Shown here piece by piece: positions 1-64,000 of a stretch of DNA of 64,000 nt. Origin of the DNA: a virus; IMG/VR virus record IMGVR_UViG_3300020190_000012, positions 1 to 64,000 of that record; one strand, 5' to 3'. The position numbers and the translations under genes were made by a program. The notes under the pieces are model-generated. The model was not told the DNA's origin. It worked only from the letters and a program-made list of their open reading frames with translations, and did no database searches. Positions within the stretch are counted from its first letter, which is position 1, and each line of letters opens with the position of its first letter.

Positions 1-1917
1 TGGTTTTAGTGATATCATTAAAGCTGCAACACCAGCAGCATTTGGCGAAGCATAACTTGTACCATTTGTACTTACATACCCGTTATTAGCTAGAATGTAA
101 GCCTGTTGATAATTAATATTTAAAGATGGATGATCTTCTATCGTAACAGGATTAGTAACAAGGTCATGGTTCCACGATGTACTAGAATTTCCCGCTACAT
201 TAAATTTGAACAACATAGCATTTCCATTTGGGGGTAGATTGGTATGGTAGCATACATTGTTCTGACGGCAGCTGCTGTAGTGTTGTATTGTTGCCTCATT
301 AACAACTCCATTAACTGTTTGCCTGATTTTTTTTCCAATTAAAGAAGGAAGGTTTTGATCTAAATATTGCAGTATTTCATCTATTCTTTGAATATTCGCA
401 GGGCTACTTTGATATACGGTAAATTGTAAAGTTCTTGCCCATGTTGAAGGTATTGAAGAGCCAGGAGCATATATGTCAACGCCGTCTCCAAAATTAGAAA
501 AATCAGATCTATTATCATTAATGTCAGTTGATCCAACAACTATTACACTTGCAGGAATAGTGTTTGGTGATGCGGGGCAGACGGTGGTTTGTGCATTACC
601 GGCTGAAAAAAATATTTGGCAGTTTTTTTGTGTTCTACAATAAGAAGCGGTAGCTTCTATTGGAGAATGAAGGTTAGGAGAAGACAAAAAGCTGTAGCTT
701 ATGTTTATTACTCTTGCACCTTCATCAGCTGCTTTTATACAAGCCCAAGATATATTGGCCCAACCCGCACCAGCCCACCCATTTGCAATTTTGAAACTTC
801 TTGTACTTATAGATTTTGCAGTACCAGAAACACCCTTTCCATTTCCCCCAATTGCACCCGCACATCCGGCTACGCCAGTTCCATGCTGGAACTCCTCTAA
901 AACTACGGTGGGCATTCCATTTTGCGCTATACCGCCTTCGTCTCCTCTTGTACCCAAAACAGCATTATAAGCAGGAAGTCTATTTGCCTCTAAATCTTCA
1001 TGACCAACATCAATTCCTGTGTCCATGATGGCCACAACAACCTGAGTGTCTCCTGGCTCTATATCCCATGCGGCACAAGATTCCATCTTGTCGTGATGCC
1101 ATTGACTGCCTAATAATGGATCATTTGTGCAATTGGCAGCAGGATATCCAATAACGTCCTCAGTAACATAATCAAAAGCTTGAGTTAATTTTAATTCATC
1201 TATATATAAATCTACATTTTTTGATTCTGGAACTTCTATTAGGTATTGATCTATTTGAGGTATATAATCTTTAGGTAAGCCCTCTTCTATTTTAAGTAAT
1301 CCTAAATTTCTTCTATTGTTATATTCTGCCAAAGAAACTGAGCCGTCATTAGATTTAAGTTTTGCAAGAACTCTTCCAGTTTTAGTAAAATCTTGTATAT
1401 TATTTACGGGCTCTTCTTCTAACTTGGAAGAACTGCTGCTGGAAGAGGAAGAGGAAGAGGAGGAAGAAGAACTTAAAGAAGATGATGCCACGACAGGCAA
1501 AGACCATCGCAAGCCCACAATGACCTGTAAGCCGAATGCAGACTTACCATCGCTAATAGCTGCTATAAGTGCACTCGACCCGCCCTCCATTGGCGGCTGA
1601 TATGTTGATCCCAAATGGAGTACTGACGAATCCCAGCCAGCTATCAAGTTAGCAGCAGGGTTGCCGTCATAAGTTCCCATAGGCGAAACCATGAAAAATC
1701 TTCCGTAGCCAGCTGAACTCGCACTCTCCATCATTTCATAAACATGCGAATACAGACTTCCAGAAGCGCCAAAGTCCCAACTGCCAATATCGCTTTCACA
1801 CTCTTCTATGCCAAAGCCGCACATGGGCATATGAGCAACAGATCTTCCGTCTGGCATATATTTTACTGGCAAGACCCCATATGAGTCTTCTTCACGAATG
1901 CTGACGAACGATGTCAT
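1..1917 (-). CDS. Subtilisin-like serine protease (S8) fused to a virion-type N-terminus; partial at left edge
   Basis: The ATG at 1917 overlaps the stop of the upstream gene (ATGA); 639 codons are visible and the frame is open at base 1. Residues 1-144 resemble no known family and read like the neighbouring virion proteins. Residues 145-164 are almost pure serine. A helix/strand-rich stretch of about 100 residues follows, possibly an inhibitor or linker, and then an S8 domain. The catalytic Asp299 lies in IMDTGIDV, His345 in EFQHGTGVAG, the oxyanion Asn441 in FFSAGNAQ and the catalytic Ser621 in TNGTSYASPNAAGVAA, so the triad is complete. As the last visible gene of the tail-fibre block it is probably a virion-attached protease that cuts host surface proteins or matures fibres (inference). 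The protease half uses many more TTA, ATA, AGA and AAT codons than the first 144 residues, which suggests later fusion or transfer. Confidence 0.9.
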   Translation of the reverse strand, partial: MTSFVSIREEDSYGVLPVKYMPDGRSVAHMPMCGFGIEECESDIGSWDFGASGSLYSHVYEMMESASSAGYGRFFMVSPMGTYDGNPAANLIAGWDSSVLHLGSTYQPPMEGGSSALIAAISDGKSAFGLQVIVGLRWSLPVVASSSLSSSSSSSSSSSSSSSSKLEEEPVNNIQDFTKTGRVLAKLKSNDGSVSLAEYNNRRNLGLLKIEEGLPKDYIPQIDQYLIEVPESKNVDLYIDELKLTQAFDYVTEDVIGYPAANCTNDPLLGSQWHHDKMESCAAWDIEPGDTQVVVAIMDTGIDVGHEDLEANRLPAYNAVLGTRGDEGGIAQNGMPTVVLEEFQHGTGVAGCAGAIGGNGKGVSGTAKSISTRSFKIANGWAGAGWANISWACIKAADEGARVINISYSFLSSPNLHSPIEATASYCRTQKNCQIFFSAGNAQTTVCPASPNTIPASVIVVGSTDINDNRSDFSNFGDGVDIYAPGSSIPSTWARTLQFTVYQSSPANIQRIDEILQYLDQNLPSLIGKKIRQTVNGVVNEATIQHYSSCRQNNVCYHTNLPPNGNAMLFKFNVAGNSSTSWNHDLVTNPVTIEDHPSLNINYQQAYILANNGYVSTNGTSYASPNAAGVAALMISLKP

Positions 1918-3374
1918 AATTGCACCACCTGTACAACTGATGTGTTGTTTATAATCACAAACCTGTTGGCGTTGCTCACAGAAACCGCCAAATTACCAGA
2001 TTTCAAAAATCTTACAGAAGAAACAGGGCCACCCATGTTCCCAATCGAGTGCAGTGCCCCTGTCGATATCCTGAAAGCATTACCAGTCTGATCAAAAACA
2101 AAAATACCACCAGAGTTGGCAGCCAAGTCAACCGCAACCTGGTTGGGGGTGGTGCCGACGAAGACATCTGTCACTCCAACTGGTGATACCGCTGCAATAT
2201 ACATCTTGGATTGGGGATGTTGTAAAGAAACATAATACAAACCTTCAAATTCTGAAATTGCAATTGGTTTAGATAAAACGAACCCCAAGAATACTCTTGA
2301 ATCAGTGACTCTGTAAAGCCTGAATCCTTCCTGATATGGCTCTACAGAAACTATAGACGATTGCGTAGAAAGTTCAAAAAAATCAGAGTCTTCATTCAAT
2401 ACCTGGACAGTCTTAATGGTGCTCATGATCTCTCTTGGCTTGTTGCAACCTACATCTATGGCTGTCACTGTGACATTCTTTACTCCATCTCCCTCTGATA
2501 GTGTGATCACACTGTCCAAGAACGGTTGCCTTGGCTCTCCTTCATAATCTAAAACAACTTGACCGTTATCATACCTAAAAACATTAAACTTACATGAAGA
2601 AACAGAAGTGGTTTCATCAAACGCATAAAGCCTAGCAGCAACATCTGTAGATTGGACGTACAGAGCTCCCTGGGCAAGTTCGATGCTAAGATCTGGCCCT
2701 ATGGTGTCCAATACAAAAGTTCCAGTGTTTCTGACTTTCAATTTTTCTATATTGACTGCAGAAGATATTCTATTTGCAGAGTCTCTCGTATATAGAGATA
2801 TAGTGCCGTCATCGCAATTTCCAATCCTACTCAGGTCTATGGAATATCTGTCCAAAAGCCTCACTGAGTCCAATATCGGAAATTGATATATACCTAGACT
2901 CTGACTCGAAAAGTTTACAAACAATCTCACATGCTTATGTGTCGACTTCATTCTGCCAAGATTGAGTTTGATAAAAAATGGTCCGTTTAATTCTTGGTCT
3001 GTTATAGGTTCCAAAACTTCAATCTGATCAAGCTCAAATCCATAAATTGATACTGCTGAACGGTTAAAAGATATTTCAGACCTGAATCCACTCGAAGATA
3101 CCAATCGCACCCCCACATGCACTGCATCAGAATTCAAATGACTTGGTGGCAACCATGAAAATGAAGTGGAGTTTGCAGGAACCGAAGCGATAAGTATCCA
3201 TTTTGAATTTTGTGCATCTTTGGTATCAAGATTTGAGGTGGTTAATATTTCAAATGTATAAGAAGCAATTTGAGGAGGCGTCAAAGGCGGTGAAAGCCAA
3301 GATATGGCAACGTTCGTGCCATTTATGACACTGCCGCCAACAGGTGTCAAAATGGAGGGGCGAGGCACACTCAT
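1914..3374 (-). CDS. Tail-fibre/baseplate protein with FN3/Ig-like domains and a propeller-like C-terminus
   Basis: 486 residues. The ATG at 3374 is preceded by a strong GGAGGAAGGC ribosome site and overlaps the upstream stop. Residues 1-110 read as a fibronectin-III/Ig-like fold (alternating strands, SWLPP and ISWL motifs). Two further Ig-like stretches follow to about residue 325 (EVLEPITDQELNGPF, and DTIGPDLSIELAQGA typical of bacterial Ig-like repeats). The C-terminal 150 residues carry short repeated strands (YYVSLQHPQSKMYIAAVS, then GGIFVFDQTGNAFRIS) like blades of a beta-propeller. There is no signal peptide or membrane segment. Its place between other large fibre genes supports a structural role at the tail tip, perhaps in adhesion. 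The exact function is unknown; the domain calls are by pattern only. Confidence 0.75.
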   Translation of the reverse strand: MSVPRPSILTPVGGSVINGTNVAISWLSPPLTPPQIASYTFEILTTSNLDTKDAQNSKWILIASVPANSTSFSWLPPSHLNSDAVHVGVRLVSSSGFRSEISFNRSAVSIYGFELDQIEVLEPITDQELNGPFFIKLNLGRMKSTHKHVRLFVNFSSQSLGIYQFPILDSVRLLDRYSIDLSRIGNCDDGTISLYTRDSANRISSAVNIEKLKVRNTGTFVLDTIGPDLSIELAQGALYVQSTDVAARLYAFDETTSVSSCKFNVFRYDNGQVVLDYEGEPRQPFLDSVITLSEGDGVKNVTVTAIDVGCNKPREIMSTIKTVQVLNEDSDFFELSTQSSIVSVEPYQEGFRLYRVTDSRVFLGFVLSKPIAISEFEGLYYVSLQHPQSKMYIAAVSPVGVTDVFVGTTPNQVAVDLAANSGGIFVFDQTGNAFRISTGALHSIGNMGGPVSSVRFLKSGNLAVSVSNANRFVIINNTSVVQVVQL

Positions 3375-4612
3375 GCCTTCCTCCAGTAAGAAGCATCACC
3401 GAAGGCGTTCTTTCTATCCTTCGGATCTGAAAATCCTCTGTAGGAAGGCAGGGGACTTTCATCTTCTGTCCTTATATTGTCTCCAAGACCAGCAAAATCT
3501 ATGCCCTCAGAAACAAGATCAAATCCAGTAAGAGATATATTTACGCATTCGTTTGGAACACTCGGATAAAAAGCAGCAATACCATCAGTAGCAAGAACTC
3601 CATCGGATATCAGTGGTTCAAATTCTGCTTTGTAAATTCCAGCGTCGGCATCTTCAGCAGACATAATCGAAGAGAACTTTTTGACACCTCGGGTTACCAT
3701 GTGAGCCATAATCCTGTCATTATCTGATGCGGCACCCAAAGCCCCTATAGAGCCAAGTTGTATAAGTCTCTTGACGCGGTCAGGCTGAGAAAACTTGAAT
3801 CTGACCACCAACTTTTCTATTTCTTTTTCTTCACCGACCTCAAGAGCATCTATGTCGTCCGGAGTAGCTGCCTTGCCAGATGGCATCAAAAGAATTTGTG
3901 AAGAAATAACGGGGTACCCATTAAACCTAGGAGGATCTACTTCTAGTGTTTCAGCATCATCTTCAGATCCAGGGATCTTTACTTTGATGCTTACCGAGTA
4001 TGAAGGTGGTCGATAGTTGGCCAACACATTGAGAGTCATGGGTTGACTTCGCCCAAAAAATGTCAGTACTTCTGCAAAAACCTGCTTTTCACCAGATGAT
4101 GGGCTGAGAACCCAAGGAACCAAAAATTCATCCTTGGCGACAAAAATAGGCCTGAATGCAGAAGCAAGATTGTTGTTTGTTATGGCGGCTTTTTGACCAA
4201 CCGCTATCCAGTCAGAGAATGCGACATCATTCTCATTCTTAAGCCTCACTGCATATGTGCCAGGAGCTCCTATGATGTTGAGCATTATCATACAATCTTC
4301 AACCTCTGCCACAAAACCGTCTTCACCACTCGTGTCTATGAGTCTTGAAATATAATCCTTAGAAACACGCATCTTAAGAAATTCAGAGTCAGAACTTGGA
4401 GCCAAGGAAGAATTGAGAACATCTGTCATTCTACACTGGCTAAAGGAAGACTGAGATTCAGGCACCACTGGAACAGACTTACATGCAGAAGAAGAAATGA
4501 CGCAATCAAGACCGGAGCCATTCATCACGAACGATGTCAAGCCCCCCGTCCAGTCGGAGACTGATCCAAGAGAAAAAGATTCTGGTCTAATTGGCGTTGG
4601 CATGGTTGTCAA
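3371..4612 (-). CDS. Tail-tip structural protein, function unknown
   Basis: 413 residues if translation starts at the TTG at 4612, which overlaps the stop of the giant fibre gene (TTGA). An ATG nine bases downstream (4603) is an equally possible start, and neither has a clear ribosome site. The protein is acidic and beta-rich, with segments such as YSVSIKVKIPGSEDD and TYAVRLKNENDVAFS that look like Ig-type strands. No catalytic motif or membrane segment is seen. The 3' end overlaps the FN3-like fibre gene by four bases. Its position within the fibre block makes a virion role very likely; a specific family was not recognised. Confidence 0.7.
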   Translation of the reverse strand: MTTMPTPIRPESFSLGSVSDWTGGLTSFVMNGSGLDCVISSSACKSVPVVPESQSSFSQCRMTDVLNSSLAPSSDSEFLKMRVSKDYISRLIDTSGEDGFVAEVEDCMIMLNIIGAPGTYAVRLKNENDVAFSDWIAVGQKAAITNNNLASAFRPIFVAKDEFLVPWVLSPSSGEKQVFAEVLTFFGRSQPMTLNVLANYRPPSYSVSIKVKIPGSEDDAETLEVDPPRFNGYPVISSQILLMPSGKAATPDDIDALEVGEEKEIEKLVVRFKFSQPDRVKRLIQLGSIGALGAASDNDRIMAHMVTRGVKKFSSIMSAEDADAGIYKAEFEPLISDGVLATDGIAAFYPSVPNECVNISLTGFDLVSEGIDFAGLGDNIRTEDESPLPSYRGFSDPKDRKNAFGDASYWRKA

Positions 4613-7600
4613 GAATCATATAAAGGCCTAGAGCCACCCTCGCCGTCAACAGAAGACCACCTTACAGAAGACGAATCGTAGGTCGCGAATCTACACTCCG
4701 AACGGAAACCTGAGGGGTCATCTACACTATATGAACTTCCTGCCCTTCCATCCTGCCAAGATATATAGAATAAACCAAAATCAGAGCCAGCAACACTCGG
4801 TGTTTTTGCGTCAGAATGGATAGAAGACAAGTATGATATTCTGCCGTCAACCCCCGACCAACTGATAGATCTCGAGAGATACGAAGACGGATCGCACATT
4901 ATCTCAGCATCACCTGAATCAAGTTGTTCAGTGACTCCTCCGATTTCTGCTTCAACAGATACATAGTACCTGGTGTGAGGCAATATAGAAAGTCTCTGCA
5001 ATTCGGAAACGCTTGTTGAGCCAACTGTTGAAGAAGCTGAAGACATGTCGGCAAAAGCAGATTGGACACTCGAAGACGGGGAAACTCTAGGTATGAAACT
5101 GGCTGATATGGTGTTGCCTGGATAGCACACGACGCCACCAACGGGGAACGATCCTCTGCCTGCGTCCCAATAGGTAGGATAATTTAAAGAATCATACACA
5201 GCGATTGGGTTTTGCTTTTCAGCATCAGTGAATATTTTTGCCCTGAAATGAACCAGTTTGTTTTCATTAGTCCTATTTGTGTAAGAGGCTGGAACAGAAC
5301 ATCTTTGCTGCGTGGCAAACGGACAGAATATGTAACCGTTCTTTTCTATAGACTGAGCTTGACCTGCAGCAGTTATAACCCTTATTTGGGTGTACATGGA
5401 CCCAGATTTCTTTTTTACTCTGAAATCTATGGTGCGAAGATTTGCGCTGAGAGTGATGTATTCGCCATCAGTAAATCTTATAGCCCTTGATCCAGCAGAC
5501 TCCCATGACGTACCAAGCAGACCAATAACCCCATCGGTAGCAGCCAAGTCTGAAGGAGTGGCTACTATTGCAACTATCGGCGCGGAGAATGTTATTGTCG
5601 ACTGAACAAATTCTTCCACATCTATCGTGTTCCCATTATAACTGACCTGTGCAGGTATATGTATTACAAAAGATCTGTATTGAGAACCAGATGTAAACCC
5701 TGCGATAGAAGTAACGCCAGATGGCAGTGAAAGGTTAGATGTGATCTCCCCGTTGATGAGACTTATGTAGTCTGAAGGTTGCCTGCTTGGGAACGACACG
5801 GGAGCAGAGCCGGCGCTTTCCTGCACAACGACAAGCCTGATGCTTGCAGCTGTCACTGTGGGAGTCAACCCGATGAGAACTTCTCGCAGATTTGGCCATG
5901 TTTCTGCATCTGAAGAATCTAGTTGCTCCACATTTGGGCCAGATTTTTGGATTATGATGCCAACAGACTCCTGCGAGGTTGCAGAAACCATTGGCTGCAA
6001 CTCAAGCTCCCATCTGATTACGCCCTGATTTTTTATATCTTGCGGTATTGCATCAAACTGAATTTCGTAATCATTAGATGCATCGAGCGCCTGGCCTTCA
6101 GAACTCAATGTGTTTCCATTCAAAAGCCAGCCATTAGGATTTTGCGTTGATTCTGATTGATATAAAAGTTGCGAGCCGTCCTCAAGGTAGAAATTAACGA
6201 CAAACTTGAATGTTGATGTCTGTGTTGGTCTAACTGTAGCAAAAACCCCACACCTAAAAAACCTGGTTGGTAAATATGGATCGTAAGGATCTGCATCAAA
6301 AGTTCTTATGAAACCAATCGCCCTGTCTAGCAGGCAACTGTCAGATACATCTGGATCTTTACTGCTGCTAACCGATGCTGCTATTCTTGAATGATTGCCA
6401 TTCCTTTCCTGCCAAGCAACAAGCAGGCGACCATCACCATCGGCAGAAATCGACGGAACGTTCGACACACGATCATGCCTAGATATGGTCTGCGAAACCT
6501 TCATAGCTTCATCCCAGTCTCTCATCGAACATACATTTATCTGCCATGTGCCTGTTTCGTTACTTTCATAGGCAACGTGTAATTTTGCCAACTTGTCAAC
6601 AACAATTGCTGGGTCACGCTGAATACCCGCTCCTTGCCCAATCCTAGATACCGACAGACCACCTGTTGTGAAAGCACTACCAAACTGACACACAGAGGGA
6701 AGCGCAAATCCATACATTTCATCGACGCTCTGAAGCGTAAACTCATCATTAGAATATTCAGAAGCAACTGCAGATACATGCTCTATGACGATGTTGCTTC
6801 TGAATGGATCTTTGTATGTATCCACAATAAGGTCATTTATCTCTGCAGTTTCATCAGGGTTCTTCTGATATTTCAAAACTCGTCTCGACAAGTTAGGAGT
6901 TGAAAGGTAAACACGAAAAGGCCCTTGAAAGCAAACTATTGCGGTCGAACCTGCAACATCCCCTTCAGATTCGCCGCCCTGAATTAGCAAACCTTCAGAA
7001 TCAATAACTTTCAAATCTTCAGATGCAAGATAAGATATGGCAATACATTTTGCGTCCGCAATATCAACATCCGAACTGACTGCATGGTGATCTGACCGCA
7101 GATATAATCCTGAGCCTAGCGCCAAGAATGTCCCTGATGGCAGCGATAATGAGAAGCCCCAACTGACAAGTTGTCCGTCTTCCCTGAGAGCTACACAATA
7201 ATTACTGCCGCAACTCACCGCAACAAATCTACCAGAAGGTAGCGAAGAAAGACCAAACCCGCCAATGGGTTCTTCTCCCAAAAATACAAGGCTACCAGTA
7301 CCATCCACGCATATGGCAAAAGTAGAGCCTACGGAAATATCTCTCCACGAAGATCCTAGTGATGTAAGATCTGACTGAAAAGCTTCAACCACTGCGTTCT
7401 CAAGCTCAGTATTAGGTTCTCCATCTTCATCAGGCTGCGCCAACCTAACAAATCCCTTCAATATGCCTGAATCTGAAATCATCAACATGATCAGTATCGT
7501 ATTAACACCATCATAATAACTATCAGCAGAATTGGTCACCAATGCAAGACAGCCATTTCCTAGTTCAGATTTAAAGAAATCTATCAATTCACCCGAAGAA

Positions 7601-10600
7601 TCGGTGGCCAAATTGCCAGAAGAGTCCACGTACACACAACCGTTGTCTCCTTCTTGAACTTTAATATTGGCAGCACGCTTCTGATATAGTGGGTGGAGAG
7701 CAGAAAGACGCAGACTGCCGACACCAGGAGTCAACTTGACTGACATCCCCATAAAATCATTTGTCGTAACCCTGACGATTTTCGCTTCCTGATCTCCGCC
7801 AACAAACAAGAACGGACTGACCATGCCCACTGGGCAAACTAGTGAATCGTCATCCCTGTATGGTTCTATCCGCTTGGCCCGCAAAAATATGGAATATTCA
7901 GTAGAGTCAGCAAACACTCCGCTTTGGCTTATAGACCCAATTCCTCCGTGGCCAACTTTGCCTCTGCGTACAGAGTACATCCATGGATATATGTAATCAT
8001 CAGATTCATAAATCGTTCGATCGAATTCGTAGTCAGAAGACGCGTTTGGCTGAAGAACTACTGCTCTCGATTGATTTTCCTGCCTTGCAAACACAATACC
8101 AGAATACATAAAACCTGTTGGTGACGCCAACCAGTCATCAACTGCAGAAAAATTGAAAGCCATATTGATCCAGTCACCTGGATCTGAAGTCGAATTCAAA
8201 TAGTCTATGTTGCGAGCCTGTTCAAAAGAATTGGCCTGTTGAACAAATCCGCTTGGCATGCTCATGTCAAAAGAACTCAATTGAGAACCATTCGCCATAG
8301 ACAACCTATTATCCGATATGTCTATGGAGCTGATTCTCACAGCAAATCTGCCTGCTGCCAAACCATTTCTGTAGCCAATGTCGTGATGGCGGAACCAAGA
8401 TATCGAAGACATAAAAGACCCGAAACACAAATCAAATTGTCTGCGACCATCAGAAACATCCACACGCCAATCGTGAGATATTTGCGGGTCTCCATTCACC
8501 ATACAAAAAATCATATTTCTGTGCGCCAGCGGGACAAGATCTTCTGCCATCTCTGGTCCTTCAAACCTAAGAGGATCAAGGTGTGCTCTAGATGTTCGTA
8601 TGGCATGTTCGTGGTCTTTGATGAGCATGGATCCAACAGTGAACCTAAACTGATTGGAAACATCTATGATGTGGCTTGACTCATGAATTTCAAACGCATA
8701 TGGAACGCCGCCATTCCCAGATGAAGATTCACTAGACACACAATATACAACAATCTTTGCACGACCAGTATATACTGTTCTTACCAGCCCCTCATAATAT
8801 CTGGAACAAGACCCGCCAGCAGACTCAACTTGATTACACCAGTCTTGCCTGGTTTGCGTATTCCTTGCAAAGAATCTGACTGTCTCAAGCATCACGCCAA
8901 CAGTGTAATGACAAACCACCCCGTCGACACCATCAGCGGCAGGTCTTGTAAATGTCGATCCAGATGGAGTTCTCCAATACGATCCAACCAGATCAGAACA
9001 CTGAAGATTGAAGGAACTTGAACCGCCACTTTCTAGGTATCCCAGTCCTGAAGTCTGAACAACCCCACTAGGGTTGTCGTGTATGTCGTTCAATCGCAAA
9101 CTAGAAAGCAGCGGGATAAAATCTGAAAATTCTCTTGCGCTCTTACCCACGGACATGATGTTGCTATCGAAATTAAATAAACCATCATTTCGAATACTGA
9201 AGCCTCTCAAGAAATTCTTAAATTCATCATCCACTGCATCTTCAGAATGATTTCTCAAGAATGCGCCTGTGCCAGGCATCTTTGTATATACAAGTGCGTA
9301 TTGCCAACTTGTATTCGCAGCAATAGTAAAAATAACACTTCTTGCTGCGTTCGTGACAAGTACTGAAGAATTGAACGTGGTGGACGTACTCAAAACCCTG
9401 TTTGAAAGAGCTGCATGACGAGCAAAAACGGTGCTACGAACTGTTTCAACACCGAGTATGTCGGTGGTGAATGTTATAGAATTTGTTAATTGGGTAGAAT
9501 TCGGTGGTATCGCAATCACATGGACTGCTATGAAATCACCAATCTTAAAACCTGAAAGCTTGTCAGTGTCATTATTCAATGTTCCATTATCAAAGGTTCT
9601 ACCTTGCTCGTCCCTCGCGAACGGAGAAATCCCATAGAAATCAGTTCTAATTTGCAATCCATCGTCATTAGAAAAAACATCGGATATGACAGGACTTATT
9701 CCTATTGCAGAGCCAGACAGTATGTAGCCATCAAATGAAAACGATGGCTGTATGTCAACATCTGCATCAACCATGTAGCCTATAGACTTATGTGTCCCAT
9801 CAAACTGCCTTCCTGAATCATCAGTGTGGTATGGGATGATTGCACAGCATTTCGATTGAAGCGGACTGTAATCGAGGCATACCAAGTCTGACCTTGGCAT
9901 TGCCACGGATGCCCCTGCATCTGCAACCTTTATCCACCCCGTCCTGATTGATATAGGGGTATGGGATGCGGCAACAATCAACCTCAATTGGAAAAGAGCT
10001 TGAAAAGGAGAAAGAGTTAAGGAGAAATCAAAACTCTTTTTATCTGCAGAGAGTGTGAATTCGCCACCTGAAAAATTTGCCACACCTGCTCTGCTGGGGA
10101 ATGTTATGCCTGTAGGGCTAAATATGCTGTCAGTTAGAGACATCTCATCCGTCTGTCCTGCTATTGATAGTATGGCTCCATTGAAAGATATGCTGCCACT
10201 GTATATATGATTTGTAGTATTGCCAGATGGGTCTATATGGAGGATGACAGTCTCGACCAAGTCTCCCTCGAAGACTCCAGCAAAGTCTGCTTGGGATCCA
10301 TCCATTTCACGCACATTGCTCATAAAAGAACTTGAGTTACCTTCGTTAAACTGAATGCTTAATGGACAGGTTCCCAAGAACTCTCTTTTTATATATGCGG
10401 AAGAAGATGGTATAACCCCCCGCAAAAAGTTTGAAGAGTTGAACGGCAACTCCAAAATTCCCTCTGAATACTCGAGCGACAGCACAGATGAAACACGTTT
10501 TGCTGGAGCAACAACAGGACTTGTATCTAGAGAGGATGATCTGCAGAAATCGGCGACAAGCATTTTAGAAGAAAAGATGGGCGAATCTGGACCTATAGTG

Positions 10601-12585
10601 GCATACGCAACAAAGGTTCCATTTCCGACATCTCGCTCCCAAACTATATGCATGTTTCCATATCTGTCGTCAAACACGCGTGGGTGCCTATTATCTCCGC
10701 TGTACGTCAACTGCATCCAAGATCCATTGCTCGCTTGCTCCTGGCTCGTTGGGAGCTCAGAATACATAAACAATTGGTTAAGGCCATCAACTTGACTTTG
10801 ACACACAACGCGACAAGATGAAGATATGGCAGGATAAACACAGGATACAAGCTGACCAAGATTGTCTTCGCGAACATTCAAAGAAATTTCCGACACAGAG
10901 GCTGATTGACTTTCTGATCCTGACAAGAACGCAACATGAACGCACGGGATGTCATCGGAAATGACCAAGCCGCCTGGCCTGTTGATACCAGGACAAGCCT
11001 GAAGCTTCACCGAGTCTATATCAGACTTGACGTACGAGAATACGGTACCCCTGAAGGGGCCACTCAAGAATACGAGTGTGCCAATGTCGCTAACGCCATG
11101 CGCAGAGAGATCTTTTATAGTAGTGCATCTGAAAGTGGCTGAGGCCCCACTGAACTGCTGAACGGTTATAGCATTGCCGCCCAAACTGCTGAGAACCTGT
11201 CCGGCTAGAAGAGAGAATTTTGACTCAGAATATACATCTAGTCTGTCATCAATAATCTCTGCGTAAATACCCGAGGATTTCAACGCGATGTCTTCGTTTA
11301 TCTGGTTTGCAAGTGACTGCAAGGCAGAAGAAGACCATGTTGCGCTGAGAGATATCTCCTGACCGCCGGCTAGTCTTATAACTATAGCGGCGACTCCAGA
11401 TGGAGACGACTTTGGATGCACGGAATGCGTGAAGGCGGGAGGTTTAACAATCAGTCCACGCCCGATTGCCGACGGCATCACTTTGGCGACAGAAGAGGAG
11501 CTTGCCACAAAAACCCTTGTAACAGGTATGACCTGCCTCACCGAGACATCGCAATCGCCATCCTGCGAAGGTGTTTCCACATACGGCTTGCAGTATGAAA
11601 CCCAAGCACCATGATTGAAGGCATTCAAGCCCCTATCATCCGAATCATAGGGAGGGAAAAGAGATGAATTAGACTGAGACTTCGGATCGAAGAATTTTGC
11701 AGCAACCGACACATGATCGATGAGGTTACACCCACCAGATATGGACTCAAACTTTTTGCTGAAACCCTCTCCAACACTGATGTATTGTGAGTCTAGATGG
11801 GTAAGTTCTTGTTCTGTCTCAGACCCATAAGGGTCATACAGTGGACCAACAAGTGCCAGATCAGAGCAAGGTGCCTCTTGAGATATGAATCTGAGACCAT
11901 GGTCTGGAGATGATGTTGGATCAAGAACCACACAACCAGGCCTTGCTGGATCATTGGTAGCGGCAAGCGTCCTCAACACAGAAGGTACAAAATGCACATC
12001 TGATCCACCGTAAGACCAATTTTCCTCATTATCAGATATGTTGATCGGAACACGAACCAATGAATGTGCCGACATCTGATCTTGTGAGAAAATTTGGTTG
12101 GCTGTAAACTTTAGTACAGATCTACCCTTCTTGTTGGTGCGACCTGCATATTTCTTGTCTCCTATGCCTATCCTAAACGACGACGATGGAGGCCCATCAA
12201 CAACAATATTACACCTGTCGCCGTGCGCCACAAATTCCGGAGAAGCATGCACATGAAAATTCTTACTCTTGCCTGACTTGGGTCTCTTGACGAGAGCCGC
12301 ACATATGGCTTCAGATCCAAAACCGTCCTCCACATGACAGAATATGGCAAAATCGTCACTAGTTGGACGAACCCTAACTGCTCCAACAACAGACCCTGAC
12401 TCTGCAGAGGACCTGTGATGCCACTTCTTGCCACCATCGGTTGAGACTGGCAAAGATCCACCACGAGAGGCGTCTTCTATGGAGAATTTGCAACCGATTG
12501 CGCCATCAAGATCCAAATTGAAATGAACTTCCCTGCCACCATGGGAAGATTTCACATCAGTGATGTGGAGTTTAGGCTGTTTCAT
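4609..12585 (-). CDS. Giant tail-fibre/adhesin protein with propeller-like, RCC1-like and duplicated beta modules
   Basis: 2658 residues, the largest gene in the window. The ATG at 12585 overlaps the stop of the GT4 gene. Recognisable parts: BNR/sialidase-like blades with an hxhxWxxxxxG pattern near residues 645 (NMHIVWERDVGNG), 2008 (LHVAYESNETGTW), 2058 (LLVAWQERNGNHS) and 2608 (FYISWQDGRAGS); RCC1-like repeats near 1760-1850 (VSCGSNYCVALREDGQLVSW); and a module of about 110 residues present twice, near 760-880 and 2260-2380, each with SxxF, GEFTLSA or GEYITLSA, then DF and an RLIVAA or RVITAA strand. Ser, Asn and Gly are abundant throughout. It has no signal peptide or catalytic signature. 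It is most likely a very long host-recognition fibre or tail-tip scaffold; carbohydrate binding by the propellers is inference. Confidence 0.85.
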   Translation of the reverse strand: MKQPKLHITDVKSSHGGREVHFNLDLDGAIGCKFSIEDASRGGSLPVSTDGGKKWHHRSSAESGSVVGAVRVRPTSDDFAIFCHVEDGFGSEAICAALVKRPKSGKSKNFHVHASPEFVAHGDRCNIVVDGPPSSSFRIGIGDKKYAGRTNKKGRSVLKFTANQIFSQDQMSAHSLVRVPINISDNEENWSYGGSDVHFVPSVLRTLAATNDPARPGCVVLDPTSSPDHGLRFISQEAPCSDLALVGPLYDPYGSETEQELTHLDSQYISVGEGFSKKFESISGGCNLIDHVSVAAKFFDPKSQSNSSLFPPYDSDDRGLNAFNHGAWVSYCKPYVETPSQDGDCDVSVRQVIPVTRVFVASSSSVAKVMPSAIGRGLIVKPPAFTHSVHPKSSPSGVAAIVIRLAGGQEISLSATWSSSALQSLANQINEDIALKSSGIYAEIIDDRLDVYSESKFSLLAGQVLSSLGGNAITVQQFSGASATFRCTTIKDLSAHGVSDIGTLVFLSGPFRGTVFSYVKSDIDSVKLQACPGINRPGGLVISDDIPCVHVAFLSGSESQSASVSEISLNVREDNLGQLVSCVYPAISSSCRVVCQSQVDGLNQLFMYSELPTSQEQASNGSWMQLTYSGDNRHPRVFDDRYGNMHIVWERDVGNGTFVAYATIGPDSPIFSSKMLVADFCRSSSLDTSPVVAPAKRVSSVLSLEYSEGILELPFNSSNFLRGVIPSSSAYIKREFLGTCPLSIQFNEGNSSSFMSNVREMDGSQADFAGVFEGDLVETVILHIDPSGNTTNHIYSGSISFNGAILSIAGQTDEMSLTDSIFSPTGITFPSRAGVANFSGGEFTLSADKKSFDFSLTLSPFQALFQLRLIVAASHTPISIRTGWIKVADAGASVAMPRSDLVCLDYSPLQSKCCAIIPYHTDDSGRQFDGTHKSIGYMVDADVDIQPSFSFDGYILSGSAIGISPVISDVFSNDDGLQIRTDFYGISPFARDEQGRTFDNGTLNNDTDKLSGFKIGDFIAVHVIAIPPNSTQLTNSITFTTDILGVETVRSTVFARHAALSNRVLSTSTTFNSSVLVTNAARSVIFTIAANTSWQYALVYTKMPGTGAFLRNHSEDAVDDEFKNFLRGFSIRNDGLFNFDSNIMSVGKSAREFSDFIPLLSSLRLNDIHDNPSGVVQTSGLGYLESGGSSSFNLQCSDLVGSYWRTPSGSTFTRPAADGVDGVVCHYTVGVMLETVRFFARNTQTRQDWCNQVESAGGSCSRYYEGLVRTVYTGRAKIVVYCVSSESSSGNGGVPYAFEIHESSHIIDVSNQFRFTVGSMLIKDHEHAIRTSRAHLDPLRFEGPEMAEDLVPLAHRNMIFCMVNGDPQISHDWRVDVSDGRRQFDLCFGSFMSSISWFRHHDIGYRNGLAAGRFAVRISSIDISDNRLSMANGSQLSSFDMSMPSGFVQQANSFEQARNIDYLNSTSDPGDWINMAFNFSAVDDWLASPTGFMYSGIVFARQENQSRAVVLQPNASSDYEFDRTIYESDDYIYPWMYSVRRGKVGHGGIGSISQSGVFADSTEYSIFLRAKRIEPYRDDDSLVCPVGMVSPFLFVGGDQEAKIVRVTTNDFMGMSVKLTPGVGSLRLSALHPLYQKRAANIKVQEGDNGCVYVDSSGNLATDSSGELIDFFKSELGNGCLALVTNSADSYYDGVNTILIMLMISDSGILKGFVRLAQPDEDGEPNTELENAVVEAFQSDLTSLGSSWRDISVGSTFAICVDGTGSLVFLGEEPIGGFGLSSLPSGRFVAVSCGSNYCVALREDGQLVSWGFSLSLPSGTFLALGSGLYLRSDHHAVSSDVDIADAKCIAISYLASEDLKVIDSEGLLIQGGESEGDVAGSTAIVCFQGPFRVYLSTPNLSRRVLKYQKNPDETAEINDLIVDTYKDPFRSNIVIEHVSAVASEYSNDEFTLQSVDEMYGFALPSVCQFGSAFTTGGLSVSRIGQGAGIQRDPAIVVDKLAKLHVAYESNETGTWQINVCSMRDWDEAMKVSQTISRHDRVSNVPSISADGDGRLLVAWQERNGNHSRIAASVSSSKDPDVSDSCLLDRAIGFIRTFDADPYDPYLPTRFFRCGVFATVRPTQTSTFKFVVNFYLEDGSQLLYQSESTQNPNGWLLNGNTLSSEGQALDASNDYEIQFDAIPQDIKNQGVIRWELELQPMVSATSQESVGIIIQKSGPNVEQLDSSDAETWPNLREVLIGLTPTVTAASIRLVVVQESAGSAPVSFPSRQPSDYISLINGEITSNLSLPSGVTSIAGFTSGSQYRSFVIHIPAQVSYNGNTIDVEEFVQSTITFSAPIVAIVATPSDLAATDGVIGLLGTSWESAGSRAIRFTDGEYITLSANLRTIDFRVKKKSGSMYTQIRVITAAGQAQSIEKNGYIFCPFATQQRCSVPASYTNRTNENKLVHFRAKIFTDAEKQNPIAVYDSLNYPTYWDAGRGSFPVGGVVCYPGNTISASFIPRVSPSSSVQSAFADMSSASSTVGSTSVSELQRLSILPHTRYYVSVEAEIGGVTEQLDSGDAEIMCDPSSYLSRSISWSGVDGRISYLSSIHSDAKTPSVAGSDFGLFYISWQDGRAGSSYSVDDPSGFRSECRFATYDSSSVRWSSVDGEGGSRPLYDS

Positions 12586-13646
12586 TTTCTGGTCAAAGCC
12601 TCCGACATCTGATTTCTAACCGAAGAGATCGAAAACATTTCCTCGGCCCTTTTTTTTGCATTTTTTGCCTTTTTGGATGCGATGTCATAGTATTTTTCAA
12701 CAGCTTCAACAACTGCCCTCCTCACAGACTCCGATGTAATCACTGGCCAATACTTTGATGAGAATTGTGGATATCCATCCATAGAAGCCTGCTCCAAACC
12801 AGATGGTTCTATGACAAGGCCGCAGGAATCGTCAAAAAAGTCAGAAATTCCACCAGACTGTGTGCTCAGGATGGGTACCCCCGCCGCCATGGCCTGGGCA
12901 ACAGGTAGGCAAAAGCCCTCACCCCTTGACGCACACAGGAAGGCGTGGCAAGACGAATACAGCCCTGCCATGCTCCTTTCCGTCAACTCCCCCTCAACAA
13001 TCATGAAATGCTTCCTGAGAGATTCAGGCACGATCCTGACCACCTCCGCACGTGCGGCATGGGGTCGATCTGTCTTGATAAACAGACGAACTTGATGCCC
13101 GGTAGACATGGCCATAGAACACCCAAGAATTAGCGAAGACCAATTTTTCCTAGCCTTCCATGTACCCACAGACAGTATGACAAAATCGCCACCATCATAG
13201 CCCTTGGGAGAGGCGTGAAAATATGGATCCCCAACCATGTGATATATAACAGATGATGGTTTTTTTACCCCGGCTTTTTCAAATACTGATTTACAAAACT
13301 TGCTTGGATACCAAACATGAGAACATTTTGAGTTTATAGTTTTTATCCAATCTGCAGGTGGGTTTTCGCATTCAAATGTGCATATCCCAACCGTCATCTC
13401 CGAGCCATGAGCGAGACCGTTCCACCTTGGCGGTATGGAATGCCATATGCCGACTTGGGCGACTCCAGAAAAATCATTCTGAAGGGCTTGAGTGTCGTCA
13501 TGCGACATCCATGACTGGTTGATGCTAGGATGCATGCTTCTGACTCTAACTTGATGACCGCAAGACCTGAGCACATGCAAATAGCCAAGGGCGGCATGCC
13601 CAAACCCAGTGTTGTTTATAAAACAGGAATATTCTACCTTGCGCAT
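12582..13646 (-). CDS. GT4-family glycosyltransferase (GT-B fold)
   Basis: 354 residues, full length for the family. The N-terminal Rossmann half has the acceptor-side signature CFINNTGFGHAALGYLHVL. The C-terminal half has VILSVGTWKARKNW (start of the second Rossmann domain) and the donor-binding motif RGEGFCLPVAQAMAAGVP followed by SGG. In the canonical EX7E pair the first Glu is present but the second is Gln (VAQAM), which may alter the mechanism or donor. It is clearly related to the other GT4 in this window at 43866-45209 (shared VWxxSKFC and GEGFCLP motifs). It lies between two baseplate/fibre genes and overlaps the giant fibre gene, so it likely glycosylates virion or fibre proteins, or modifies host surface glycans (inference). 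Cytosolic: no membrane segment. Confidence 0.88.
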   Translation of the reverse strand: MRKVEYSCFINNTGFGHAALGYLHVLRSCGHQVRVRSMHPSINQSWMSHDDTQALQNDFSGVAQVGIWHSIPPRWNGLAHGSEMTVGICTFECENPPADWIKTINSKCSHVWYPSKFCKSVFEKAGVKKPSSVIYHMVGDPYFHASPKGYDGGDFVILSVGTWKARKNWSSLILGCSMAMSTGHQVRLFIKTDRPHAARAEVVRIVPESLRKHFMIVEGELTERSMAGLYSSCHAFLCASRGEGFCLPVAQAMAAGVPILSTQSGGISDFFDDSCGLVIEPSGLEQASMDGYPQFSSKYWPVITSESVRRAVVEAVEKYYDIASKKAKNAKKRAEEMFSISSVRNQMSEALTRK

Positions 13647-13647
13647 C

Positions 13648-16600
13648 TCATGTGCTGATCATCGTCAGTCCAGGGCCGGTTTCTCGAGCATCGTGGATAA
13701 CCCCAAAACTTCCATTAGAAAGGTTTCCTACAACCTGTCCAGAAGATTCCACCCTAACAATGCGACCAGCACTTGAACCTATGGCGCTTTCAGCCACAAG
13801 AAAAAGACCATCAGAAGTCACGGAAACATCAGAGGCATACAAACCATCAGGGCATGTGTACTGGAATGCCCTAGTCCCGTCAGACTCATTCACCACAACC
13901 ACCCTACCCCTATAACTCGCGTGCTTGGCAAGTGCCTGACCGACGAACGCATCAACCTCCCAAGAGTTTATCGGCGGTGCTGTTCCTGACTGAAAATCCA
14001 CACCAGAAAGCAGAAGTCTGCCGTCATCGAATACAACCGCGCTACCAAGAGTAAAATCAGAAACAGCAAAACTTGTGGCCCCACCAAACGCAAAAACTCC
14101 AGCCCAGTCTGACTTTCTCAGTTTGACAACGGTAGGAACAGTGGGCTGCTGGGTGTCTCCTTCATCGATCTCCTCGTCAATAACCGTCACTCTCAACTCT
14201 ATACTGGCAGGAGAAAAATTAGTCTCAATAAGGCTGCCATTAGACTCCTGCTCAATACGAATACGCAATCTGAGAACATAGGTGGTTCCAACCATCGCCT
14301 CACCGTCCCCACCAGGGGTGATGGTCGCTACAGCACTGTAGGCACGATCTTGACCCACTGCGACAGTGCCAGAAAAAGGCGGATTACCCTGGAGAACGGG
14401 AGCGATGTGACCAGGTTTTGTTGGATCATTAAGGAAGGAAACCACGTATGGATTTCCATCAGGATCTTGTGAATTGTTATCTTGGAATCGATATGAAACC
14501 CTGAATTCGAGAGCATTCTCTTGGGCCGCTATATTGAGGAAATATTCGTCTGAGTCTGGACGCAGACCAGCACGTATTCTATCAAAATTAATTGTACTGT
14601 TACAAATAAGCCAATGATCTCCCACATCCTCAGCAGATACAGGATGGTACACTGAATTTAGGTAGGTGAAATCACCCACAAACAGCCTGAGACCATTGAG
14701 AGTGTAATTCGCAGCAAGCAGAGAAGAATTGGTATATGATGTTCTTCCAACTACAGACGGTTCCAATCTGCAGAAAATTTGCAAACCTTCATCTCTTCCC
14801 TGAGTGGCCAGAAGCACTTTGTCGGCAGACAATTTTATCTGAAACACATTAGGTGGCCTGCCAGCAGTGACCACCTCATCAAGAGCGTTGCCACTAACAG
14901 AGTTTGAGCCCACAACGAGCGTGAACTTGGTCTTATCCGCGTTTCCTTCAAAAGTTACATCATCAGAAAAAACCATCTGCAAAATTCTGGTATAAGGATT
15001 GAGAACGGCACACAATGGGACAAACTGACCTCCGGTGGGAAGGGGCTCTGCGTTGCCGACCCCTCTCACAAATTTTGCGTCTCTAGATATCTGAAGAACT
15101 CTATTATTGTATGTATCAGACACTATATAGCCCTTATATGAAGTTCTCGATATTGAACTGACCTGATCGAAGCCAATGGTGGGAAGCCCGTTGGCAGACC
15201 ACACGCTAGACGGTCTTGAAGACTGGGCAGGAGATATTGGCAAATCAGCACCCATGTATCCAAACTCTGAGACAAAATCTTCCTTTAGTTGCTGTATCGA
15301 GTCGTTTGATGCATAAAAAATCTTGCCGATGTCCAACGGCGGCTTTATGCGAACACCAGAAGAACCCGAGGCGAAGTCAACAATTTCCGCGTTGCTCAAT
15401 GTGCATAAATTCCACTGATCTCTACGAGAAAATACAAATCCAGATTCTTCTCCGGTGGTTTTCATCAATATGGAAAAATCCTTGAGAACCGGAGCAGCAG
15501 AACGATCACTCGTAGCCCTCAAAGACACCTCGATATCCACTATGGTTGCAGACACATTCAACAACTCTCCACTCTGCGGCAGTGGCCCCTCAAAAAGGGA
15601 AGCATCCACATCTGCAGCTGAATTGCCATATCTATATCGCAATTCAATAGCAGAAGTGTTTGGGATATTGCCAGGATTCCATTCTATCGCATGAAGAATA
15701 AATGGCGAATTTGTAACATACCTATAACGTGCAAAACCTGTTGGCTGAAAAAATACTTCGGTCGTGGCTATGGTGGATGTTCGCACGTCGTCAATGTTGA
15801 AAGAAAAATCAACTGATCCATCTTCTATCTCAAACACCATTGAAGTTATTGCTCCACGCTCAAATGGAGTGAGGTCGTATTCAATCAACTTAAAATTATC
15901 CATGTCGGGATCTGGATTGGTAGTGACCTCGTTTGCAATGAGAACTATTTGTTTTGCAGTCGTGGTGCTTGTGGTGCCCTGATTGACTAAATAAAAAGAA
16001 ACTGCAGGGTGGACATCTGCTATACACCTAATATACATGAACAGTTTGTTGAAATTGCTCCAGTTGTTAGTGCTTGATATTATCTTACGGAATATGACCT
16101 TGCTTTTAACCCCAGAACGCAATTTAGCCGACTTGACCCCATCAGTCTGTACAGAAACATCGCCACTAATGCCAATAGTACTAGCTGCTGTCTCAACTGC
16201 AAAAGAAAAACCAGGAACTCCAGAATCAGCGCCATTTTCAAAACTATCCGCGAACAAAACAGTCTCTTCGTTTATAGTTGATGTGAGCGTGATGCCAGAA
16301 TCTTCTCCGGCTAGCACCAGTGTGTTCTGGTGGGCGTAGTGAGACTTCAATTCACCTTCGGTGTCAAAGGTGATAGCATTTAAGATTCCTGCTGTCTGCT
16401 TTTTACCTGCTATACAGCCACTACCAGGTGAGTAGGCTGCAGTTGTGGCTCCAAAATCCACAATACTGTCGGTGACTGTGCCGGGCACGTAAGTGATCGT
16501 GTTGACATGGTGGTCAGCGTGGTTGGGGTGAGATTTTCTGAAAGCAATGTTCTGCTGAAGTTGATTGACCGCAGTGACCTCACCAAGCAAAACCCTATCT

Positions 16601-17304
16601 CTTGTTTGCAGAGACCTCGCCAAGGATTCCAGTCCAGCATGACTGAGAGTTCCTGCATTCTGCAACTCAGAATGTTTCATCCTTGGCATGCGCTCATAGG
16701 CCAACTGACCAGATGCTATCTGCTCGGCATCCAAGTCTCCCACTCTGGCTCCTGGAAGAAAATTCTTAACCTCCCTGAGAAGATCGATCCTTGAAGGAGA
16801 GCCACGATGCTTGTGCTTGGCTATCTCAGAAAGCACGAGAGACCGAAATGATATTTGCTGCTTGACAGAATTGTCAATCTGATTGATGACGCTAGCCCCG
16901 GATGTAACTTTGGCTAGCCTTATGGCGTTCGGCAGATTGTATATCGGAGACCAAAATATTAAACCATTGCTTGGACCAAATCCTGGAACAACCCGCAGAA
17001 AAACATAAACGGTGTCGCCGGAAGGCAGCCCAGACAACTGGGCGGGACTTTCTATGTATACGGCTCTACCTTGGACGAAAGCCACGCCTGGAGACACATA
17101 TACATTCATACCGCCTTGAGAACTGATGGCTGTGGTAACTGACATTCCTGAAACCACTCCATCCCCGAAAAGGGAGTACATACCAAAGATCTGCCTGTCA
17201 ATGGTGAGAAATCTTTCCTGCTCCAAACGGACACTGACAGCCGCGTCTAACCTGTCGCGGAAGTCAAAATATCCTAGGCCGTAATATGGAGTCCTGCCTG
17301 CCAC
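13648..17304 (-). CDS. Baseplate/fibre protein with NHL-like repeats
   Basis: 1218 residues. The start is the GTG at 17304, supported by GAGGT five bases upstream; no ATG lies near. Residues 1-120 (LGYFDFRDRLDAAVSVRLEQ, then MNVYVSPGVAFVQGRAVYIE) resemble the anchor of many baseplate or fibre proteins that begin with a DUF4815-like architecture. Around 200-240 a histidine-containing fibre motif occurs (MKHSELQNAGTLSHAGLES), and around 265-275 a His cluster (SHPNHADHHVN). Near residue 720 an NHL-type blade is visible (GYIVSDTYNNRVLQIS), and the last 130 residues repeat that pattern (VSVTSDGLFLVAESA). It is a structural tail-tip component, most likely a fibre attached to the baseplate; the host ligand is unknown. 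Confidence 0.8.
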   Translation of the reverse strand: MAGRTPYYGLGYFDFRDRLDAAVSVRLEQERFLTIDRQIFGMYSLFGDGVVSGMSVTTAISSQGGMNVYVSPGVAFVQGRAVYIESPAQLSGLPSGDTVYVFLRVVPGFGPSNGLIFWSPIYNLPNAIRLAKVTSGASVINQIDNSVKQQISFRSLVLSEIAKHKHRGSPSRIDLLREVKNFLPGARVGDLDAEQIASGQLAYERMPRMKHSELQNAGTLSHAGLESLARSLQTRDRVLLGEVTAVNQLQQNIAFRKSHPNHADHHVNTITYVPGTVTDSIVDFGATTAAYSPGSGCIAGKKQTAGILNAITFDTEGELKSHYAHQNTLVLAGEDSGITLTSTINEETVLFADSFENGADSGVPGFSFAVETAASTIGISGDVSVQTDGVKSAKLRSGVKSKVIFRKIISSTNNWSNFNKLFMYIRCIADVHPAVSFYLVNQGTTSTTTAKQIVLIANEVTTNPDPDMDNFKLIEYDLTPFERGAITSMVFEIEDGSVDFSFNIDDVRTSTIATTEVFFQPTGFARYRYVTNSPFILHAIEWNPGNIPNTSAIELRYRYGNSAADVDASLFEGPLPQSGELLNVSATIVDIEVSLRATSDRSAAPVLKDFSILMKTTGEESGFVFSRRDQWNLCTLSNAEIVDFASGSSGVRIKPPLDIGKIFYASNDSIQQLKEDFVSEFGYMGADLPISPAQSSRPSSVWSANGLPTIGFDQVSSISRTSYKGYIVSDTYNNRVLQISRDAKFVRGVGNAEPLPTGGQFVPLCAVLNPYTRILQMVFSDDVTFEGNADKTKFTLVVGSNSVSGNALDEVVTAGRPPNVFQIKLSADKVLLATQGRDEGLQIFCRLEPSVVGRTSYTNSSLLAANYTLNGLRLFVGDFTYLNSVYHPVSAEDVGDHWLICNSTINFDRIRAGLRPDSDEYFLNIAAQENALEFRVSYRFQDNNSQDPDGNPYVVSFLNDPTKPGHIAPVLQGNPPFSGTVAVGQDRAYSAVATITPGGDGEAMVGTTYVLRLRIRIEQESNGSLIETNFSPASIELRVTVIDEEIDEGDTQQPTVPTVVKLRKSDWAGVFAFGGATSFAVSDFTLGSAVVFDDGRLLLSGVDFQSGTAPPINSWEVDAFVGQALAKHASYRGRVVVVNESDGTRAFQYTCPDGLYASDVSVTSDGLFLVAESAIGSSAGRIVRVESSGQVVGNLSNGSFGVIHDARETGPGLTMIST

Positions 17305-17306
17305 TT

Positions 17307-17513
17307 TTACCTCGACACGGTGCCGTTTCTGACTCCGACCCTTGCCTCACCTGCTGAATTTATAGAAGATAATGGGGTTAGACTCGTGCCTAGGATGCCA
17401 TCATTCAGATTTTTAACAACATCATTCCCTTGAGTTTTTCCTATTTCTTCTAGAACAACAGCACGTATGGCTTGCATCATATGCCTGCCTGCGTCATTGA
17501 TTTTTTCATTCAT
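17307..17513 (-). CDS. Small hypothetical protein in the baseplate block
   Basis: 68 residues. The ATG at 17513 has a near-perfect ribosome site (GAGGAGGCAATC ATG), and the stop lies two bases before the GTG of the next gene, so translation is probably coupled. The first 40 residues are predicted helical (INDAGRHMMQAIRAVVLEEI), and the tail is Ser/Gly-rich. No family recognised. Its position between the hub-like 1326-residue protein and the 1218-residue fibre suggests a small baseplate or connector component, but this rests on context only. Confidence 0.7.
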   Translation of the reverse strand: MNEKINDAGRHMMQAIRAVVLEEIGKTQGNDVVKNLNDGILGTSLTPLSSINSAGEARVGVRNGTVSR

Positions 17514-17575
17514 GATTGCCTCCTCAATTGTTTCAATTTTTTGGGACTATAACCTACAACATTTTAAGGTGTCGC
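17514..17575 (-). other. 62-bp intergenic spacer before the small baseplate gene
   Basis: One of the longest gaps in this tightly packed operon. On the minus strand it is AT-rich (an AAAAAATTGAAACAATTG stretch containing a short TTGAAACAA palindrome) and leads directly into the GAGGAGG ribosome site of the 68-residue gene. It could hold a promoter or a processing site, but no convincing -10/-35 pair or terminator is visible. Confidence 0.4.
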
Positions 17576-20500
17576 TCAGACAACATTATCTCCCGTTTCA
17601 TCACTTACAGAACCGTCTCTATTAACCTGCCACCTGGCAGTTTCATTCAGCCTTACTGTCTCGCCAGGTATAAAGTATAAGCCTGTGATAGTAGTTTCCC
17701 ACTTGTTGTCAGCAGCAGTAAGATTGTTTTTAACCTCGCCAATTAGTAATCTTATTGGCCCAGCGGAACCGAACCCATTGAATTCTATAACCTGCATCGG
17801 ACGCAAACCAGTTCTCCCTGGAACAGTAAATGTTATCTCAACTGGAGCATTGAACATCTTTGAGTATCTTGACAGCTGGCCTTCCAAGGTGTCTTTAGAC
17901 CCAAAAACACTCTGGGATTGGAAAAACATCTTCTTATAACCGATGAAACTTGGGCTAGCTGGGTCAACTATGGAGTTTTTGTTGAGGTGGCCAGCAATCA
18001 TCTTAGACATATCTGGAGTGGATGATATCAAGCGTATTTCGTTCACAACATCCTTGGTCAATCGCTTGAAAGAATAACTGCTACCACTTACAACATTCCA
18101 CCATTTGTAGGCATTTGATCCAACGATCGGGGCATTAAAACTATCAGGCGATCCACCGCTTGCCCCAGGAATGTCTGATGGAACCTCTGCAGATGCTTGA
18201 TTGATAGTTGAAGGCACTCCCGATCCAAATGTCAATTTTGTGTCGTTGGGAGACCAACTGAAGTAATCCACTGGCATTATCTGTGGGAAACCTTGAGCCC
18301 GTTGAGTAGCCCTGTCAACCTGCTGCATCTCAGCCTCATCAACAGGTACATCAAAGTGAAATACGCCGTTGGCATCAAAAAACATAGTTTTGCCCATCAT
18401 TTTTGCGATTCTTACCAAGATGGACATGTAAGGGTCAGACACCGCAGGCTTAAACATCGGGGAATTGAGGGTTGCATACTTGCCGGGAAGAACAGTGTCA
18501 TTCCATATAACCTGTTCATCTCCAAATTGAACAACACGATAGTCACTTTGTGGCTTGATGGATGCAAGTTCTTTTATTAGCCTTCCAGGATTTGTTAGAG
18601 ATGCTCCAGAACTAGCACTGGTACCAGCGCTTGCACTGTCGTTGCCGTTTTCAGATGAGGAATTTCCCCCACCAAGCTTGAACCCAGCTTGACATATCAC
18701 ATCTAGCACTGCGTTGTAGTCTCGCATGGCATCATAGTATGGAGCATTCAACCACCGCATGTGCTCAAGCACCATGGAGTAGTCTCGCAAATTGCATGTC
18801 ATAATAATTTTGGTTGGCTCAGTCTGAAAACTTACATCATTACATATGCCAGTGAAAAGAGCTTGTCTTGATTTTTGGACTGCTCCAGATGCAGGAGTAA
18901 CGTACATCGATCCGTCAAAGTACCCCGCTCCATCACGCCATGCATAAACGGTAACATAGAAATACCGATCTTGCAAAGAGGCCAGATAATCACTCTTGTC
19001 TGCTTGGCTGTCATTTGTATTTTGCCCTCCAACACCGCTGTTGACAGGGTACTGCTGACCAGTTACAGAAACTGGTTTTATTGATTCAAAGTTACCCTGA
19101 GCCTCACCCTTGGTGAGATACAACGTCATGCTTCCTTGGTGATTGATCTTATGTCGCTCCTCTCGAGTCCAGGTATCTTCAAACGAAATGACATGATTTG
19201 TGATATCAATAGGCTCTGAAGTCCACCTATCTGACTCATCTTCTTTGATAAAAACTGTAAAACTTGTACATAGTGGTCTAAGGCAGTTTTCTATGATGTA
19301 CGACTTATCCCCGCCTAACAACTCCAAAGATCCAGACTTCAATGTGATTGATGGTGTAATATTTATTGAAGTTGGGTTATTCGTGTTTACCGAACCTTTA
19401 TAGCTAGCCTGTATGACAGAAGGACTAGAAACCTGAAAACCTGCGTATGAAGATGCATGAGAGGATGTTACTCCATGGGTATCTCCAGGAATTGTCTTGC
19501 GGACATCTGTAGAAAACTTGTCAGAAGTAAAACTTTTCTCATTGCTGCCTATAACTTCTTTGAGTTCTAGACACGACTGAAACCAATAAGAAGGCTCCTC
19601 ACCAGCAAATCCAACAGCAGTGCCATTCTCAATATCTTCAGCATTTTTTGTGGCGTCTCGAGACCCCTTGGATCTCAGCAGTATGCTTATGGCAGACTTG
19701 TCCAATACCGAGGGTGGTGGAAAAGACTGTTCACTCGATGTTTCACTAGGTGGATAGGCTACATCATGAGCAGTAACGGGAAACTGCGTGGTTAAACTTA
19801 CAGAAGGGACATACTGTAGTGGGCTAAAATTAAATGCGCCACGATAATTTCCCATATGAACCCTAATTACCCCAGACAATTTGATGGGGGAAAAATACTG
19901 GTTGCTTGCAGGCTTATTTTCTGCATCTAAAGCCTGAAGTTGACTCTCTGTCAACATTTGTTTCATTGCCATTGCCCGTATATGGTCGGGCCATCTGTTT
20001 CTTTCAATCACTAGGGGTTCGTTGCCATCGATTGATATTTGCAGGCGACCAAAATAATGCTGCACACTTATTTCGAATGCGTCCATTGTGAGAACAGATG
20101 CACCGCTCTTGTTCATGGTTGCAAGCAATCGAGAATGCTCTTTGCCGCCGCGCAAAACTGTCGTCGTCTGCTGACTGCCTGTAGTAAGAGCACTAACCCA
20201 TTCAGGATCTTCAGTCACCTCATATACAGACACTTTAGATTCATGAGTTATGCATATAAAAAATCTGTTTTCTTTGCCACCATCTACTTCAATAATGATG
20301 TATGGCTGTTCAGCAAGGTAGTTTTTTTCCGCATCGGCTGGTATGATAAAACCTGGAGGAATCGTTGAGGACTCCGAAGAAGACGTGATCGTCGTCGCAG
20401 TCCTGTAAACAGGACGAGCCACCCCGAAATTCCTCTCAACTGTAGCAGCATCAGATATCGTATTGTCAGCAACAATACTAGGAGACGTAGATACACTGTG

Positions 20501-21556
20501 TGTCGTGTTCCCATCTGTATCATCATAATCAATATAAAGAGGGTCAAGGTAACAGTAGTCATGTCTCATCAAGAAGGCGCCTGTCACAACTTTTTCAGTG
20601 CTTCCACCATCAGTTTTTACCGTGTCCAAACTAACCTTAGGAAATTGCGGAGTCGTGTTGTGAAACTTGAAAGAAAAATCTAGACCGGCGAAAAGATCCG
20701 TAACCTTCTCGTAGCTCACGTGCATGCCGGGATTCAAGTTTGAGTATGTTGAAGAGGTAGGCACCGTATTTCTCTGAATGTCTCCAATTTTCTGAGCGAG
20801 GCGCGAGCCTCTAAGAAACATCCAAGAGGTTCTTATGCCTTCGCCTAATTTCTCGAATAAGTTACCTACAAAAGATGTATCTAATTGCACGTATGGCAAT
20901 TCGGAGGCAAGTGGCTGATCTGCACTAACAGAAACCTCTTCGCCGGGCATGCGATTTTGACTCTTTTTGGGGGGCTCGGTCACACTCCTCGTTCTGCTCA
21001 CAGGAATCAAGTCTTCCAGGGGAGATCTCGCGTTTTCTCCTTGCTGATAAGATGATCTGCTTAATTCCTCTACACTTTGCTTATTAATCAGGTCAGTGAA
21101 CAACCCGGGAGCATGAATGAACAATTGGTGCATGAAAAGGCTTTCATTGTCTGATCTGACGCTTGCTGCTATTTCATTAATGCCCTCAACATCTATGCTC
21201 GGATTTGCTTGGTCCGATGAAGAAACAAACACCCGCTCAGCAAAGCAGGTTGAAAAGCGACCATACTGCGCACGTTTCAATGTGACACCAACAGATGAGC
21301 CCATATCTATTGTTTCAACATCATCTATCTGGCTCGCATTCAAGAACTGAATGTTGTTCTTGGTAAACAAGAATTCGTGCACCTGCCTGACACGCTTTGA
21401 AAATGGGCATCTACCAGACTCAAAAAGCATAACCTGTATTCTGACAGTACCAAGAGCCGCTACTGAGCCACCGGATACCTCCCCACCCACCCTGAGGTCA
21501 TAGAGGTTTCTACTGAGAATCGTACCTTCGCCAAGATTACTGCGTGAGTTGGGCAT
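17576..21556 (-). CDS. Baseplate hub-like tail protein
   Basis: 1326 residues, with the ATG at 21556 overlapping the upstream gene by 20 bases. The C-terminal third has features of hub or late-control-D-like proteins: a helical segment (YDAMRDYNAVLDVICQAGF), then MMGKTMFFDANGVFHFDVP and EITFTVPGRTGLRPMQVIEF, the pattern of a two-domain beta-barrel hub that caps the tail tube. The middle has long Ser/Thr-rich loops, and a segment near 950-965 is a low-complexity Gly/Ser/Asn linker. The N-terminal 150 residues are beta-rich (VRIQVMLFESGRCPF). No lysozyme or peptidase motif is evident. It sits directly downstream of tape measure and the 1533-residue protein, the usual position of distal-tail and hub genes. 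The hub assignment is inference from shape and order. Confidence 0.7.
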   Translation of the reverse strand: MPNSRSNLGEGTILSRNLYDLRVGGEVSGGSVAALGTVRIQVMLFESGRCPFSKRVRQVHEFLFTKNNIQFLNASQIDDVETIDMGSSVGVTLKRAQYGRFSTCFAERVFVSSSDQANPSIDVEGINEIAASVRSDNESLFMHQLFIHAPGLFTDLINKQSVEELSRSSYQQGENARSPLEDLIPVSRTRSVTEPPKKSQNRMPGEEVSVSADQPLASELPYVQLDTSFVGNLFEKLGEGIRTSWMFLRGSRLAQKIGDIQRNTVPTSSTYSNLNPGMHVSYEKVTDLFAGLDFSFKFHNTTPQFPKVSLDTVKTDGGSTEKVVTGAFLMRHDYCYLDPLYIDYDDTDGNTTHSVSTSPSIVADNTISDAATVERNFGVARPVYRTATTITSSSESSTIPPGFIIPADAEKNYLAEQPYIIIEVDGGKENRFFICITHESKVSVYEVTEDPEWVSALTTGSQQTTTVLRGGKEHSRLLATMNKSGASVLTMDAFEISVQHYFGRLQISIDGNEPLVIERNRWPDHIRAMAMKQMLTESQLQALDAENKPASNQYFSPIKLSGVIRVHMGNYRGAFNFSPLQYVPSVSLTTQFPVTAHDVAYPPSETSSEQSFPPPSVLDKSAISILLRSKGSRDATKNAEDIENGTAVGFAGEEPSYWFQSCLELKEVIGSNEKSFTSDKFSTDVRKTIPGDTHGVTSSHASSYAGFQVSSPSVIQASYKGSVNTNNPTSINITPSITLKSGSLELLGGDKSYIIENCLRPLCTSFTVFIKEDESDRWTSEPIDITNHVISFEDTWTREERHKINHQGSMTLYLTKGEAQGNFESIKPVSVTGQQYPVNSGVGGQNTNDSQADKSDYLASLQDRYFYVTVYAWRDGAGYFDGSMYVTPASGAVQKSRQALFTGICNDVSFQTEPTKIIMTCNLRDYSMVLEHMRWLNAPYYDAMRDYNAVLDVICQAGFKLGGGNSSSENGNDSASAGTSASSGASLTNPGRLIKELASIKPQSDYRVVQFGDEQVIWNDTVLPGKYATLNSPMFKPAVSDPYMSILVRIAKMMGKTMFFDANGVFHFDVPVDEAEMQQVDRATQRAQGFPQIMPVDYFSWSPNDTKLTFGSGVPSTINQASAEVPSDIPGASGGSPDSFNAPIVGSNAYKWWNVVSGSSYSFKRLTKDVVNEIRLISSTPDMSKMIAGHLNKNSIVDPASPSFIGYKKMFFQSQSVFGSKDTLEGQLSRYSKMFNAPVEITFTVPGRTGLRPMQVIEFNGFGSAGPIRLLIGEVKNNLTAADNKWETTITGLYFIPGETVRLNETARWQVNRDGSVSDETGDNVV

Positions 21557-24500
21557 CGAGAATTAGCCTGTCTCCAATTAGAAATCCGCCACGCACAGAG
21601 TCACTAGCGGTATAATAAAGCCTAAACATGCCATTTTGAAGAGGAACGATTGTTGGCATAGATCCACCCAAGTCGACACCCAGATTTTGTTGAAGCTTGC
21701 TTGGCTCTCCAGCATATGTTTTGTCCAACCTTACAAACGACCTCCCCGTAAGGAGTTCTTCTGATATCTCAGAAGGTAAGGGTCCAAGAATATAAAATGG
21801 CCTCATGAACTTTCTGTCCTCTGACGACAACCAAGCAGTAGTGAATATTTTTGAAGCCTCAGCAGACCTACCAATTATGGAAACACAGGGCACACGCTGG
21901 CCAAAAAGACATCCTCCGACATTATAGATTATCAAAACGAAGTCTCCAAATTTGTCTACACACATAGCCACATTATCTATGGGCAGCGTATCTCCTAAAG
22001 ATGCAGAAACATTCTCAAAATCGTAAACGCTATCTGCGTCATCTATTTTATACTTAATTGGTCTGATTGAAAACGCATATTCTCTGAAAGCTGGGGACCA
22101 TGTCTTACCACAATCAGAACTTAGGAATGCATATGCTGAACCATCGTTTATCATCATGCAGAACAAACTGCCGTTAGGCATCACCTCAAATGCGTATGGC
22201 CCAATAGGATCAAAATCAAATCTACCCGATGTACCAACACACAGTTTGGGGCTTTCTCCGAATGATGTGGATATTCTTGGATAGAAAGTCTTTTTGGACA
22301 ATTCGCTCGACGAAATACCAGAAGAACTTGTGAACCGCCCGCTTGTCAAGATTTTAAAATTGGCTGCCTCTTCCTTGTATTCTTCGTTATTCTCAAAATT
22401 AGCATAAACCACGTGGCAAGGTGCCAATCTAACTTTCATCATTCCAAGATTTATCTTAACATCAGTTTGATTCTGAGAAAATCCATTACTCTTGTATGGT
22501 TCTTCTGAAATCGCATACACAAAATCTCTCAAGCCGTTTGCGAATCCAACCCTAAACTTACTTTTTGGCATCGACTTCGGCAGTCGACACAAATCAGTAT
22601 TCATGTCAGAATCATCTATTCTCTTACACAGCAACATGCCGTCTTTTTTGAACATGCAGTACGTGCAGAATGCACGATGATCTGATTTTGCTATGATATC
22701 GCTGCATGTCTCATTGATGAAGCCCTGCATTACATGCGTCATGAGATTCCAGCGCAAATCGCCATCACAAGACATATAACAACTCAAACCAAAGGCGTCA
22801 TCCTGCGATGCAAAATACATACCGGAACAGCCATATGAGTCTACGAATGGAGACGCACTCGTCATCTCAGGATACCACATGTCAGACTTTGATTTTTCTA
22901 TCCACCTCACCTTTGCGGTTGCGGCGATTGGTCCAGAAATAGGAGATGAAGAAGATATGATTAAGTTCATAGATGAGCCGTAATGCGGACCACGCATTTT
23001 GACCATGCCGAAATCGTCCACCTTGTACCAAAGCATAGTCTTGCTACCGCTTGGCGGATAGAAAGAACCCGAAGATGACAAAAATGAATCATCTATGCAT
23101 GCAGAGAGGAACATGTTCTTCAGTTGTTCTTTAGATTGACCTGTTATATGCACATCAATTCCGGCTATATAGTGATCTTCATTGGACGGAATGAATGCTG
23201 ACGCCCCATCTCCGTTGACTGAAAATGATATGGGATAATCATCTTCAACAAACTTTGGGATGTTGCTCGGCTGCTCACGGAATGCATCAGTTTGATTGAC
23301 AACTGCCTTGAAACCAGGATAAACAGCTGGTACTATGTCAAAAGGAGGGCCAAAAGCGGCTTTCGAACCTATCGGATTGGCAAGGTTGGTGAATTTTTTT
23401 TCTCGCCACTTGAGAGAGTCATCATCAATACGATCATTGATAAACGAACATGCCGAAGCAACCCTTTGAGTTTGCATGGAGTCAATCGGCATGAGCGCAA
23501 AGTTCTGGTCGTCCCTCACCGTCAAAATACCTCTCCTGTTCTGCCAATCCATCGCAGAACGCATACCCTCAAAAGTCCCCTCTGTCAAAACATAAACATT
23601 ACCAAGTTGTTCTTCTGGACCCATGTTTTCTATACTAATCCTGCCAGTTCTAGATAGATTTATATTGGTCAAACGTCCAGCCGTTCTGAGAGAATTTATT
23701 GATGCTTCACCAGTCGTTGGATCGACAGCAGATGCACCATAGGACACTGTGGGTATTGTCATGGTCGTCCGAGTGTCAAATTCTGCCAGCGACAAATCTG
23801 GAAAACCAACATCTCCATATGTCGGAATGCTTCCAACTCTTATCTGAGTGCTGGAGTATGGCTCAAAAAAATCAAGCCTTGGTATACCAATCCCAGCGCT
23901 TATGCCATCAGATTCGTATTTCGTTGCCTTCTGTATTGCCAGTGCAAGATTTTTGTGATACGGGATCTTGAGGTCGTCTGGAAGGCAACTGTTGCAGGCT
24001 TCCGATATGTCAAAATACATATTTCCTTCTGCCATCTCATCAATAGATAATGGAGGAATGCCTGAGAGATTGGCGCTGAACCAATCAGAGTTCAGAGAGG
24101 AGGGATAGAACAGAAGCGTTGGCTCGTTTAGTGGAGACATGAAATGTATTCCCAATCTGTCTCCAAAGAAGAAACCTCTTGGGAAGTCAAATTTTCTGAA
24201 TGTCGGCAACCTTGTCAGTATTCTTGATATACGTGGCCATTCAACGCTTATTGGAGATCCCACGATGGGCTCCACAAAGTCCGCCGAATCAGTTGAACCA
24301 CCAGGAGGATCAAGTGGGTTACCAAAACCAGGACGACCAGTGTCAATATTTATCGATTGTCTTACCCTGGTGCAAATATCATCAAAGTTTTCATCTGATG
24401 CAAGATAAGAGTCATATGAACTTGAGCCTAGTTCAACACACTTAAGATAACCAAGATAAGAAAAAGATTTTCCTTCAGTTCCAACAGACGACAAGGAGGT

Positions 24501-26138
24501 TAGCTTACCCTCATATCTGTAAGTAATATCCGTTCCTGATGCCGATGCTAAAGATCTCCATGTACACAACTCCCCAAAAGCGTCCACCTCGCGAACAATA
24601 GTTCTACATGGAGCAAAATGATACACTCCACTTTTGGGAGGGAATAACGTGAGACCAAAACCTCCCATTATAGAAGTACTTTGCTGTACCACGCCTCGGT
24701 CTAGGTGAACCCTCCTTGCAAGAACCTTTTCCGCAGCTTGATATGTGATATATACTGAATTGTAGTACTTATCAGTTGATATGAAATTTGTTTCAGTGCC
24801 ATCTGGCGCACCTGACCCGCCGCCTGCGTTCGAACCCATCGACGCTGTTATTGCAGGAAAAAACACAACAAGATAGCGCTTGGTTGGGTCTACATCCTCA
24901 TTCACTGCAAAAAGAGGCGTGTGGCCAGCATCGAGACCTCCACCTGATGTTTCTGTGCTTGTCAATTGCACGCTGCTCATGGCTTTGCCACCAGCCATGA
25001 TATATTTTTTCAATTTAACACCAGATATGTATGCAAAATTCAGAGGCATGGCTTCCTCCACGACTGAAGCCGGCACTCCATTCCTAGGGTCTTCAGAATT
25101 AGCGCCTTCAACCAACCCCTTGCCAATATATTGAATTGAAGCTCCGAAGTTGACTGGCTTCCATGTCACACACAAGACAGAGGCGTACCCATCTGGTATC
25201 TTGATAATGAGCGCTTTTCCTTGCCCACTTGCAAACATAGGCCAATTTGCCACTCCGTCTGAAAATTCTTCTTGACCCCTGCGTATCATCACGCCATGTG
25301 AGATTTCACTTCCAGATGGAGCAAAATCAAAAATACTGTTAATTCCAATTTGCCTGTTTACTTGGGTTCCACCATTATGTATAAAATACCCGTATTTGTA
25401 GGAGAACATTTTAAGGTTGACATGGCTTATGCCGGCTGCCAGTCCGAGCGCATTAAGAGCGCTCTGAACACCGACACCAAGTGAAGCGAGTGGTTCTAAA
25501 AGATCCGCAGCCTGCAACTGAAGATTTATTATAGACTGTATCTGTATCTGTATGGTATCAGATGGCAACATTCTGATACGAGCACCAACAAAATATGGTA
25601 CATCAAATACAGGGCCAAATAGAGAACTAATCGTCAAATCATCAGACGGGCCACCATATGATGGAACAACATAAAAAACCACAGTCTGACCTCTTTTGAC
25701 TGCTTTGCTTGTTGAAAATTGTGAGCCAGCCTCTGCTTCAGTTGGATCTTCTTTCATGATTCTGACTGAAAGACCAACTCTACGCAAAGTGCCCTGAAGA
25801 AGATCTGGAACTCCGTTCCTGTAGTAATACCATCCATATTCAAAGTACATTTTGATTACACGAGAATCTATGCCCTGATTGATCATGCTATCCGTAAGAT
25901 CTTCTACACTCGTCTGCAATTCGATTTTAAAACCATCGAATGTACGCTCTGATCCGGATGCCGAAACAACCTTGGTAGATGCAACTGCAGACATTCCTAT
26001 AGATGGAGCAAATGAAGGTATTTCTGAAGGCTTTGGCGGAGGCGTGCCCACCGTGGGTATGCTACCCTTGGCCAAAACTTGAGAGTGGTCAAGAGCGAGT
26101 ATGCCAGACGGCAAGCCGCCCAAGCCTATAGCACTCAT
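21537..26138 (-). CDS. Large distal-tail/baseplate protein with an Asp-box propeller region
   Basis: 1533 residues. The ATG at 26138 overlaps the tape-measure stop (ATGA). The N-terminus (residues 1-110) contains a Pro/Ser-rich linker and a segment (YFEYGWYYYRNGVPD) expected in a tail-tip assembly. Beta-rich stretches fill the middle. Between about 1330 and 1480 there are propeller-like blades, including an Asp-box-like turn (FLSSDCGKTWSPAF, matching SxDxGxTW) and VAMCVDKFGDFVLIIYN. Its place immediately after the tape measure is where distal tail proteins are normally encoded, although this one is several times longer than lambda- or T5-like counterparts. No enzymatic motif recognised. Likely structural with possible glycan binding. 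Confidence 0.75.
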   Translation of the reverse strand: MSAIGLGGLPSGILALDHSQVLAKGSIPTVGTPPPKPSEIPSFAPSIGMSAVASTKVVSASGSERTFDGFKIELQTSVEDLTDSMINQGIDSRVIKMYFEYGWYYYRNGVPDLLQGTLRRVGLSVRIMKEDPTEAEAGSQFSTSKAVKRGQTVVFYVVPSYGGPSDDLTISSLFGPVFDVPYFVGARIRMLPSDTIQIQIQSIINLQLQAADLLEPLASLGVGVQSALNALGLAAGISHVNLKMFSYKYGYFIHNGGTQVNRQIGINSIFDFAPSGSEISHGVMIRRGQEEFSDGVANWPMFASGQGKALIIKIPDGYASVLCVTWKPVNFGASIQYIGKGLVEGANSEDPRNGVPASVVEEAMPLNFAYISGVKLKKYIMAGGKAMSSVQLTSTETSGGGLDAGHTPLFAVNEDVDPTKRYLVVFFPAITASMGSNAGGGSGAPDGTETNFISTDKYYNSVYITYQAAEKVLARRVHLDRGVVQQSTSIMGGFGLTLFPPKSGVYHFAPCRTIVREVDAFGELCTWRSLASASGTDITYRYEGKLTSLSSVGTEGKSFSYLGYLKCVELGSSSYDSYLASDENFDDICTRVRQSINIDTGRPGFGNPLDPPGGSTDSADFVEPIVGSPISVEWPRISRILTRLPTFRKFDFPRGFFFGDRLGIHFMSPLNEPTLLFYPSSLNSDWFSANLSGIPPLSIDEMAEGNMYFDISEACNSCLPDDLKIPYHKNLALAIQKATKYESDGISAGIGIPRLDFFEPYSSTQIRVGSIPTYGDVGFPDLSLAEFDTRTTMTIPTVSYGASAVDPTTGEASINSLRTAGRLTNINLSRTGRISIENMGPEEQLGNVYVLTEGTFEGMRSAMDWQNRRGILTVRDDQNFALMPIDSMQTQRVASACSFINDRIDDDSLKWREKKFTNLANPIGSKAAFGPPFDIVPAVYPGFKAVVNQTDAFREQPSNIPKFVEDDYPISFSVNGDGASAFIPSNEDHYIAGIDVHITGQSKEQLKNMFLSACIDDSFLSSSGSFYPPSGSKTMLWYKVDDFGMVKMRGPHYGSSMNLIISSSSPISGPIAATAKVRWIEKSKSDMWYPEMTSASPFVDSYGCSGMYFASQDDAFGLSCYMSCDGDLRWNLMTHVMQGFINETCSDIIAKSDHRAFCTYCMFKKDGMLLCKRIDDSDMNTDLCRLPKSMPKSKFRVGFANGLRDFVYAISEEPYKSNGFSQNQTDVKINLGMMKVRLAPCHVVYANFENNEEYKEEAANFKILTSGRFTSSSGISSSELSKKTFYPRISTSFGESPKLCVGTSGRFDFDPIGPYAFEVMPNGSLFCMMINDGSAYAFLSSDCGKTWSPAFREYAFSIRPIKYKIDDADSVYDFENVSASLGDTLPIDNVAMCVDKFGDFVLIIYNVGGCLFGQRVPCVSIIGRSAEASKIFTTAWLSSEDRKFMRPFYILGPLPSEISEELLTGRSFVRLDKTYAGEPSKLQQNLGVDLGGSMPTIVPLQNGMFRLYYTASDSVRGGFLIGDRLILDAQLTQ

Positions 26139-28867
26139 GCATTCACCGCAGCCTTCATGGCCGTGGCAAATCCGTCAATTATGGCTGGAACGATCTGTTC
26201 CTTGGCCATGGCGGCAACTTGGCTAGATATGCTAGCAACAACACTATCATCAAGACGAAGTTGGCCAGTCGATGCAGACGTACCAGCCACAGACGATGTT
26301 GCTGCAGCAGCAGGAGTTGCCGCAGGAGGCGCGCCTCCCACAGACCCAGCAGCACCCCCGGCTGCTGCAGCCTGATCCATGGCGGCTCCCAATCTGTCTG
26401 CATTTAGGCTTGCAACATCGCCAGTTGCCCTGCCAGCTATCTGTTTGAGATAATCAGTAATTTCAGGTATTTGACTGCTAACCAACTCGTTGGTGTAACT
26501 AGCCATCTCCTGAGACCATTCACCAGCCTGTAAGCCGCCTGCGCCAAAAGTGGATATCCCTGCCCCTCGTCCGTCGGCTGCGCCTGTTCGCAGACTGGTG
26601 GGCATGTCTTTTGCAGTCCTGAGAAGAGTTCCTAGGTTTTTCTCTTGGTCAACAACAATTTCCGCAAATACTCCAGCTCCTTCCATCATGGAGCTCAGGG
26701 CATCTAGATAACCCTCCCTGATCTGCTTGGTCATTTGAAGTTGCTGCTGGATCAGACCGAGACGCTTGGTGTCAGCTTCGTTAAGTTTCTTTTCAGCATC
26801 AGCAGCTGCTGCCTTGTTTGCCGTGATTGCTTTATCTGCCTGTTCTATTTTTGTCTGATCGCCCTTGGCTTGAGCCTCGGCAAGCCTCTGCTCAGCCTCT
26901 GCGGCTTTGTTGACAAAATCTTGCTGCCGCCGAGTGAGTTCTGCCATTTCATTTTCAATAGTTGAGACCTGCTCGCCCATCTTCTGAACGGCAGCGGCAC
27001 GCATCTCAGCACTGGCCCCAATTCCACTCGCCACACTGTCTATCATGGATAGTTGAGCCTCAATCTGAGAAATTTCTGACTGCCTCATGTCAGATTCAGC
27101 CTTGAACCTAGCAATGCTAGCCTCCAAAATCTTCGTGTTGTTGCCCGTCATAGTTTTAGTGACATCATTAGATGCGCTTATTTGTTTTTCACGCGCCTCC
27201 TCAGTCATTTTCTCAACCTGATCATAATTACCATCCCTGATGGCATCTGCAGTCGCCTGCGCATCCTTTTTGGCAGCATCTAGCTGCTTCTGCAATTCGG
27301 CTCTCTTATCTTCATCATTTTCAGCATCAATCAGCTTTTTGGCTTCGGCGGCCTGTGCCTCATATCCGGACAAAAGTTCTTGTGCGGCTTTTTCTCGCTC
27401 TGCAGGATTTATATTTTTCGATGCTTGCACCCCCCTCTGTATCAATTCAAATCTTGTTGTTTCTATTTCCAAGATCGCCTGCTTGCTCTTCAACTCCCTA
27501 TCCATGCTTTCTTTCATCTGCGCAACAAACGCAGAATCATTGGCGGACTGATCTCCTATGTCTGCACCTGTTCCAGCAATTTTTCCGAGCATCTCTGCCT
27601 GCAAAGTGTATGCTTCATTTATTGCAGCAACAACACTGCCATGCACTTTTGCCTGCTCCGTAAGTTGGGTCTGTGCAACCCTCAGGCGGTCCATAGTCTG
27701 AAGTCGCAACGAATCAATAACCTTACCAGCCAAATTGGCTGTATTACCATCTTCCATCGCTTTGGCGATGGCGTTCTCCATTTTTTCTTGAGCTTGTTTC
27801 GACTTTACCCTGCCACTTTCCATGTTCTTGAGTGCATCAGCAACCTCTGTTTGCTGAAGCATAAATTCCAAAATAGCCTCAGCCTCTGCCCCGCCTTCCG
27901 ATGCAGCCTTCATCATTTCGGCCTTCGCCTGTTCGAGATTCATACCCTTGGCAAATAATTGTTCAAAAGAGGCAATCGTATCTGAGCTCAATTCCTTTCT
28001 GAATGTGGTTGCATCTTCCGTGTCGGCACCCAGGTCTCCAACATTCTCATACTTACGATCTGTCATCTTTTTCATCATCTCAGCAGTGGCCGCAGCGGGG
28101 GCCACGGTGAGACCCTTTACTAGTTCTTGAACCTCTGGGAGGTTTCCTATCATGGAATACATGATCTTGCTTTCATTAGCAAGAACATTGCTGGCGGCTG
28201 TTGCAGTTTGAGCAAGAGCAATACGCCCCTTGGACTGCTCGTTCAATACATCAGTGGTTCTCATTATGGTGGCAAGCTCATCTCTGCTGATCTTTCCCAT
28301 CGCATACATCATTTCGGCATTTGCCTTTGTGACTTGAGATTGCCTCGTGAGCGAATCACTCAATTTACCAACATCGGCAGAACCAGCAAGTTGAGCAGCC
28401 CTCAACTTTTCAGCGGCATCAACCAACAACAACTGATCTTCATATGCTGCGTAAGCCTTCTGGCTCAACCCTTCGAGCCTGCCAACATACCCCTTTATGG
28501 CCTCTGAAGTCATGCCAAAACGATCACCAGCAAACTGCACCACAGCAGCCATCTTTTCCTGTCCAGTGATTGCCAGAGGCATCTTCATGGCAAGATCCTG
28601 CTGCAATGTCAACATATCTTCGTATGGAAGAGAGAATTGACGAGAAAGATTGGCAGTACTCGCTGCAATTCCGTCGGCAGTCTTGCCATATAAGGAAAGA
28701 CTGCGCTCAGCAGCCACAAGGCTAACATTTATCTTGTTCCCGAACTCTAGTAAATTTGACATGGAAAGCCCAAGGCCTCCCATGCTCTCAATGGCATTAT
28801 TAACTGCCACGCCCATATTGGCTAGAGAGCCAGTTAAGCCTGTGATTTTGTCTACAATATCAGCCAA
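26135..28867 (-). CDS. Tape measure protein
   Basis: 910 residues. The only plausible start is the TTG at 28867: a TAG lies ten codons upstream in frame and no ATG intervenes before residue 18. The sequence is strongly helical and Ala/Glu/Lys-rich with long coiled-coil stretches, notably 440-740 (QAAEAKKLIDAENDEDKRAE, AEQRLAEAQAKGDQTKIEQ). Gly/Ala-rich segments at the N-terminus (GGLGLSMSNLLEFG) and C-terminus (AAAGGAAGSVGGAPPAATPA) are typical of tape measures that thread the tail tube. It lies directly after the tail chaperone genes and before the distal-tail gene, the canonical order. At about 0.15 nm per residue the tail would be near 135 nm (inference). Confidence 0.88.
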   Translation of the reverse strand: MADIVDKITGLTGSLANMGVAVNNAIESMGGLGLSMSNLLEFGNKINVSLVAAERSLSLYGKTADGIAASTANLSRQFSLPYEDMLTLQQDLAMKMPLAITGQEKMAAVVQFAGDRFGMTSEAIKGYVGRLEGLSQKAYAAYEDQLLLVDAAEKLRAAQLAGSADVGKLSDSLTRQSQVTKANAEMMYAMGKISRDELATIMRTTDVLNEQSKGRIALAQTATAASNVLANESKIMYSMIGNLPEVQELVKGLTVAPAAATAEMMKKMTDRKYENVGDLGADTEDATTFRKELSSDTIASFEQLFAKGMNLEQAKAEMMKAASEGGAEAEAILEFMLQQTEVADALKNMESGRVKSKQAQEKMENAIAKAMEDGNTANLAGKVIDSLRLQTMDRLRVAQTQLTEQAKVHGSVVAAINEAYTLQAEMLGKIAGTGADIGDQSANDSAFVAQMKESMDRELKSKQAILEIETTRFELIQRGVQASKNINPAEREKAAQELLSGYEAQAAEAKKLIDAENDEDKRAELQKQLDAAKKDAQATADAIRDGNYDQVEKMTEEAREKQISASNDVTKTMTGNNTKILEASIARFKAESDMRQSEISQIEAQLSMIDSVASGIGASAEMRAAAVQKMGEQVSTIENEMAELTRRQQDFVNKAAEAEQRLAEAQAKGDQTKIEQADKAITANKAAAADAEKKLNEADTKRLGLIQQQLQMTKQIREGYLDALSSMMEGAGVFAEIVVDQEKNLGTLLRTAKDMPTSLRTGAADGRGAGISTFGAGGLQAGEWSQEMASYTNELVSSQIPEITDYLKQIAGRATGDVASLNADRLGAAMDQAAAAGGAAGSVGGAPPAATPAAAATSSVAGTSASTGQLRLDDSVVASISSQVAAMAKEQIVPAIIDGFATAMKAAVNA

Positions 28868-28910
28868 GACAGAGTCCGCCTCTCTGTCTATTTTCTAGCA
28901 CAAGGCAGAC

Positions 28911-29291
28911 TCACCTCTCCGAGACGAGAGAGATGAGGAACATAGCAGCGTCTTCGGAAAGGCTGCCTATCTTTTCCTCGTTGCAGGGTATTGCTTTGCT
29001 CTCTGAGTCTGTGAATGACCAGCCTATCATCATATTTTTGAACCTGGCTGATCGGAATGTGATGGGGTCAAAAACAAGTCTTGATCCGTCGTTCCTCATC
29101 GAGGACTCCTGAATCTTCAGAGAAGTGGCGTATGAAATTGGTCGACACATGATGTGATGCTGCTGAAAATTACCTTCGCCCAAGGCTGTGGATGCCTCTT
29201 CCTTGGTTTTGAAGAAGACTACCTTACCTGCCTGAAAACCAACCCAGAAATCAATCTTGAATTCGTCCGACTTTGAGATGAATATTGACAT
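28911..29291 (-). CDS. Small tail-assembly protein between chaperone and tape measure
   Basis: 126 residues. The ATG at 29291 lies two bases before the stop of the frameshifted chaperone and has AAGGA seven bases upstream. It is a mixed alpha/beta protein without motifs I recognise (FWVGFQAGKVVFFKTKEEA, RPISYATSLKIQESS). Position between the G/GT-like chaperone and the tape measure suggests a tail-assembly or tube-related function; this is context only. No membrane segment or signal peptide. Confidence 0.7.
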   Translation of the reverse strand: MSIFISKSDEFKIDFWVGFQAGKVVFFKTKEEASTALGEGNFQQHHIMCRPISYATSLKIQESSMRNDGSRLVFDPITFRSARFKNMMIGWSFTDSESKAIPCNEEKIGSLSEDAAMFLISLVSER

Positions 29292-29292
29292 G

Positions 29293-29520
29293 TCAGATCC
29301 TTGCTCCCATCATCATGCTGAACACCTTTACTATATCGGCATTTTTCAATCTTGCCCCCAACATCGCCATGTTGGAAAAGGCGTAAAAATCTGACACCCT
29401 CAGATTTCTGATATCTTCTATTGTCCATCCATAGTGGTGTGCCATTATGTATTCTCTCAGGCGATCAGTCACGAGCGGGATGTCCTCGTCCCGCCACAGG
29501 TGACCGACCGCCTCTATGGT
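29293..29520 (-). CDS. -1 frameshift extension of the tail assembly chaperone (lambda T-like)
   Basis: An open frame without its own start, entered by slippage at 29520-29526. After the AAA codon at 29520-29522 it is read as ACC ATA GAG ..., giving 75 residues that end at the TGA at 29293. The segment is well-folded in appearance, with two helices (IPLVTDRLREYIMAHHYGW, VSDFYAFSNMAMLGARL) and a hydrophobic end. The full fusion with the zero-frame part would be 212 residues. Lambda GT is made in the same way and recruits tail-tube and tape-measure proteins during tail assembly. The frame is conserved right up to the next gene's ATG, which argues that it is translated. Confidence 0.8.
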   Translation of the reverse strand, partial: TIEAVGHLWRDEDIPLVTDRLREYIMAHHYGWTIEDIRNLRVSDFYAFSNMAMLGARLKNADIVKVFSMMMGARI

Positions 29521-29526
29521 TTTCCC
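29460..29526 (-). promoter_or_regulatory. Programmed -1 ribosomal frameshift signal
   Basis: On the minus strand the heptamer G GGA AAA (29520-29526) lies in the correct zero-frame phase (X XXY YYZ), close to the lambda G/GT site GGGAAAG. The zero-frame stop TAG follows two codons later (29514-29516). Seven bases after the heptamer an 11-bp stem begins: 29502-29512 pairs with 29460-29470 with only two G-U pairs. A second stem, GCGGGA/TCCCGC (29475-29480 with 29489-29494), sits inside its loop. The spacer length is in the optimal range for stimulating -1 slippage. Confidence 0.8.
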
Positions 29527-29930
29527 GGGTCGGGGTCCTCATCTGTAAACATGAATTTTTCATATGCTGACAGCAGGGCATCAAAAACATCAGAATCCAT
29601 CTTTGCAATGTCGCCACTGTCAAATGACCCAGATTTTTCTCCTTCGTGCCAAGAGCCAGAAACCAAGCCGGTCTGTGCCATAAGCGACCTGTAGACCATG
29701 GGGTCAATGACATAGTCTCCCTGTATTGGGTCGAAGCGCCTGGCGCCAGAGACAACCTGAGCGCGCTGACCCCAAGTCACAGTTTTCCATTTGCAAGAAA
29801 CATGCATATGGACATGAGCTCCTGGCTCTTGTCCTTGCCATGAACCGACAAGAGACCACCTCCTGCCCCTCTTTTCACTGCGGACAAAACCGGTACATGT
29901 TGCGAACTCTACGCCAAATGGTCCTGTCAT
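29514..29930 (-). CDS. Tail assembly chaperone, zero-frame product (lambda G-like)
   Basis: 138 residues from the ATG at 29930 to the TAG at 29514. The N-terminal half is beta-rich (HVHMHVSCKWKTVTWGQRA); the C-terminal half is helical and acidic (KMDSDVFDALLSAYEKFMF, then DEDPDPGKP). Like other G-type chaperones it lies between tail tube and tape measure and ends at a slippery sequence that extends it into a second frame. It is expected to keep the tape measure soluble during tail assembly and to be absent from the mature virion. The sequence itself is too divergent to place in a named family by eye; the call rests on position plus the frameshift cassette. Confidence 0.8.
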   Translation of the reverse strand: MTGPFGVEFATCTGFVRSEKRGRRWSLVGSWQGQEPGAHVHMHVSCKWKTVTWGQRAQVVSGARRFDPIQGDYVIDPMVYRSLMAQTGLVSGSWHEGEKSGSFDSGDIAKMDSDVFDALLSAYEKFMFTDEDPDPGKP

Positions 29931-29950
29931 GACCCCATTTTATCGGATGA

Positions 29951-30952
29951 TCAGAGAGGGAATGGGTGTGGCTGGTCTGCAGAACTCCACCCCCCACCAC
30001 CATAATCAGATATTGCAAGATACCTACCGGCATCGGTACCTAGAGAAACAAAATTCATAGGCGTCTTGATAATACCGTTGGTAAGTTCTGTACTGTCCAA
30101 CTGGAAGATACAGCCGAAGAACTTCACGAGCGTTTTTGGTGTTGCCCCAATTTTTGCATTCAACAAAATATTGACATGCGGGATGTTTTGGCCAGGATCA
30201 TCTTCGCGATTTTTTGCCTGATCTGCCAAGGTTTGTGGGCGACCAAAAAATCTTACGGAACCAGAGACCCTTCGCTTCTTGGGCAAAATGTCGTATGGAG
30301 CCAACTGTCCAGCAATGACATACACCTCTTCTGAATTGTTGTCAATGCTGACATCAAGTTGCTCAATCAAATTAAACTCTTTGGGGTCGATGTTCCCATT
30401 AACACCCTCCACCCCTATAGTAACATCGTTATAAGTGATAACACGAAGAGGAGATTCTGCAGATGCAGTATCCAGATTCGGAAGGTTGTCTGCAGCTGTG
30501 GCCGGTCGACGACCCCTGCCTCGAAATGAAGCAGTGCAATCTAGAGTGCCATTCGCAGCTATTGACAAACTTATTTTGTCAACGACCATGTCGTCGTATA
30601 CAAATGTAAAACCACTGTGGTAGTGCACCACTACATCAACTGTTTCTGCAAATTTGCCGTCTGCAGTTCTCCTGCCTGCAGCACGCCACAACTGCGCGAA
30701 GGTGTCAAGGTTTCCACCATTTTCGGCCTTGTCAAGGGTAAATTTCACATCCCCTGACGCCTTGAAATTACCCATCTTGTATCTGGTCATGTCAATACTG
30801 CCGTCGATGTCCTCAACTGGCTCAATTGACTGTTCGCCCTTGATGCTGCAACTCGTTGCACGCAGGATTGCCCCGTTGATGGCCACCACGCCAGGGAATC
30901 CAGCACGAACGGGAAGGTTTTGGTTATCAATCGGATTCTCAAATGATGGCAT
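29951..30952 (-). CDS. Tail tube protein
   Basis: 333 residues. The ATG at 30952 has GAGGTAAAATA upstream. It has the length and beta-sandwich character of major tail tube proteins: NGAILRATSCSIKGEQSIEP at the start, VKFTLDKAENGG, a long central strand set (VVVHYHSGFTFVYDDMVVDK, LSIAANGTLDCTASFRGRG), and a C-terminal tail that may form an accessory domain (ISDYGGGGWSSADQ). It is encoded just upstream of the chaperone and tape-measure genes, the standard order. No separate sheath gene is seen next to it, so the tail is probably non-contractile. Confidence 0.85.
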   Translation of the reverse strand: MPSFENPIDNQNLPVRAGFPGVVAINGAILRATSCSIKGEQSIEPVEDIDGSIDMTRYKMGNFKASGDVKFTLDKAENGGNLDTFAQLWRAAGRRTADGKFAETVDVVVHYHSGFTFVYDDMVVDKISLSIAANGTLDCTASFRGRGRRPATAADNLPNLDTASAESPLRVITYNDVTIGVEGVNGNIDPKEFNLIEQLDVSIDNNSEEVYVIAGQLAPYDILPKKRRVSGSVRFFGRPQTLADQAKNREDDPGQNIPHVNILLNAKIGATPKTLVKFFGCIFQLDSTELTNGIIKTPMNFVSLGTDAGRYLAISDYGGGGWSSADQPHPFPL

Positions 30953-30999
30953 TATTTTACCTCATCTCGTCGATAATCGCGAGAACAAATTCATCATGT

Positions 31000-31365
31000 T
31001 CACTCAATATTTTCTGCACTGATGGTGAAGCCTAAATTGGCGCTCATCTGCGCAAAAACTGGGTCAACCTGAATGTCTCCTGCGTCCAAGAAACTGTCAA
31101 GAGAGGCATTTGTCCTGCGCAACACATGATTGTTTAGGGCTGCCACGGCAGAATTAAGCGTCGAGGTTGACTGCGTGCTAGCGGTGACTGCTTCATAGCT
31201 GTTAAAGAAAGGAGACAACAGGTCAATTGACGGCTGGACCGAGTCAAACAGCGCAATCTCGTACACAGCGCTATACACGGAATCCTTGGCCAGCAACAAG
31301 GTTGCCTTACACTGTGCAATATAGTCCGAAAGATTCTTGTATTCTGCTGCTGAAATTACTGCCAT
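31000..31365 (-). CDS. Small helical tail or neck protein
   Basis: 121 residues. The ATG at 31365 has an excellent ribosome site (GGAGGAGCAA ATG). Mostly helical (EYKNLSDYIAQCKATLLLAK, STSTLNSAVAALNNHVLRR) with an acidic C-terminus. It lies between the glycosyltransferase-like gene and the tail tube gene. It is probably a tail-completion or tube-associated protein, but no family was recognised and the role is inferred from place only. Confidence 0.7.
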   Translation of the reverse strand: MAVISAAEYKNLSDYIAQCKATLLLAKDSVYSAVYEIALFDSVQPSIDLLSPFFNSYEAVTASTQSTSTLNSAVAALNNHVLRRTNASLDSFLDAGDIQVDPVFAQMSANLGFTISAENIE

Positions 31366-31381
31366 TTGCTCCTCCGATAGT

Positions 31382-32467
31382 TCATAATGGTGTTACACTT
31401 TCTACATCAAGTTTCCTTGCTTCCCTTCTCGAGATTAGTGGCATCAATTTAATAAAAATATCTAGGTGGCTAGGAGTGTCATTCAAATCACAAGGTCGCG
31501 AAGGTTCTGATAGGGACGACAGGGTCACTAGAGTCTCTGCAAGGGCCCCTGGGACAGGTATGTGAAGCAGTTTGCCTGATGCAGACATAAACGGGGTAGA
31601 TGGCAGGAGATGACTACATCCAATGGCTCGGAAAATAGGGCAGTCGGTCACCACTGAGTCAACCCCGAACCTTACAGCCTCAACAACAGAAACCGCAGAA
31701 GACGGACAGAGGACAGGAAAAACCGCCGCCCAAGCTCCGGCAAGCGTCTGCGCGTACAGGAGGTCGTCAACCCCATATTCCACAGAGGAGGCCGCCCAAG
31801 CCTGCCTAGAGCCTGCTGGAAGCACCCCTCTGCCTAGGTCAAAGTCGCCTGGGTCGGCTCCGTTTGTCCCGATAACGAGCTCCCATCCGCTTTCATACAG
31901 ACCAGACTTCTCCCATTCCGACAGAAGGTATGAAAAATTGTTAGACTCAAAGTTTCTCATGGGGGCAAAAAAATACTTGCCCCTCTTGATTTCTTGAACA
32001 TTTTGCAAAAACAGAGCAGTAAACGGTGTGGAAACTTGAATATTTTTAACACCAGATCGAACAGCCTGATTTGCTGCCACCATACTACAAGCTATGACGG
32101 CATCAGCCAAAAGACACGACTCATAGGGTCGATCAACATATCTTTCGCAGTCGTTCAAGATGTGCAGCCATCCAAAATCGTGTATACCAACAACCCGACA
32201 GGCAGCAACATGGGCGGCATCTGCATCATCTCCAAAGGAGATAACCAAATCTGGCTTCGCTGATTCACAAAATACGCCAAAATTAACTGCGGCTGCAACC
32301 CCCCTAGGCAGTGGCAAGCACCTTGGGATGCCTGAGTCAGTAGAAAGGTCAAAAAACACTCCGATGTGTTCTGGAAAAGATTTTTGAATATGTCGCCATA
32401 TGACATCGCCAATCCTTGAATTGGCGGTCAACAGGTGGGGGCTGCACCCTGTGACTGCAATAATCAT
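31382..32467 (-). CDS. Divergent GT-B glycosyltransferase-like protein
   Basis: 361 residues from the ATG at 32467, which overlaps the upstream stop (ATGA). The start of the N-terminal Rossmann half is MIIAVTGCSPHLLTANSRIG, followed by PDLVISFGDDADAAHVAA and VVGIHDFGWLHILND. The C-terminal half ends with a pattern typical of GT4-like enzymes: GVDDLLYAQTLAGAWAAVFP, then PSSAVSVVEAVRFGVDSVVT and DCPIFRAIG, where a conserved Glu (VVEAV) corresponds to the second Glu of the EX7E motif and the first is not evident. It could be an active transferase with altered donor binding or a degenerate relative. It lies among head-tail joining and tail genes, so the target is probably a virion protein (inference). 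Confidence 0.6.
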   Translation of the reverse strand: MIIAVTGCSPHLLTANSRIGDVIWRHIQKSFPEHIGVFFDLSTDSGIPRCLPLPRGVAAAVNFGVFCESAKPDLVISFGDDADAAHVAACRVVGIHDFGWLHILNDCERYVDRPYESCLLADAVIACSMVAANQAVRSGVKNIQVSTPFTALFLQNVQEIKRGKYFFAPMRNFESNNFSYLLSEWEKSGLYESGWELVIGTNGADPGDFDLGRGVLPAGSRQAWAASSVEYGVDDLLYAQTLAGAWAAVFPVLCPSSAVSVVEAVRFGVDSVVTDCPIFRAIGCSHLLPSTPFMSASGKLLHIPVPGALAETLVTLSSLSEPSRPCDLNDTPSHLDIFIKLMPLISRREARKLDVESVTPL

Positions 32468-33372
32468 CCTGGCGGTTGCCTCCAAGAATCACCAAATCCA
32501 TATGGGTGGTGATTCTGAGCTTCGGTTGCACTCCAACTGATCCTGGCAGCCTTCAACAACGTGCCCTTATGGACGAAGCCATAATCTATGCTTTTTGGCC
32601 AGCACTTGTACAAGAATCGTTCAACGAGAATGACTTTAGGATCATTTGCCACGAGATACTCGTTTTTTGCTGGCTCAGATAACCTGATCACCTGACCGTC
32701 AACAACCTCAGCCACATGGCAATCTTCAGATATGAATACACTGTCTAGCAAGATGAACTGACCCGCAGTAATACCGTCTGTATCTGAAAGTCTCACAAAA
32801 ACATCACCCTGCTCGATATTCGATAAGACTGACACGTATCCCTTATCGCCTGCAATTGCAACAGGGTTCTTCTTGAGACCAGTTTCTACGATGTTGGCAA
32901 GATGCATTAGATACTCGTAGCCCTCCTCCTGTGTTGCATCTGCAACATAACAAGTGATGTCAACCTCGTATGTTTCGTTGCTGACCTCCAAGCCAATCCA
33001 CTCAGAATTCTTGCTCTTACCATTTATTGTTATTGCAGGATATTTTATGATGTTGTCTGGATCTCCAAGATATATGCCCTGAACAAATTGCCCCTTGACA
33101 GCCTTTCGCAAATTGCAACTCCCAACGTTCCAATCAGAAAACCTGACCCCCTCTTGAAGAACTACATGCGTCTCATCGGGAACCTCCGTAATAACATGCG
33201 GATATTCAAATTCAGTACCATCGGTGATCAGTACATCATCTCCGACTTTAAAGCGATTAGAGGTTCTCAGTGTCAAAACACGGTCACCAACAGCGATGGG
33301 TTCAGTTATTGGGGATTCAGAACTGACCCATCTGTGTATGATTTGCCGAAGACTAGTGAGAACCTTATACAT
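32464..33372 (-). CDS. Tail terminator/neck protein with two inserted beta modules
   Basis: 302 residues from the ATG at 33372, which overlaps the upstream stop as TGATG; a TTG one codon earlier is less likely. The flanking helix-strand framework (MYKVLTSLRQIIHRWV, YPAITINGKSKNSEWIGLEV, EGYEYLMHLANIVETGLK) is like tail terminator or tail-completion proteins of long-tailed phages. Two stretches (residues about 25-90 and 185-255) share the pattern FxxGDxxxxTDG, then a strand, then VADxxxxVRL, and resemble an inserted domain also present in the next connector at 33632-34357. Placed between the connector genes and the tail tube gene. Confidence 0.65.
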   Translation of the reverse strand: MYKVLTSLRQIIHRWVSSESPITEPIAVGDRVLTLRTSNRFKVGDDVLITDGTEFEYPHVITEVPDETHVVLQEGVRFSDWNVGSCNLRKAVKGQFVQGIYLGDPDNIIKYPAITINGKSKNSEWIGLEVSNETYEVDITCYVADATQEEGYEYLMHLANIVETGLKKNPVAIAGDKGYVSVLSNIEQGDVFVRLSDTDGITAGQFILLDSVFISEDCHVAEVVDGQVIRLSEPAKNEYLVANDPKVILVERFLYKCWPKSIDYGFVHKGTLLKAARISWSATEAQNHHPYGFGDSWRQPPG

Positions 33373-33629
33373 CAAAGTGGATATTTCATTATTTTGTCAA
33401 CAACCCTATCAATCATATCTTCCACAATAGCATTTATCTTGTCCATCTTGACAGCATCTTCGGACGAAGCACTTCTTACTGCAGCATCTTGAGTTGCCTC
33501 TTCTCTTGAAGAGAATATTCTGGTTCCAGCATATATGCGAGATGGAGCGCTCGAAGACTCGGCAGACCCATCTTTTATGGCATTGATCTGCGCCAGAGCC
33601 GAGCTCACAATGTCTCCAATTGCTTCCAT
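33372..33629 (-). CDS. Small helical head-tail joining protein
   Basis: 85 residues from the ATG at 33629 (MEAIGDIVSSALAQINAIKDG); a GTG two codons earlier (33635) overlaps the upstream stop and is an alternative start. No strong ribosome site is visible, so translation is probably coupled. It is almost entirely helical with a Ser/Ala-rich centre and a basic/hydrophobic end (IVEDMIDRVVDKIMKYPL). Located between two connector proteins. No named family recognised; likely a neck or connector subunit. Confidence 0.65.
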   Translation of the reverse strand: MEAIGDIVSSALAQINAIKDGSAESSSAPSRIYAGTRIFSSREEATQDAAVRSASSEDAVKMDKINAIVEDMIDRVVDKIMKYPL

Positions 33630-33631
33630 GA

Positions 33632-34357
33632 TCACATATCTGGAATGTCTCTAGTCGAATCCTGATCAGTATTGGGTAGTGAATATCTGCCCAAAAGCGT
33701 AGGATTGGCAAATCTACTTGAGATTCTGGTCTGACCATGAAGAATAGTTCTTCCGTTCAATATGTTCATCAACATGACGCGTGCCTGATTTCTCAACCCC
33801 TTGCCATACTCGTTCTTCTCTGTGCCGCTCATGGCAGAGAAATGTCTGTCAAACAGGCTGGCAACACAAAGACGCGCTGATGCTCCCGGGACTGGGTCGG
33901 GGAATTTTACTCGCAGCAATCGTGATTCTGCTGCCGCAAAATCAACCAAGAAAGGGTCATTAACGATAAGGGTTGTACCGTTCGCAATATTAGCAACTGT
34001 CCTTCTCTCATTTAGAAAACCGTTTGTCAGAACAATTATATCACCCGGTACGAATACATTTGCATTGGGGCTCATGATGACGATATCTGTGTTGTATGGA
34101 TCAATATCCACCACGAGTTCAAATTCGACATCACTTATCTCTTTCAGTGGAGTGCTGTACATGGAGCTCAAAATAGAGTTTATGTACTCGTCAGCAAGCG
34201 CGATGTGCTGATCAAGAATCTCATCAGTTATCACATTACCCTTGAGGCTATTGCCAAAATTTATGAGACTACCTTTCTGTGTGAGCGTTGGATCTGTCGC
34301 GGTCGTAAAAGACTGGGCAAAAACACGCTTGCAGAGATCTCTCGTTGCGTATCCCAT
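33632..34357 (-). CDS. Head-tail connector (adaptor) with an inserted beta module
   Basis: 241 residues, ATG at 34357. The helical ends (ATRDLCKRVFAQSFTTATD, DEILDQHIALADEYINSIL, then EKNEYGKGLRNQARVMLMNI) match the pattern of HK97 gp6-like connector proteins, which form a ring below the portal. Between residues about 85 and 155 an extra beta-rich insertion is present (DIVIMSPNANVFVPGDIIVL, LNERRTVANIANGTTLIVND) that is not part of small connectors and resembles two stretches in the next gene. Starts at the TGATG junction with the actin-like gene. Confidence 0.7.
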   Translation of the reverse strand: MGYATRDLCKRVFAQSFTTATDPTLTQKGSLINFGNSLKGNVITDEILDQHIALADEYINSILSSMYSTPLKEISDVEFELVVDIDPYNTDIVIMSPNANVFVPGDIIVLTNGFLNERRTVANIANGTTLIVNDPFLVDFAAAESRLLRVKFPDPVPGASARLCVASLFDRHFSAMSGTEKNEYGKGLRNQARVMLMNILNGRTILHGQTRISSRFANPTLLGRYSLPNTDQDSTRDIPDM

Positions 34358-35517
34358 CAGACCTGATCCCTAGTTATAATTCCATTAAGAAGTCTGTTCT
34401 TTACAATCTGCGCAGATGTTAACAGTCCAGAGCAAACTGCGTTTAGTGGGTCTGCCGCCTTGCGGACATCCCCAATCTTGAATGGCAGTTGTATGGAAGA
34501 CATGATTCTTGCCAATTTATTCTCAAAGCCGTTTGGCATAGAAGTTCCACCGGCGATCACCACATCAAGAGGCTTGTCAAACTGACTCTTAACTTCTATG
34601 AACTTCTTGGCAAACAAACCGACGACATGACGGAGCATGGCATCATAATATGCGTCAAGCGCAAAAGCTATGTCATTATCTTCATCGATGTTTTCAAAGT
34701 CAAGAACCCGCTCCTTGAAATCTATCACCTGAGACACTGGCACCGCAGTCTGCTCTGAAACTTGTCTGTCAACCCAATCTCCGCTCCTGCTAACAGACAT
34801 GCCAAGAATCTGCATACCTTTGTATGCTACAACGCAATTTGCCCTGCCGGCACCAAATGACATTCCTATTCCACTGAAAGGGACTTCTGTGCCGTCATCT
34901 AGAACCACAGACGGCCTCTCGCTGAGAATGACAGCAAGACCTTCCTCTATGACCTTAACATTCCAATTAAGGCGGGTAAACATGGCCTTGAGACGAGCCG
35001 AATGAAAAATGCTGTCCTGACCAGCATCCGCGCATGGACTGGACACACATATGCAAACAACTGAATTTTCATCAGGAGCCTTGCCAATAGAAGATTCTAT
35101 GACTCCAGAAAGAACCAAACTCTTCTTTGGCTCGTCTCTGTTGAGGACTCCGTCCTGAAGTGGGCGGCGAATCTCAACCGACCCTGGAAATAACTTGGCA
35201 ACCTGCATTGAGTCATCTCCAACGACAAAGTACTGCATGCCATCTTTTACATATCTCCAACCATTTCTAGTCAAGATCTCTTCCAGTTCTGATGAATATG
35301 GTATTTCTACAAACGCGTTCCTGACCGAAGATACGCTTATGTTGTCACCCACTAGTTCCGCTGTCTGAAAAAACATAGTTCCCACATCCACGCCAATGGC
35401 TCGGGTGCTTGGTTTTTCTTCTTCAAAACTATTCACAGATTTCGCGGGAGCGTTCGCCAACGACGACGACCGTTTTAAGGAAGAAACATTCTGCACGGCT
35501 TTGTGGTGGGCGTTCAT
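34357..35517 (-). CDS. Actin/Hsp70-fold ATPase (ParM/MreB-like)
   Basis: 386 residues; the ATG at 35517 overlaps the upstream stop (TAATG). The nucleotide-binding motifs are in order: phosphate-1 AIGVDVGTMFF (residues 40-50), phosphate-2 IGMSFGAGRANCVV (about 213-226), and adenosine VVIAGGTSMPNGFENKLARI (about 315-335), followed by the DPLNAVCSGLLTSAQI end helix. The N-terminal 35 residues are a basic, Ser/Ala-rich extension. Such proteins form filaments or act as chaperone-like ATPases; in phages they are known for DNA or virion positioning. Unusual here because the gene lies between a putative capsid adaptor and the head-tail connectors of a late operon. It could be a filament-former that moves or anchors capsids (inference). 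Confidence 0.85.
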   Translation of the reverse strand: MNAHHKAVQNVSSLKRSSSLANAPAKSVNSFEEEKPSTRAIGVDVGTMFFQTAELVGDNISVSSVRNAFVEIPYSSELEEILTRNGWRYVKDGMQYFVVGDDSMQVAKLFPGSVEIRRPLQDGVLNRDEPKKSLVLSGVIESSIGKAPDENSVVCICVSSPCADAGQDSIFHSARLKAMFTRLNWNVKVIEEGLAVILSERPSVVLDDGTEVPFSGIGMSFGAGRANCVVAYKGMQILGMSVSRSGDWVDRQVSEQTAVPVSQVIDFKERVLDFENIDEDNDIAFALDAYYDAMLRHVVGLFAKKFIEVKSQFDKPLDVVIAGGTSMPNGFENKLARIMSSIQLPFKIGDVRKAADPLNAVCSGLLTSAQIVKNRLLNGIITRDQV

Positions 35518-36047
35518 TAGAGAAGACCCTCCAATTCATCTAGTTTTTTCTTCATATCGGATGCGTCCTTAGATTTGCCTTTTTTAGGCTCTATATTTGT
35601 GGAAAGGTTGGATGCCATGCGTGAAACAACTTTTTCATGTATGGCTATAAGGTTTTCGGCTTGCGGCTCAGATATTGATTTAATGACATCAACATTTTCA
35701 ACCTGTGAGGAGACATGAACAACCTGAGGGGCAGGCATGGAAGATAGCATTTTTTTTAACTCTACTAGTGATTCTGCAATTGCGGATATGGCCTTACCAT
35801 CATTCTCTTCTCTAACTATTTTTCTCAATGCGTCCATGTCTATGGCATTCTGACGACCATGGTTAGTATCTTTTGATACTACCCTTAGATATCCAGCAAC
35901 CACGGCCTTTTTTACTGATGGGCTTGCCTCGACAATTCTCCTGTCAGCAACACTGTCAAGATCTATAGACTGACTTGGAGATAGCACCACCTTCAGGTCT
36001 CCGAGTGACAAATGCTGCCTAGTTGTATTTACCACTAAAAACATCAT
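35517..36047 (-). CDS. Coiled-coil protein with a capsid-type N-terminal module, upstream of the actin-like ATPase
   Basis: 176 residues. Two adjacent ATGs (36047, 36044); the first overlaps the zinc-ribbon stop. The N-terminal 55 residues have a pattern (LVVNTTRQHLSLGDLKVVL, SPSQSIDL, SPSVKKAVVAGYLRVV) that is also at the start of the GT4 at 43866-45209. The middle is a predicted coiled coil (DMDALRKIVREENDGKAIS, IAESLVELKKMLSS) and the end is basic, then acidic (PKKGKSKDASDMKKKLDELE). It is coupled by TAATG to the actin-like gene. It could be an adaptor that ties the ATPase to the virion; this is inference from module sharing and coupling. Confidence 0.7.
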   Translation of the reverse strand: MMFLVVNTTRQHLSLGDLKVVLSPSQSIDLDSVADRRIVEASPSVKKAVVAGYLRVVSKDTNHGRQNAIDMDALRKIVREENDGKAISAIAESLVELKKMLSSMPAPQVVHVSSQVENVDVIKSISEPQAENLIAIHEKVVSRMASNLSTNIEPKKGKSKDASDMKKKLDELEGLL

Positions 36048-36259
36048 CCGTGCAATCTGGTTCGAGGTAGAGGTTTGAAATTTTTTGATGGGTCTATAAT
36101 CATCGTCGAACTCTTTTTACACGATGGGCAAACCATGTGTATTGTGCCCTGCGAGAAGTTAATCTCCACATTGCCACGAGCCGCCGTACTAGAGAAGCAC
36201 GCTGGACACACCACTCTGAACACCTCATGCTCATGGGTCACCTCCTCTCTTTTAGGCAA
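36044..36259 (-). CDS. Zinc-ribbon protein
   Basis: 71 residues, with two CPxC knuckles, VVCPACFSS and HMVCPSCKKSS, about 25 residues apart: a four-Cys zinc ribbon. The probable start is the TTG at 36259, with AAGGAG eight bases upstream inside the end of the previous gene; a GTG at 36241 is an alternative. A stronger ribosome site (GAGGAGG) with an ATG at 36233 lies nearby but in another frame. It overlaps the coiled-coil adaptor downstream. Nucleic-acid or protein binding is likely, the role unknown. Confidence 0.75.
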   Translation of the reverse strand: MPKREEVTHEHEVFRVVCPACFSSTAARGNVEINFSQGTIHMVCPSCKKSSTMIIDPSKNFKPLPRTRLHG

Positions 36260-38579
36260 GGAACAAACTCCTTGCCAATTTCAACATGTAATCCCTTACA
36301 TCTTCGTAAGAACATCCTGCCTCTTTGAAAAATGGAACATCATCTATAAATGCCATTCTTTGCTCTCGAGCGCGTCTTGCCGTGCCAAGACCGCTATCTC
36401 GCCAACTCTTGATATCAGGTTCTTCTCCAATGAAGTTCATAAGTGCAACAGCTTCTTCATTGTTTATGATGACCGACTGGTTGAGTTGCCAAGCCAAGCC
36501 GGCAATCACTCTTGCAGCATTGTATTTATCTTTGTATCTATTTGTCGCCCTATCGAATGCTGCCACAAGAGCATTGTCTAACTTTTTCTGCTCTTGAGGA
36601 TCGGCATTTGTCAACGATGCTATCCATGCCGCAGGATTGAATATGCCGCCATCTTGCTTCAGTTTTTGGTATATCAACTGAACCTCATTAGGTCCACGAG
36701 CGGGAATGCGCTCAACAGTTCTGTTCGTATTGTCTTTCAACAACTGCATCATGCACTTAGCCATTTCTTCACTGTTGATGGCACCCTTGATCTCCTGCAC
36801 CTTATCTTCAAAAGGAAGACCAGAAATTCTTGGGGCCAATGTGTGCACAAGCACATATCTGCAGCGACGCTTAGCCTCTTCTTTTTTGGAAAGAGCTCTC
36901 GGTTGAGCCTGCTGAAGACTGTGAAGATCAGATCTTTCGAAATCATCAGGTGCAAAATTCGTCCAGTCCAACGGAGGATTAGCCCTATTTGCCCTGACAA
37001 TTGCAGTCAAAACCCTGATGCCCTCATTAATTTCACCACTTTCTGTGGTGATTACAATTTGAGCGTGATTGTGGTTGACATACGCTGTCTTCTTTCTACC
37101 AAACAGCGACTTCAGGTGGATAAGTGCAGGAATTGAATGGCCACGCTGCGCAACATCTATAAGCGCATCAAGCCCGTTGATGATCCTATTACGTGCGTTC
37201 GTTGCATCTTCGAGAGACTGCTGCAAAATATTTCTCATGGGCTCTACGGCCGCCTGTTGGCTCTTCATCTGCTCAGCACCAATCGCCTCAATGGAAAGTT
37301 TATCAAGTATGCTGCTCAAAGAGCCAATATGGGTGTCAAGTTTGATGGCGACATCATTCTTGAATCCTTCAAGAATTCTGATAGCCTTATCGTTGTATTG
37401 AGTAGGAGCCTGAGACTGAAGTTGCTCAATCCCACTATGAATGTTTGCAGCAAAGTCTTCGGAAGTTGTAGTTGCTGAACTATCCGGAACTACATCAAGA
37501 CCTCGTTTCTCTGGATCCACTTCTCCTAGAGCCCGAGCGGAGTCGTACTCATCCTGCGCGAACTCGTTAACTCCGAGTTCACGCCTACGCTTGTCAACCA
37601 CATATGCAAACATATGTGCAGTCGCATCTTCGTCGCCACCCTGTAGAAGATTAACAAGCCTGCACAGCAGCGTGATGCCAACAACATCAAAAGCAGATGA
37701 CGTTCCTGGCATCTGTGCAATAGTTCTGTTAGATACTGTCTGAACATTGGTCTTGCCAGACTCATTCAAAACACTTTGGACACGCTGTGGCATCTTCTCA
37801 CGATGACGATTAAAGAAACTATATACGAAGTTGCCCCTAGAGGCCTGAAAGTCAGAAATCTCTATGGCGTTTCTTCCGCCCTCAATCTCATCTAGGTATA
37901 CGGTATATGCTAGGTTTGATCTTTGCCTAAACCATTCAGCATTCAAACCATTCCTGACACATGCTGCACGAGCAGCACTTTGTTGGTTAACAAGAGCTGC
38001 CTTGCCAAATGCTGGCAAACCACCTTTGGATATCACGTCATTCAGGTGTGCGATGATGCTTAGCAGGTCATCTCCGCCTTCGGGGAACGTTGAACATGGA
38101 GACTCGTCCTGATTTACGCCTGGAACTGCTCTCATCTGCCTTGGGAGCACAATTCCATCCTGGACAATCTGGGCATCACCCTGATCCTGCATGTTCGCCT
38201 CGGGGGACTTCAACCACTCTTGCAAACATGTTAAACTTTCAGACAAAATATCTTGTGCTTCATCGGCAACACGACTGTCATCCTCGTATTCATTAATTTT
38301 TACATAAGCCTCCTCAGACAGGCGATTCAACTCCTCCCGCCGAACATCAACAGACCTATCAGCGTTATTGGCAGCCTGCTCCATGCTTGTGATCACGCCA
38401 GTTAGGTATGCATGTAATTCCCTGTTGCGACTATATATATAATTGAGTTTACGAGTCGCCGACTCGCAAGATCCAGCTGCGGTTTTTTGAAATTTCTGTG
38501 AAAACATGATGTCTTTTCCCATAAATGGTATTTCTGACTTATCACGACCTATCCTTGTGAGGAGGTGTGAGGAGAACAT
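36252..38579 (-). CDS. Large helical protein of unknown function in the neck region
   Basis: 775 residues from the ATG at 38579; the frame is open to a GTG at 38600, and later ATGs exist (MGKDIMFSQKF), so the start is uncertain. No ribosome site is convincing. The protein is mainly helical with acidic and Gln-rich stretches and several predicted coiled coils (SEEAYVKINEYEDDSRVADE, LEDATNARNRIINGLDALI). I see no Walker box, no membrane segment and no family signature. It lies between PhoH and the zinc-ribbon/actin-like cluster. It might be a virion or internal head protein, or a partner of the actin-like system; undecided. Confidence 0.6.
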   Translation of the reverse strand: MFSSHLLTRIGRDKSEIPFMGKDIMFSQKFQKTAAGSCESATRKLNYIYSRNRELHAYLTGVITSMEQAANNADRSVDVRREELNRLSEEAYVKINEYEDDSRVADEAQDILSESLTCLQEWLKSPEANMQDQGDAQIVQDGIVLPRQMRAVPGVNQDESPCSTFPEGGDDLLSIIAHLNDVISKGGLPAFGKAALVNQQSAARAACVRNGLNAEWFRQRSNLAYTVYLDEIEGGRNAIEISDFQASRGNFVYSFFNRHREKMPQRVQSVLNESGKTNVQTVSNRTIAQMPGTSSAFDVVGITLLCRLVNLLQGGDEDATAHMFAYVVDKRRRELGVNEFAQDEYDSARALGEVDPEKRGLDVVPDSSATTTSEDFAANIHSGIEQLQSQAPTQYNDKAIRILEGFKNDVAIKLDTHIGSLSSILDKLSIEAIGAEQMKSQQAAVEPMRNILQQSLEDATNARNRIINGLDALIDVAQRGHSIPALIHLKSLFGRKKTAYVNHNHAQIVITTESGEINEGIRVLTAIVRANRANPPLDWTNFAPDDFERSDLHSLQQAQPRALSKKEEAKRRCRYVLVHTLAPRISGLPFEDKVQEIKGAINSEEMAKCMMQLLKDNTNRTVERIPARGPNEVQLIYQKLKQDGGIFNPAAWIASLTNADPQEQKKLDNALVAAFDRATNRYKDKYNAARVIAGLAWQLNQSVIINNEEAVALMNFIGEEPDIKSWRDSGLGTARRAREQRMAFIDDVPFFKEAGCSYEDVRDYMLKLARSLFLA

Positions 38580-38591
38580 GCGCCCCGCCCA

Positions 38592-38616
38592 ACACCACAC
38601 GCCGCCACGGTGGTGT
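38592..38616 (-). other. Hairpin between PhoH and the 775-residue gene
   Basis: A perfect 7-bp inverted repeat (ACACCAC / GTGGTGT; 38592-38598 with 38610-38616) with an 11-base GC-rich loop. It starts at the phoH stop and lies just ahead of the next gene's start. No T-tract follows on the minus strand, so it is not an intrinsic terminator; mRNA processing or translational control are possibilities. Confidence 0.45.
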
Positions 38617-39305
38617 CAGTTTTTTTCCTTGTATTTGAGGTCTATCTGGGAAACAAGACCATGTCGCTGACAAGATTCTGGTGGGAATTCAAAATAACCC
38701 ACCCCGCCCAGGCCCTTGAGTCTTCTCAGGGCGTCTGTAAGGCCATTCCTAGACGACCTGCAGTCTAGGTCGCACTGAAATTCGTCCCCAGCAACAACTG
38801 CCTTAGATGACTTGCCAAGCCTGGTCAGGAATAGGTGCATCTGCTCGGGAGTGCTATTTTGAGCCTCGTCCATGATCATGAAAGTGTTTTCAAACGTGAC
38901 GCCACGCATGAAGGCAAGAGGTAGTATTTCAATCTGATCAGATGCCATCATTCTGCCAGCCGTGCTCTTACCAAGTATCTTCTCCATAATCATTCTGACC
39001 GGAGAAACAAAAGGATCAAACTTTTGCTCAAGAGACCCAGGAAGATATCCTAGCCTTTCACCCGCACTGACATAGGGACGCGTCAAGACAATTTTACTGA
39101 TTCTTTTTTCACTCAACATCCGCAGGGCCATACCAGTGGCAATGGTTGTCTTACCTGTTCCTGCCATTCCATATAACATAGTCACCGCGCTGTCCTCAAT
39201 AATTTTAATAGCCTTCTTCTGATGATCATCAAGTGGTTTGAATGCTATGTGGGGCCCAGAACGATTGTCCTCAACCAACTGCTTGCGCCTAGACTTGTTG
39301 CTCAT
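38616..39305 (-). CDS. phoH: PhoH-family ATPase
   Basis: 229 residues, full length for a phage PhoH. The ATG at 39305 has AGGAGGAAAGG upstream. Walker A is GMAGTGKTT (46-54), Walker B is MIMDEAQN (143-150), sensor-like TRPYVSAGERLGYLPG (75-90) and the conserved end VVAGDEFQCDL are all intact. PhoH proteins are ATPases of the P-loop superfamily 1-like group, linked to RNA metabolism; they are common auxiliary genes in marine and freshwater phages. Unusual here is its place inside the structural operon rather than with metabolic genes. Overlaps the upstream gene by four bases. Confidence 0.93.
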   Translation of the reverse strand: MSNKSRRKQLVEDNRSGPHIAFKPLDDHQKKAIKIIEDSAVTMLYGMAGTGKTTIATGMALRMLSEKRISKIVLTRPYVSAGERLGYLPGSLEQKFDPFVSPVRMIMEKILGKSTAGRMMASDQIEILPLAFMRGVTFENTFMIMDEAQNSTPEQMHLFLTRLGKSSKAVVAGDEFQCDLDCRSSRNGLTDALRRLKGLGGVGYFEFPPESCQRHGLVSQIDLKYKEKN

Positions 39306-39727
39306 GTCGCCTTTCCTCCTAGCGTTAGAATTACAAAACCAGACGAACGAGAATCACGGCGGCACACAATACCGTCCGTGAGCATTGAGCCGTAGAAAGA
39401 GTCCAACTCTCCCATACGTGATACGATTACGTCCCAAACAGGCGAAGGGAGGCGGATACGCCTCCCTTCAAGTAACTGCAGTCTTATTTTTATTGGGTTA
39501 AAGTCTGTCAACGACTCAACCTGTACTAAAAAGTCGTCAAATTCATTAGCCAATTCTAACTGCCAAAAACCAGATTCGTCTCTTGAACGCCTCAAATAAT
39601 CTATCTGATCGTAGCCCATTGACTCTCGCAGATGAGCCAACTGCTCGGCATTGAGAAGACGGGTCAATCTGCAAAATTCTGGATATGATTCGAAAATGGG
39701 TACGTCTTGCGTCTTTTTTCGTTTCAT
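39302..39727 (-). CDS. Hypothetical protein upstream of phoH
   Basis: 141 residues from the ATG at 39727 (MKRKKTQDVPIFES), which overlaps the upstream stop (ATGA). Mostly helical with a basic start; the middle is acidic (SMGYDQIDYLRRSRDESGF) and the end is beta-rich (GFVILTLGGKAT). No recognised motif. Coupled to phoH by a four-base overlap, so the two may work together; nothing else is clear. Confidence 0.65.
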   Translation of the reverse strand: MKRKKTQDVPIFESYPEFCRLTRLLNAEQLAHLRESMGYDQIDYLRRSRDESGFWQLELANEFDDFLVQVESLTDFNPIKIRLQLLEGRRIRLPSPVWDVIVSRMGELDSFYGSMLTDGIVCRRDSRSSGFVILTLGGKAT

Positions 39728-40020
39728 GTCCTGATGCTCAAGGGGGCGTTGAGCATGATGCGACACATGTTCAACACATGGGTGGTATCAGCATCTGATT
39801 CGCCAGCAGCGAACTTAACCAAAAGTCCGTTGTCAAGAGCAATACCCCTCCCTGAAAGCAAAATGTTTCTAAAATTTTGAGTTATCCTATTCACTGCAGG
39901 ATCATCATTGTTGATGATGTGATTTTTCATCTCTTCAGTGGCAAGGGCGTAAAAGAAACAATCATCCTCCCCTGCAACCTTGTCAAGCAACTCTCGCAAA
40001 ACTTTCTTGTTTACGATCAT
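39724..40020 (-). CDS. Small hypothetical protein
   Basis: 98 residues; the ATG at 40020 overlaps the stop of the neck gene (ATGA). Largely helical (VLRELLDKVAGEDDCFFYAL, NRITQNFRNILLSGRGIAL). No family recognised and no membrane segment. Member of the coupled chain from the neck protein to phoH. Confidence 0.65.
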   Translation of the reverse strand: MIVNKKVLRELLDKVAGEDDCFFYALATEEMKNHIINNDDPAVNRITQNFRNILLSGRGIALDNGLLVKFAAGESDADTTHVLNMCRIMLNAPLSIRT

Positions 40021-41015
40021 ACACCACCACCTGTAAATATGTACCTAAACCATCTACTCCTGCCGCCAGGTAAAGTGTATTCAGGAGTGACAATATTTCT
40101 ACTCTTGGGATATGGGCCAAGTTTCTTGCCATCCAAGAAGCCTTTTACACTCTCTTCATAATTCTTTTTCAAAGTGTCTAGACTGCTCGAAAGATTTGAC
40201 GCACGCTCAGCACCGCCAAAAACAAGTTGCGGCTCCTGAAAAGCCAAAGACAGCATCATCTCTCTTATGGCATCGGCTGCGGCGCCGTAAAGAACAGCTG
40301 GGACAATCTCGCTTGGCACTGAAAAAAGACTGTAGTTGCTTCTGGGTGGATAAAAATTGAACTTGCCAAGTGCATTCGCCAAAAATCTGTACAACTGATC
40401 ATTGGAAAACCATCTGAAATTGTAGTCGGCATTCACAATGTCATATGATGTCAATGGTATGTCAAATGTAACTGTACCACGAAAATAATTCGTAGAAAAG
40501 CCCTCGTCTACGATGTTATTGTTTCTGTAGATTATGACGCCTGCTGACTGATTCCACCTCGGGAAAGAAAAGGCGAAAGTGGCGTTGTCTTTTGATGTAC
40601 GACCCTGCTCAAAATACACAGGTATGTTCATGGTTGGTCTTATGTGGTATTCAAGAGCAACTATAAGATCCCTAACCTGCCCAAAGTAAACACCTTCTGG
40701 ATCTGGTCTCTCATTTATGACAACCTCTTGCGTAATCGTGTTTGTTTCAATCCCATCATTATATGACCAGGTTAAATCCCAACGACCAACTTCTGCATCA
40801 GATGCAACCGACCATATGTATGCATAATAACCGTCAGATATCGTAATTGCGGTGTCTGCATCGACATCAACCTCTCCAGACGGACTGGTCAGAGTCACAG
40901 ACACATCAGTGGCTGCGACGGGCTGAGAGTTGAGAGATGTCAAACACAGGAACAAACTGTTTGAAGTGCCTTGGGTAAATGTTCCTTGAGACTCTGTCGA
41001 TTGACTTAGTGCCAT
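40017..41015 (-). CDS. Neck/virion protein with an N-terminal Ig-like domain
   Basis: 332 residues. The ATG at 41015 overlaps the upstream stop. Residues 15-105 look like an immunoglobulin-type fold (TDVSVTLTSPSGEVDVDAD, YYAYIWSVASDAEVGRWDLT), as seen on many phage capsid and neck proteins. The rest is mixed alpha/beta with a helical end (SSLDTLKKNYEESVKGFLDG) and a Gly-rich C-terminus. It lies next to further head-tail genes and is probably a neck or head-completion component; surface display through the Ig domain is inference. Confidence 0.65.
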   Translation of the reverse strand: MALSQSTESQGTFTQGTSNSLFLCLTSLNSQPVAATDVSVTLTSPSGEVDVDADTAITISDGYYAYIWSVASDAEVGRWDLTWSYNDGIETNTITQEVVINERPDPEGVYFGQVRDLIVALEYHIRPTMNIPVYFEQGRTSKDNATFAFSFPRWNQSAGVIIYRNNNIVDEGFSTNYFRGTVTFDIPLTSYDIVNADYNFRWFSNDQLYRFLANALGKFNFYPPRSNYSLFSVPSEIVPAVLYGAAADAIREMMLSLAFQEPQLVFGGAERASNLSSSLDTLKKNYEESVKGFLDGKKLGPYPKSRNIVTPEYTLPGGRSRWFRYIFTGGGV

Positions 41016-41788
41016 CAGAATTTCCTCAAGTCTTGCGAGGTTCTTCCTGTTGATGTTACTTCAATACGACCGGGAATACCTGCTTGAGAAACCTGAACAC
41101 TAGGCATAGGAGAGCCAAAACCGACAACTGCTCCAGAAGGAGATTCAAAACACAAGGCATACATTCCGGATTTTATCGCCACCACCATGGCATCAGTCAA
41201 TTCAGTAAACTTCAAAGATCCATATGGCGGACTATAAGAAACTCGCCTGAGGTCTTGTGTGGTTCTTAGACCTGCATCTACTGTACGCAGTGAAACTCTG
41301 CTGACCTGCGCAGTAGATGTTCCTGCGGACACCTTGGCGTATACAACTTTATCATTGAAAGGATAGAAAACCGATGCAGATCCAGCCCTAGATCCAGACA
41401 TAAAAAAGTTGTCAAACCTACTGTTTTCGTCAGATGAAAAGGCTCGCAAAGCGATTTGCGAAGGATCGTTCCCGCGAATAGCCACGCCAAGAACAGGATC
41501 CCACAACAACTCCTCATGAGACATAAGCAGATCATCAGCAGCTGGCGAAGCTCCCATCATCTCATAGATGCAGACATTCACTTTATCATTTTTAATGCCG
41601 TCAGCCACTACTGAAGCCGCATACATCGGGAAATGGAGCAAATCCAAAGTTATGACTGCAGCAGAATGTGTTATGGCAGATGAAAAAATGCCTGAAGACG
41701 GGTTTAGCTTTAGACCATCTTCTGATGTGCATATACAGTAAAAAACAGATTGTCTTGGTGCAATAAATCTCACCGAAAATGACGGCAT
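41015..41788 (-). CDS. Virion-associated protein, function unknown
   Basis: 257 residues, ATG at 41788. Beta-rich with no recognised motif. The end carries two copies of a short motif (RTTQDLRRVSYSPPYG and RTSQDLRKF), suggesting a repeated strand or docking tail. It is flanked by a subtilase and by the Ig-like neck protein. Context suggests a structural or host-interaction protein. Confidence 0.6.
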   Translation of the reverse strand: MPSFSVRFIAPRQSVFYCICTSEDGLKLNPSSGIFSSAITHSAAVITLDLLHFPMYAASVVADGIKNDKVNVCIYEMMGASPAADDLLMSHEELLWDPVLGVAIRGNDPSQIALRAFSSDENSRFDNFFMSGSRAGSASVFYPFNDKVVYAKVSAGTSTAQVSRVSLRTVDAGLRTTQDLRRVSYSPPYGSLKFTELTDAMVVAIKSGMYALCFESPSGAVVGFGSPMPSVQVSQAGIPGRIEVTSTGRTSQDLRKF

Positions 41789-41791
41789 GAC

Positions 41792-42553
41792 TTATGTTTC
41801 CATCATTTTGTCAACTATGCCTCTTGGATTAGGATCGACGCCAAAAGCAATCATATTTGCAGCAACTCCGGCAACAAAGGCGTTGGCAAAACTAGAGCCT
41901 CTAGAATCCATAAATCTGTCTCCAACAGTCATCGTGTCATATGTCCAATTTGGCATAGTTATCCTGATGCCGTCAGCAGATGGGGAGTTAACACCGCCTA
42001 CTGCCACTGAAATAACCCCAGAATCCGAGGATGGGAAGGCATAAGAGCGTGTGTCAGGAACTGCAGAAAATATTAGTATGTCCTTTGAAAGCAACTTTTT
42101 TATCACCTCTGAGGCGAGATGTTCTTCTTCAGAAGATGTAATACTACAAACCACCATGTCACATTGGGAAGCCATGCACCACAAAAGTCCTCCAACAAGA
42201 GCAGATATGTCTCCTGACCCATCCGACTTTGCACACTTGGCGTGAAAGAAACTAGCTTCATGACAAAGACCTGGCATGCCAGAGGCATGAGAAGAAGATA
42301 AAATGCCGGATACAGAAGTCCCGTGGCCATCTCGGTCGTATGGCTCTTCGTCATCAACCATGCTCACTTGCCTGCTACTATTATTCAACTTGATATCCCT
42401 GTGTATGGGAGCCCCAGTGTCTACAACCCCGATCTTGAGAGATGAGCAGTCAGCCCTCTCAACTCTGAAGCCGCCATGTGCTGGCAAGACAACCTTCCTA
42501 ACCCTGGGCGATATTCTCAGTCTTCTATCCGGAGGAAAATTACCCAACACCAT
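41792..42553 (-). CDS. Compact subtilisin-like protease with altered oxyanion site
   Basis: 253 residues from the ATG at 42553, which has GAGGAGG nine bases upstream and overlaps the previous gene by 14 bases. S8 family motifs: catalytic Asp45 in IGVVDTGAP, His77 in RDGHGTSVSGI, Ser221 in RGSSFANAFVAGVAA. In normal subtilases the oxyanion Asn lies in an AAGN-type motif; here the aligned stretch is FSAVPDTRSY (162-171) without an Asn. There is no pro-domain and no signal peptide, and the length is short for the family. It could be an active variant, or a binding protein or regulated maturation enzyme. It lies between head and neck genes, and could process a virion protein (inference). Confidence 0.85.
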   Translation of the reverse strand: MVLGNFPPDRRLRISPRVRKVVLPAHGGFRVERADCSSLKIGVVDTGAPIHRDIKLNNSSRQVSMVDDEEPYDRDGHGTSVSGILSSSHASGMPGLCHEASFFHAKCAKSDGSGDISALVGGLLWCMASQCDMVVCSITSSEEEHLASEVIKKLLSKDILIFSAVPDTRSYAFPSSDSGVISVAVGGVNSPSADGIRITMPNWTYDTMTVGDRFMDSRGSSFANAFVAGVAANMIAFGVDPNPRGIVDKMMET

Positions 42554-43265
42554 CGGGCAGAACCTCCTCTTCAACCATGTCCGCAAAACCAAAAACAGGA
42601 CTGCGGGCCATTGAAGACCTTAGCAGAAGAGCTCTGCCACCACCCGAGGCACAGCCCCATGCGCATACAGGGTCATCTGTTACCAGCGCACACACGGTTC
42701 TACTCTCTTCGATTCTCTTCACTAAACTCTTGCGGACAGGCACGTGCCAAAGCCTGCCTGTCTCGAAAAACTTTGACTTGATAGCCATGCGGAGGGAGTC
42801 ATTAGAAATTGAAACACCCTGCCTGTCGTGCATTTTGGGAGAAAACTGAGTATAAAAACTTGGCAGCACAACATCGTCAAAATGAAACGCCTTAGACAGA
42901 GAAGATAGAACAGACTGATCCTCAAGGTACGCAGAAAGTATGTGAGAAAATCTTGCTTCTGTTGCCACTATAGATCCACGATCAAGCACAAAACCAGAAG
43001 CATCAAGACTAAACGCATGACGGCAGTCAACCATGGAATCTGAAACGCATATAACCTCATCAAACTGCCCCCTAGAAACAGTGTGCAGATTAGCAAAAGA
43101 TGGCTTAGTTGGAAGCATCTGCTGAAGCCCATCCTCCCATCCCGCTGAGGAAGAAACAGTAAGTTCACACCGCCCATCATGTATACGCTTCATGATCTGA
43201 AGCACTGAAGAGGTGATGAGTATGCCCCATTCAGATGGAGGCGGAATCAAACATATCTTTTTCAT
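42540..43265 (-). CDS. GT9-like (heptosyltransferase-type) glycosyltransferase candidate
   Basis: 241 residues. The opening (KKICLIPPPSEWGILITSSV, then CELTVSSSAGWEDGLQQM, and FDEVICVSDSM) has the rhythm of the N-terminal Rossmann half of GT9 enzymes. The end (CALVTDDPVCAWGCASGGG, RALLLRSSMARSPVFGFADM) resembles the GT9 donor-binding region, where a DxxxxH-type motif normally precedes a Gly-rich turn; the conserved His is not evident. It is shorter than typical GT9 (about 320-350). It stands between a capsid-module protein and a subtilase. Confidence in the family is moderate. Confidence 0.5.
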   Translation of the reverse strand: MKKICLIPPPSEWGILITSSVLQIMKRIHDGRCELTVSSSAGWEDGLQQMLPTKPSFANLHTVSRGQFDEVICVSDSMVDCRHAFSLDASGFVLDRGSIVATEARFSHILSAYLEDQSVLSSLSKAFHFDDVVLPSFYTQFSPKMHDRQGVSISNDSLRMAIKSKFFETGRLWHVPVRKSLVKRIEESRTVCALVTDDPVCAWGCASGGGRALLLRSSMARSPVFGFADMVEEEVLPDGVG

Positions 43266-43266
43266 T

Positions 43267-43869
43267 TTATAGCCTTATTTCGGCAGCGTTTCTGATCCCG
43301 CCGGGCAAAACATCATCGTCATCATCAGCTACCATATCATCACTATCTCTCCTACGCACAGAGCGTCGAGATTTCTTACTTGCTGCTTGAGCTTCTTTCT
43401 TGAGTTTCAGTTGCTCGTTGTGTGCCTGACATATGGCTGACAATTCCTGTCTAGACAACCTGATCAGACGACCTGATGATATTAAAGACAACACCTGGGC
43501 CGGAATGTCTCCATATTCTTTTTTAATCAAGGATAAAGACTTACCATCTGTTTTGCCATCAAACTTTAAAGGAGGCTTAAGATTGGTTAATATCAAGCAT
43601 CCATCCTTAGTCGAAGCTATAAGGTCTTTCTCTTGTGATGCCTGATGGGCAGAAGAAACAACGCCTGCAAACACAGGAAGAGAAACAGTCTGCGAAACAG
43701 AGTGATTCCCCAAGACCACATCTTTGAGAGTCATCAAACCACCATCAACCACGACTGGCACGTTCATCAGTTCGGGATGAACCACCACCCTATCAACGGG
43801 AAGAGAATAAACCTTTTCTCCCATAAACACAACCCTGTTAAAATCTCTGTCATAAAATGCTTTCATCAT
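43267..43869 (-). CDS. Capsid-module protein with basic and acidic C-terminus
   Basis: 200 residues; ATG codons at 43869 and 43866, the first overlapping the upstream GT4 stop. It has the same short strand-rich pattern seen in other capsid-flanking proteins here (LILTNLKPPLKFDGKTDGKS, then SLISSGRLIRLS). The end is a basic stretch (KKEAQAASKKSRRSVRRR) followed by a run of Asp (DSDDMVADDDDDV), a form often seen in internal or DNA-contacting head proteins. No catalytic motif recognised. Role inferred as virion-associated. Confidence 0.65.
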   Translation of the reverse strand: MMKAFYDRDFNRVVFMGEKVYSLPVDRVVVHPELMNVPVVVDGGLMTLKDVVLGNHSVSQTVSLPVFAGVVSSAHQASQEKDLIASTKDGCLILTNLKPPLKFDGKTDGKSLSLIKKEYGDIPAQVLSLISSGRLIRLSRQELSAICQAHNEQLKLKKEAQAASKKSRRSVRRRDSDDMVADDDDDVLPGGIRNAAEIRL

Positions 43870-45209
43870 CTTGTCACTAGGCCTTTGAATTGCGAAATAA
43901 CGGCGTCTGCAGAGCAGATATCAGTTAATTTTGATGCTGCCCTTAAAGCCATCAAATTTCTCTTTTTGTCAGATGCAGACCAACATGCTCTCATAGATTC
44001 TCCAAATCTTTGGATAAATTCTACACCAACTGTATCCGCCATAACCGTCCCATCCCATAAAATTGTGCCAGTTATGCCAGGCTTAATGGTGTTCTTATTA
44101 ACATCAACCAAAAAGGCTGAAGAATCATCGAGAAAATCGAGTTGACCGCCAAACCTTGGGGCAACTGAAGGTATGCCGCACATGGCGGCTTCTGCATAAG
44201 GAAGACAAAATCCCTCTCCTCGAGCAGCTAGCACGCATGCATCCACAGATCTGTACAATTTAGCAAGATCTGCTTCAGTAATATTTTTGGATATCCTGAC
44301 CACAAGGGGCGGATGCTTCTTGCCACACTTTGACACCAAATCAGAAACCGTGTTTGCGAATCGTTTTTGAGCATCTTCTCCGCGCTTATCTCTATGCGCC
44401 ACGATGAGACAGACATCATCTGATGGGTCAAATTCATTAAGAAATGACTCGATTACATTGGTTCCAACCTTTCTAGGGCTCATCCCGAATATCGTAAAGA
44501 ACTTGAAACTTGGTAGAGGATGTGAGAATTGATATTCTGCGCCTTTGGTGCAAAAAACACCGTCGTTAATGTGTGGGCTCAAGACTTTGGCATCAATTCC
44601 GTACTTTCTGAAAGTGTCACAGCAGAATTTGCTTACGCACCAAACCTTTTCATACTTCTTGGCAGAGGTCACAACAGCATCATTAAGGGTCTCTGATTCA
44701 ACAGTCGTATAGAGGACTCTAATGCCAGATTGGCCTGGCGAACCAAATGTAGGAACCACACTATGTATGTCAAGCATGCCTTGACATCTTGGCCTTATTG
44801 GTAATCCGCATCGTGCGTCTTCGTACAAAAGCTGAGGCTTACCAAGGTCTACTGGGTCAACGCTTACTGAAATGTTTTTTGCCGTAAGTACCCTAACCAA
44901 ACCTCTGTTCACCTTGCCATATCCTGAGTAGTCTAAAAATTGACCCCTGACAACGACATCATCAAACATGGCATCACCAGATGGCTTCTTCGCTTTCGAT
45001 GACATTTTTGCTAGCGCGACCTCTATGCCGTCGGTCTGATCGTGATCTACCACAACAACATAGCCCTTTGCAACCGCCGAACGAAGAGATGGCGCGGATC
45101 TCACCCGATCTGACGGTATCTCAAATTTATCACCATCATCACCAGCGGGGATGCGGTCATCCCATTCGGGAACATATACGGGTATACCAAGGGCGTTTCT
45201 TACGATCAT
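43866..45209 (-). CDS. GT4 glycosyltransferase with a capsid-type N-terminal module
   Basis: 447 residues, ATG at 45209, only 23 bases from the divergent plus-strand start. The N-terminal 60 residues (MIVRNALGIPVYVPEWDDR, then SPSLRSAVAKGYVVVV) closely match the start of the coiled-coil protein at 35517-36047 and are unlike any glycosyltransferase. A GT-B fold follows: GQFLDYSGYGKVNRGLVRVL, VWCVSKFCCDTFRKYGI, FFTIFGMSPRKVGTN and the complete EX7E pair in GEGFCLPYAEAAMCGIP, with FGGQLDF after it. It is paralogous to the GT4 at 12582-13646. The fusion implies a transferase attached to or acting on the capsid (inference). Donor and acceptor unknown. Confidence 0.88.
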   Translation of the reverse strand: MIVRNALGIPVYVPEWDDRIPAGDDGDKFEIPSDRVRSAPSLRSAVAKGYVVVVDHDQTDGIEVALAKMSSKAKKPSGDAMFDDVVVRGQFLDYSGYGKVNRGLVRVLTAKNISVSVDPVDLGKPQLLYEDARCGLPIRPRCQGMLDIHSVVPTFGSPGQSGIRVLYTTVESETLNDAVVTSAKKYEKVWCVSKFCCDTFRKYGIDAKVLSPHINDGVFCTKGAEYQFSHPLPSFKFFTIFGMSPRKVGTNVIESFLNEFDPSDDVCLIVAHRDKRGEDAQKRFANTVSDLVSKCGKKHPPLVVRISKNITEADLAKLYRSVDACVLAARGEGFCLPYAEAAMCGIPSVAPRFGGQLDFLDDSSAFLVDVNKNTIKPGITGTILWDGTVMADTVGVEFIQRFGESMRACWSASDKKRNLMALRAASKLTDICSADAVISQFKGLVTR

Positions 45210-45232
45210 AGTATGTTATCGGAGAGAAACAC
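45210..45232. other. 23-bp divergent intergenic region
   Basis: The only head-to-head junction in the window. It holds the GGAGAG ribosome site of the plus-strand gene. It is too short for two complete promoters, so the promoter of at least one direction must lie inside the opposing coding sequence. Confidence 0.6.
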
Positions 45233-45718
45233 ATGATTCTTAGCCAAACAGGGTATAGTTATCAAATCAGAGGCCTTGGCGGACTTGGAAAGCTCAGATT
45301 GAGCGTTGGGTTATCGAACACATGCAGACTAGAACCATTGTGCACAGATACCACGCCTGACGGATATTCTTACATATCACTAGGGGGGTTCAGAATAGGG
45401 ACATCAACCTACGGACAAGGAAGGGCAATGTGGGTGTATCGTCCAGAAGAGATGTCTTTAGATAATGTCTATGAAACAGTGTGGAATGGACTAAAATTTG
45501 AAGTTGCAACAAACGCTAATAATAAATCTTTTTGCTCCTATACGATATCTTACAGTTCAGAAACGCCCACGTCTAATAATATGATCAGAATAGGAGGGGG
45601 CAACATATCTGTCGATGCTTCAGGAAGAGTTTTGTTCGCAGATCAAGAAGGAAGTCAAGGACGACCACGAGAATTCAAAGAGGCGGTCATAGGTTCTATG
45701 ACTAATAACGCTAGGTAG
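45233..45718 (+). CDS. Plus-strand virion-type paralogue A, C-terminus lost by a one-base frameshift
   Basis: 161 residues; the ATG at 45233 has GGAGAG eight bases upstream. It is clearly related to the next gene across about 145 residues (NTCRLEPLCTDTTPDGYSYI, SLGGFRIGTSTYG, LKFEVATNANNKSFCSYTIS, WNGLKF). After the shared IGS motif the zero frame ends at TAG 45716, but reading one base further (+1) from 45708 gives TLGRFDDMWAVSLYSH, which aligns with TLGRFGNYWGIAIYSR of the next gene and runs on to TGA at 45780. So one base is extra near 45705-45708: a mutation, a sequence error or a programmed +1 shift. Function unknown; beta-rich, possibly a head fibre or surface protein. Confidence 0.75.
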   Translation: MILSQTGYSYQIRGLGGLGKLRLSVGLSNTCRLEPLCTDTTPDGYSYISLGGFRIGTSTYGQGRAMWVYRPEEMSLDNVYETVWNGLKFEVATNANNKSFCSYTISYSSETPTSNNMIRIGGGNISVDASGRVLFADQEGSQGRPREFKEAVIGSMTNNAR

Positions 45719-45798
45719 ATTTGACGATATGTGGGCAGTATCTCTCTATTCTCACTCTATCCTGTCCGAAGGCGAATGGTGAGTGGAAAAAATTAACA

Positions 45799-46758
45799 AT
45801 GGAAATCACAAATACTGGATACACTTCTGAAGAAAAAAACATTGGGGGTGCTGGGAAGTTACTTATTGATATTGGAACCACAGGCACCTGCAGGCTAGAA
45901 CCAGTCTCAACAATATATACACCAGATGGAAATTCTTACATATCTTTAGGTGGGTTTCAAATAGGCACGGCTACTTTTGGATCAGACAGAGCACTGTGGG
46001 TGTTCACTCCAAACATGTCTACAAACAATTTAGAAGAGACACACTGGCGTGGTCTCAAGTTTGAAATAGTGTCAGATACAAATTACAAAGCACTTTGTTC
46101 ATACAATATATCATACTCTAGGGAGAACGATACAACTAATAATTATGTGTGGATCGGAGGTGGCAGGATAAGCATCGACATATTAGGCAGAATCCTGACG
46201 GTGAACAAGGGCATCCCAGAAGAGACTAAAGAAGCAATGATTGGGTCTAAAAGGGTCACCTTGGGTAGGTTCGGCAATTATTGGGGTATAGCAATCTATT
46301 CTCGTTTCACATCATGCGCCCAGAGCACAATAAATCCTCAACTGGCAAATAGTATTATTCTGCAGAACTCATCATCATACACAAGAACAGTTTTGACAAC
46401 AACATTTGATCCACTAGTTCCATGCCCTGACGGGATACAAATTTGGCTGCAAAATACAAGCGATACCGCCACGAACCAAATATATTTTGAGGTCAGTACC
46501 AATGGAGGAACAACGTGGACGGATATAGTTCCAGACATTTCGAGCCCGAGCGGGTCGACAGTGACAATTTTGCCAGATAAGGAATTTGGAACGGATATAC
46601 TACTTACAGTCAGCCCTTGGTCAGAATTTTTTGAAGGTTCACCTAAATTTAACGAGAATTGGGGACAAGAAGTTCCAACCACACATATATTTACTGTGAA
46701 AAACATTAGCGACAATTCCGCCATCCAAACAATAACCGTTAACATAGACAGCGTCTGA
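45799..46758 (+). CDS. Plus-strand virion-type paralogue B with an extra C-terminal Ig-like domain
   Basis: 319 residues from the ATG at 45799 (MEITNTGYTSEEKNIGGAG), which matches the start of paralogue A; an upstream TTG only extends the frame. Residues 1-150 repeat the domain of paralogue A (TCRLEPVSTIYTPDGNSYIS, LGGFQIGTATFGSDRALWVF). After TLGRFGNYWG a second, Ser/Thr-rich beta domain follows (IYFEVSTNGGTTWTDIVPD, HIFTVKNISDNSAIQTITV), with an Ig-like look. No ribosome site is strong. No recognised family. Placement opposite to all other genes and beside the major capsid gene suggests an added surface or head-fibre protein under its own control. Confidence 0.75.
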   Translation: MEITNTGYTSEEKNIGGAGKLLIDIGTTGTCRLEPVSTIYTPDGNSYISLGGFQIGTATFGSDRALWVFTPNMSTNNLEETHWRGLKFEIVSDTNYKALCSYNISYSRENDTTNNYVWIGGGRISIDILGRILTVNKGIPEETKEAMIGSKRVTLGRFGNYWGIAIYSRFTSCAQSTINPQLANSIILQNSSSYTRTVLTTTFDPLVPCPDGIQIWLQNTSDTATNQIYFEVSTNGGTTWTDIVPDISSPSGSTVTILPDKEFGTDILLTVSPWSEFFEGSPKFNENWGQEVPTTHIFTVKNISDNSAIQTITVNIDSV

Positions 46759-46770
46759 TTATCAGATGAT

Positions 46771-46807
46771 ATAAAAAGAACTGCCCACCCCTTTCGGGGT
46801 GGGCAGT
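46771..46807 (-). terminator. Rho-independent terminator after the major capsid gene
   Basis: A perfect 12-bp stem (ACTGCCCACCCC / GGGGTGGGCAGT, 46780-46791 with 46796-46807) with a TTTC loop. On the minus strand it is followed by CTTTTTAT. It lies 27 bases after the capsid stop and 22 after the end of the plus-strand island. On the plus strand the hairpin is not followed by T, so it serves the capsid transcript. Confidence 0.9.
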
Positions 46808-46833
46808 CGTGCTTCAAAATTCACCCGAACCTA

Positions 46834-47703
46834 TCAGGTGGTTGTAGCCTCCACGGTGATGACGGACACAGCGTAGTCGTTCATGACCACGATGCCGACT
46901 TCCTCGTAGATCACCCAACCAAGACGCAACTTCTTCGGATCATCAGCGGGAAGGACAGTGATGTCCTGGCGGATGGGGAAGGCGCCCACGGTGTCGGGAC
47001 TTGCAGTAACGATGACCTTGCTGTCATCGAGTTGGCTGGACACATGGATATCAGCCGTCCACAGGTGACCGTAAAGACCAGTGGTGAGGATCTCACGTGT
47101 GGTGGCCTCATCATAGAAGTCTTTACCGAAGCTGCGAACTGCCGAATAGGACTCAGGGTGCATGACCACCTTTGAGGCCACCAGATCGTGGGTCTCAATG
47201 TTCTTGTAGGCAGAGTTCAGAGACGCAGTCTCCAAAGTGCCGCTGTTGGTGATCTCGTTAGATGATGTAGTAGCAGCAATCAGAGCGTTGAAGATATTGC
47301 GATCCTCTTCCTTCTGGATTGCCTCTTTTGCCTTGATCTGGGCACGGTCAACGATGTAGAAGCGACGTGCTTTGATCTCGGACAAACGGATGGTGGGGTG
47401 TGCTGCGATCTCGAATGTGGGGACAAGAACTTCCTCACCCTCGGTGATCTGATCAGGCACTGCACCCTGACGGGCAACGACTACTGCCACGGAGGCAACA
47501 TCGCGCTCGTAGCGGGGAAGAGCGCCCTGTGGGAGCTCGTCCACCATCAGGAGCTTGCGACCGACGGCCTGGTACTCCAGGGAACGCCGAATCGGCTCCA
47601 CCATCGCCTGGGCAAGGGCAACGCGCCCCTCCTCAGTCGACAAGGCCTGTGCGATCACGGCCTCTTTCTCATCGTAAGTCAAACCATCTTTGTTGATGCT
47701 CAT
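46834..47703 (-). CDS. Major capsid protein (HK97 fold)
   Basis: 289 residues from the ATG at 47703; GGA about ten bases upstream. HK97-like pattern: N-terminal helix (TEEGRVALAQAMVEPIRRS), E-loop-like region (VARQGAVPDQITEGEEVLVP, then FEIAAHPTIRLSEIKARRFY), spine helix (DRAQIKAKEAIQKEEDRNI), P-domain helix and strand (THDLVASKVVMHPESYSAV), A-domain (DIHVSSQLDDSKVIVTASP) and a closing beta segment (LGWVIYEEVGIVVMNDYAVS). Followed by a strong terminator and preceded by the decoration gene. Main component of the icosahedral shell. No large pro-region is present, so the scaffold is provided by the protease gene. Confidence 0.93.
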   Translation of the reverse strand: MSINKDGLTYDEKEAVIAQALSTEEGRVALAQAMVEPIRRSLEYQAVGRKLLMVDELPQGALPRYERDVASVAVVVARQGAVPDQITEGEEVLVPTFEIAAHPTIRLSEIKARRFYIVDRAQIKAKEAIQKEEDRNIFNALIAATTSSNEITNSGTLETASLNSAYKNIETHDLVASKVVMHPESYSAVRSFGKDFYDEATTREILTTGLYGHLWTADIHVSSQLDDSKVIVTASPDTVGAFPIRQDITVLPADDPKKLRLGWVIYEEVGIVVMNDYAVSVITVEATTT

Positions 47704-47720
47704 TGTGTTTTTTCCTTTCT

Positions 47721-47759
47721 CCGACACCCCCTGATTCACGCATCAGGGTGGTAAGTCGG
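47721..47759 (-). other. Long imperfect hairpin upstream of the capsid gene
   Basis: Between decoration and capsid genes lies a stem with three paired segments: CCGAC/GTCGG, ACC/GGT and CCCTGAT/ATCAGGG (47721-47735 with 47742-47759), with small bulges and a six-base loop. No T-tract follows. It may stabilise or process the abundant capsid mRNA. Confidence 0.6.
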
Positions 47760-47767
47760 AAGATTCA

Positions 47768-48349
47768 TTAGGCAGATTGGACGTTCAGGGCAATTCGAAT
47801 GAAGTTGCCCAGCGATGCATGACCATCAAGATCGGTACCAGGAATACCGCTTGGATACATATTCTGTGCAGCAATCAGAAAACCGACCTTGTTGCCGTTG
47901 TTGGTGGCGGTGGTCGTGATTTTGCCAGAGTTAGTAGCCTGCCCGACATAGACAGCAACGCCTGCGGCGTTGTCGCTTGCGGCGTCGAACTCAGTGGAGA
48001 CATACTGGTCAGTCAAGAACTCGCCCGCGCCCGTGTAGACGGTGATCTTGCCAGAAGCAAGGGTCTCGTCGAACATATCGCTTACGCGATTGCTGGTGGT
48101 GCGGGTGCTACCAGAACCGTTGACAACGACAGACGCAGAGTATGCGTTGCCGCTGGTGCTGGCGAGCTTGCTGTCACCGGCCAAACCAATGGTGAAACCA
48201 CCGGAAGTGTCTGGCAGTTTGACATAGGGACGCAGATCACTTGCGGTGTCTACGGCCAGAGCTACGCCCATGCCCTCTGTGATGTTGCCGCTGCCACTAG
48301 CGACGGCAAACTGTGTTGCGATTGTGTGATGAACTGGAATCAGTGCCAT
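47768..48349 (-). CDS. Head decoration/stabilisation protein
   Basis: 193 residues from the ATG at 48349 (MALIPVHHTIATQF); AAAGGA is upstream, and the longer frame back to 48520 overlaps the protease gene and has no ribosome site. It has the composition of lambda gpD-like trimeric decoration proteins: N-terminal strand, Gly/Ser/Thr-rich body (NITEGMGVALAVDTASDLRP, AAGVAVYVGQATNSGKITT) and a hydrophobic C-terminus (LGNFIRIALNVQSA). Immediately before the major capsid gene, a usual place. Abundance is expected to be high. Confidence 0.8.
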   Translation of the reverse strand: MALIPVHHTIATQFAVASGSGNITEGMGVALAVDTASDLRPYVKLPDTSGGFTIGLAGDSKLASTSGNAYSASVVVNGSGSTRTTSNRVSDMFDETLASGKITVYTGAGEFLTDQYVSTEFDAASDNAAGVAVYVGQATNSGKITTTATNNGNKVGFLIAAQNMYPSGIPGTDLDGHASLGNFIRIALNVQSA

Positions 48350-48392
48350 GTTGGGTTCCTTTACCCTTCTTTGGTGAAAAATCCTCTCAAGC

Positions 48393-48419
48393 CGTCGGTC
48401 TTCACTTGAAGACCCGACG
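48393..48419 (-). other. Hairpin at the end of the protease/scaffold gene
   Basis: CGTCGG.TCTTC / GAAGAC.CGACG pairs over 11 bases with one bulge and an ACTT loop, overlapping the protease stop codon (48402-48404). On the minus strand, GCTTGAGAGGA and then TTTTT follow. The tract is too far for a standard terminator but could be a weak attenuator between the protease and decoration genes. Confidence 0.45.
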
Positions 48420-51400
48420 CAGTACGTTGGTCTCAGTCTGATCTGCCAACTCCACCTGCTGCTGCAGTCGGAACATGGACGAGATCTTGGACTTGAGATC
48501 TCCATACGCATTACGCTCACTCTTCTGCTCGGGGATCACAAAAGCCGTTTCTGACCCTGCCGAGGCCGTCTTCAGGCCCTTGGCGACGACACCCTCTGCG
48601 AACATTGCCTTCTCAAGGTCCACGAGCTGAGCCACCTTGTAGCCCATCAACTCTTTGGCTTTTGCAGGCAGACTGTCTGCAGAGATCATCCCTGCAGCAA
48701 CCATCTTGCCAGCAACCTTGAGAGCCAACTCGCTGGAATCTTCACCAGCCTTCTTCTTTGCATAGCCGCCAACTGGACCGGACTTACCCGATCCAACCTG
48801 GCCGCCTGTCATTAGATTCTGCTTCTCTGCACCGTCCTGACCGCCAACCGGTATGGAAGGCAGGCTCAGACCTGCAGACTCGTTACCCTCTGGAACTTCA
48901 AGTTCTCCCATGCCTTCAAGACCTTCAGAGGTGCCCACGTCGCCAAGATCTTCCTGGTTCTGCACCAACTCGGTCTTGAGACCAAGCTCAGAGGCAAGCT
49001 TGGCCAATGAATCGGAGAATGCAGCCTTCTGGTTATGAAGCTTGCCAGAGGCAGATTTACCTGCTCCTTGGACACCGCCAGTGGCCATATTGCCCTTCTC
49101 TCCCTTGATCTTGTCGCCACTGAAGCTAGGACCATCAACGGGAACCTTGGGCATGTCTGCATCGAAGCCTTCGCCGTGCTCTCTGCTGAGCGGCTTGCCG
49201 CCGTTCTCAACGACCTTTGGCGATTTCAGACCAGCCTTGCCCGTCATGACGGTACCAAGTTCTGGCTGCTTCTGTGCATGACCTATCTCGACAGCCTTCT
49301 CTCCTGCCTCCTTGGTCAGGGCAGATGCAAGACGTGATATGTCAAGTTCCAACTTGCCTACGCCAACAACTCTGCCACGACGGAGGGCCATGGCCTCCTT
49401 CTCAATGTCGAAGGTCTCGTTTGACTTGGATTTGGCATAATTTGGAGCTGTCTTTTCCATGACTGCATCTTTCTCTTCTGTTTCTCCATTCGGATTATCG
49501 TCAGAAGAGTCTTCGTCAGAAGAGTCTTCGTCAGAAGAGTCTTCGTCAGAAGAGTCTTCGTCTTCAACAGTAGGTGACACCTCGACTGACTCTTCTTCAT
49601 CCACGTCTTCGACATCGTCGATGTCGTCGACCTCAACGGAATCTTCAGGCACATCCGTGCCAACATCATCAGACATCTCAGCCCCCATGTCGACCTCTGT
49701 GTCCATATCACTCTCATCTTCACTCCAAGCCTTAGTTAGAGCCTTCTGTATCTGCTCGTCAATCTGCTCAAGAACTTCTGGGGTCACATCGAGAGTGACG
49801 GAAATGGTCTTTTTGTCACCAGATTCAGAATCATCCTCGCCATCGAATGGATCGGATTCTTCCGTTTCATCCTGCTGTGACAAGTCAGTCTCTCCGTCGC
49901 CATCTGCGAGATCATCGGCGAGATACTCCTCGTCCTCTGCATAGGCAGCTTTGATCATCTCACAAGCATTGGAAGCCTGCTTGAGACCCATGCCTTCGCG
50001 GACAAGGTCCTCTACGCACTCGCACATAGGATCCGGCTGCGCCCAAGATGAGGCAACCTTGTCAGCCACGATTGTGCTGTACACATTCGCACCGGCAAGT
50101 TTGCTGCACACGCAATCTGGAAGGCTGTTTCCACGGCAAGGACCGCTGAGCGCCACGGAATCAGCGCCATACCTCCTGGCGAGTTTTTCCACGCACTCAT
50201 TCATTGGGAATTCACCATGCATGGTGAATGCCTTCTTGAATGAGCCAATTGCAGTCTCATCTTCAGAAGCTATCTTGACCTGCTTTACGGCACCCTTGCT
50301 GAGGGCTTCGTTCAAAACTTCGGCCTTCTTGACAACAGACATGCCGTCGAATGTTGCACGATCAACGCCAACTTCATTCAGGGCAGAATTAATAGATGCA
50401 CGCTTACGGGCGCAGCTGCTGCATGATGCCTTCTTAAACTCTGGCACCCATTCCCACTGAGCATACACATCCTTAGGAGAGGTGGTCGACGCGGCAAGAC
50501 GAACCTTGTACATCTGACCAGAGTCCAAGCACATCCATGTTTCGTTGTCAAGTTTGACGGTATTTCTCTCGCCAGTGATTGGGCTCACAGATCCTAGAGC
50601 ACCCTTGCTGGCGATCTTCCTGAGTGTTTCTGGAGTGATGCGGGTGGATGCAGCAACAGGAGGAAGCCCTGGTGCCCCTAGGGGTGGCATGCCGGGTGGC
50701 AGTTCGGCGCCAATCCCGCCAAGACCCTTATCTGGCTCTGCAGGGTTGTCGCCGCCAACATCCTCTTTGTCAATATCTCCGTCAGTGATATTGTCAAGAA
50801 GAGATGCATCTGGAATAACCTTGATGGTGAATCCACTGCCGCAACCCGGGCCTTTGCACTGGCTCTTGCCGCCAGCAACATCAACATCCTGGTTGCCACA
50901 CACGACGCAAACCGCAGCTGGTGGCTTGGCCTTGCCGAGGGTGTCTGTGTCGAGACCAAGAGGGTCTGTTGGCGCCGAAGCGGGAGCTCCAGGCATACCA
51001 GCGGGGGCCCCTGGTGCTGGCGGAGCGCCAGTCAGCGCCTCTGCGCCAGGCATGCCGGGAGGCATGGCACCTGGAACCGCAACACCAGCACCCATGCCTG
51101 CTGGATTTAGGGCGCTGGGCATGGCGCCTCCAACTTGAGCCTTCTTCTCAAGTCGCTCAATCTCCTCAAGCAACTTGGCACGACGAGATATCCTGTCTTC
51201 TCGAGAATCATAAGTCTCAGAAGATGCGACCGCGACCTTTGTCTTGGGGGCTTTCTTCATAGTGCTCTCCACATCGGATGCAAACTTGTGGTATGCCTCT
51301 TCCTCTGCAGAAGTGAGCATTTTTGCCTCCTTGACCACTGCCTCAACAATGCCATTGGCATCGTCGAAATCTATTGACATCGGTACAACATCAACACCAG

Positions 51401-54062
51401 GGAAGCGACTAGAGATCATGCCCTGAGCAAACTTGGTGACCTCCGCTATAAAGTTAATCTTATCTGATGGGTCTGCTGAAATGTCCTCGCCAACAGTGCA
51501 GCAAACCTTGTAGAGACCATCTTCAGGACGGAAGGCCTGGCGGATCGCGTCCTCAAATGAGGCATCCTTTGCCAGGGTTTCAGAAGCATCAGTTGCCATC
51601 TTGGTGGCCTGCTCGACAGCTAGGTCATTGTTCGCGCAGTGGATGAACGCCTGGATGGCATCCTCGGCAGTGACATTCTTGGCATTATCTGCGATGGAGG
51701 CCAAAACAAGGTCGATGGGCTCGGCCATGAGACCTGCAGAAGCACCCTTGGTCATCTCAGAGTTTCTTTCGGCAACTTCACGACGCTGAGACACAGTCCA
51801 AGGGGCTGCATTAATAGAAACCATGAAGGCAGCCTTGGCATGTCTTGATGGCTTGGCTGATATGTACTGCGCAACCTTGGAGATGTCGACGGGATCTAGA
51901 CCATAGATTGCAATGCCATCAGCAATAGAACGGGTTGCAATCTTGACAAGGTCAACTGTACTTGCCTTCTTGGCCATCGATCCGAGTTGAGCCTCTGTAA
52001 TTGCAGTTGGATCGACCCACTTGTGATCCTTACGGAGAATGTCGAGTTGGGCAGACTGAACATGGTCTGTCCAGTCTGCTGGTATCTTGGCAAGGATCTC
52101 GCGGGTTGCATCACCCCACTGACCCTCTGTGATCGTTTCTGGGAAAGAGTTCCAACGTGCCATGAATCCGTTGGATCCGCTAGCTAGTTGCATCTCTGTC
52201 GTGCCTTCGGATGATCCAGACCTCACCTGCGGTGATGCACTAGACACATCTTTGAACGCAGGCTTGGATGCACCAAGACGGCTGTCTGACTCGATGATTT
52301 CGGTGTACTCCGCACCGGTACGTGCGCCCATGCCATTGCCTTCGACAAACTGCCCTTCGATTATGGTGGAAGGAGAGTTGTCGGTGCGGTTTGAAGCTGT
52401 TTTAACGGTGCGGTTGTTAATGTCCAATTCAGGCTCCTTACTAGAGTTGATGTTTTCTTGTTTTTCAAGGGATGCAAGGATGATGAGGGCTGCGCCTTCT
52501 GGATCTTCAGCGATTGCACTCCTCAAGTTATGAGGAAACGCGTCTGCAGATGATGCTCTGACGACACGACCGTCAACAACTTCTGTTATAAACGATTCGC
52601 CGTCAGAGTCGGCGGATATCACAACAGAACAGTTGGCTGACGCGACCTTTGCAATGATTTGGTTCTGTGCCAAAAAATCCTCCGAGGGGAAATACTCGCC
52701 ATCTTCCACGCGGATGGCAAGTCCCTTGCCTCTAATATTGTTTTTTTTCCAAATCTCCTCCCCAAAAGCTGACCTTGGAATAAAAGTTGGCTTGGTAACC
52801 CTGCCTATGTCGTCACCCACATCCTGAAAAGACGGGGTTCCCAAAGATGGGGGTCTTGGGGAGGGTTGCTGAGGCATAGACATTGGGGCCGCTGTTGCAG
52901 GCGCCATTGCAGATGGGGTGGTTTGTGATATCTTTCCACCATCGACAGGCGATGCTGGTGCCGATGTCCCCCTTGCCATCTGTTCAGAAGATGGAGATGG
53001 CAACTGTGCATAACCCATTTCTATAAGTTCATCTGTGGTTTTTTGCACATTCGACATGACCTTAACAAGATCGCTGACATATTCCATAGAAACTGCCTGT
53101 TTTTGTGCCATCATGGACCTGGCAACACGCTCAAGCAGGTTCATTGCTTCATTCAACTCTCCAATTTCTTGTCGACCTGCCACTTTTTTCATTCCGCAAA
53201 CCCCGTCCTTGCAGAATGATTCCTCTGCCACCTTGCTAAACCCCTCGTTTACAGCCCTGACCCTCTCAACAAGGCTAGCAATCTTTTTGCGGACGCCTTC
53301 GGGGTTGAGTATTTCTTGCACGAGGCAATCATGGCATGCTGGATTGACCACAAAACTATCTTCGATAAATTTGACACCAAAATTGTGTTCAAAAATTTGT
53401 TGATCTTTATGTGTGTGGATCTTCTTTTCGCCCTTTTTGCAACCGCAAACTGGACAGGGCTCGTCGCCAGCATTGGGAGACTCATGATACTTACAGACAT
53501 GATCGCCATTGAAGCGCTTCTTCTTGCGCTCTTTGATATGTGAGCAAAATTCTTTTGCAGTTGCAGCTCTGTGATGGCATATGCTGCAGCATGAGTACTG
53601 TACTTGACAGCCCATGGATGTGCCGTTCACGTATCCCTGCTCTATGCCCCTAGCAAGCCTAGGGAAGGCCACGCGGTCAACCATGTTAATTGTATATATA
53701 CCGCCAGTGGAATCGTCGTACCATGCGTGTACAACCTTGCCCCTTGCCTTCTCGATGTCGTCATTTTGGTGGTTGACAAAGACCGGAACCCCGATGAACG
53801 TTTTGGCGGCACGCTTTAACTCAGTCTCACTGAACCAGTCGCCGTTGTCATTGACCTCATTCTTCTTTATTGCAAATACCTTAACAAATAAATGATCGGG
53901 GTGTTCCTTGACGGCTGCAGTTATGTCGAATCCGTTCAGGTCAGTACCAACCTTGGCCGCCTGTTTCTGCAGTGCTTCCGTGTTAAACTCATCCCAATCC
54001 TCGGGAACATTAAGAGCAGTAACCTGCCTCGACCCTGAAATGGAAAACTTGCTTGGAATCAT
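48402..54062 (-). CDS. Prohead protease fused to a very long scaffold-like region
   Basis: 1886 residues. The ATG at 54062 overlaps the next stop. Residues 55-250 form the protease: VPVFVNHQNDDIEKARGKVV with His98, GIYTINMVDRVAFPRLARGI, and VNGTSMGCQVQYS with Ser149, the usual His-Ser pair of HK97/U35-type prohead proteases. A Cys/His-rich cluster follows (CCSICHH, CHHRAAT, CPVCGC, CHDC), likely binding zinc. Then helical scaffold-like sequence, a Gly/Pro/Ala-rich stretch (about 985-1045), a zinc ribbon near 1052 (CVVCGNQ), an acidic region (about 1370-1530) and a helical end. The protease would cut the scaffold from inside the prohead. Its length is many times that of usual fusions. Confidence 0.88.
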   Translation of the reverse strand: MIPSKFSISGSRQVTALNVPEDWDEFNTEALQKQAAKVGTDLNGFDITAAVKEHPDHLFVKVFAIKKNEVNDNGDWFSETELKRAAKTFIGVPVFVNHQNDDIEKARGKVVHAWYDDSTGGIYTINMVDRVAFPRLARGIEQGYVNGTSMGCQVQYSCCSICHHRAATAKEFCSHIKERKKKRFNGDHVCKYHESPNAGDEPCPVCGCKKGEKKIHTHKDQQIFEHNFGVKFIEDSFVVNPACHDCLVQEILNPEGVRKKIASLVERVRAVNEGFSKVAEESFCKDGVCGMKKVAGRQEIGELNEAMNLLERVARSMMAQKQAVSMEYVSDLVKVMSNVQKTTDELIEMGYAQLPSPSSEQMARGTSAPASPVDGGKISQTTPSAMAPATAAPMSMPQQPSPRPPSLGTPSFQDVGDDIGRVTKPTFIPRSAFGEEIWKKNNIRGKGLAIRVEDGEYFPSEDFLAQNQIIAKVASANCSVVISADSDGESFITEVVDGRVVRASSADAFPHNLRSAIAEDPEGAALIILASLEKQENINSSKEPELDINNRTVKTASNRTDNSPSTIIEGQFVEGNGMGARTGAEYTEIIESDSRLGASKPAFKDVSSASPQVRSGSSEGTTEMQLASGSNGFMARWNSFPETITEGQWGDATREILAKIPADWTDHVQSAQLDILRKDHKWVDPTAITEAQLGSMAKKASTVDLVKIATRSIADGIAIYGLDPVDISKVAQYISAKPSRHAKAAFMVSINAAPWTVSQRREVAERNSEMTKGASAGLMAEPIDLVLASIADNAKNVTAEDAIQAFIHCANNDLAVEQATKMATDASETLAKDASFEDAIRQAFRPEDGLYKVCCTVGEDISADPSDKINFIAEVTKFAQGMISSRFPGVDVVPMSIDFDDANGIVEAVVKEAKMLTSAEEEAYHKFASDVESTMKKAPKTKVAVASSETYDSREDRISRRAKLLEEIERLEKKAQVGGAMPSALNPAGMGAGVAVPGAMPPGMPGAEALTGAPPAPGAPAGMPGAPASAPTDPLGLDTDTLGKAKPPAAVCVVCGNQDVDVAGGKSQCKGPGCGSGFTIKVIPDASLLDNITDGDIDKEDVGGDNPAEPDKGLGGIGAELPPGMPPLGAPGLPPVAASTRITPETLRKIASKGALGSVSPITGERNTVKLDNETWMCLDSGQMYKVRLAASTTSPKDVYAQWEWVPEFKKASCSSCARKRASINSALNEVGVDRATFDGMSVVKKAEVLNEALSKGAVKQVKIASEDETAIGSFKKAFTMHGEFPMNECVEKLARRYGADSVALSGPCRGNSLPDCVCSKLAGANVYSTIVADKVASSWAQPDPMCECVEDLVREGMGLKQASNACEMIKAAYAEDEEYLADDLADGDGETDLSQQDETEESDPFDGEDDSESGDKKTISVTLDVTPEVLEQIDEQIQKALTKAWSEDESDMDTEVDMGAEMSDDVGTDVPEDSVEVDDIDDVEDVDEEESVEVSPTVEDEDSSDEDSSDEDSSDEDSSDDNPNGETEEKDAVMEKTAPNYAKSKSNETFDIEKEAMALRRGRVVGVGKLELDISRLASALTKEAGEKAVEIGHAQKQPELGTVMTGKAGLKSPKVVENGGKPLSREHGEGFDADMPKVPVDGPSFSGDKIKGEKGNMATGGVQGAGKSASGKLHNQKAAFSDSLAKLASELGLKTELVQNQEDLGDVGTSEGLEGMGELEVPEGNESAGLSLPSIPVGGQDGAEKQNLMTGGQVGSGKSGPVGGYAKKKAGEDSSELALKVAGKMVAAGMISADSLPAKAKELMGYKVAQLVDLEKAMFAEGVVAKGLKTASAGSETAFVIPEQKSERNAYGDLKSKISSMFRLQQQVELADQTETNVLRRVFK
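49501..49560 (-). repeat. Tandem 15-bp repeat encoding an acidic Ser/Asp motif
   Basis: Four exact copies of TCAGAAGAGTCTTCG in a row (49501-49560), translated on the minus strand as DEDSS units. It sits within the acidic region of the protease/scaffold gene, near residues 1501-1521. Identical copies point to replication slippage. Confidence 0.9.
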
Positions 54063-54472
54063 GCCCTCACTGTCCTCGGGATTCTTACATTAGCCAAATG
54101 GGTCAATGTATAGTTGAACTGATTCTTAGGATATGGTATTCTGTATTTATCTGAAAGGAAAGACAGGGCCGAAGCAATGTTAGTAAAATATTTTCCATAC
54201 GGGCTGTAGACTTTAGACTCAAATTTCATCCAGTTGGATGGCAACTTTTTGATACCTGCAAAAAATGCCTTCTTGAGATCTTTGGTTCTCGCTGGCGAGC
54301 ATACAACATAATAGTCTGAGTTGGTGGTGTAGTCGTGGCCTTGCCATCTGTGGTATGCCCCAGAACCAATTTCCCTCTCGTATCTCTTCTTGAGAGGCTC
54401 GGTACGCTCAGTGTATACCTCTTCCCAATTGATGTTACGGTCACGTATCCTGCGTGCTGAAATCTTCAGCAT
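54059..54472 (-). CDS. Small hypothetical protein between portal and protease
   Basis: 137 residues from the ATG at 54472 (MLKISARRIRDRNINWEEVY), with AGGTG eight bases upstream; it overlaps the portal gene by 32 bases. The longer frame starting at 54535 lies fully within the portal. Basic, helical start, then mixed alpha/beta (SDYYVVCSPARTKDLKKAF, GKYFTNIASALSFLSDKYR). No recognised motif. In many phages a small head protein is at this position; nothing specific can be claimed. Confidence 0.65.
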   Translation of the reverse strand: MLKISARRIRDRNINWEEVYTERTEPLKKRYEREIGSGAYHRWQGHDYTTNSDYYVVCSPARTKDLKKAFFAGIKKLPSNWMKFESKVYSPYGKYFTNIASALSFLSDKYRIPYPKNQFNYTLTHLANVRIPRTVRA

Positions 54473-56654
54473 GGGATGCACCTGTTGGTAAGAAAATGTC
54501 GGCCACATCTGTGGAAATGACACGAGGCTCTCCATCAGATAAAGATGCCGAAGTTTTGCCCAAAATCCTCCGCTCTTCTATCGCTTCTCTAATATTTGAC
54601 ATCACAACTTGAGCAACTTCGTCCACCCGACTGTTGAGGGCACCCTCTTTTATCCTTATAACCCGCCAACCAAGTTGTGCAAGTTTCATGTCTCTTGCTC
54701 GGTCACGCTCAATGGCTTCGGGATCTGAATGCCACATTTCTCCATCTGCCTCCACATCAACTCCGATTTGAGGATATGCAAAATCTAGAAGGAATGGCTG
54801 TCTCTGACCTGGCATGTACTGCTGGAATTGTGCAAAAAGTGGGTACGGAACCGCAAGTTGGTTGAGGATCGATGCCAACTTCTGCTCCGGCTTTGTCAAA
54901 AATATCTTCGTAGGCTGTGGAGGTTTGGGCATATCTTTTGCCTTTGGCCCCTTGCCCTTCTTAAATATCTTTCCTGACAAAATGGATGCGGCTGCCGCCA
55001 TGGGCGGAGCACCAGGGTTGCCACCCATGGCAGGAATTGCCGATGGAGCACCACCAGGCGGAGACATCCCCAAATCCATCGGCGGTGCACCTCCGCCCAT
55101 GGGGGCTGGAGCAGGCGGCGCACCACCACCAGCACCTCCCAATCCGCCCATTATGCTTCCTAGGTCTCCGATTCCGCCGCCGCCACCGCCGCCACCAGGC
55201 TGTCCGCCAAGAACCTGACCTCCAGTACCCGCCATAACCTGTTCTTCCCTGATGCGTGCAACCTCAATATCAAAGTCTATATCAAATGTATCAAGCAACT
55301 TTTGCCTGCTGATAACCTGCTTGTCATACAACTGAATAATCTTGTTCAACGATTCAGAGTTGTCACGAAGACGAAGATCGTTCCATTTTATTCTTGGATA
55401 CAGCCATACAGTTTCGTTCAACTGCTTCGATTTTACTGTGTCAACAAAACCCTGCATTTGAGCAACGGGTAAGAATATGTTTCTTTCTGCCCACTGTGCC
55501 AACTCCATACGCCAGGTTTCAAGTCTTCTGATGAGGGTCTCCACGCCAACAGCAGCACCAGAATAAGCCTGCATCTCTCCGTTGAGCAAGGTCTGGTTGA
55601 GCATTAGACCGTCAAGCATCTCCTTGCCGACATATTCGAGCTGATTGCTTATATCGTGGATTTTGCCAGTTGCACCCTCCCAAGTCATCTCGAATGCATG
55701 GTGAGTAACAATGGTCAAATTTGGATCATTTGCCACTGCAGCAAGTTGAGCCTGCACATCTGCAATATCCATCTCATTTGCAGGGCGCTCGGCAGTGCCA
55801 ACCTTTACTATTCTTATTGGCAATATATGACGCTCTGCCACGATCCAGTTCGCTGTCATCAACTTGGTTTTGTATGCAATCGTCATGAAGAGTCGACGCA
55901 GCAATGACTCTCCATAAGTTCCATAAGGACTCCCCTTATGTCGCAAATGACTCACGCAGCGCGGACTAAGAGGTATGGCCTGCCCGGCGGCAACAAGGTC
56001 ACGAACCTGCGGAGATATCTTGTCATAGATATCCTTTGGCTTCTTCTGCTGCACCACTCTGCGTAGATCATCATCTGGCAACATGGCAATTGTTGGGTGG
56101 TCGGCAAGTTGCGTGTTTTGAACCTCAACGAAATCTGGATTGAGGATCATCAGTCTTTTGAATGTTCCGCCCGGATGGTTGCATATCGTGCCGTCAGGAA
56201 GGTTTGTCCTACCTCCGCACACTGGGCAGTCTATTTCCAAAAACACGAAAACATCACCAAGCAAAAAATATTCGTGCGATATCTTTCTGAACCAGTGATC
56301 AAGGTTGAGTTTTTCAACCATGTGCTCAAAATAGTTCAAGACCTTTCGATCTCTGCACTCCAGTTTGAATCCATTCATGGGGAATGTTGCATAGAAATCT
56401 ATACCACCAGCAGCCTTTGGCTCGTTTTCGTAATAGAAACGCGCCCACTGGTACACTTCCTTGCGTCTGCTTGCTATCTGCCAACTCTGCGGAGTGTGCA
56501 GAGGAGAGAAAAACATCGGCTGGGTGAATATGGTGGACACATTCCCACCAACATATTGAGCCGCCTTGGTCAGCGGCAGCGGAACTATAGTTCCGTTTGC
56601 ATATGTCTTGTTGTCCACCATCGATTCACTACTTGCGTTTTTCTTGGTTGCCAT
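54441..56654 (-). CDS. Portal protein fused to a DUF559/Vsr-like nuclease domain
   Basis: 737 residues. ATG at 56654, AGGA ten bases upstream. Residues 30-460 carry portal features: ARFYYENEPKAAGGIDFYAT, YFLLGDVFVFLEIDCPVCG (with a CPVC...C knuckle), SPYGTYGESLLRRLFMTIAY, EMLDGLMLNQTLLNGEMQAY and LRLRDNSESLNKIIQLYD. A Gly/Pro-rich linker follows (GGQPGGGGGGGGIGD and beyond). Residues 588-670 form a PD-(D/E)XK-like domain: KPEQKLASILNQ, FLLDFAYPQIGVDVEADGE with Asp624, Glu635 and Asp637, WHSDPEAIERDRAR, then LGWRVIRI. This is the order of DUF559/Vsr-like endonucleases, with all key residues present. Portal proteins with a nuclease tail are not standard. It may take part in DNA ejection or packaging, or attack host DNA (inference). 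Confidence 0.9.
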   Translation of the reverse strand: MATKKNASSESMVDNKTYANGTIVPLPLTKAAQYVGGNVSTIFTQPMFFSPLHTPQSWQIASRRKEVYQWARFYYENEPKAAGGIDFYATFPMNGFKLECRDRKVLNYFEHMVEKLNLDHWFRKISHEYFLLGDVFVFLEIDCPVCGGRTNLPDGTICNHPGGTFKRLMILNPDFVEVQNTQLADHPTIAMLPDDDLRRVVQQKKPKDIYDKISPQVRDLVAAGQAIPLSPRCVSHLRHKGSPYGTYGESLLRRLFMTIAYKTKLMTANWIVAERHILPIRIVKVGTAERPANEMDIADVQAQLAAVANDPNLTIVTHHAFEMTWEGATGKIHDISNQLEYVGKEMLDGLMLNQTLLNGEMQAYSGAAVGVETLIRRLETWRMELAQWAERNIFLPVAQMQGFVDTVKSKQLNETVWLYPRIKWNDLRLRDNSESLNKIIQLYDKQVISRQKLLDTFDIDFDIEVARIREEQVMAGTGGQVLGGQPGGGGGGGGIGDLGSIMGGLGGAGGGAPPAPAPMGGGAPPMDLGMSPPGGAPSAIPAMGGNPGAPPMAAAASILSGKIFKKGKGPKAKDMPKPPQPTKIFLTKPEQKLASILNQLAVPYPLFAQFQQYMPGQRQPFLLDFAYPQIGVDVEADGEMWHSDPEAIERDRARDMKLAQLGWRVIRIKEGALNSRVDEVAQVVMSNIREAIEERRILGKTSASLSDGEPRVISTDVADIFLPTGASHAEDFSTQDT

Positions 56655-56684
56655 GAGATGATGTCCTATAGTGGTTTTTCGTCA

Positions 56685-56870
56685 TCATGCCTGCACGGCA
56701 ACAACTTGAGCTAGAGACGCTCCACAGTTAACACAATTAGACGCTGTTGCGTTGTTACAGCTCCTACAAACTGGACAATTTTTCTTCCAGCCTGCCATTG
56801 GCTTTTTCTTCTCACCATCTCTGAACGGGGTCGAGAGGGGGTCGAATGCGGCAGTTTTAGATGCCGTCAA
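56685..56870 (-). CDS. Small zinc-finger protein (RanBP2/zinc-ribbon-like)
   Basis: 61 residues with a single cluster GWKKNCPVCRSCNNATASNC then VNCG: Cys32, Cys35, Cys38, Cys46, Cys49 with a preceding Trp, similar to RanBP2-type or double zinc-ribbon fingers. The TTG at 56870 overlaps the upstream stop (TTGA); an internal ATG at 56798 would give a 37-residue protein still holding the finger. Located between the portal and the next head gene. Possible role in protein or nucleic-acid contact; unknown. Confidence 0.65.
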   Translation of the reverse strand: MTASKTAAFDPLSTPFRDGEKKKPMAGWKKNCPVCRSCNNATASNCVNCGASLAQVVAVQA

Positions 56871-57838
56871 CTCTTTTTTTTTGATGCCGAAATGTTGAAT
56901 GGGGCAAAAGTGACGCGACCATTATTCCCCTTCAAATCACCACGTGCTGCAGCCATTCTAGATTCTAGAGAACTAAATTCAGGGATGAATGGGCGCGGAC
57001 TGCCGTCAGTTGGAACGCGCAGATCGTTGCCAACTGGAACGACTTTGTTAACTTCAAAACGATCCTCAATGTAACCACCGCCCGACAGACCGTGAGCTCC
57101 ATCGAAAGGACGATAATATTTGTCCATGACATTGCCACGCCACAATGTTTCAAAATCTATGTCGTAGATTCCGCCAAAGAAGAACTGGTTGTTCTTGTTG
57201 CGTTCAAGAGCAGAAATATTACTCTCCACATCTCTAATGAAGGGGCTTGGCCTTGTTTGCCCTGGGCCAAACAATATGATGTTCTCCATGTTACCATGTG
57301 AGGCCTGCTTAGTCAAGTTGAAAACATTTTTCTTAGAAGCAGTCTTAACTGTTTTTGTAATCTTAGAAAACCGCTCGGCAAGTAGGCTGATCTGCTCGTC
57401 TGAAGCCTCCACAATCCTGTCTAGGCTGGCAGCTGCCTTCTCAACTGCGTCCACCGGAACAACAGATGGAGCAATCACATCAGAATATATTTGGAATGCC
57501 CTGTCAGCAATATCGGCAGAATTTTCTGAATCCTCGTCCTGTTGATAAAAATCTTGAAGAGCCTCTTCAAACATGGAGGCGTTAGGTGATGTGCCGAGAC
57601 GGGGTGCGAAAAAACCATTCCACACCTCATTGTAGCCAGATCCAGGCTCACCATCCCTCCTGAAACTATTCAGGAATTCAAACATTTCCGTGTGGTTTGA
57701 GAATGACGGCAACTCCACTTGCGCCAAGCCCGCAGTCTGTGGGGCAACTGGATCCATGACAAGTGGGGCCTCAGGCACAAGCAACTGCTCTGCTTCCGTC
57801 GTTCTTATCTGCGCAACTTTGGAAAGATTGAATTTCAC
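56867..57838 (-). CDS. Head-associated hypothetical protein
   Basis: 323 residues from the GTG at 57838, which overlaps the upstream stop (GTGA); AAAGGT lies upstream. It has helical parts (SMFEEALQDFYQQDEDSEN, DEQISLLAERFSKITKTV) and a Gly/Asn-rich end with strands (QFFFGGIYDIDFETLWRG). No recognised family. Because of its position just before the portal it is a likely head or portal-associated protein. Confidence 0.65.
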   Translation of the reverse strand: MKFNLSKVAQIRTTEAEQLLVPEAPLVMDPVAPQTAGLAQVELPSFSNHTEMFEFLNSFRRDGEPGSGYNEVWNGFFAPRLGTSPNASMFEEALQDFYQQDEDSENSADIADRAFQIYSDVIAPSVVPVDAVEKAAASLDRIVEASDEQISLLAERFSKITKTVKTASKKNVFNLTKQASHGNMENIILFGPGQTRPSPFIRDVESNISALERNKNNQFFFGGIYDIDFETLWRGNVMDKYYRPFDGAHGLSGGGYIEDRFEVNKVVPVGNDLRVPTDGSPRPFIPEFSSLESRMAAARGDLKGNNGRVTFAPFNISASKKKS

Positions 57839-58476
57839 TTGAATTGTTTACCTTTAAGCGCTTCGAACATTCTTGTGACGGCACTAACATCAGAAGACGA
57901 AGGCCTTCTTGATGCATGCTTTGATGCCAAAGAGTCAAACATGGAAGCAGCCATATCTCTGCTGTTGACTGGAGACTTCGGCTGAGCCACCTCACATTCA
58001 ACAGTTGGCTTGGCAACCATCGGAGCATCCTTGATGTGGGAGAATGCCTCCTTGTCAAAGATGCTAACAGAGTCGTTGCGAATGAGACCTCTGCCGCCAG
58101 ATTTGCCAGAAAGAGATGAGACATGAGCGGCCATCCGCTCCGCAGAGGTGGGCAAGGGTTCTTCCTCCTTGACAGCATGCTCATTCACACTATCGGCAGC
58201 CACCCGTGGAGCAGGTGGGTCCTTAAGCCCAAATAGGGTGTCTGATGCGGCCTTTACTCCAAGGCTCCCAACATGCCCACCTGCATCAATTGTGTGTGAG
58301 CCTAAAAGCCTATTACGGAGCAATCCTCCCTCGGAAACCTCGGTCTCAGGAGAGCCAGCCACTTTACGAGCAAAGTTTTCAAGCCAAGAAGGCCGAGAAG
58401 CTTCTTCTGCTAGCTTTTCAACTTTGTTCCCAAAAAGTTCAGACCGACCCTCATTTTGATTTTTGAAAATTCTCAT
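57835..58476 (-). CDS. Head-associated hypothetical protein
   Basis: 213 residues; the ATG at 58476 overlaps the upstream stop (ATGA). Low-complexity, Ser/Ala/Lys-rich with short helices (ELFGNKVEKLAEEASRPSW, RDMAASMFDSLASKHASRR). No motif recognised. Similar composition to the next two proteins upstream, which suggests a set of internal head proteins; this is only compositional evidence. Confidence 0.6.
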   Translation of the reverse strand: MRIFKNQNEGRSELFGNKVEKLAEEASRPSWLENFARKVAGSPETEVSEGGLLRNRLLGSHTIDAGGHVGSLGVKAASDTLFGLKDPPAPRVAADSVNEHAVKEEEPLPTSAERMAAHVSSLSGKSGGRGLIRNDSVSIFDKEAFSHIKDAPMVAKPTVECEVAQPKSPVNSRDMAASMFDSLASKHASRRPSSSDVSAVTRMFEALKGKQFK

Positions 58477-59081
58477 ATGCGGAAACCTGCTTTCTTCAGG
58501 GCATCTGCCATGGCAGATTTCCTCATCATGAAGGCATCATGATGTGCCGAAGCAGCCTTTGCGATGGCATCTCCTGCAAGATCTGCAAACGAATCGTTTT
58601 CGGTGGAAGGCTGGACGGCTTTGGGCTTTTTGCTGCTGAAATTGACTATATAGTTACGACCCTCATGACTCATATTTCCCTCCAAGCCAAATGCCTCACA
58701 GATCTGACCTGCAATTTGTGAAGCATGAGACTCTGTGATACGAGATTTTGCAGTCGCTGAAGGTATCATGAAAGATCCACTTAACTCACCTGACCCAATC
58801 GAAGATATCTGCCGAAAGATTTTCTTAGAGACCTTCGGGTCTGTCAAATGTCTTGGTTCAACACCAAGACCTTCCAAGACTGCAAAAACATACTCCCTCA
58901 AAGACTTCTCTCTGCCCTCATTCGATGCAGGCGCCTGATCCTGTGACGGGGCGGGCAGAGGAGCTGAACTGCCCGTATCCATGTATACAGACCCCATTTC
59001 AGGCTGAGGGATCTGCTCGTCTGCCAACTTAAAAAGCTGGCTCTGCATATGCCTGCGTCGGCCCACCGGCAGGAAAGACAT
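58473..59081 (-). CDS. Head-associated hypothetical protein
   Basis: 202 residues; ATG at 59081 with GGAG nine bases upstream. N-terminus basic, then a Pro/Ser linker (SSAPLPAPSQDQAPASNEG), helices (EYVFAVLEGLGVEPRHLTDP, ASQIAGQICEAFGLEGNM) and an Ala-rich end (DAIAKAASAHHDAFMMRKS). No family recognised. Four-base overlap with the next gene. Confidence 0.6.
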   Translation of the reverse strand: MSFLPVGRRRHMQSQLFKLADEQIPQPEMGSVYMDTGSSAPLPAPSQDQAPASNEGREKSLREYVFAVLEGLGVEPRHLTDPKVSKKIFRQISSIGSGELSGSFMIPSATAKSRITESHASQIAGQICEAFGLEGNMSHEGRNYIVNFSSKKPKAVQPSTENDSFADLAGDAIAKAASAHHDAFMMRKSAMADALKKAGFRI

Positions 59082-59084
59082 CGT

Positions 59085-59696
59085 TCAGTTCTCCGTGTCA
59101 AGAACGGCGTCTATGAAGTCCTTGGGCCAAATGTTGGACCAGTATGAACGGAACTTGCCCTTCTGCTTGTCGGTGAGATTGGCTATCTTGACAAACTTCG
59201 GATGCTCAGATGAAGTCTTCGGCCGACGAGGAGGATTGCTATGCGGCCTGTAGGCATTTCCTATCTCCTCTTCCTCGCCACCAGAATCAGATGCGCAGGA
59301 TGAGTCTGACTCCTTTGTGCCATAACCGCAGCCAGCGGCAGCAACAGCACCCATGGCCTCTGTGATCTCTTCATCAGCGTGGTCGTCTTCAATATCCACA
59401 TCGGTCTCGTCATCGCTGGAATTGGCAAGAACGAGCAAGACCTCGTCGTCATTTACCTTGATCACGTCGGCAATCTTGCTGAAGCCATCGGATTCGGCTT
59501 CCTTGGGCTTCTTTTTGCGCTCATTGATCTTGTCCTTGATGAAGGCAGGCAATTCTTTCTTAGCCTCCTTCTCTAGGACTTCTGGCGCATCGACTGCAGA
59601 TGCCTGCTTACTCATCCCACCTGTAACGTCCCGAATGATGTCATTAAAACTTCGGGACGGCCCATTGACTGATATTTTATTGCTGAAGAACTTCAT
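59085..59696 (-). CDS. Acidic head-associated hypothetical protein
   Basis: 203 residues from the ATG at 59696 (MKFFSNKISVNG), supported by AAAGGAG; the longer frame has no ribosome site. Basic helix (KDKINERKKKPKEAESDGF), then a strongly acidic stretch (SSDDETDVDIEDDHADEE), a Gly/Cys/Ser-rich middle, and a helical end (KQKGKFRSYWSNIWPKDFI). Resembles internal head or scaffold proteins in composition; no family recognised. Confidence 0.65.
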   Translation of the reverse strand: MKFFSNKISVNGPSRSFNDIIRDVTGGMSKQASAVDAPEVLEKEAKKELPAFIKDKINERKKKPKEAESDGFSKIADVIKVNDDEVLLVLANSSDDETDVDIEDDHADEEITEAMGAVAAAGCGYGTKESDSSCASDSGGEEEEIGNAYRPHSNPPRRPKTSSEHPKFVKIANLTDKQKGKFRSYWSNIWPKDFIDAVLDTEN

Positions 59697-59733
59697 ATTT
59701 GCTCCTTTGTTGTTCTTTTCTCTTAAACCCCAA

Positions 59734-60324
59734 TCACACCTCGTCAGGGAGTGATGCTTTGGTAATTTCCCACGCCTCATCTCTCAAGCAAGAAGCTGCC
59801 ACACGCAGCCTGCCTGCTGTCGAAGGATCTTTCGATTGTATGGAAGAGGCAACTTTTCCCATTTCGTTTGAACATCGAACCAGTCTGTCCGGAATGGCTA
59901 TTGCGTGCTCTGCAACTGCCTCTGGAATGGCAATCCTCTCTGGAGTTCCAGAAGCCATCTTTGCTTCAATTATGGTCTGAAGATTGAAATCCCCACCCAT
60001 TGGTTCTTTTTCCCATGAACCATCAGAAGATGCGTACTTGTTCCAGGTCTTCACGTCGCCAGAAATTGCAGATACATATTCACTGTGACACTCGCTCCAC
60101 GCCTCCTGTGGACGCATGCCCTGTGCACGCTTGTGTCTAAAACATCCCTGCCAGCACCTGCTGTTGCGCACAGCCACCCCTTGTATGCCCATGTACTGAG
60201 CGGTTTTGACCATAGAGAGGTCAGACGCAATATCGTCAAGTCTAACCGCCTGTGGATGATTACCATTAGCGTCAAGTCCGTTGGCAATGAGAACAATGTC
60301 CTTGATGATATTTGATAGTTCCAT
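59734..60324 (-). CDS. Hypothetical protein
   Basis: 196 residues, ATG at 60324. Two segments have a Cys-containing helix (RCWQGCFRHKRAQGMRPQEA) and a long helical tail (AEHAIAIPDRLVRCSNEMGK). No catalytic or membrane motif. Located between the acidic head protein and the DUF192 gene. Confidence 0.6.
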   Translation of the reverse strand: MELSNIIKDIVLIANGLDANGNHPQAVRLDDIASDLSMVKTAQYMGIQGVAVRNSRCWQGCFRHKRAQGMRPQEAWSECHSEYVSAISGDVKTWNKYASSDGSWEKEPMGGDFNLQTIIEAKMASGTPERIAIPEAVAEHAIAIPDRLVRCSNEMGKVASSIQSKDPSTAGRLRVAASCLRDEAWEITKASLPDEV

Positions 60325-60328
60325 GACT

Positions 60329-61171
60329 TCAAGTAACTACGAATTTACGCGTAAATGTCCTGCTCGGGAAAGAAAATCTGACTATTCTGGTCAATAAATA
60401 ATTTCTAGGCGCTCCAACCGTTGTGTCCCATGAAACAACCACCTGTCTGCGGCTGGCTTCAGAAAAATGCATATCGTGAGGTTCAATCTCCCTTGAAATA
60501 ATTTTGCCGCCCTCTGTCAAATATTCTATAAGCATAGACTGCCTGTTTGCCACAGACCACCTGACTGCATCACCAACTCCTGAAAAATTTGGGACTGCAA
60601 CAGATATAGAAACCTGAGAATCTGCTGCAGACCTGGCTGGATCCGTGACTATTTGGGCTCTATCTGCGGGAACCTCATCTGCCTGAGGAGGCGGGGTCGA
60701 AGCAACATCCTCCCCTTCTGACGATTGTCTGATCTCTGCAAAATCAACACGATCTGGGTCCAAGGACGTCAGTGGCATCTTTTGGGCGAGTTTATAGCTT
60801 CTGTTAAATATGCAGCAGGGTTGGACGCCATCTGTATTGAGATGACACTCATCGCCAACCCTGAATCCATTCTTGGAAAGCCAGCCATCGGGCAACTCAA
60901 CGACCAAACTACACGGCTCAGAAGACGAAACCGATGTCAAATCATGAGGTCTTATCCTGCCAACTGTGACAATTTTACCAAATGGATTTACAAAAGCTAT
61001 GTCCAATGGCAGAAATGTGTTCATACCCCAAAAACTATGTCGCTCTGGCCTGTCAAATACAAAAGCCATGCCATGCCCGTCTTCTAGCTCATGCCTGAAC
61101 ATCAAACCTCTTTCTCTGAGATGTGGCTTATCTGCCAATTCAACCACAACTCGAGAAAATTGGTTATTCAT
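60329..61171 (-). CDS. DUF192 protein with a C-terminal WYL-like domain
   Basis: 280 residues from the ATG at 61171, which overlaps the upstream stop by eight bases. Residues 1-112 are DUF192: VVVELADKPHLRERGLMFRH, MAFVFDRPERHSFWGMNTF, LPLDIAFVNPFGKIV and the closing WLSKNGFRVGDECHL. After a Pro/Ala/Asp linker (113-200) a WYL-like fold occupies 203-270: RWSVANRQSMLIEYLTEGG, ISREIEPHDMHF, VVVSWDTTVGAPRNYLLTRI. WYL domains bind ligands or nucleotides in transcription regulators and defence systems. This pairing in a virion operon is unusual; role unknown. Confidence 0.8.
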   Translation of the reverse strand: MNNQFSRVVVELADKPHLRERGLMFRHELEDGHGMAFVFDRPERHSFWGMNTFLPLDIAFVNPFGKIVTVGRIRPHDLTSVSSSEPCSLVVELPDGWLSKNGFRVGDECHLNTDGVQPCCIFNRSYKLAQKMPLTSLDPDRVDFAEIRQSSEGEDVASTPPPQADEVPADRAQIVTDPARSAADSQVSISVAVPNFSGVGDAVRWSVANRQSMLIEYLTEGGKIISREIEPHDMHFSEASRRQVVVSWDTTVGAPRNYLLTRIVRFSFPSRTFTRKFVVT

Positions 61172-61382
61172 ACTCGGAGACACGAAAGCCCCCACGAACA
61201 AGACGATCTGCGAAGTCCTCGCACTCATTCTCGTCATCAAATTCTAGGCGATATCCAGATCCGTGACGAAAAACATCGGCCCCAACGCCGCGAGCCCGCC
61301 TAAGCGCCTCATCTAGACTCCAGGAGCGCTCAAAAGAACCTGAAGGTCTTGTGGGTCTGTCTTTCAGTATGCAAACTCTCAT
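61164..61382 (-). CDS. Small hypothetical protein
   Basis: 72 residues; the ATG at 61382 overlaps the upstream stop (ATGA). Charged alpha/beta protein (SFERSWSLDEALRRARGVG, YRLEFDDENECEDFADRLV). No family recognised. It overlaps DUF192's start by eight bases. Confidence 0.65.
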   Translation of the reverse strand: MRVCILKDRPTRPSGSFERSWSLDEALRRARGVGADVFRHGSGYRLEFDDENECEDFADRLVRGGFRVSEYE

Positions 61383-61726
61383 CGGCGTGCAATCCCAGTT
61401 TTGACTGTGTTCTTGATAGCAAAAACACAGTCGTCGTCATTCAGAATGACCGCTTCTAGAAGCCGCTTACCGTTTGCGGTAATCTTTATTGTTTCCCCAT
61501 GCCATTCTGCAAATCCCAAACTCTCGAGATTGATGAGTTCATCAGTTCTCAAACCAAACGGCCTTTTAAACGTAAGGGGCTCTATCCCAGCTTCTCCAGA
61601 CTTGAAAAGTGAATACAAAACCTTTGCCGCCTTGCCCTTAGGGTCGCCAAGTCCAGATATTGCAGACCCCGACCTCTCGCGCATGATGAAATCAAGTATA
61701 GAACTGTTTGCGGTTTTTAGATTCAT
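61379..61726 (-). CDS. Small winged-helix-like protein
   Basis: 115 residues from the ATG at 61726, overlapping the upstream stop; a TTG at 61741 is an alternative. The region GKAAKVLYSLFKSGEAGIEP, then TDELINLESLGFAEWHGETI and KITANGKRLLEAV, has the helix-turn-helix-wing order of small winged-helix proteins. Possibly a regulator or a DNA-contacting head protein; no exact family assigned. Confidence 0.55.
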   Translation of the reverse strand: MNLKTANSSILDFIMRERSGSAISGLGDPKGKAAKVLYSLFKSGEAGIEPLTFKRPFGLRTDELINLESLGFAEWHGETIKITANGKRLLEAVILNDDDCVFAIKNTVKTGIARR

Positions 61727-62520
61727 CCCAAGTGTTTCCAAAGGTATTCCCTGTACTTGTACGGACTTTCATTCTTCGCATTATCTATAAGATATGGCTC
61801 TGTTGCCAACTCTCTCCAGTAGAATCCGGGTCTGAAACGAGGCTCATTATATGCCTCAGTCCAAGAGCGATATCTGTGTTGGCTCTTGCGAGCGATCGAA
61901 TCACCCTCAATGCTCTCCTCTATGTCCCTCCAGGGGATCACACGATCACCCATTGGAAGATCTAGGCGACCCCACGGGCCATCCATCACGGAAGCAATCT
62001 TTTTAGATAACGAAGCAGTGAACAACCTGTGCTTATACGAAAGGCGCGCAATCATGTACTCATGAAGAGATATTTTGGAAAGCAGCGCAGATATTTCCGA
62101 ACAAGCAGGAGTGGGAAGTTTTGCCACATCGAATGAAGCCATGAAGTTTCTTATGATTTCATGCTTCACCTGATCATTCAACCGATCCTTGGCTGACATG
62201 GTGCACAATCCTTCAAGAGCACATACCGCCATCCTTGAGCCGACTACAGAACACGAACCGGCAGAAGGAATAGATTCAAGCACGTTACAAAGTGCTGTCC
62301 AAAGATCTTCAAGCACAATGGCCAATTCATCAGCCCTCTTGGAAAGAGCTGGTTGATAATCTGAGGCAAGAACCTGCATCTGAATCTGTGGATCAAAAAC
62401 AACATCGACGCCAACCTTAACGCCGAGTCGTGCGAGTTCTATCTTTGCATGATCAGGACTTATTGTTGGAGTTGCCATCGCATTTTGCTCCCACCAGCGA
62501 ACTGGCATAGCCACTGTCAT
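61723..62520 (-). CDS. Hypothetical protein, probably head-associated
   Basis: 265 residues from the ATG at 62520; other starts are the ATG at 62478, which has GGGAG nine bases upstream, and a TTG at 62604. No recognised motif. Helical core (SKRADELAIVLEDLWTALCN, HEYMIARLSYKHRLFTASLS) and a Trp/Tyr-rich end (FYWRELATEPYLIDNAK). It continues the coupled chain of small genes between the DUF192 gene and the right edge. Confidence 0.6.
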   Translation of the reverse strand: MTVAMPVRWWEQNAMATPTISPDHAKIELARLGVKVGVDVVFDPQIQMQVLASDYQPALSKRADELAIVLEDLWTALCNVLESIPSAGSCSVVGSRMAVCALEGLCTMSAKDRLNDQVKHEIIRNFMASFDVAKLPTPACSEISALLSKISLHEYMIARLSYKHRLFTASLSKKIASVMDGPWGRLDLPMGDRVIPWRDIEESIEGDSIARKSQHRYRSWTEAYNEPRFRPGFYWRELATEPYLIDNAKNESPYKYREYLWKHLG

Positions 62521-62614
62521 AGAGCAGAGTAAAATAACGGCACAATTTCTTGCGGTTTTTCGTCCTAAGATTCTTAAGTACACGCGTGAATTTGTCCGTT
62601 GCAATTCTAACCAT

Positions 62615-63136
62615 TCAGCCTATCTCCGTGTTCATAATCCCAAATATGGAATCATCAACAACTGCTTCCTTGGATTTCTTAGTTCTAGACACTTTGCGCG
62701 TGACCTTCTTTTCTGACCGTGATGGCTTGTCTTTCTTTGCGATTTTCTGGTCACTGGCCGCATCGGAAGAAACTGAAGCCACCAAAGAAGAGCATGACAA
62801 ATGTCCAGCACTCACAAGTTTCATGGCAGTCTCTATGTTAGGATCAGACTTCTTCAAAATGAAACACTGCTTGGGAGCTAGTGTTCTCTTCAAAAAAGAG
62901 ATCGTTAGGCCGCCACTCTTGGCATTCGAGAACTCTACTTCGTCCTCGGATGTCTTACTAGATATATCTTCATTCGCAGAATCGAATGATATGTAGCCCT
63001 TCTTCTTCGCCCACAGTACACTTGGATGAAATGCAAATTCGTCTGGCAAATCAACAACAGTACCAGGCTTGAACTTATTCTTGATCGAAGACAAAACCAA
63101 TTCACCTTTTAGTGTTTCAGAAACTATTACTTTCAT
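62615..63136 (-). CDS. Capsid-module protein with a basic tail
   Basis: 173 residues; ATG at 63136, AGGAGAAG upstream. It contains two copies of the module found in other capsid-flanking genes: GELVLSSIKNKFKPGTVVDL with WAKKKGYISF, and GGLTISFLKRTLAPKQCFIL with MKLVSAGHLSCSS. The end is basic (KKDKPSRSEKKVTRKVSRTK). Likely a virion protein that docks to the capsid; inference. Confidence 0.65.
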   Translation of the reverse strand: MKVIVSETLKGELVLSSIKNKFKPGTVVDLPDEFAFHPSVLWAKKKGYISFDSANEDISSKTSEDEVEFSNAKSGGLTISFLKRTLAPKQCFILKKSDPNIETAMKLVSAGHLSCSSLVASVSSDAASDQKIAKKDKPSRSEKKVTRKVSRTKKSKEAVVDDSIFGIMNTEIG

Positions 63137-63579
63137 ATCTTTCTTCTCCTGTGTAACATTTTTTCCATGCTGCCCGAATTGGGAGCACCCTCAAATATGG
63201 TTCTTCCACGAGAAACTGGAGACGATGGGTCTGCCCATGTTCCGTCATTAGTTCCCTCTTGATATTCAGTCTCGCCTTCAAGTCTTTCTCGACCAGAGAA
63301 CGGATCCTCTGGGTCACCATAGTCAAAATCATGATTATATCTGTACTCATGATCGCCAATGCCCTGCTCCCAAAGCAAAAAGTCAGAGGCCATGTCAGGA
63401 GGTTCTCCGGCAACACCCTGAGACATAGGCGTTGTAAATTTATAACCCTCTCCGCTATTGGGGCCCCGATGCAATTTATATGGATCAACCCTATCAAAAG
63501 GGCGAAGAAGCGTGTTCGGCACAGTTGTGCCGAGGTTGGCAACCTTGACCAGCCAACTGTGGCTCTCAAGGCGGAGCAT
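63133..63579 (-). CDS. Small hypothetical protein
   Basis: 148 residues from the ATG at 63579, overlapping the next gene by four bases. Low-complexity, rich in Gly, Asp, Glu and Pro (YRYNHDFDYGDPEDPFSGR) with a basic end (GSMEKMLHRRRKI). No recognised motif. Typical of disordered virion or scaffold-like proteins. Confidence 0.6.
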   Translation of the reverse strand: MLRLESHSWLVKVANLGTTVPNTLLRPFDRVDPYKLHRGPNSGEGYKFTTPMSQGVAGEPPDMASDFLLWEQGIGDHEYRYNHDFDYGDPEDPFSGRERLEGETEYQEGTNDGTWADPSSPVSRGRTIFEGAPNSGSMEKMLHRRRKI

Positions 63580-63582
63580 CAG

Positions 63583-63978
63583 TTACCCAATAACCATATA
63601 GGAAGACAATATGGTTTTCTTGCGACTGTTAAGCTCTGATATTTCAGACACTTCGTCTCTATGCAACTGTCTTTCCTCTGAAGCAGCAGCTAGCCTGATT
63701 TCAAAAAGCCTTCTGTCGATCGCAAACAGATTGGACTGAGCTTCTTTGATGACAACATCTTTGTTTATGTTCTTTAGGTTGGATGGCGCATCTTCAACTG
63801 GGAGATGGCCAGTGTTCTCGATGCGCCCTGCCCTGTTGACAACAAGAGAATCGTCTGCATCCACAGGATCAACATTAGGTTTACCTGTGTTGAAGTGTAG
63901 GGAAAACAGGTCTCTCTCACCCTTCTCTGCCTCTGCGTATGCCTTCCTGAATTTTTGGTCAAAGGCCTCACTTGCCAT
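63583..63978 (-). CDS. Small coiled-coil hypothetical protein
   Basis: 131 residues from the ATG at 63978. Helical, charged start (FDQKFRKAYAEAEKGERDL) and a long helix at the end (FAIDRRLFEIRLAAASEERQ). A possible stop TGA of a further gene lies at 63986-63988, but too few bases remain to describe it. No recognised motif. Confidence 0.6.
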   Translation of the reverse strand: MASEAFDQKFRKAYAEAEKGERDLFSLHFNTGKPNVDPVDADDSLVVNRAGRIENTGHLPVEDAPSNLKNINKDVVIKEAQSNLFAIDRRLFEIRLAAASEERQLHRDEVSEISELNSRKKTILSSYMVIG

Positions 63979-64000
63979 GTTTATGTCAGAAACAGGAGAG

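Follow-up and report, generated by a model that had tools for sequence, protein, structure and literature searches.

A portal protein with a predicted Vsr-like nuclease domain in a clade of mostly jumbo, uncultured phages

Nucleases of the EDxHD/Vsr-like type, among them I-Bth0305I, PvuRts1I, Vsr and the DUF559/MTES_1575 families, act in mismatch-repair, intron or defence contexts, and DUF559/MTES_1575 domains occur in Hhe-type anti-phage proteins too. The EDxHD homing endonucleases reside in introns, inteins or free mobile genes and carry added DNA-binding modules. Other nucleases work at the portal vertex in packaging or in maturation of the head: in T4, the head-completion protein gp4 is a REase-fold nuclease that packaging requires (PMC7824862), and gp49 is a portal-bound resolvase that clears branched DNA during packaging (PMC9958956). 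Both are separate proteins of other families. In MuF polymorphic toxins, a protein of the portal vertex ends in an enzyme domain (PMC5576092).

Here we describe a gene in a 64,000-nucleotide stretch of viral DNA (the window; positions 1 to 64,000 of IMG/VR record IMGVR_UViG_3300020190_000012) whose product likewise ends in an enzyme domain. Its core is that of the portals of phage G (gp14), LR745208, Tunturi_5, Rctr197k and cluster C mycobacteriophages (PHROG 16240), which differ in having no nuclease domain. The added domain shares the predicted fold and active-site residues of the EDxHD/Vsr-like nucleases. Unlike them, it has no mismatch-repair, intron or defence context; it is a fixed C-terminal domain of a virion structural protein, inherited with it, and, in contrast to gp4 and gp49, lies covalently within the portal.

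Architecture and active site of the fusion

The fusion occupies positions 54441–56654 on the minus strand (737 aa plus stop). An earlier note on this DNA had placed a portal gene at these coordinates. The open reading frame does exist there, on the minus strand; the many stops of the plus strand rule out a reading on that strand. The portal identity was correct: the product matches Portal_Mu in Pfam (4.3e-8, 33.3 bits; cut-off 23.9) and the PHROG 16240 portal family (2e-40), and Foldseek searches with the full-length model or the core gave portals only among the matches listed (HFTV1, phiCD508, T4 gp20, Mu and lambda). Phage G gp14 is homologous to the window portal core over ~440 residues, with 31% identity.

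In the full-length AF2 model the core and the nuclease are folded and the intervening linker is disordered. A disordered N-terminal segment (residues 1–57, 56484..56654; pLDDT < 50), which contains T-K-A-A-Q at residue 30, a motif type enriched in the head module, precedes the portal core (residues ~58–477, 55224..56483), which is delimited by AF2, by Foldseek matches to dodecameric portals and by the gp14 homology. The Gly/Pro linker of the earlier note corresponds to a Gly/Pro/Met-rich segment predicted by AF2 to be disordered (residues 478–580, 54915..55223). Toward its end, an Ala-Ala-Ala/Ser element is conserved and a basic stretch of the form K-[IV]-x-K-[KR]-G is found; A[AS][AS] occurs in 44 of 62 distinct linkers (11.4 expected), at a median of 31 aa ahead of the nuclease domain. 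By eye, no consistent ribosome-binding site marks an internal start ahead of the domain from which it could be expressed separately. The nuclease domain itself (residues 581–700, 54555..54914) is followed by a disordered tail (residues 701–737, 54444..54554; pLDDT < 50). The model is of the monomer, and its portal fold (wing, stem, clip and crown) is supported by whole-fold Foldseek matches; the assembled portal would be a dodecamer and so carry twelve nuclease copies.

The PD-(D/E)XK-type nuclease fold that the earlier note proposed is borne out by prediction. Modelled alone, the domain reaches a pLDDT of 88.6 and a pTM of 0.80 in AF2, and its best PDB match in Foldseek is the catalytic domain of I-Bth0305I (E 4e-5, TM 0.82 by target length), followed by PvuRts1I, NGO0050 and Vsr (entries 3r3p, 4oq2, 3hrl and 1vsr); TnsA structures scored weakly. 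The first matches of a profile search agree, with 3r3p at 3.5e-6. In Pfam, the window protein matches DUF559 (5.8e-6, 26.6 bits; cut-off 20.6) and, slightly under the cut-off of 38.2, MTES_1575 (1.4e-8, 35.1 bits). Both families were matched in 41 of 41 intein-free relatives scanned, and Portal_Mu in 36 of these. The strict Vsr family, TIGR00632, stayed below threshold (20.9 bits against 97.85), and the Pfam scans of the window protein and the 41 relatives contained no NUMOD domains.

The acidic residues D624, E635 and D637 are present where the earlier note had put them, and relatives keep them: among 59 distinct domains D624 and E635 are found in all and D637 in 57, the other two having Glu. 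The conserved set is wider than first described, with E590, Q609, D624, E635, G638, H642, D651, R654, D655, G662, W663 and R667 all invariant; E590, H642, D651 and D655 thus join the candidate active site. E590 (54885..54887), an acidic residue in helix 1, is tentatively the counterpart of Vsr E25, and D624 (54783..54785) aligns with the Asp of the Vsr "DF" (D51). In the catalytic motif E635-x-D637-G-x-x-W-H642 (54729..54752), D637-G638 aligns with the H-G of Vsr and W641-H642 with its W-H; all these correspondences come from sequence alignment. A helix motif, D651-x-x-R654-D655 (54690..54704), completes the pattern, which suggests a catalytically competent nuclease.

Distribution, origin and selection

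Among viral contigs, the window's nuclease domain as query found 18 loci, and the domain alignment 80 of 202. Every locus whose reading frame was not cut by a contig end was a portal–nuclease fusion, and these searches returned no free-standing copy of the domain. Since E[AT]DGxxWH was among the search patterns, a second search used portal-core motifs alone; it yielded 183 contigs, from which we examined 73 new loci. The domain is present in 70 of these, and the remaining three run into a contig end ahead of it, so that all 70 uncut loci have it. The 59 distinct domains used for the conservation counts come from this portal-driven set and were not chosen on the domain; because the portal-only search left the result unchanged, an effect of the search pattern can be discarded as the source of the conservation. 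A single-genome oddity or assembly artefact is likewise ruled out by more than 90 distinct homologous frames in separate contigs. The earlier note knew of no such fusion as a standard feature; we found no description of one in the open-licence literature, yet across one large clade it is standard. Carrier contigs reach 548 kb, so many carriers are jumbo phages. All are uncultured. GTDB genomes yielded no relative with the patterns used, and in 50,697 annotated phage records no portal match reached into the nuclease domain.

In the portal-core tree all 41 nuclease carriers fall into a single clade (support 100/99), which needs one change, and the fusion arose once. Outgroup branches are long, and the nearest sister of the clade is uncertain. 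The domain is absent from the portals of phage G, LR745208, Rctr197k, Tunturi_5 and three actinobacteriophages; a profile search of the same seven genomes outside the portal, with no positive control among those records, detected none elsewhere. Phage-G-like and LR745208-like portals from viral contigs also lack it. One phage-G-like portal (L215, frame 3995–7042) has a separate C-terminal extension of ~480 aa with no clear Pfam family.

Core and nuclease have diverged together. Their distances correlate with a Mantel r of 0.87 (0 of 2000 permutations as high), and with 0.90 and 0.91 within two sub-clades, a co-variation that speaks against cassette swapping of the toxin-carrier kind. In five pairs with unsaturated synonymous change, dN/dS of the domain is 0.017–0.083, comparable to that of the core (0.02–0.07), with the linker at 0.06–0.2, which indicates strong purifying selection on the domain.

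Large intein-like insertions interrupt 35 of 99 distinct portal genes at about five sites. In three relatives (L140, L153 and L154) one lies directly after the E635 codon and splits the catalytic E-x-D motif. Inteins usually persist in conserved sites of needed proteins, and their position here therefore argues that the active site is needed. A portal gene may contain several such insertions, with open frames of up to 1802 aa; relatives with insertions include L046, L047, L049, L053, L054, L059, L061, L062, L140 and L158. The large terminase subunit (TerL) of several relatives has long open frames of 1005–1425 aa that suggest insertions as well.

These results bear on whether the domain is a captured homing endonuclease, selfish or decaying, or a dead domain that merely binds DNA. 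The closest solved fold is that of a phage-intron homing endonuclease, carrier portal genes are rich in inteins, and Vsr-like folds can lose catalysis, as in RAP domains. We nevertheless consider this very improbable, given that the domain sits at the same position in every complete member, has a single origin, is under purifying selection and keeps an invariant active site.

The head module and candidate partners

The gene order is that of tailed phages: terminase, portal, protease, capsid. The minus-strand head module spans 46000–66200 of the record. Upstream of the portal lies a TerL-like gene (64278–66164); TerL was found in 29 of 30 carrier records, and all 31 aligned proteins preserve its D415, D485 and D567. 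With the terminase nuclease intact, the portal domain is an addition, and its use as a replacement for a lost TerL nuclease is ruled out. On the other side of the portal, also on the minus strand, lie a 1886-aa protein whose N-terminal region resembles head-maturation proteases (48402..54062; PHROG 18299, 3e-14) and the major capsid protein (46834..47739; PHROG 2522, 2.8e-66). The module also contains a 303-aa protein that combines DUF192 and WYL domains (60329–61240, minus), and two frames of 161 and 345 aa lie on the plus strand (45233–46758) inside a structural module otherwise on the minus strand.

A small gene of up to 158 aa overlaps the portal end (54059..54535, minus; probable start near 54472) and has no Pfam or NCBIfam match. 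Genes sharing its KRIKDRGIxWxExYxERT-like motif come after the portal in almost every member of the window's sub-clade, and sub-clade B has none. MuF toxins differ between relatives and have immunity genes. By comparison, the portal described here has one fixed domain that co-diverges with the core and no universal partner gene, the conserved portal-adjacent small gene being confined to the window's sub-clade. Small unrelated frames downstream of the portal in several relatives (L023, L025, L046, L047, L053, L150 and L152) share an MK(I/V/L)IKTA(S/Q)Y-like N-terminal leader that may target them to the capsid, as the signal of T4 internal proteins does.

A short motif in the head module may mark sites of the maturation protease. 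[KR]xA[SQ] occurs 42 times in head-module proteins (8.4 expected), 21 times in the 1886-aa protease-like protein (2.7 expected), and 53 times elsewhere in the same record (34.8 expected). The wider form [KR]xA[SQN] is found 30 times in linkers (6.8 expected) and 17 times in the tails after the domain (3.3 expected), and is enriched in portal N-termini too. The main rival account of the domain builds on this motif: the prohead protease would cut the linker, and the free domain would stay in the head until it left with the DNA on ejection, to harm the host's DNA or defeat a defence as T4 internal proteins do. The enrichment in the head module and in the protease-like protein, the motifs flanking the domain and the conserved Ala-rich element ~31 aa ahead of it are all consistent with such release. 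Cleavage at the motif is putative, however, [KR]xA[SQN] is missing from the linker and tail of the window's portal and of roughly one relative in four, and the domain is constant across the clade, unlike arms-race effectors. Taken as a whole, release together with such a target seems to us unlikely.

The fold also invites comparison with enzymes that read DNA modification. In this scheme the domain would destroy incoming non-phage DNA, whether unmodified host or rival DNA, and methylation would protect that of the phage. The modification-dependent PvuRts1I/AbaSI and Vsr share the fold, and the window's phage has a C5 DNA methylase (95926–97983 of its own record, L104:11926–13983, minus), which has a long insert between its two conserved halves. 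C5 methylases occur, however, in just 2 of 31 carrier records, and N6/N4 methylases in about 12 of 30, being absent from several records of 300–476 kb. The scarcity of C5 methylases leaves a Vsr–Dcm-style pairing unsupported, and we regard a DNA check of this kind as improbable.

Possible roles of a nuclease on the portal

In known portals the C-terminal part forms the crown. The capsid of T4 encloses the stem, wing and crown of its portal (PMC9958956), and a nuclease that follows the crown should by analogy face the head lumen. If the domain stays attached, the cutting at packaging that the earlier note suggested would then be confined to the lumenal side. The proposed arrangement is a portal subunit whose Vsr/EDxHD nuclease would be tethered to its C-terminal end by a flexible linker of ~100 residues, so that twelve copies would hang inside the head at the inner mouth of the portal. 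There they would act on DNA routinely as the head fills or matures, for instance by cutting or trimming DNA held at the portal vertex.

A position inside the head also affects the idea that the domain is the Holliday- or Y-junction nuclease of the packaging motor, in place of gp49- or RuvC-type resolvases. RuvC was found in none of 12 carrier records, compared with a match in phage G and a weak one in LR745208, which weakly favours the idea. Other resolvases are rare (endonuclease VII in 1 of 12 carrier records, RusA in 2–3 of 12), and T4 gp49 sets the precedent of acting at the portal (PMC9958956). This sample of 12 records is, however, small and incomplete, novel resolvases would escape such a search, and branches stall outside the head while the portal C-terminus is expected inside. 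Branch clearing thus appears quite improbable.

We place just short of an even chance on a lumenal nuclease that, as a housekeeping enzyme of the clade beside the terminase nuclease, processes DNA while the head fills or matures. A regular role of this kind is favoured by the lack of domain variation, the intact TerL and the lack of an obligate methylase of the two families tested. The evidence, with no domain swapping, co-divergence with the core and no loss in any complete copy examined, leans toward such processing over a weapon against host or rival DNA, which the earlier note had also raised, without being decisive. Several points stand against the processing role. A nuclease exposed to the packaged genome has to be held in check, and nothing that would do so was identified: of the two methylase families tested neither is obligate, and the portal-adjacent small gene is absent in sub-clade B. 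Sister phages package their genomes without the domain. Finally, protease-type motifs, present in many linkers, could free the domain for a different role. A stronger version, with the portal of this jumbo-phage clade as an essential enzyme whose twelve active lumenal nucleases make an obligatory cut in packaging termination, genome-end maturation or ejection, is possible and on balance doubtful.

Within the sampled viral contigs, whose records may be incomplete, the fusion is a constant component of the virion in a large clade of mostly jumbo, uncultured phages. Portals are usually seen as passive channels or sensors; a nuclease active site conserved across a clade suggests DNA cutting from the portal itself, and inteins within that active site are a natural sign of needed activity. 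It raises the question of how a nuclease beside the packaged genome is kept from destroying it. If true, obligatory cutting by the portal would be a step that no other tailed phages are known to have, and the fusion provides a defined, testable way into DNA processing in jumbo phages, a common group of which most members are uncultured.
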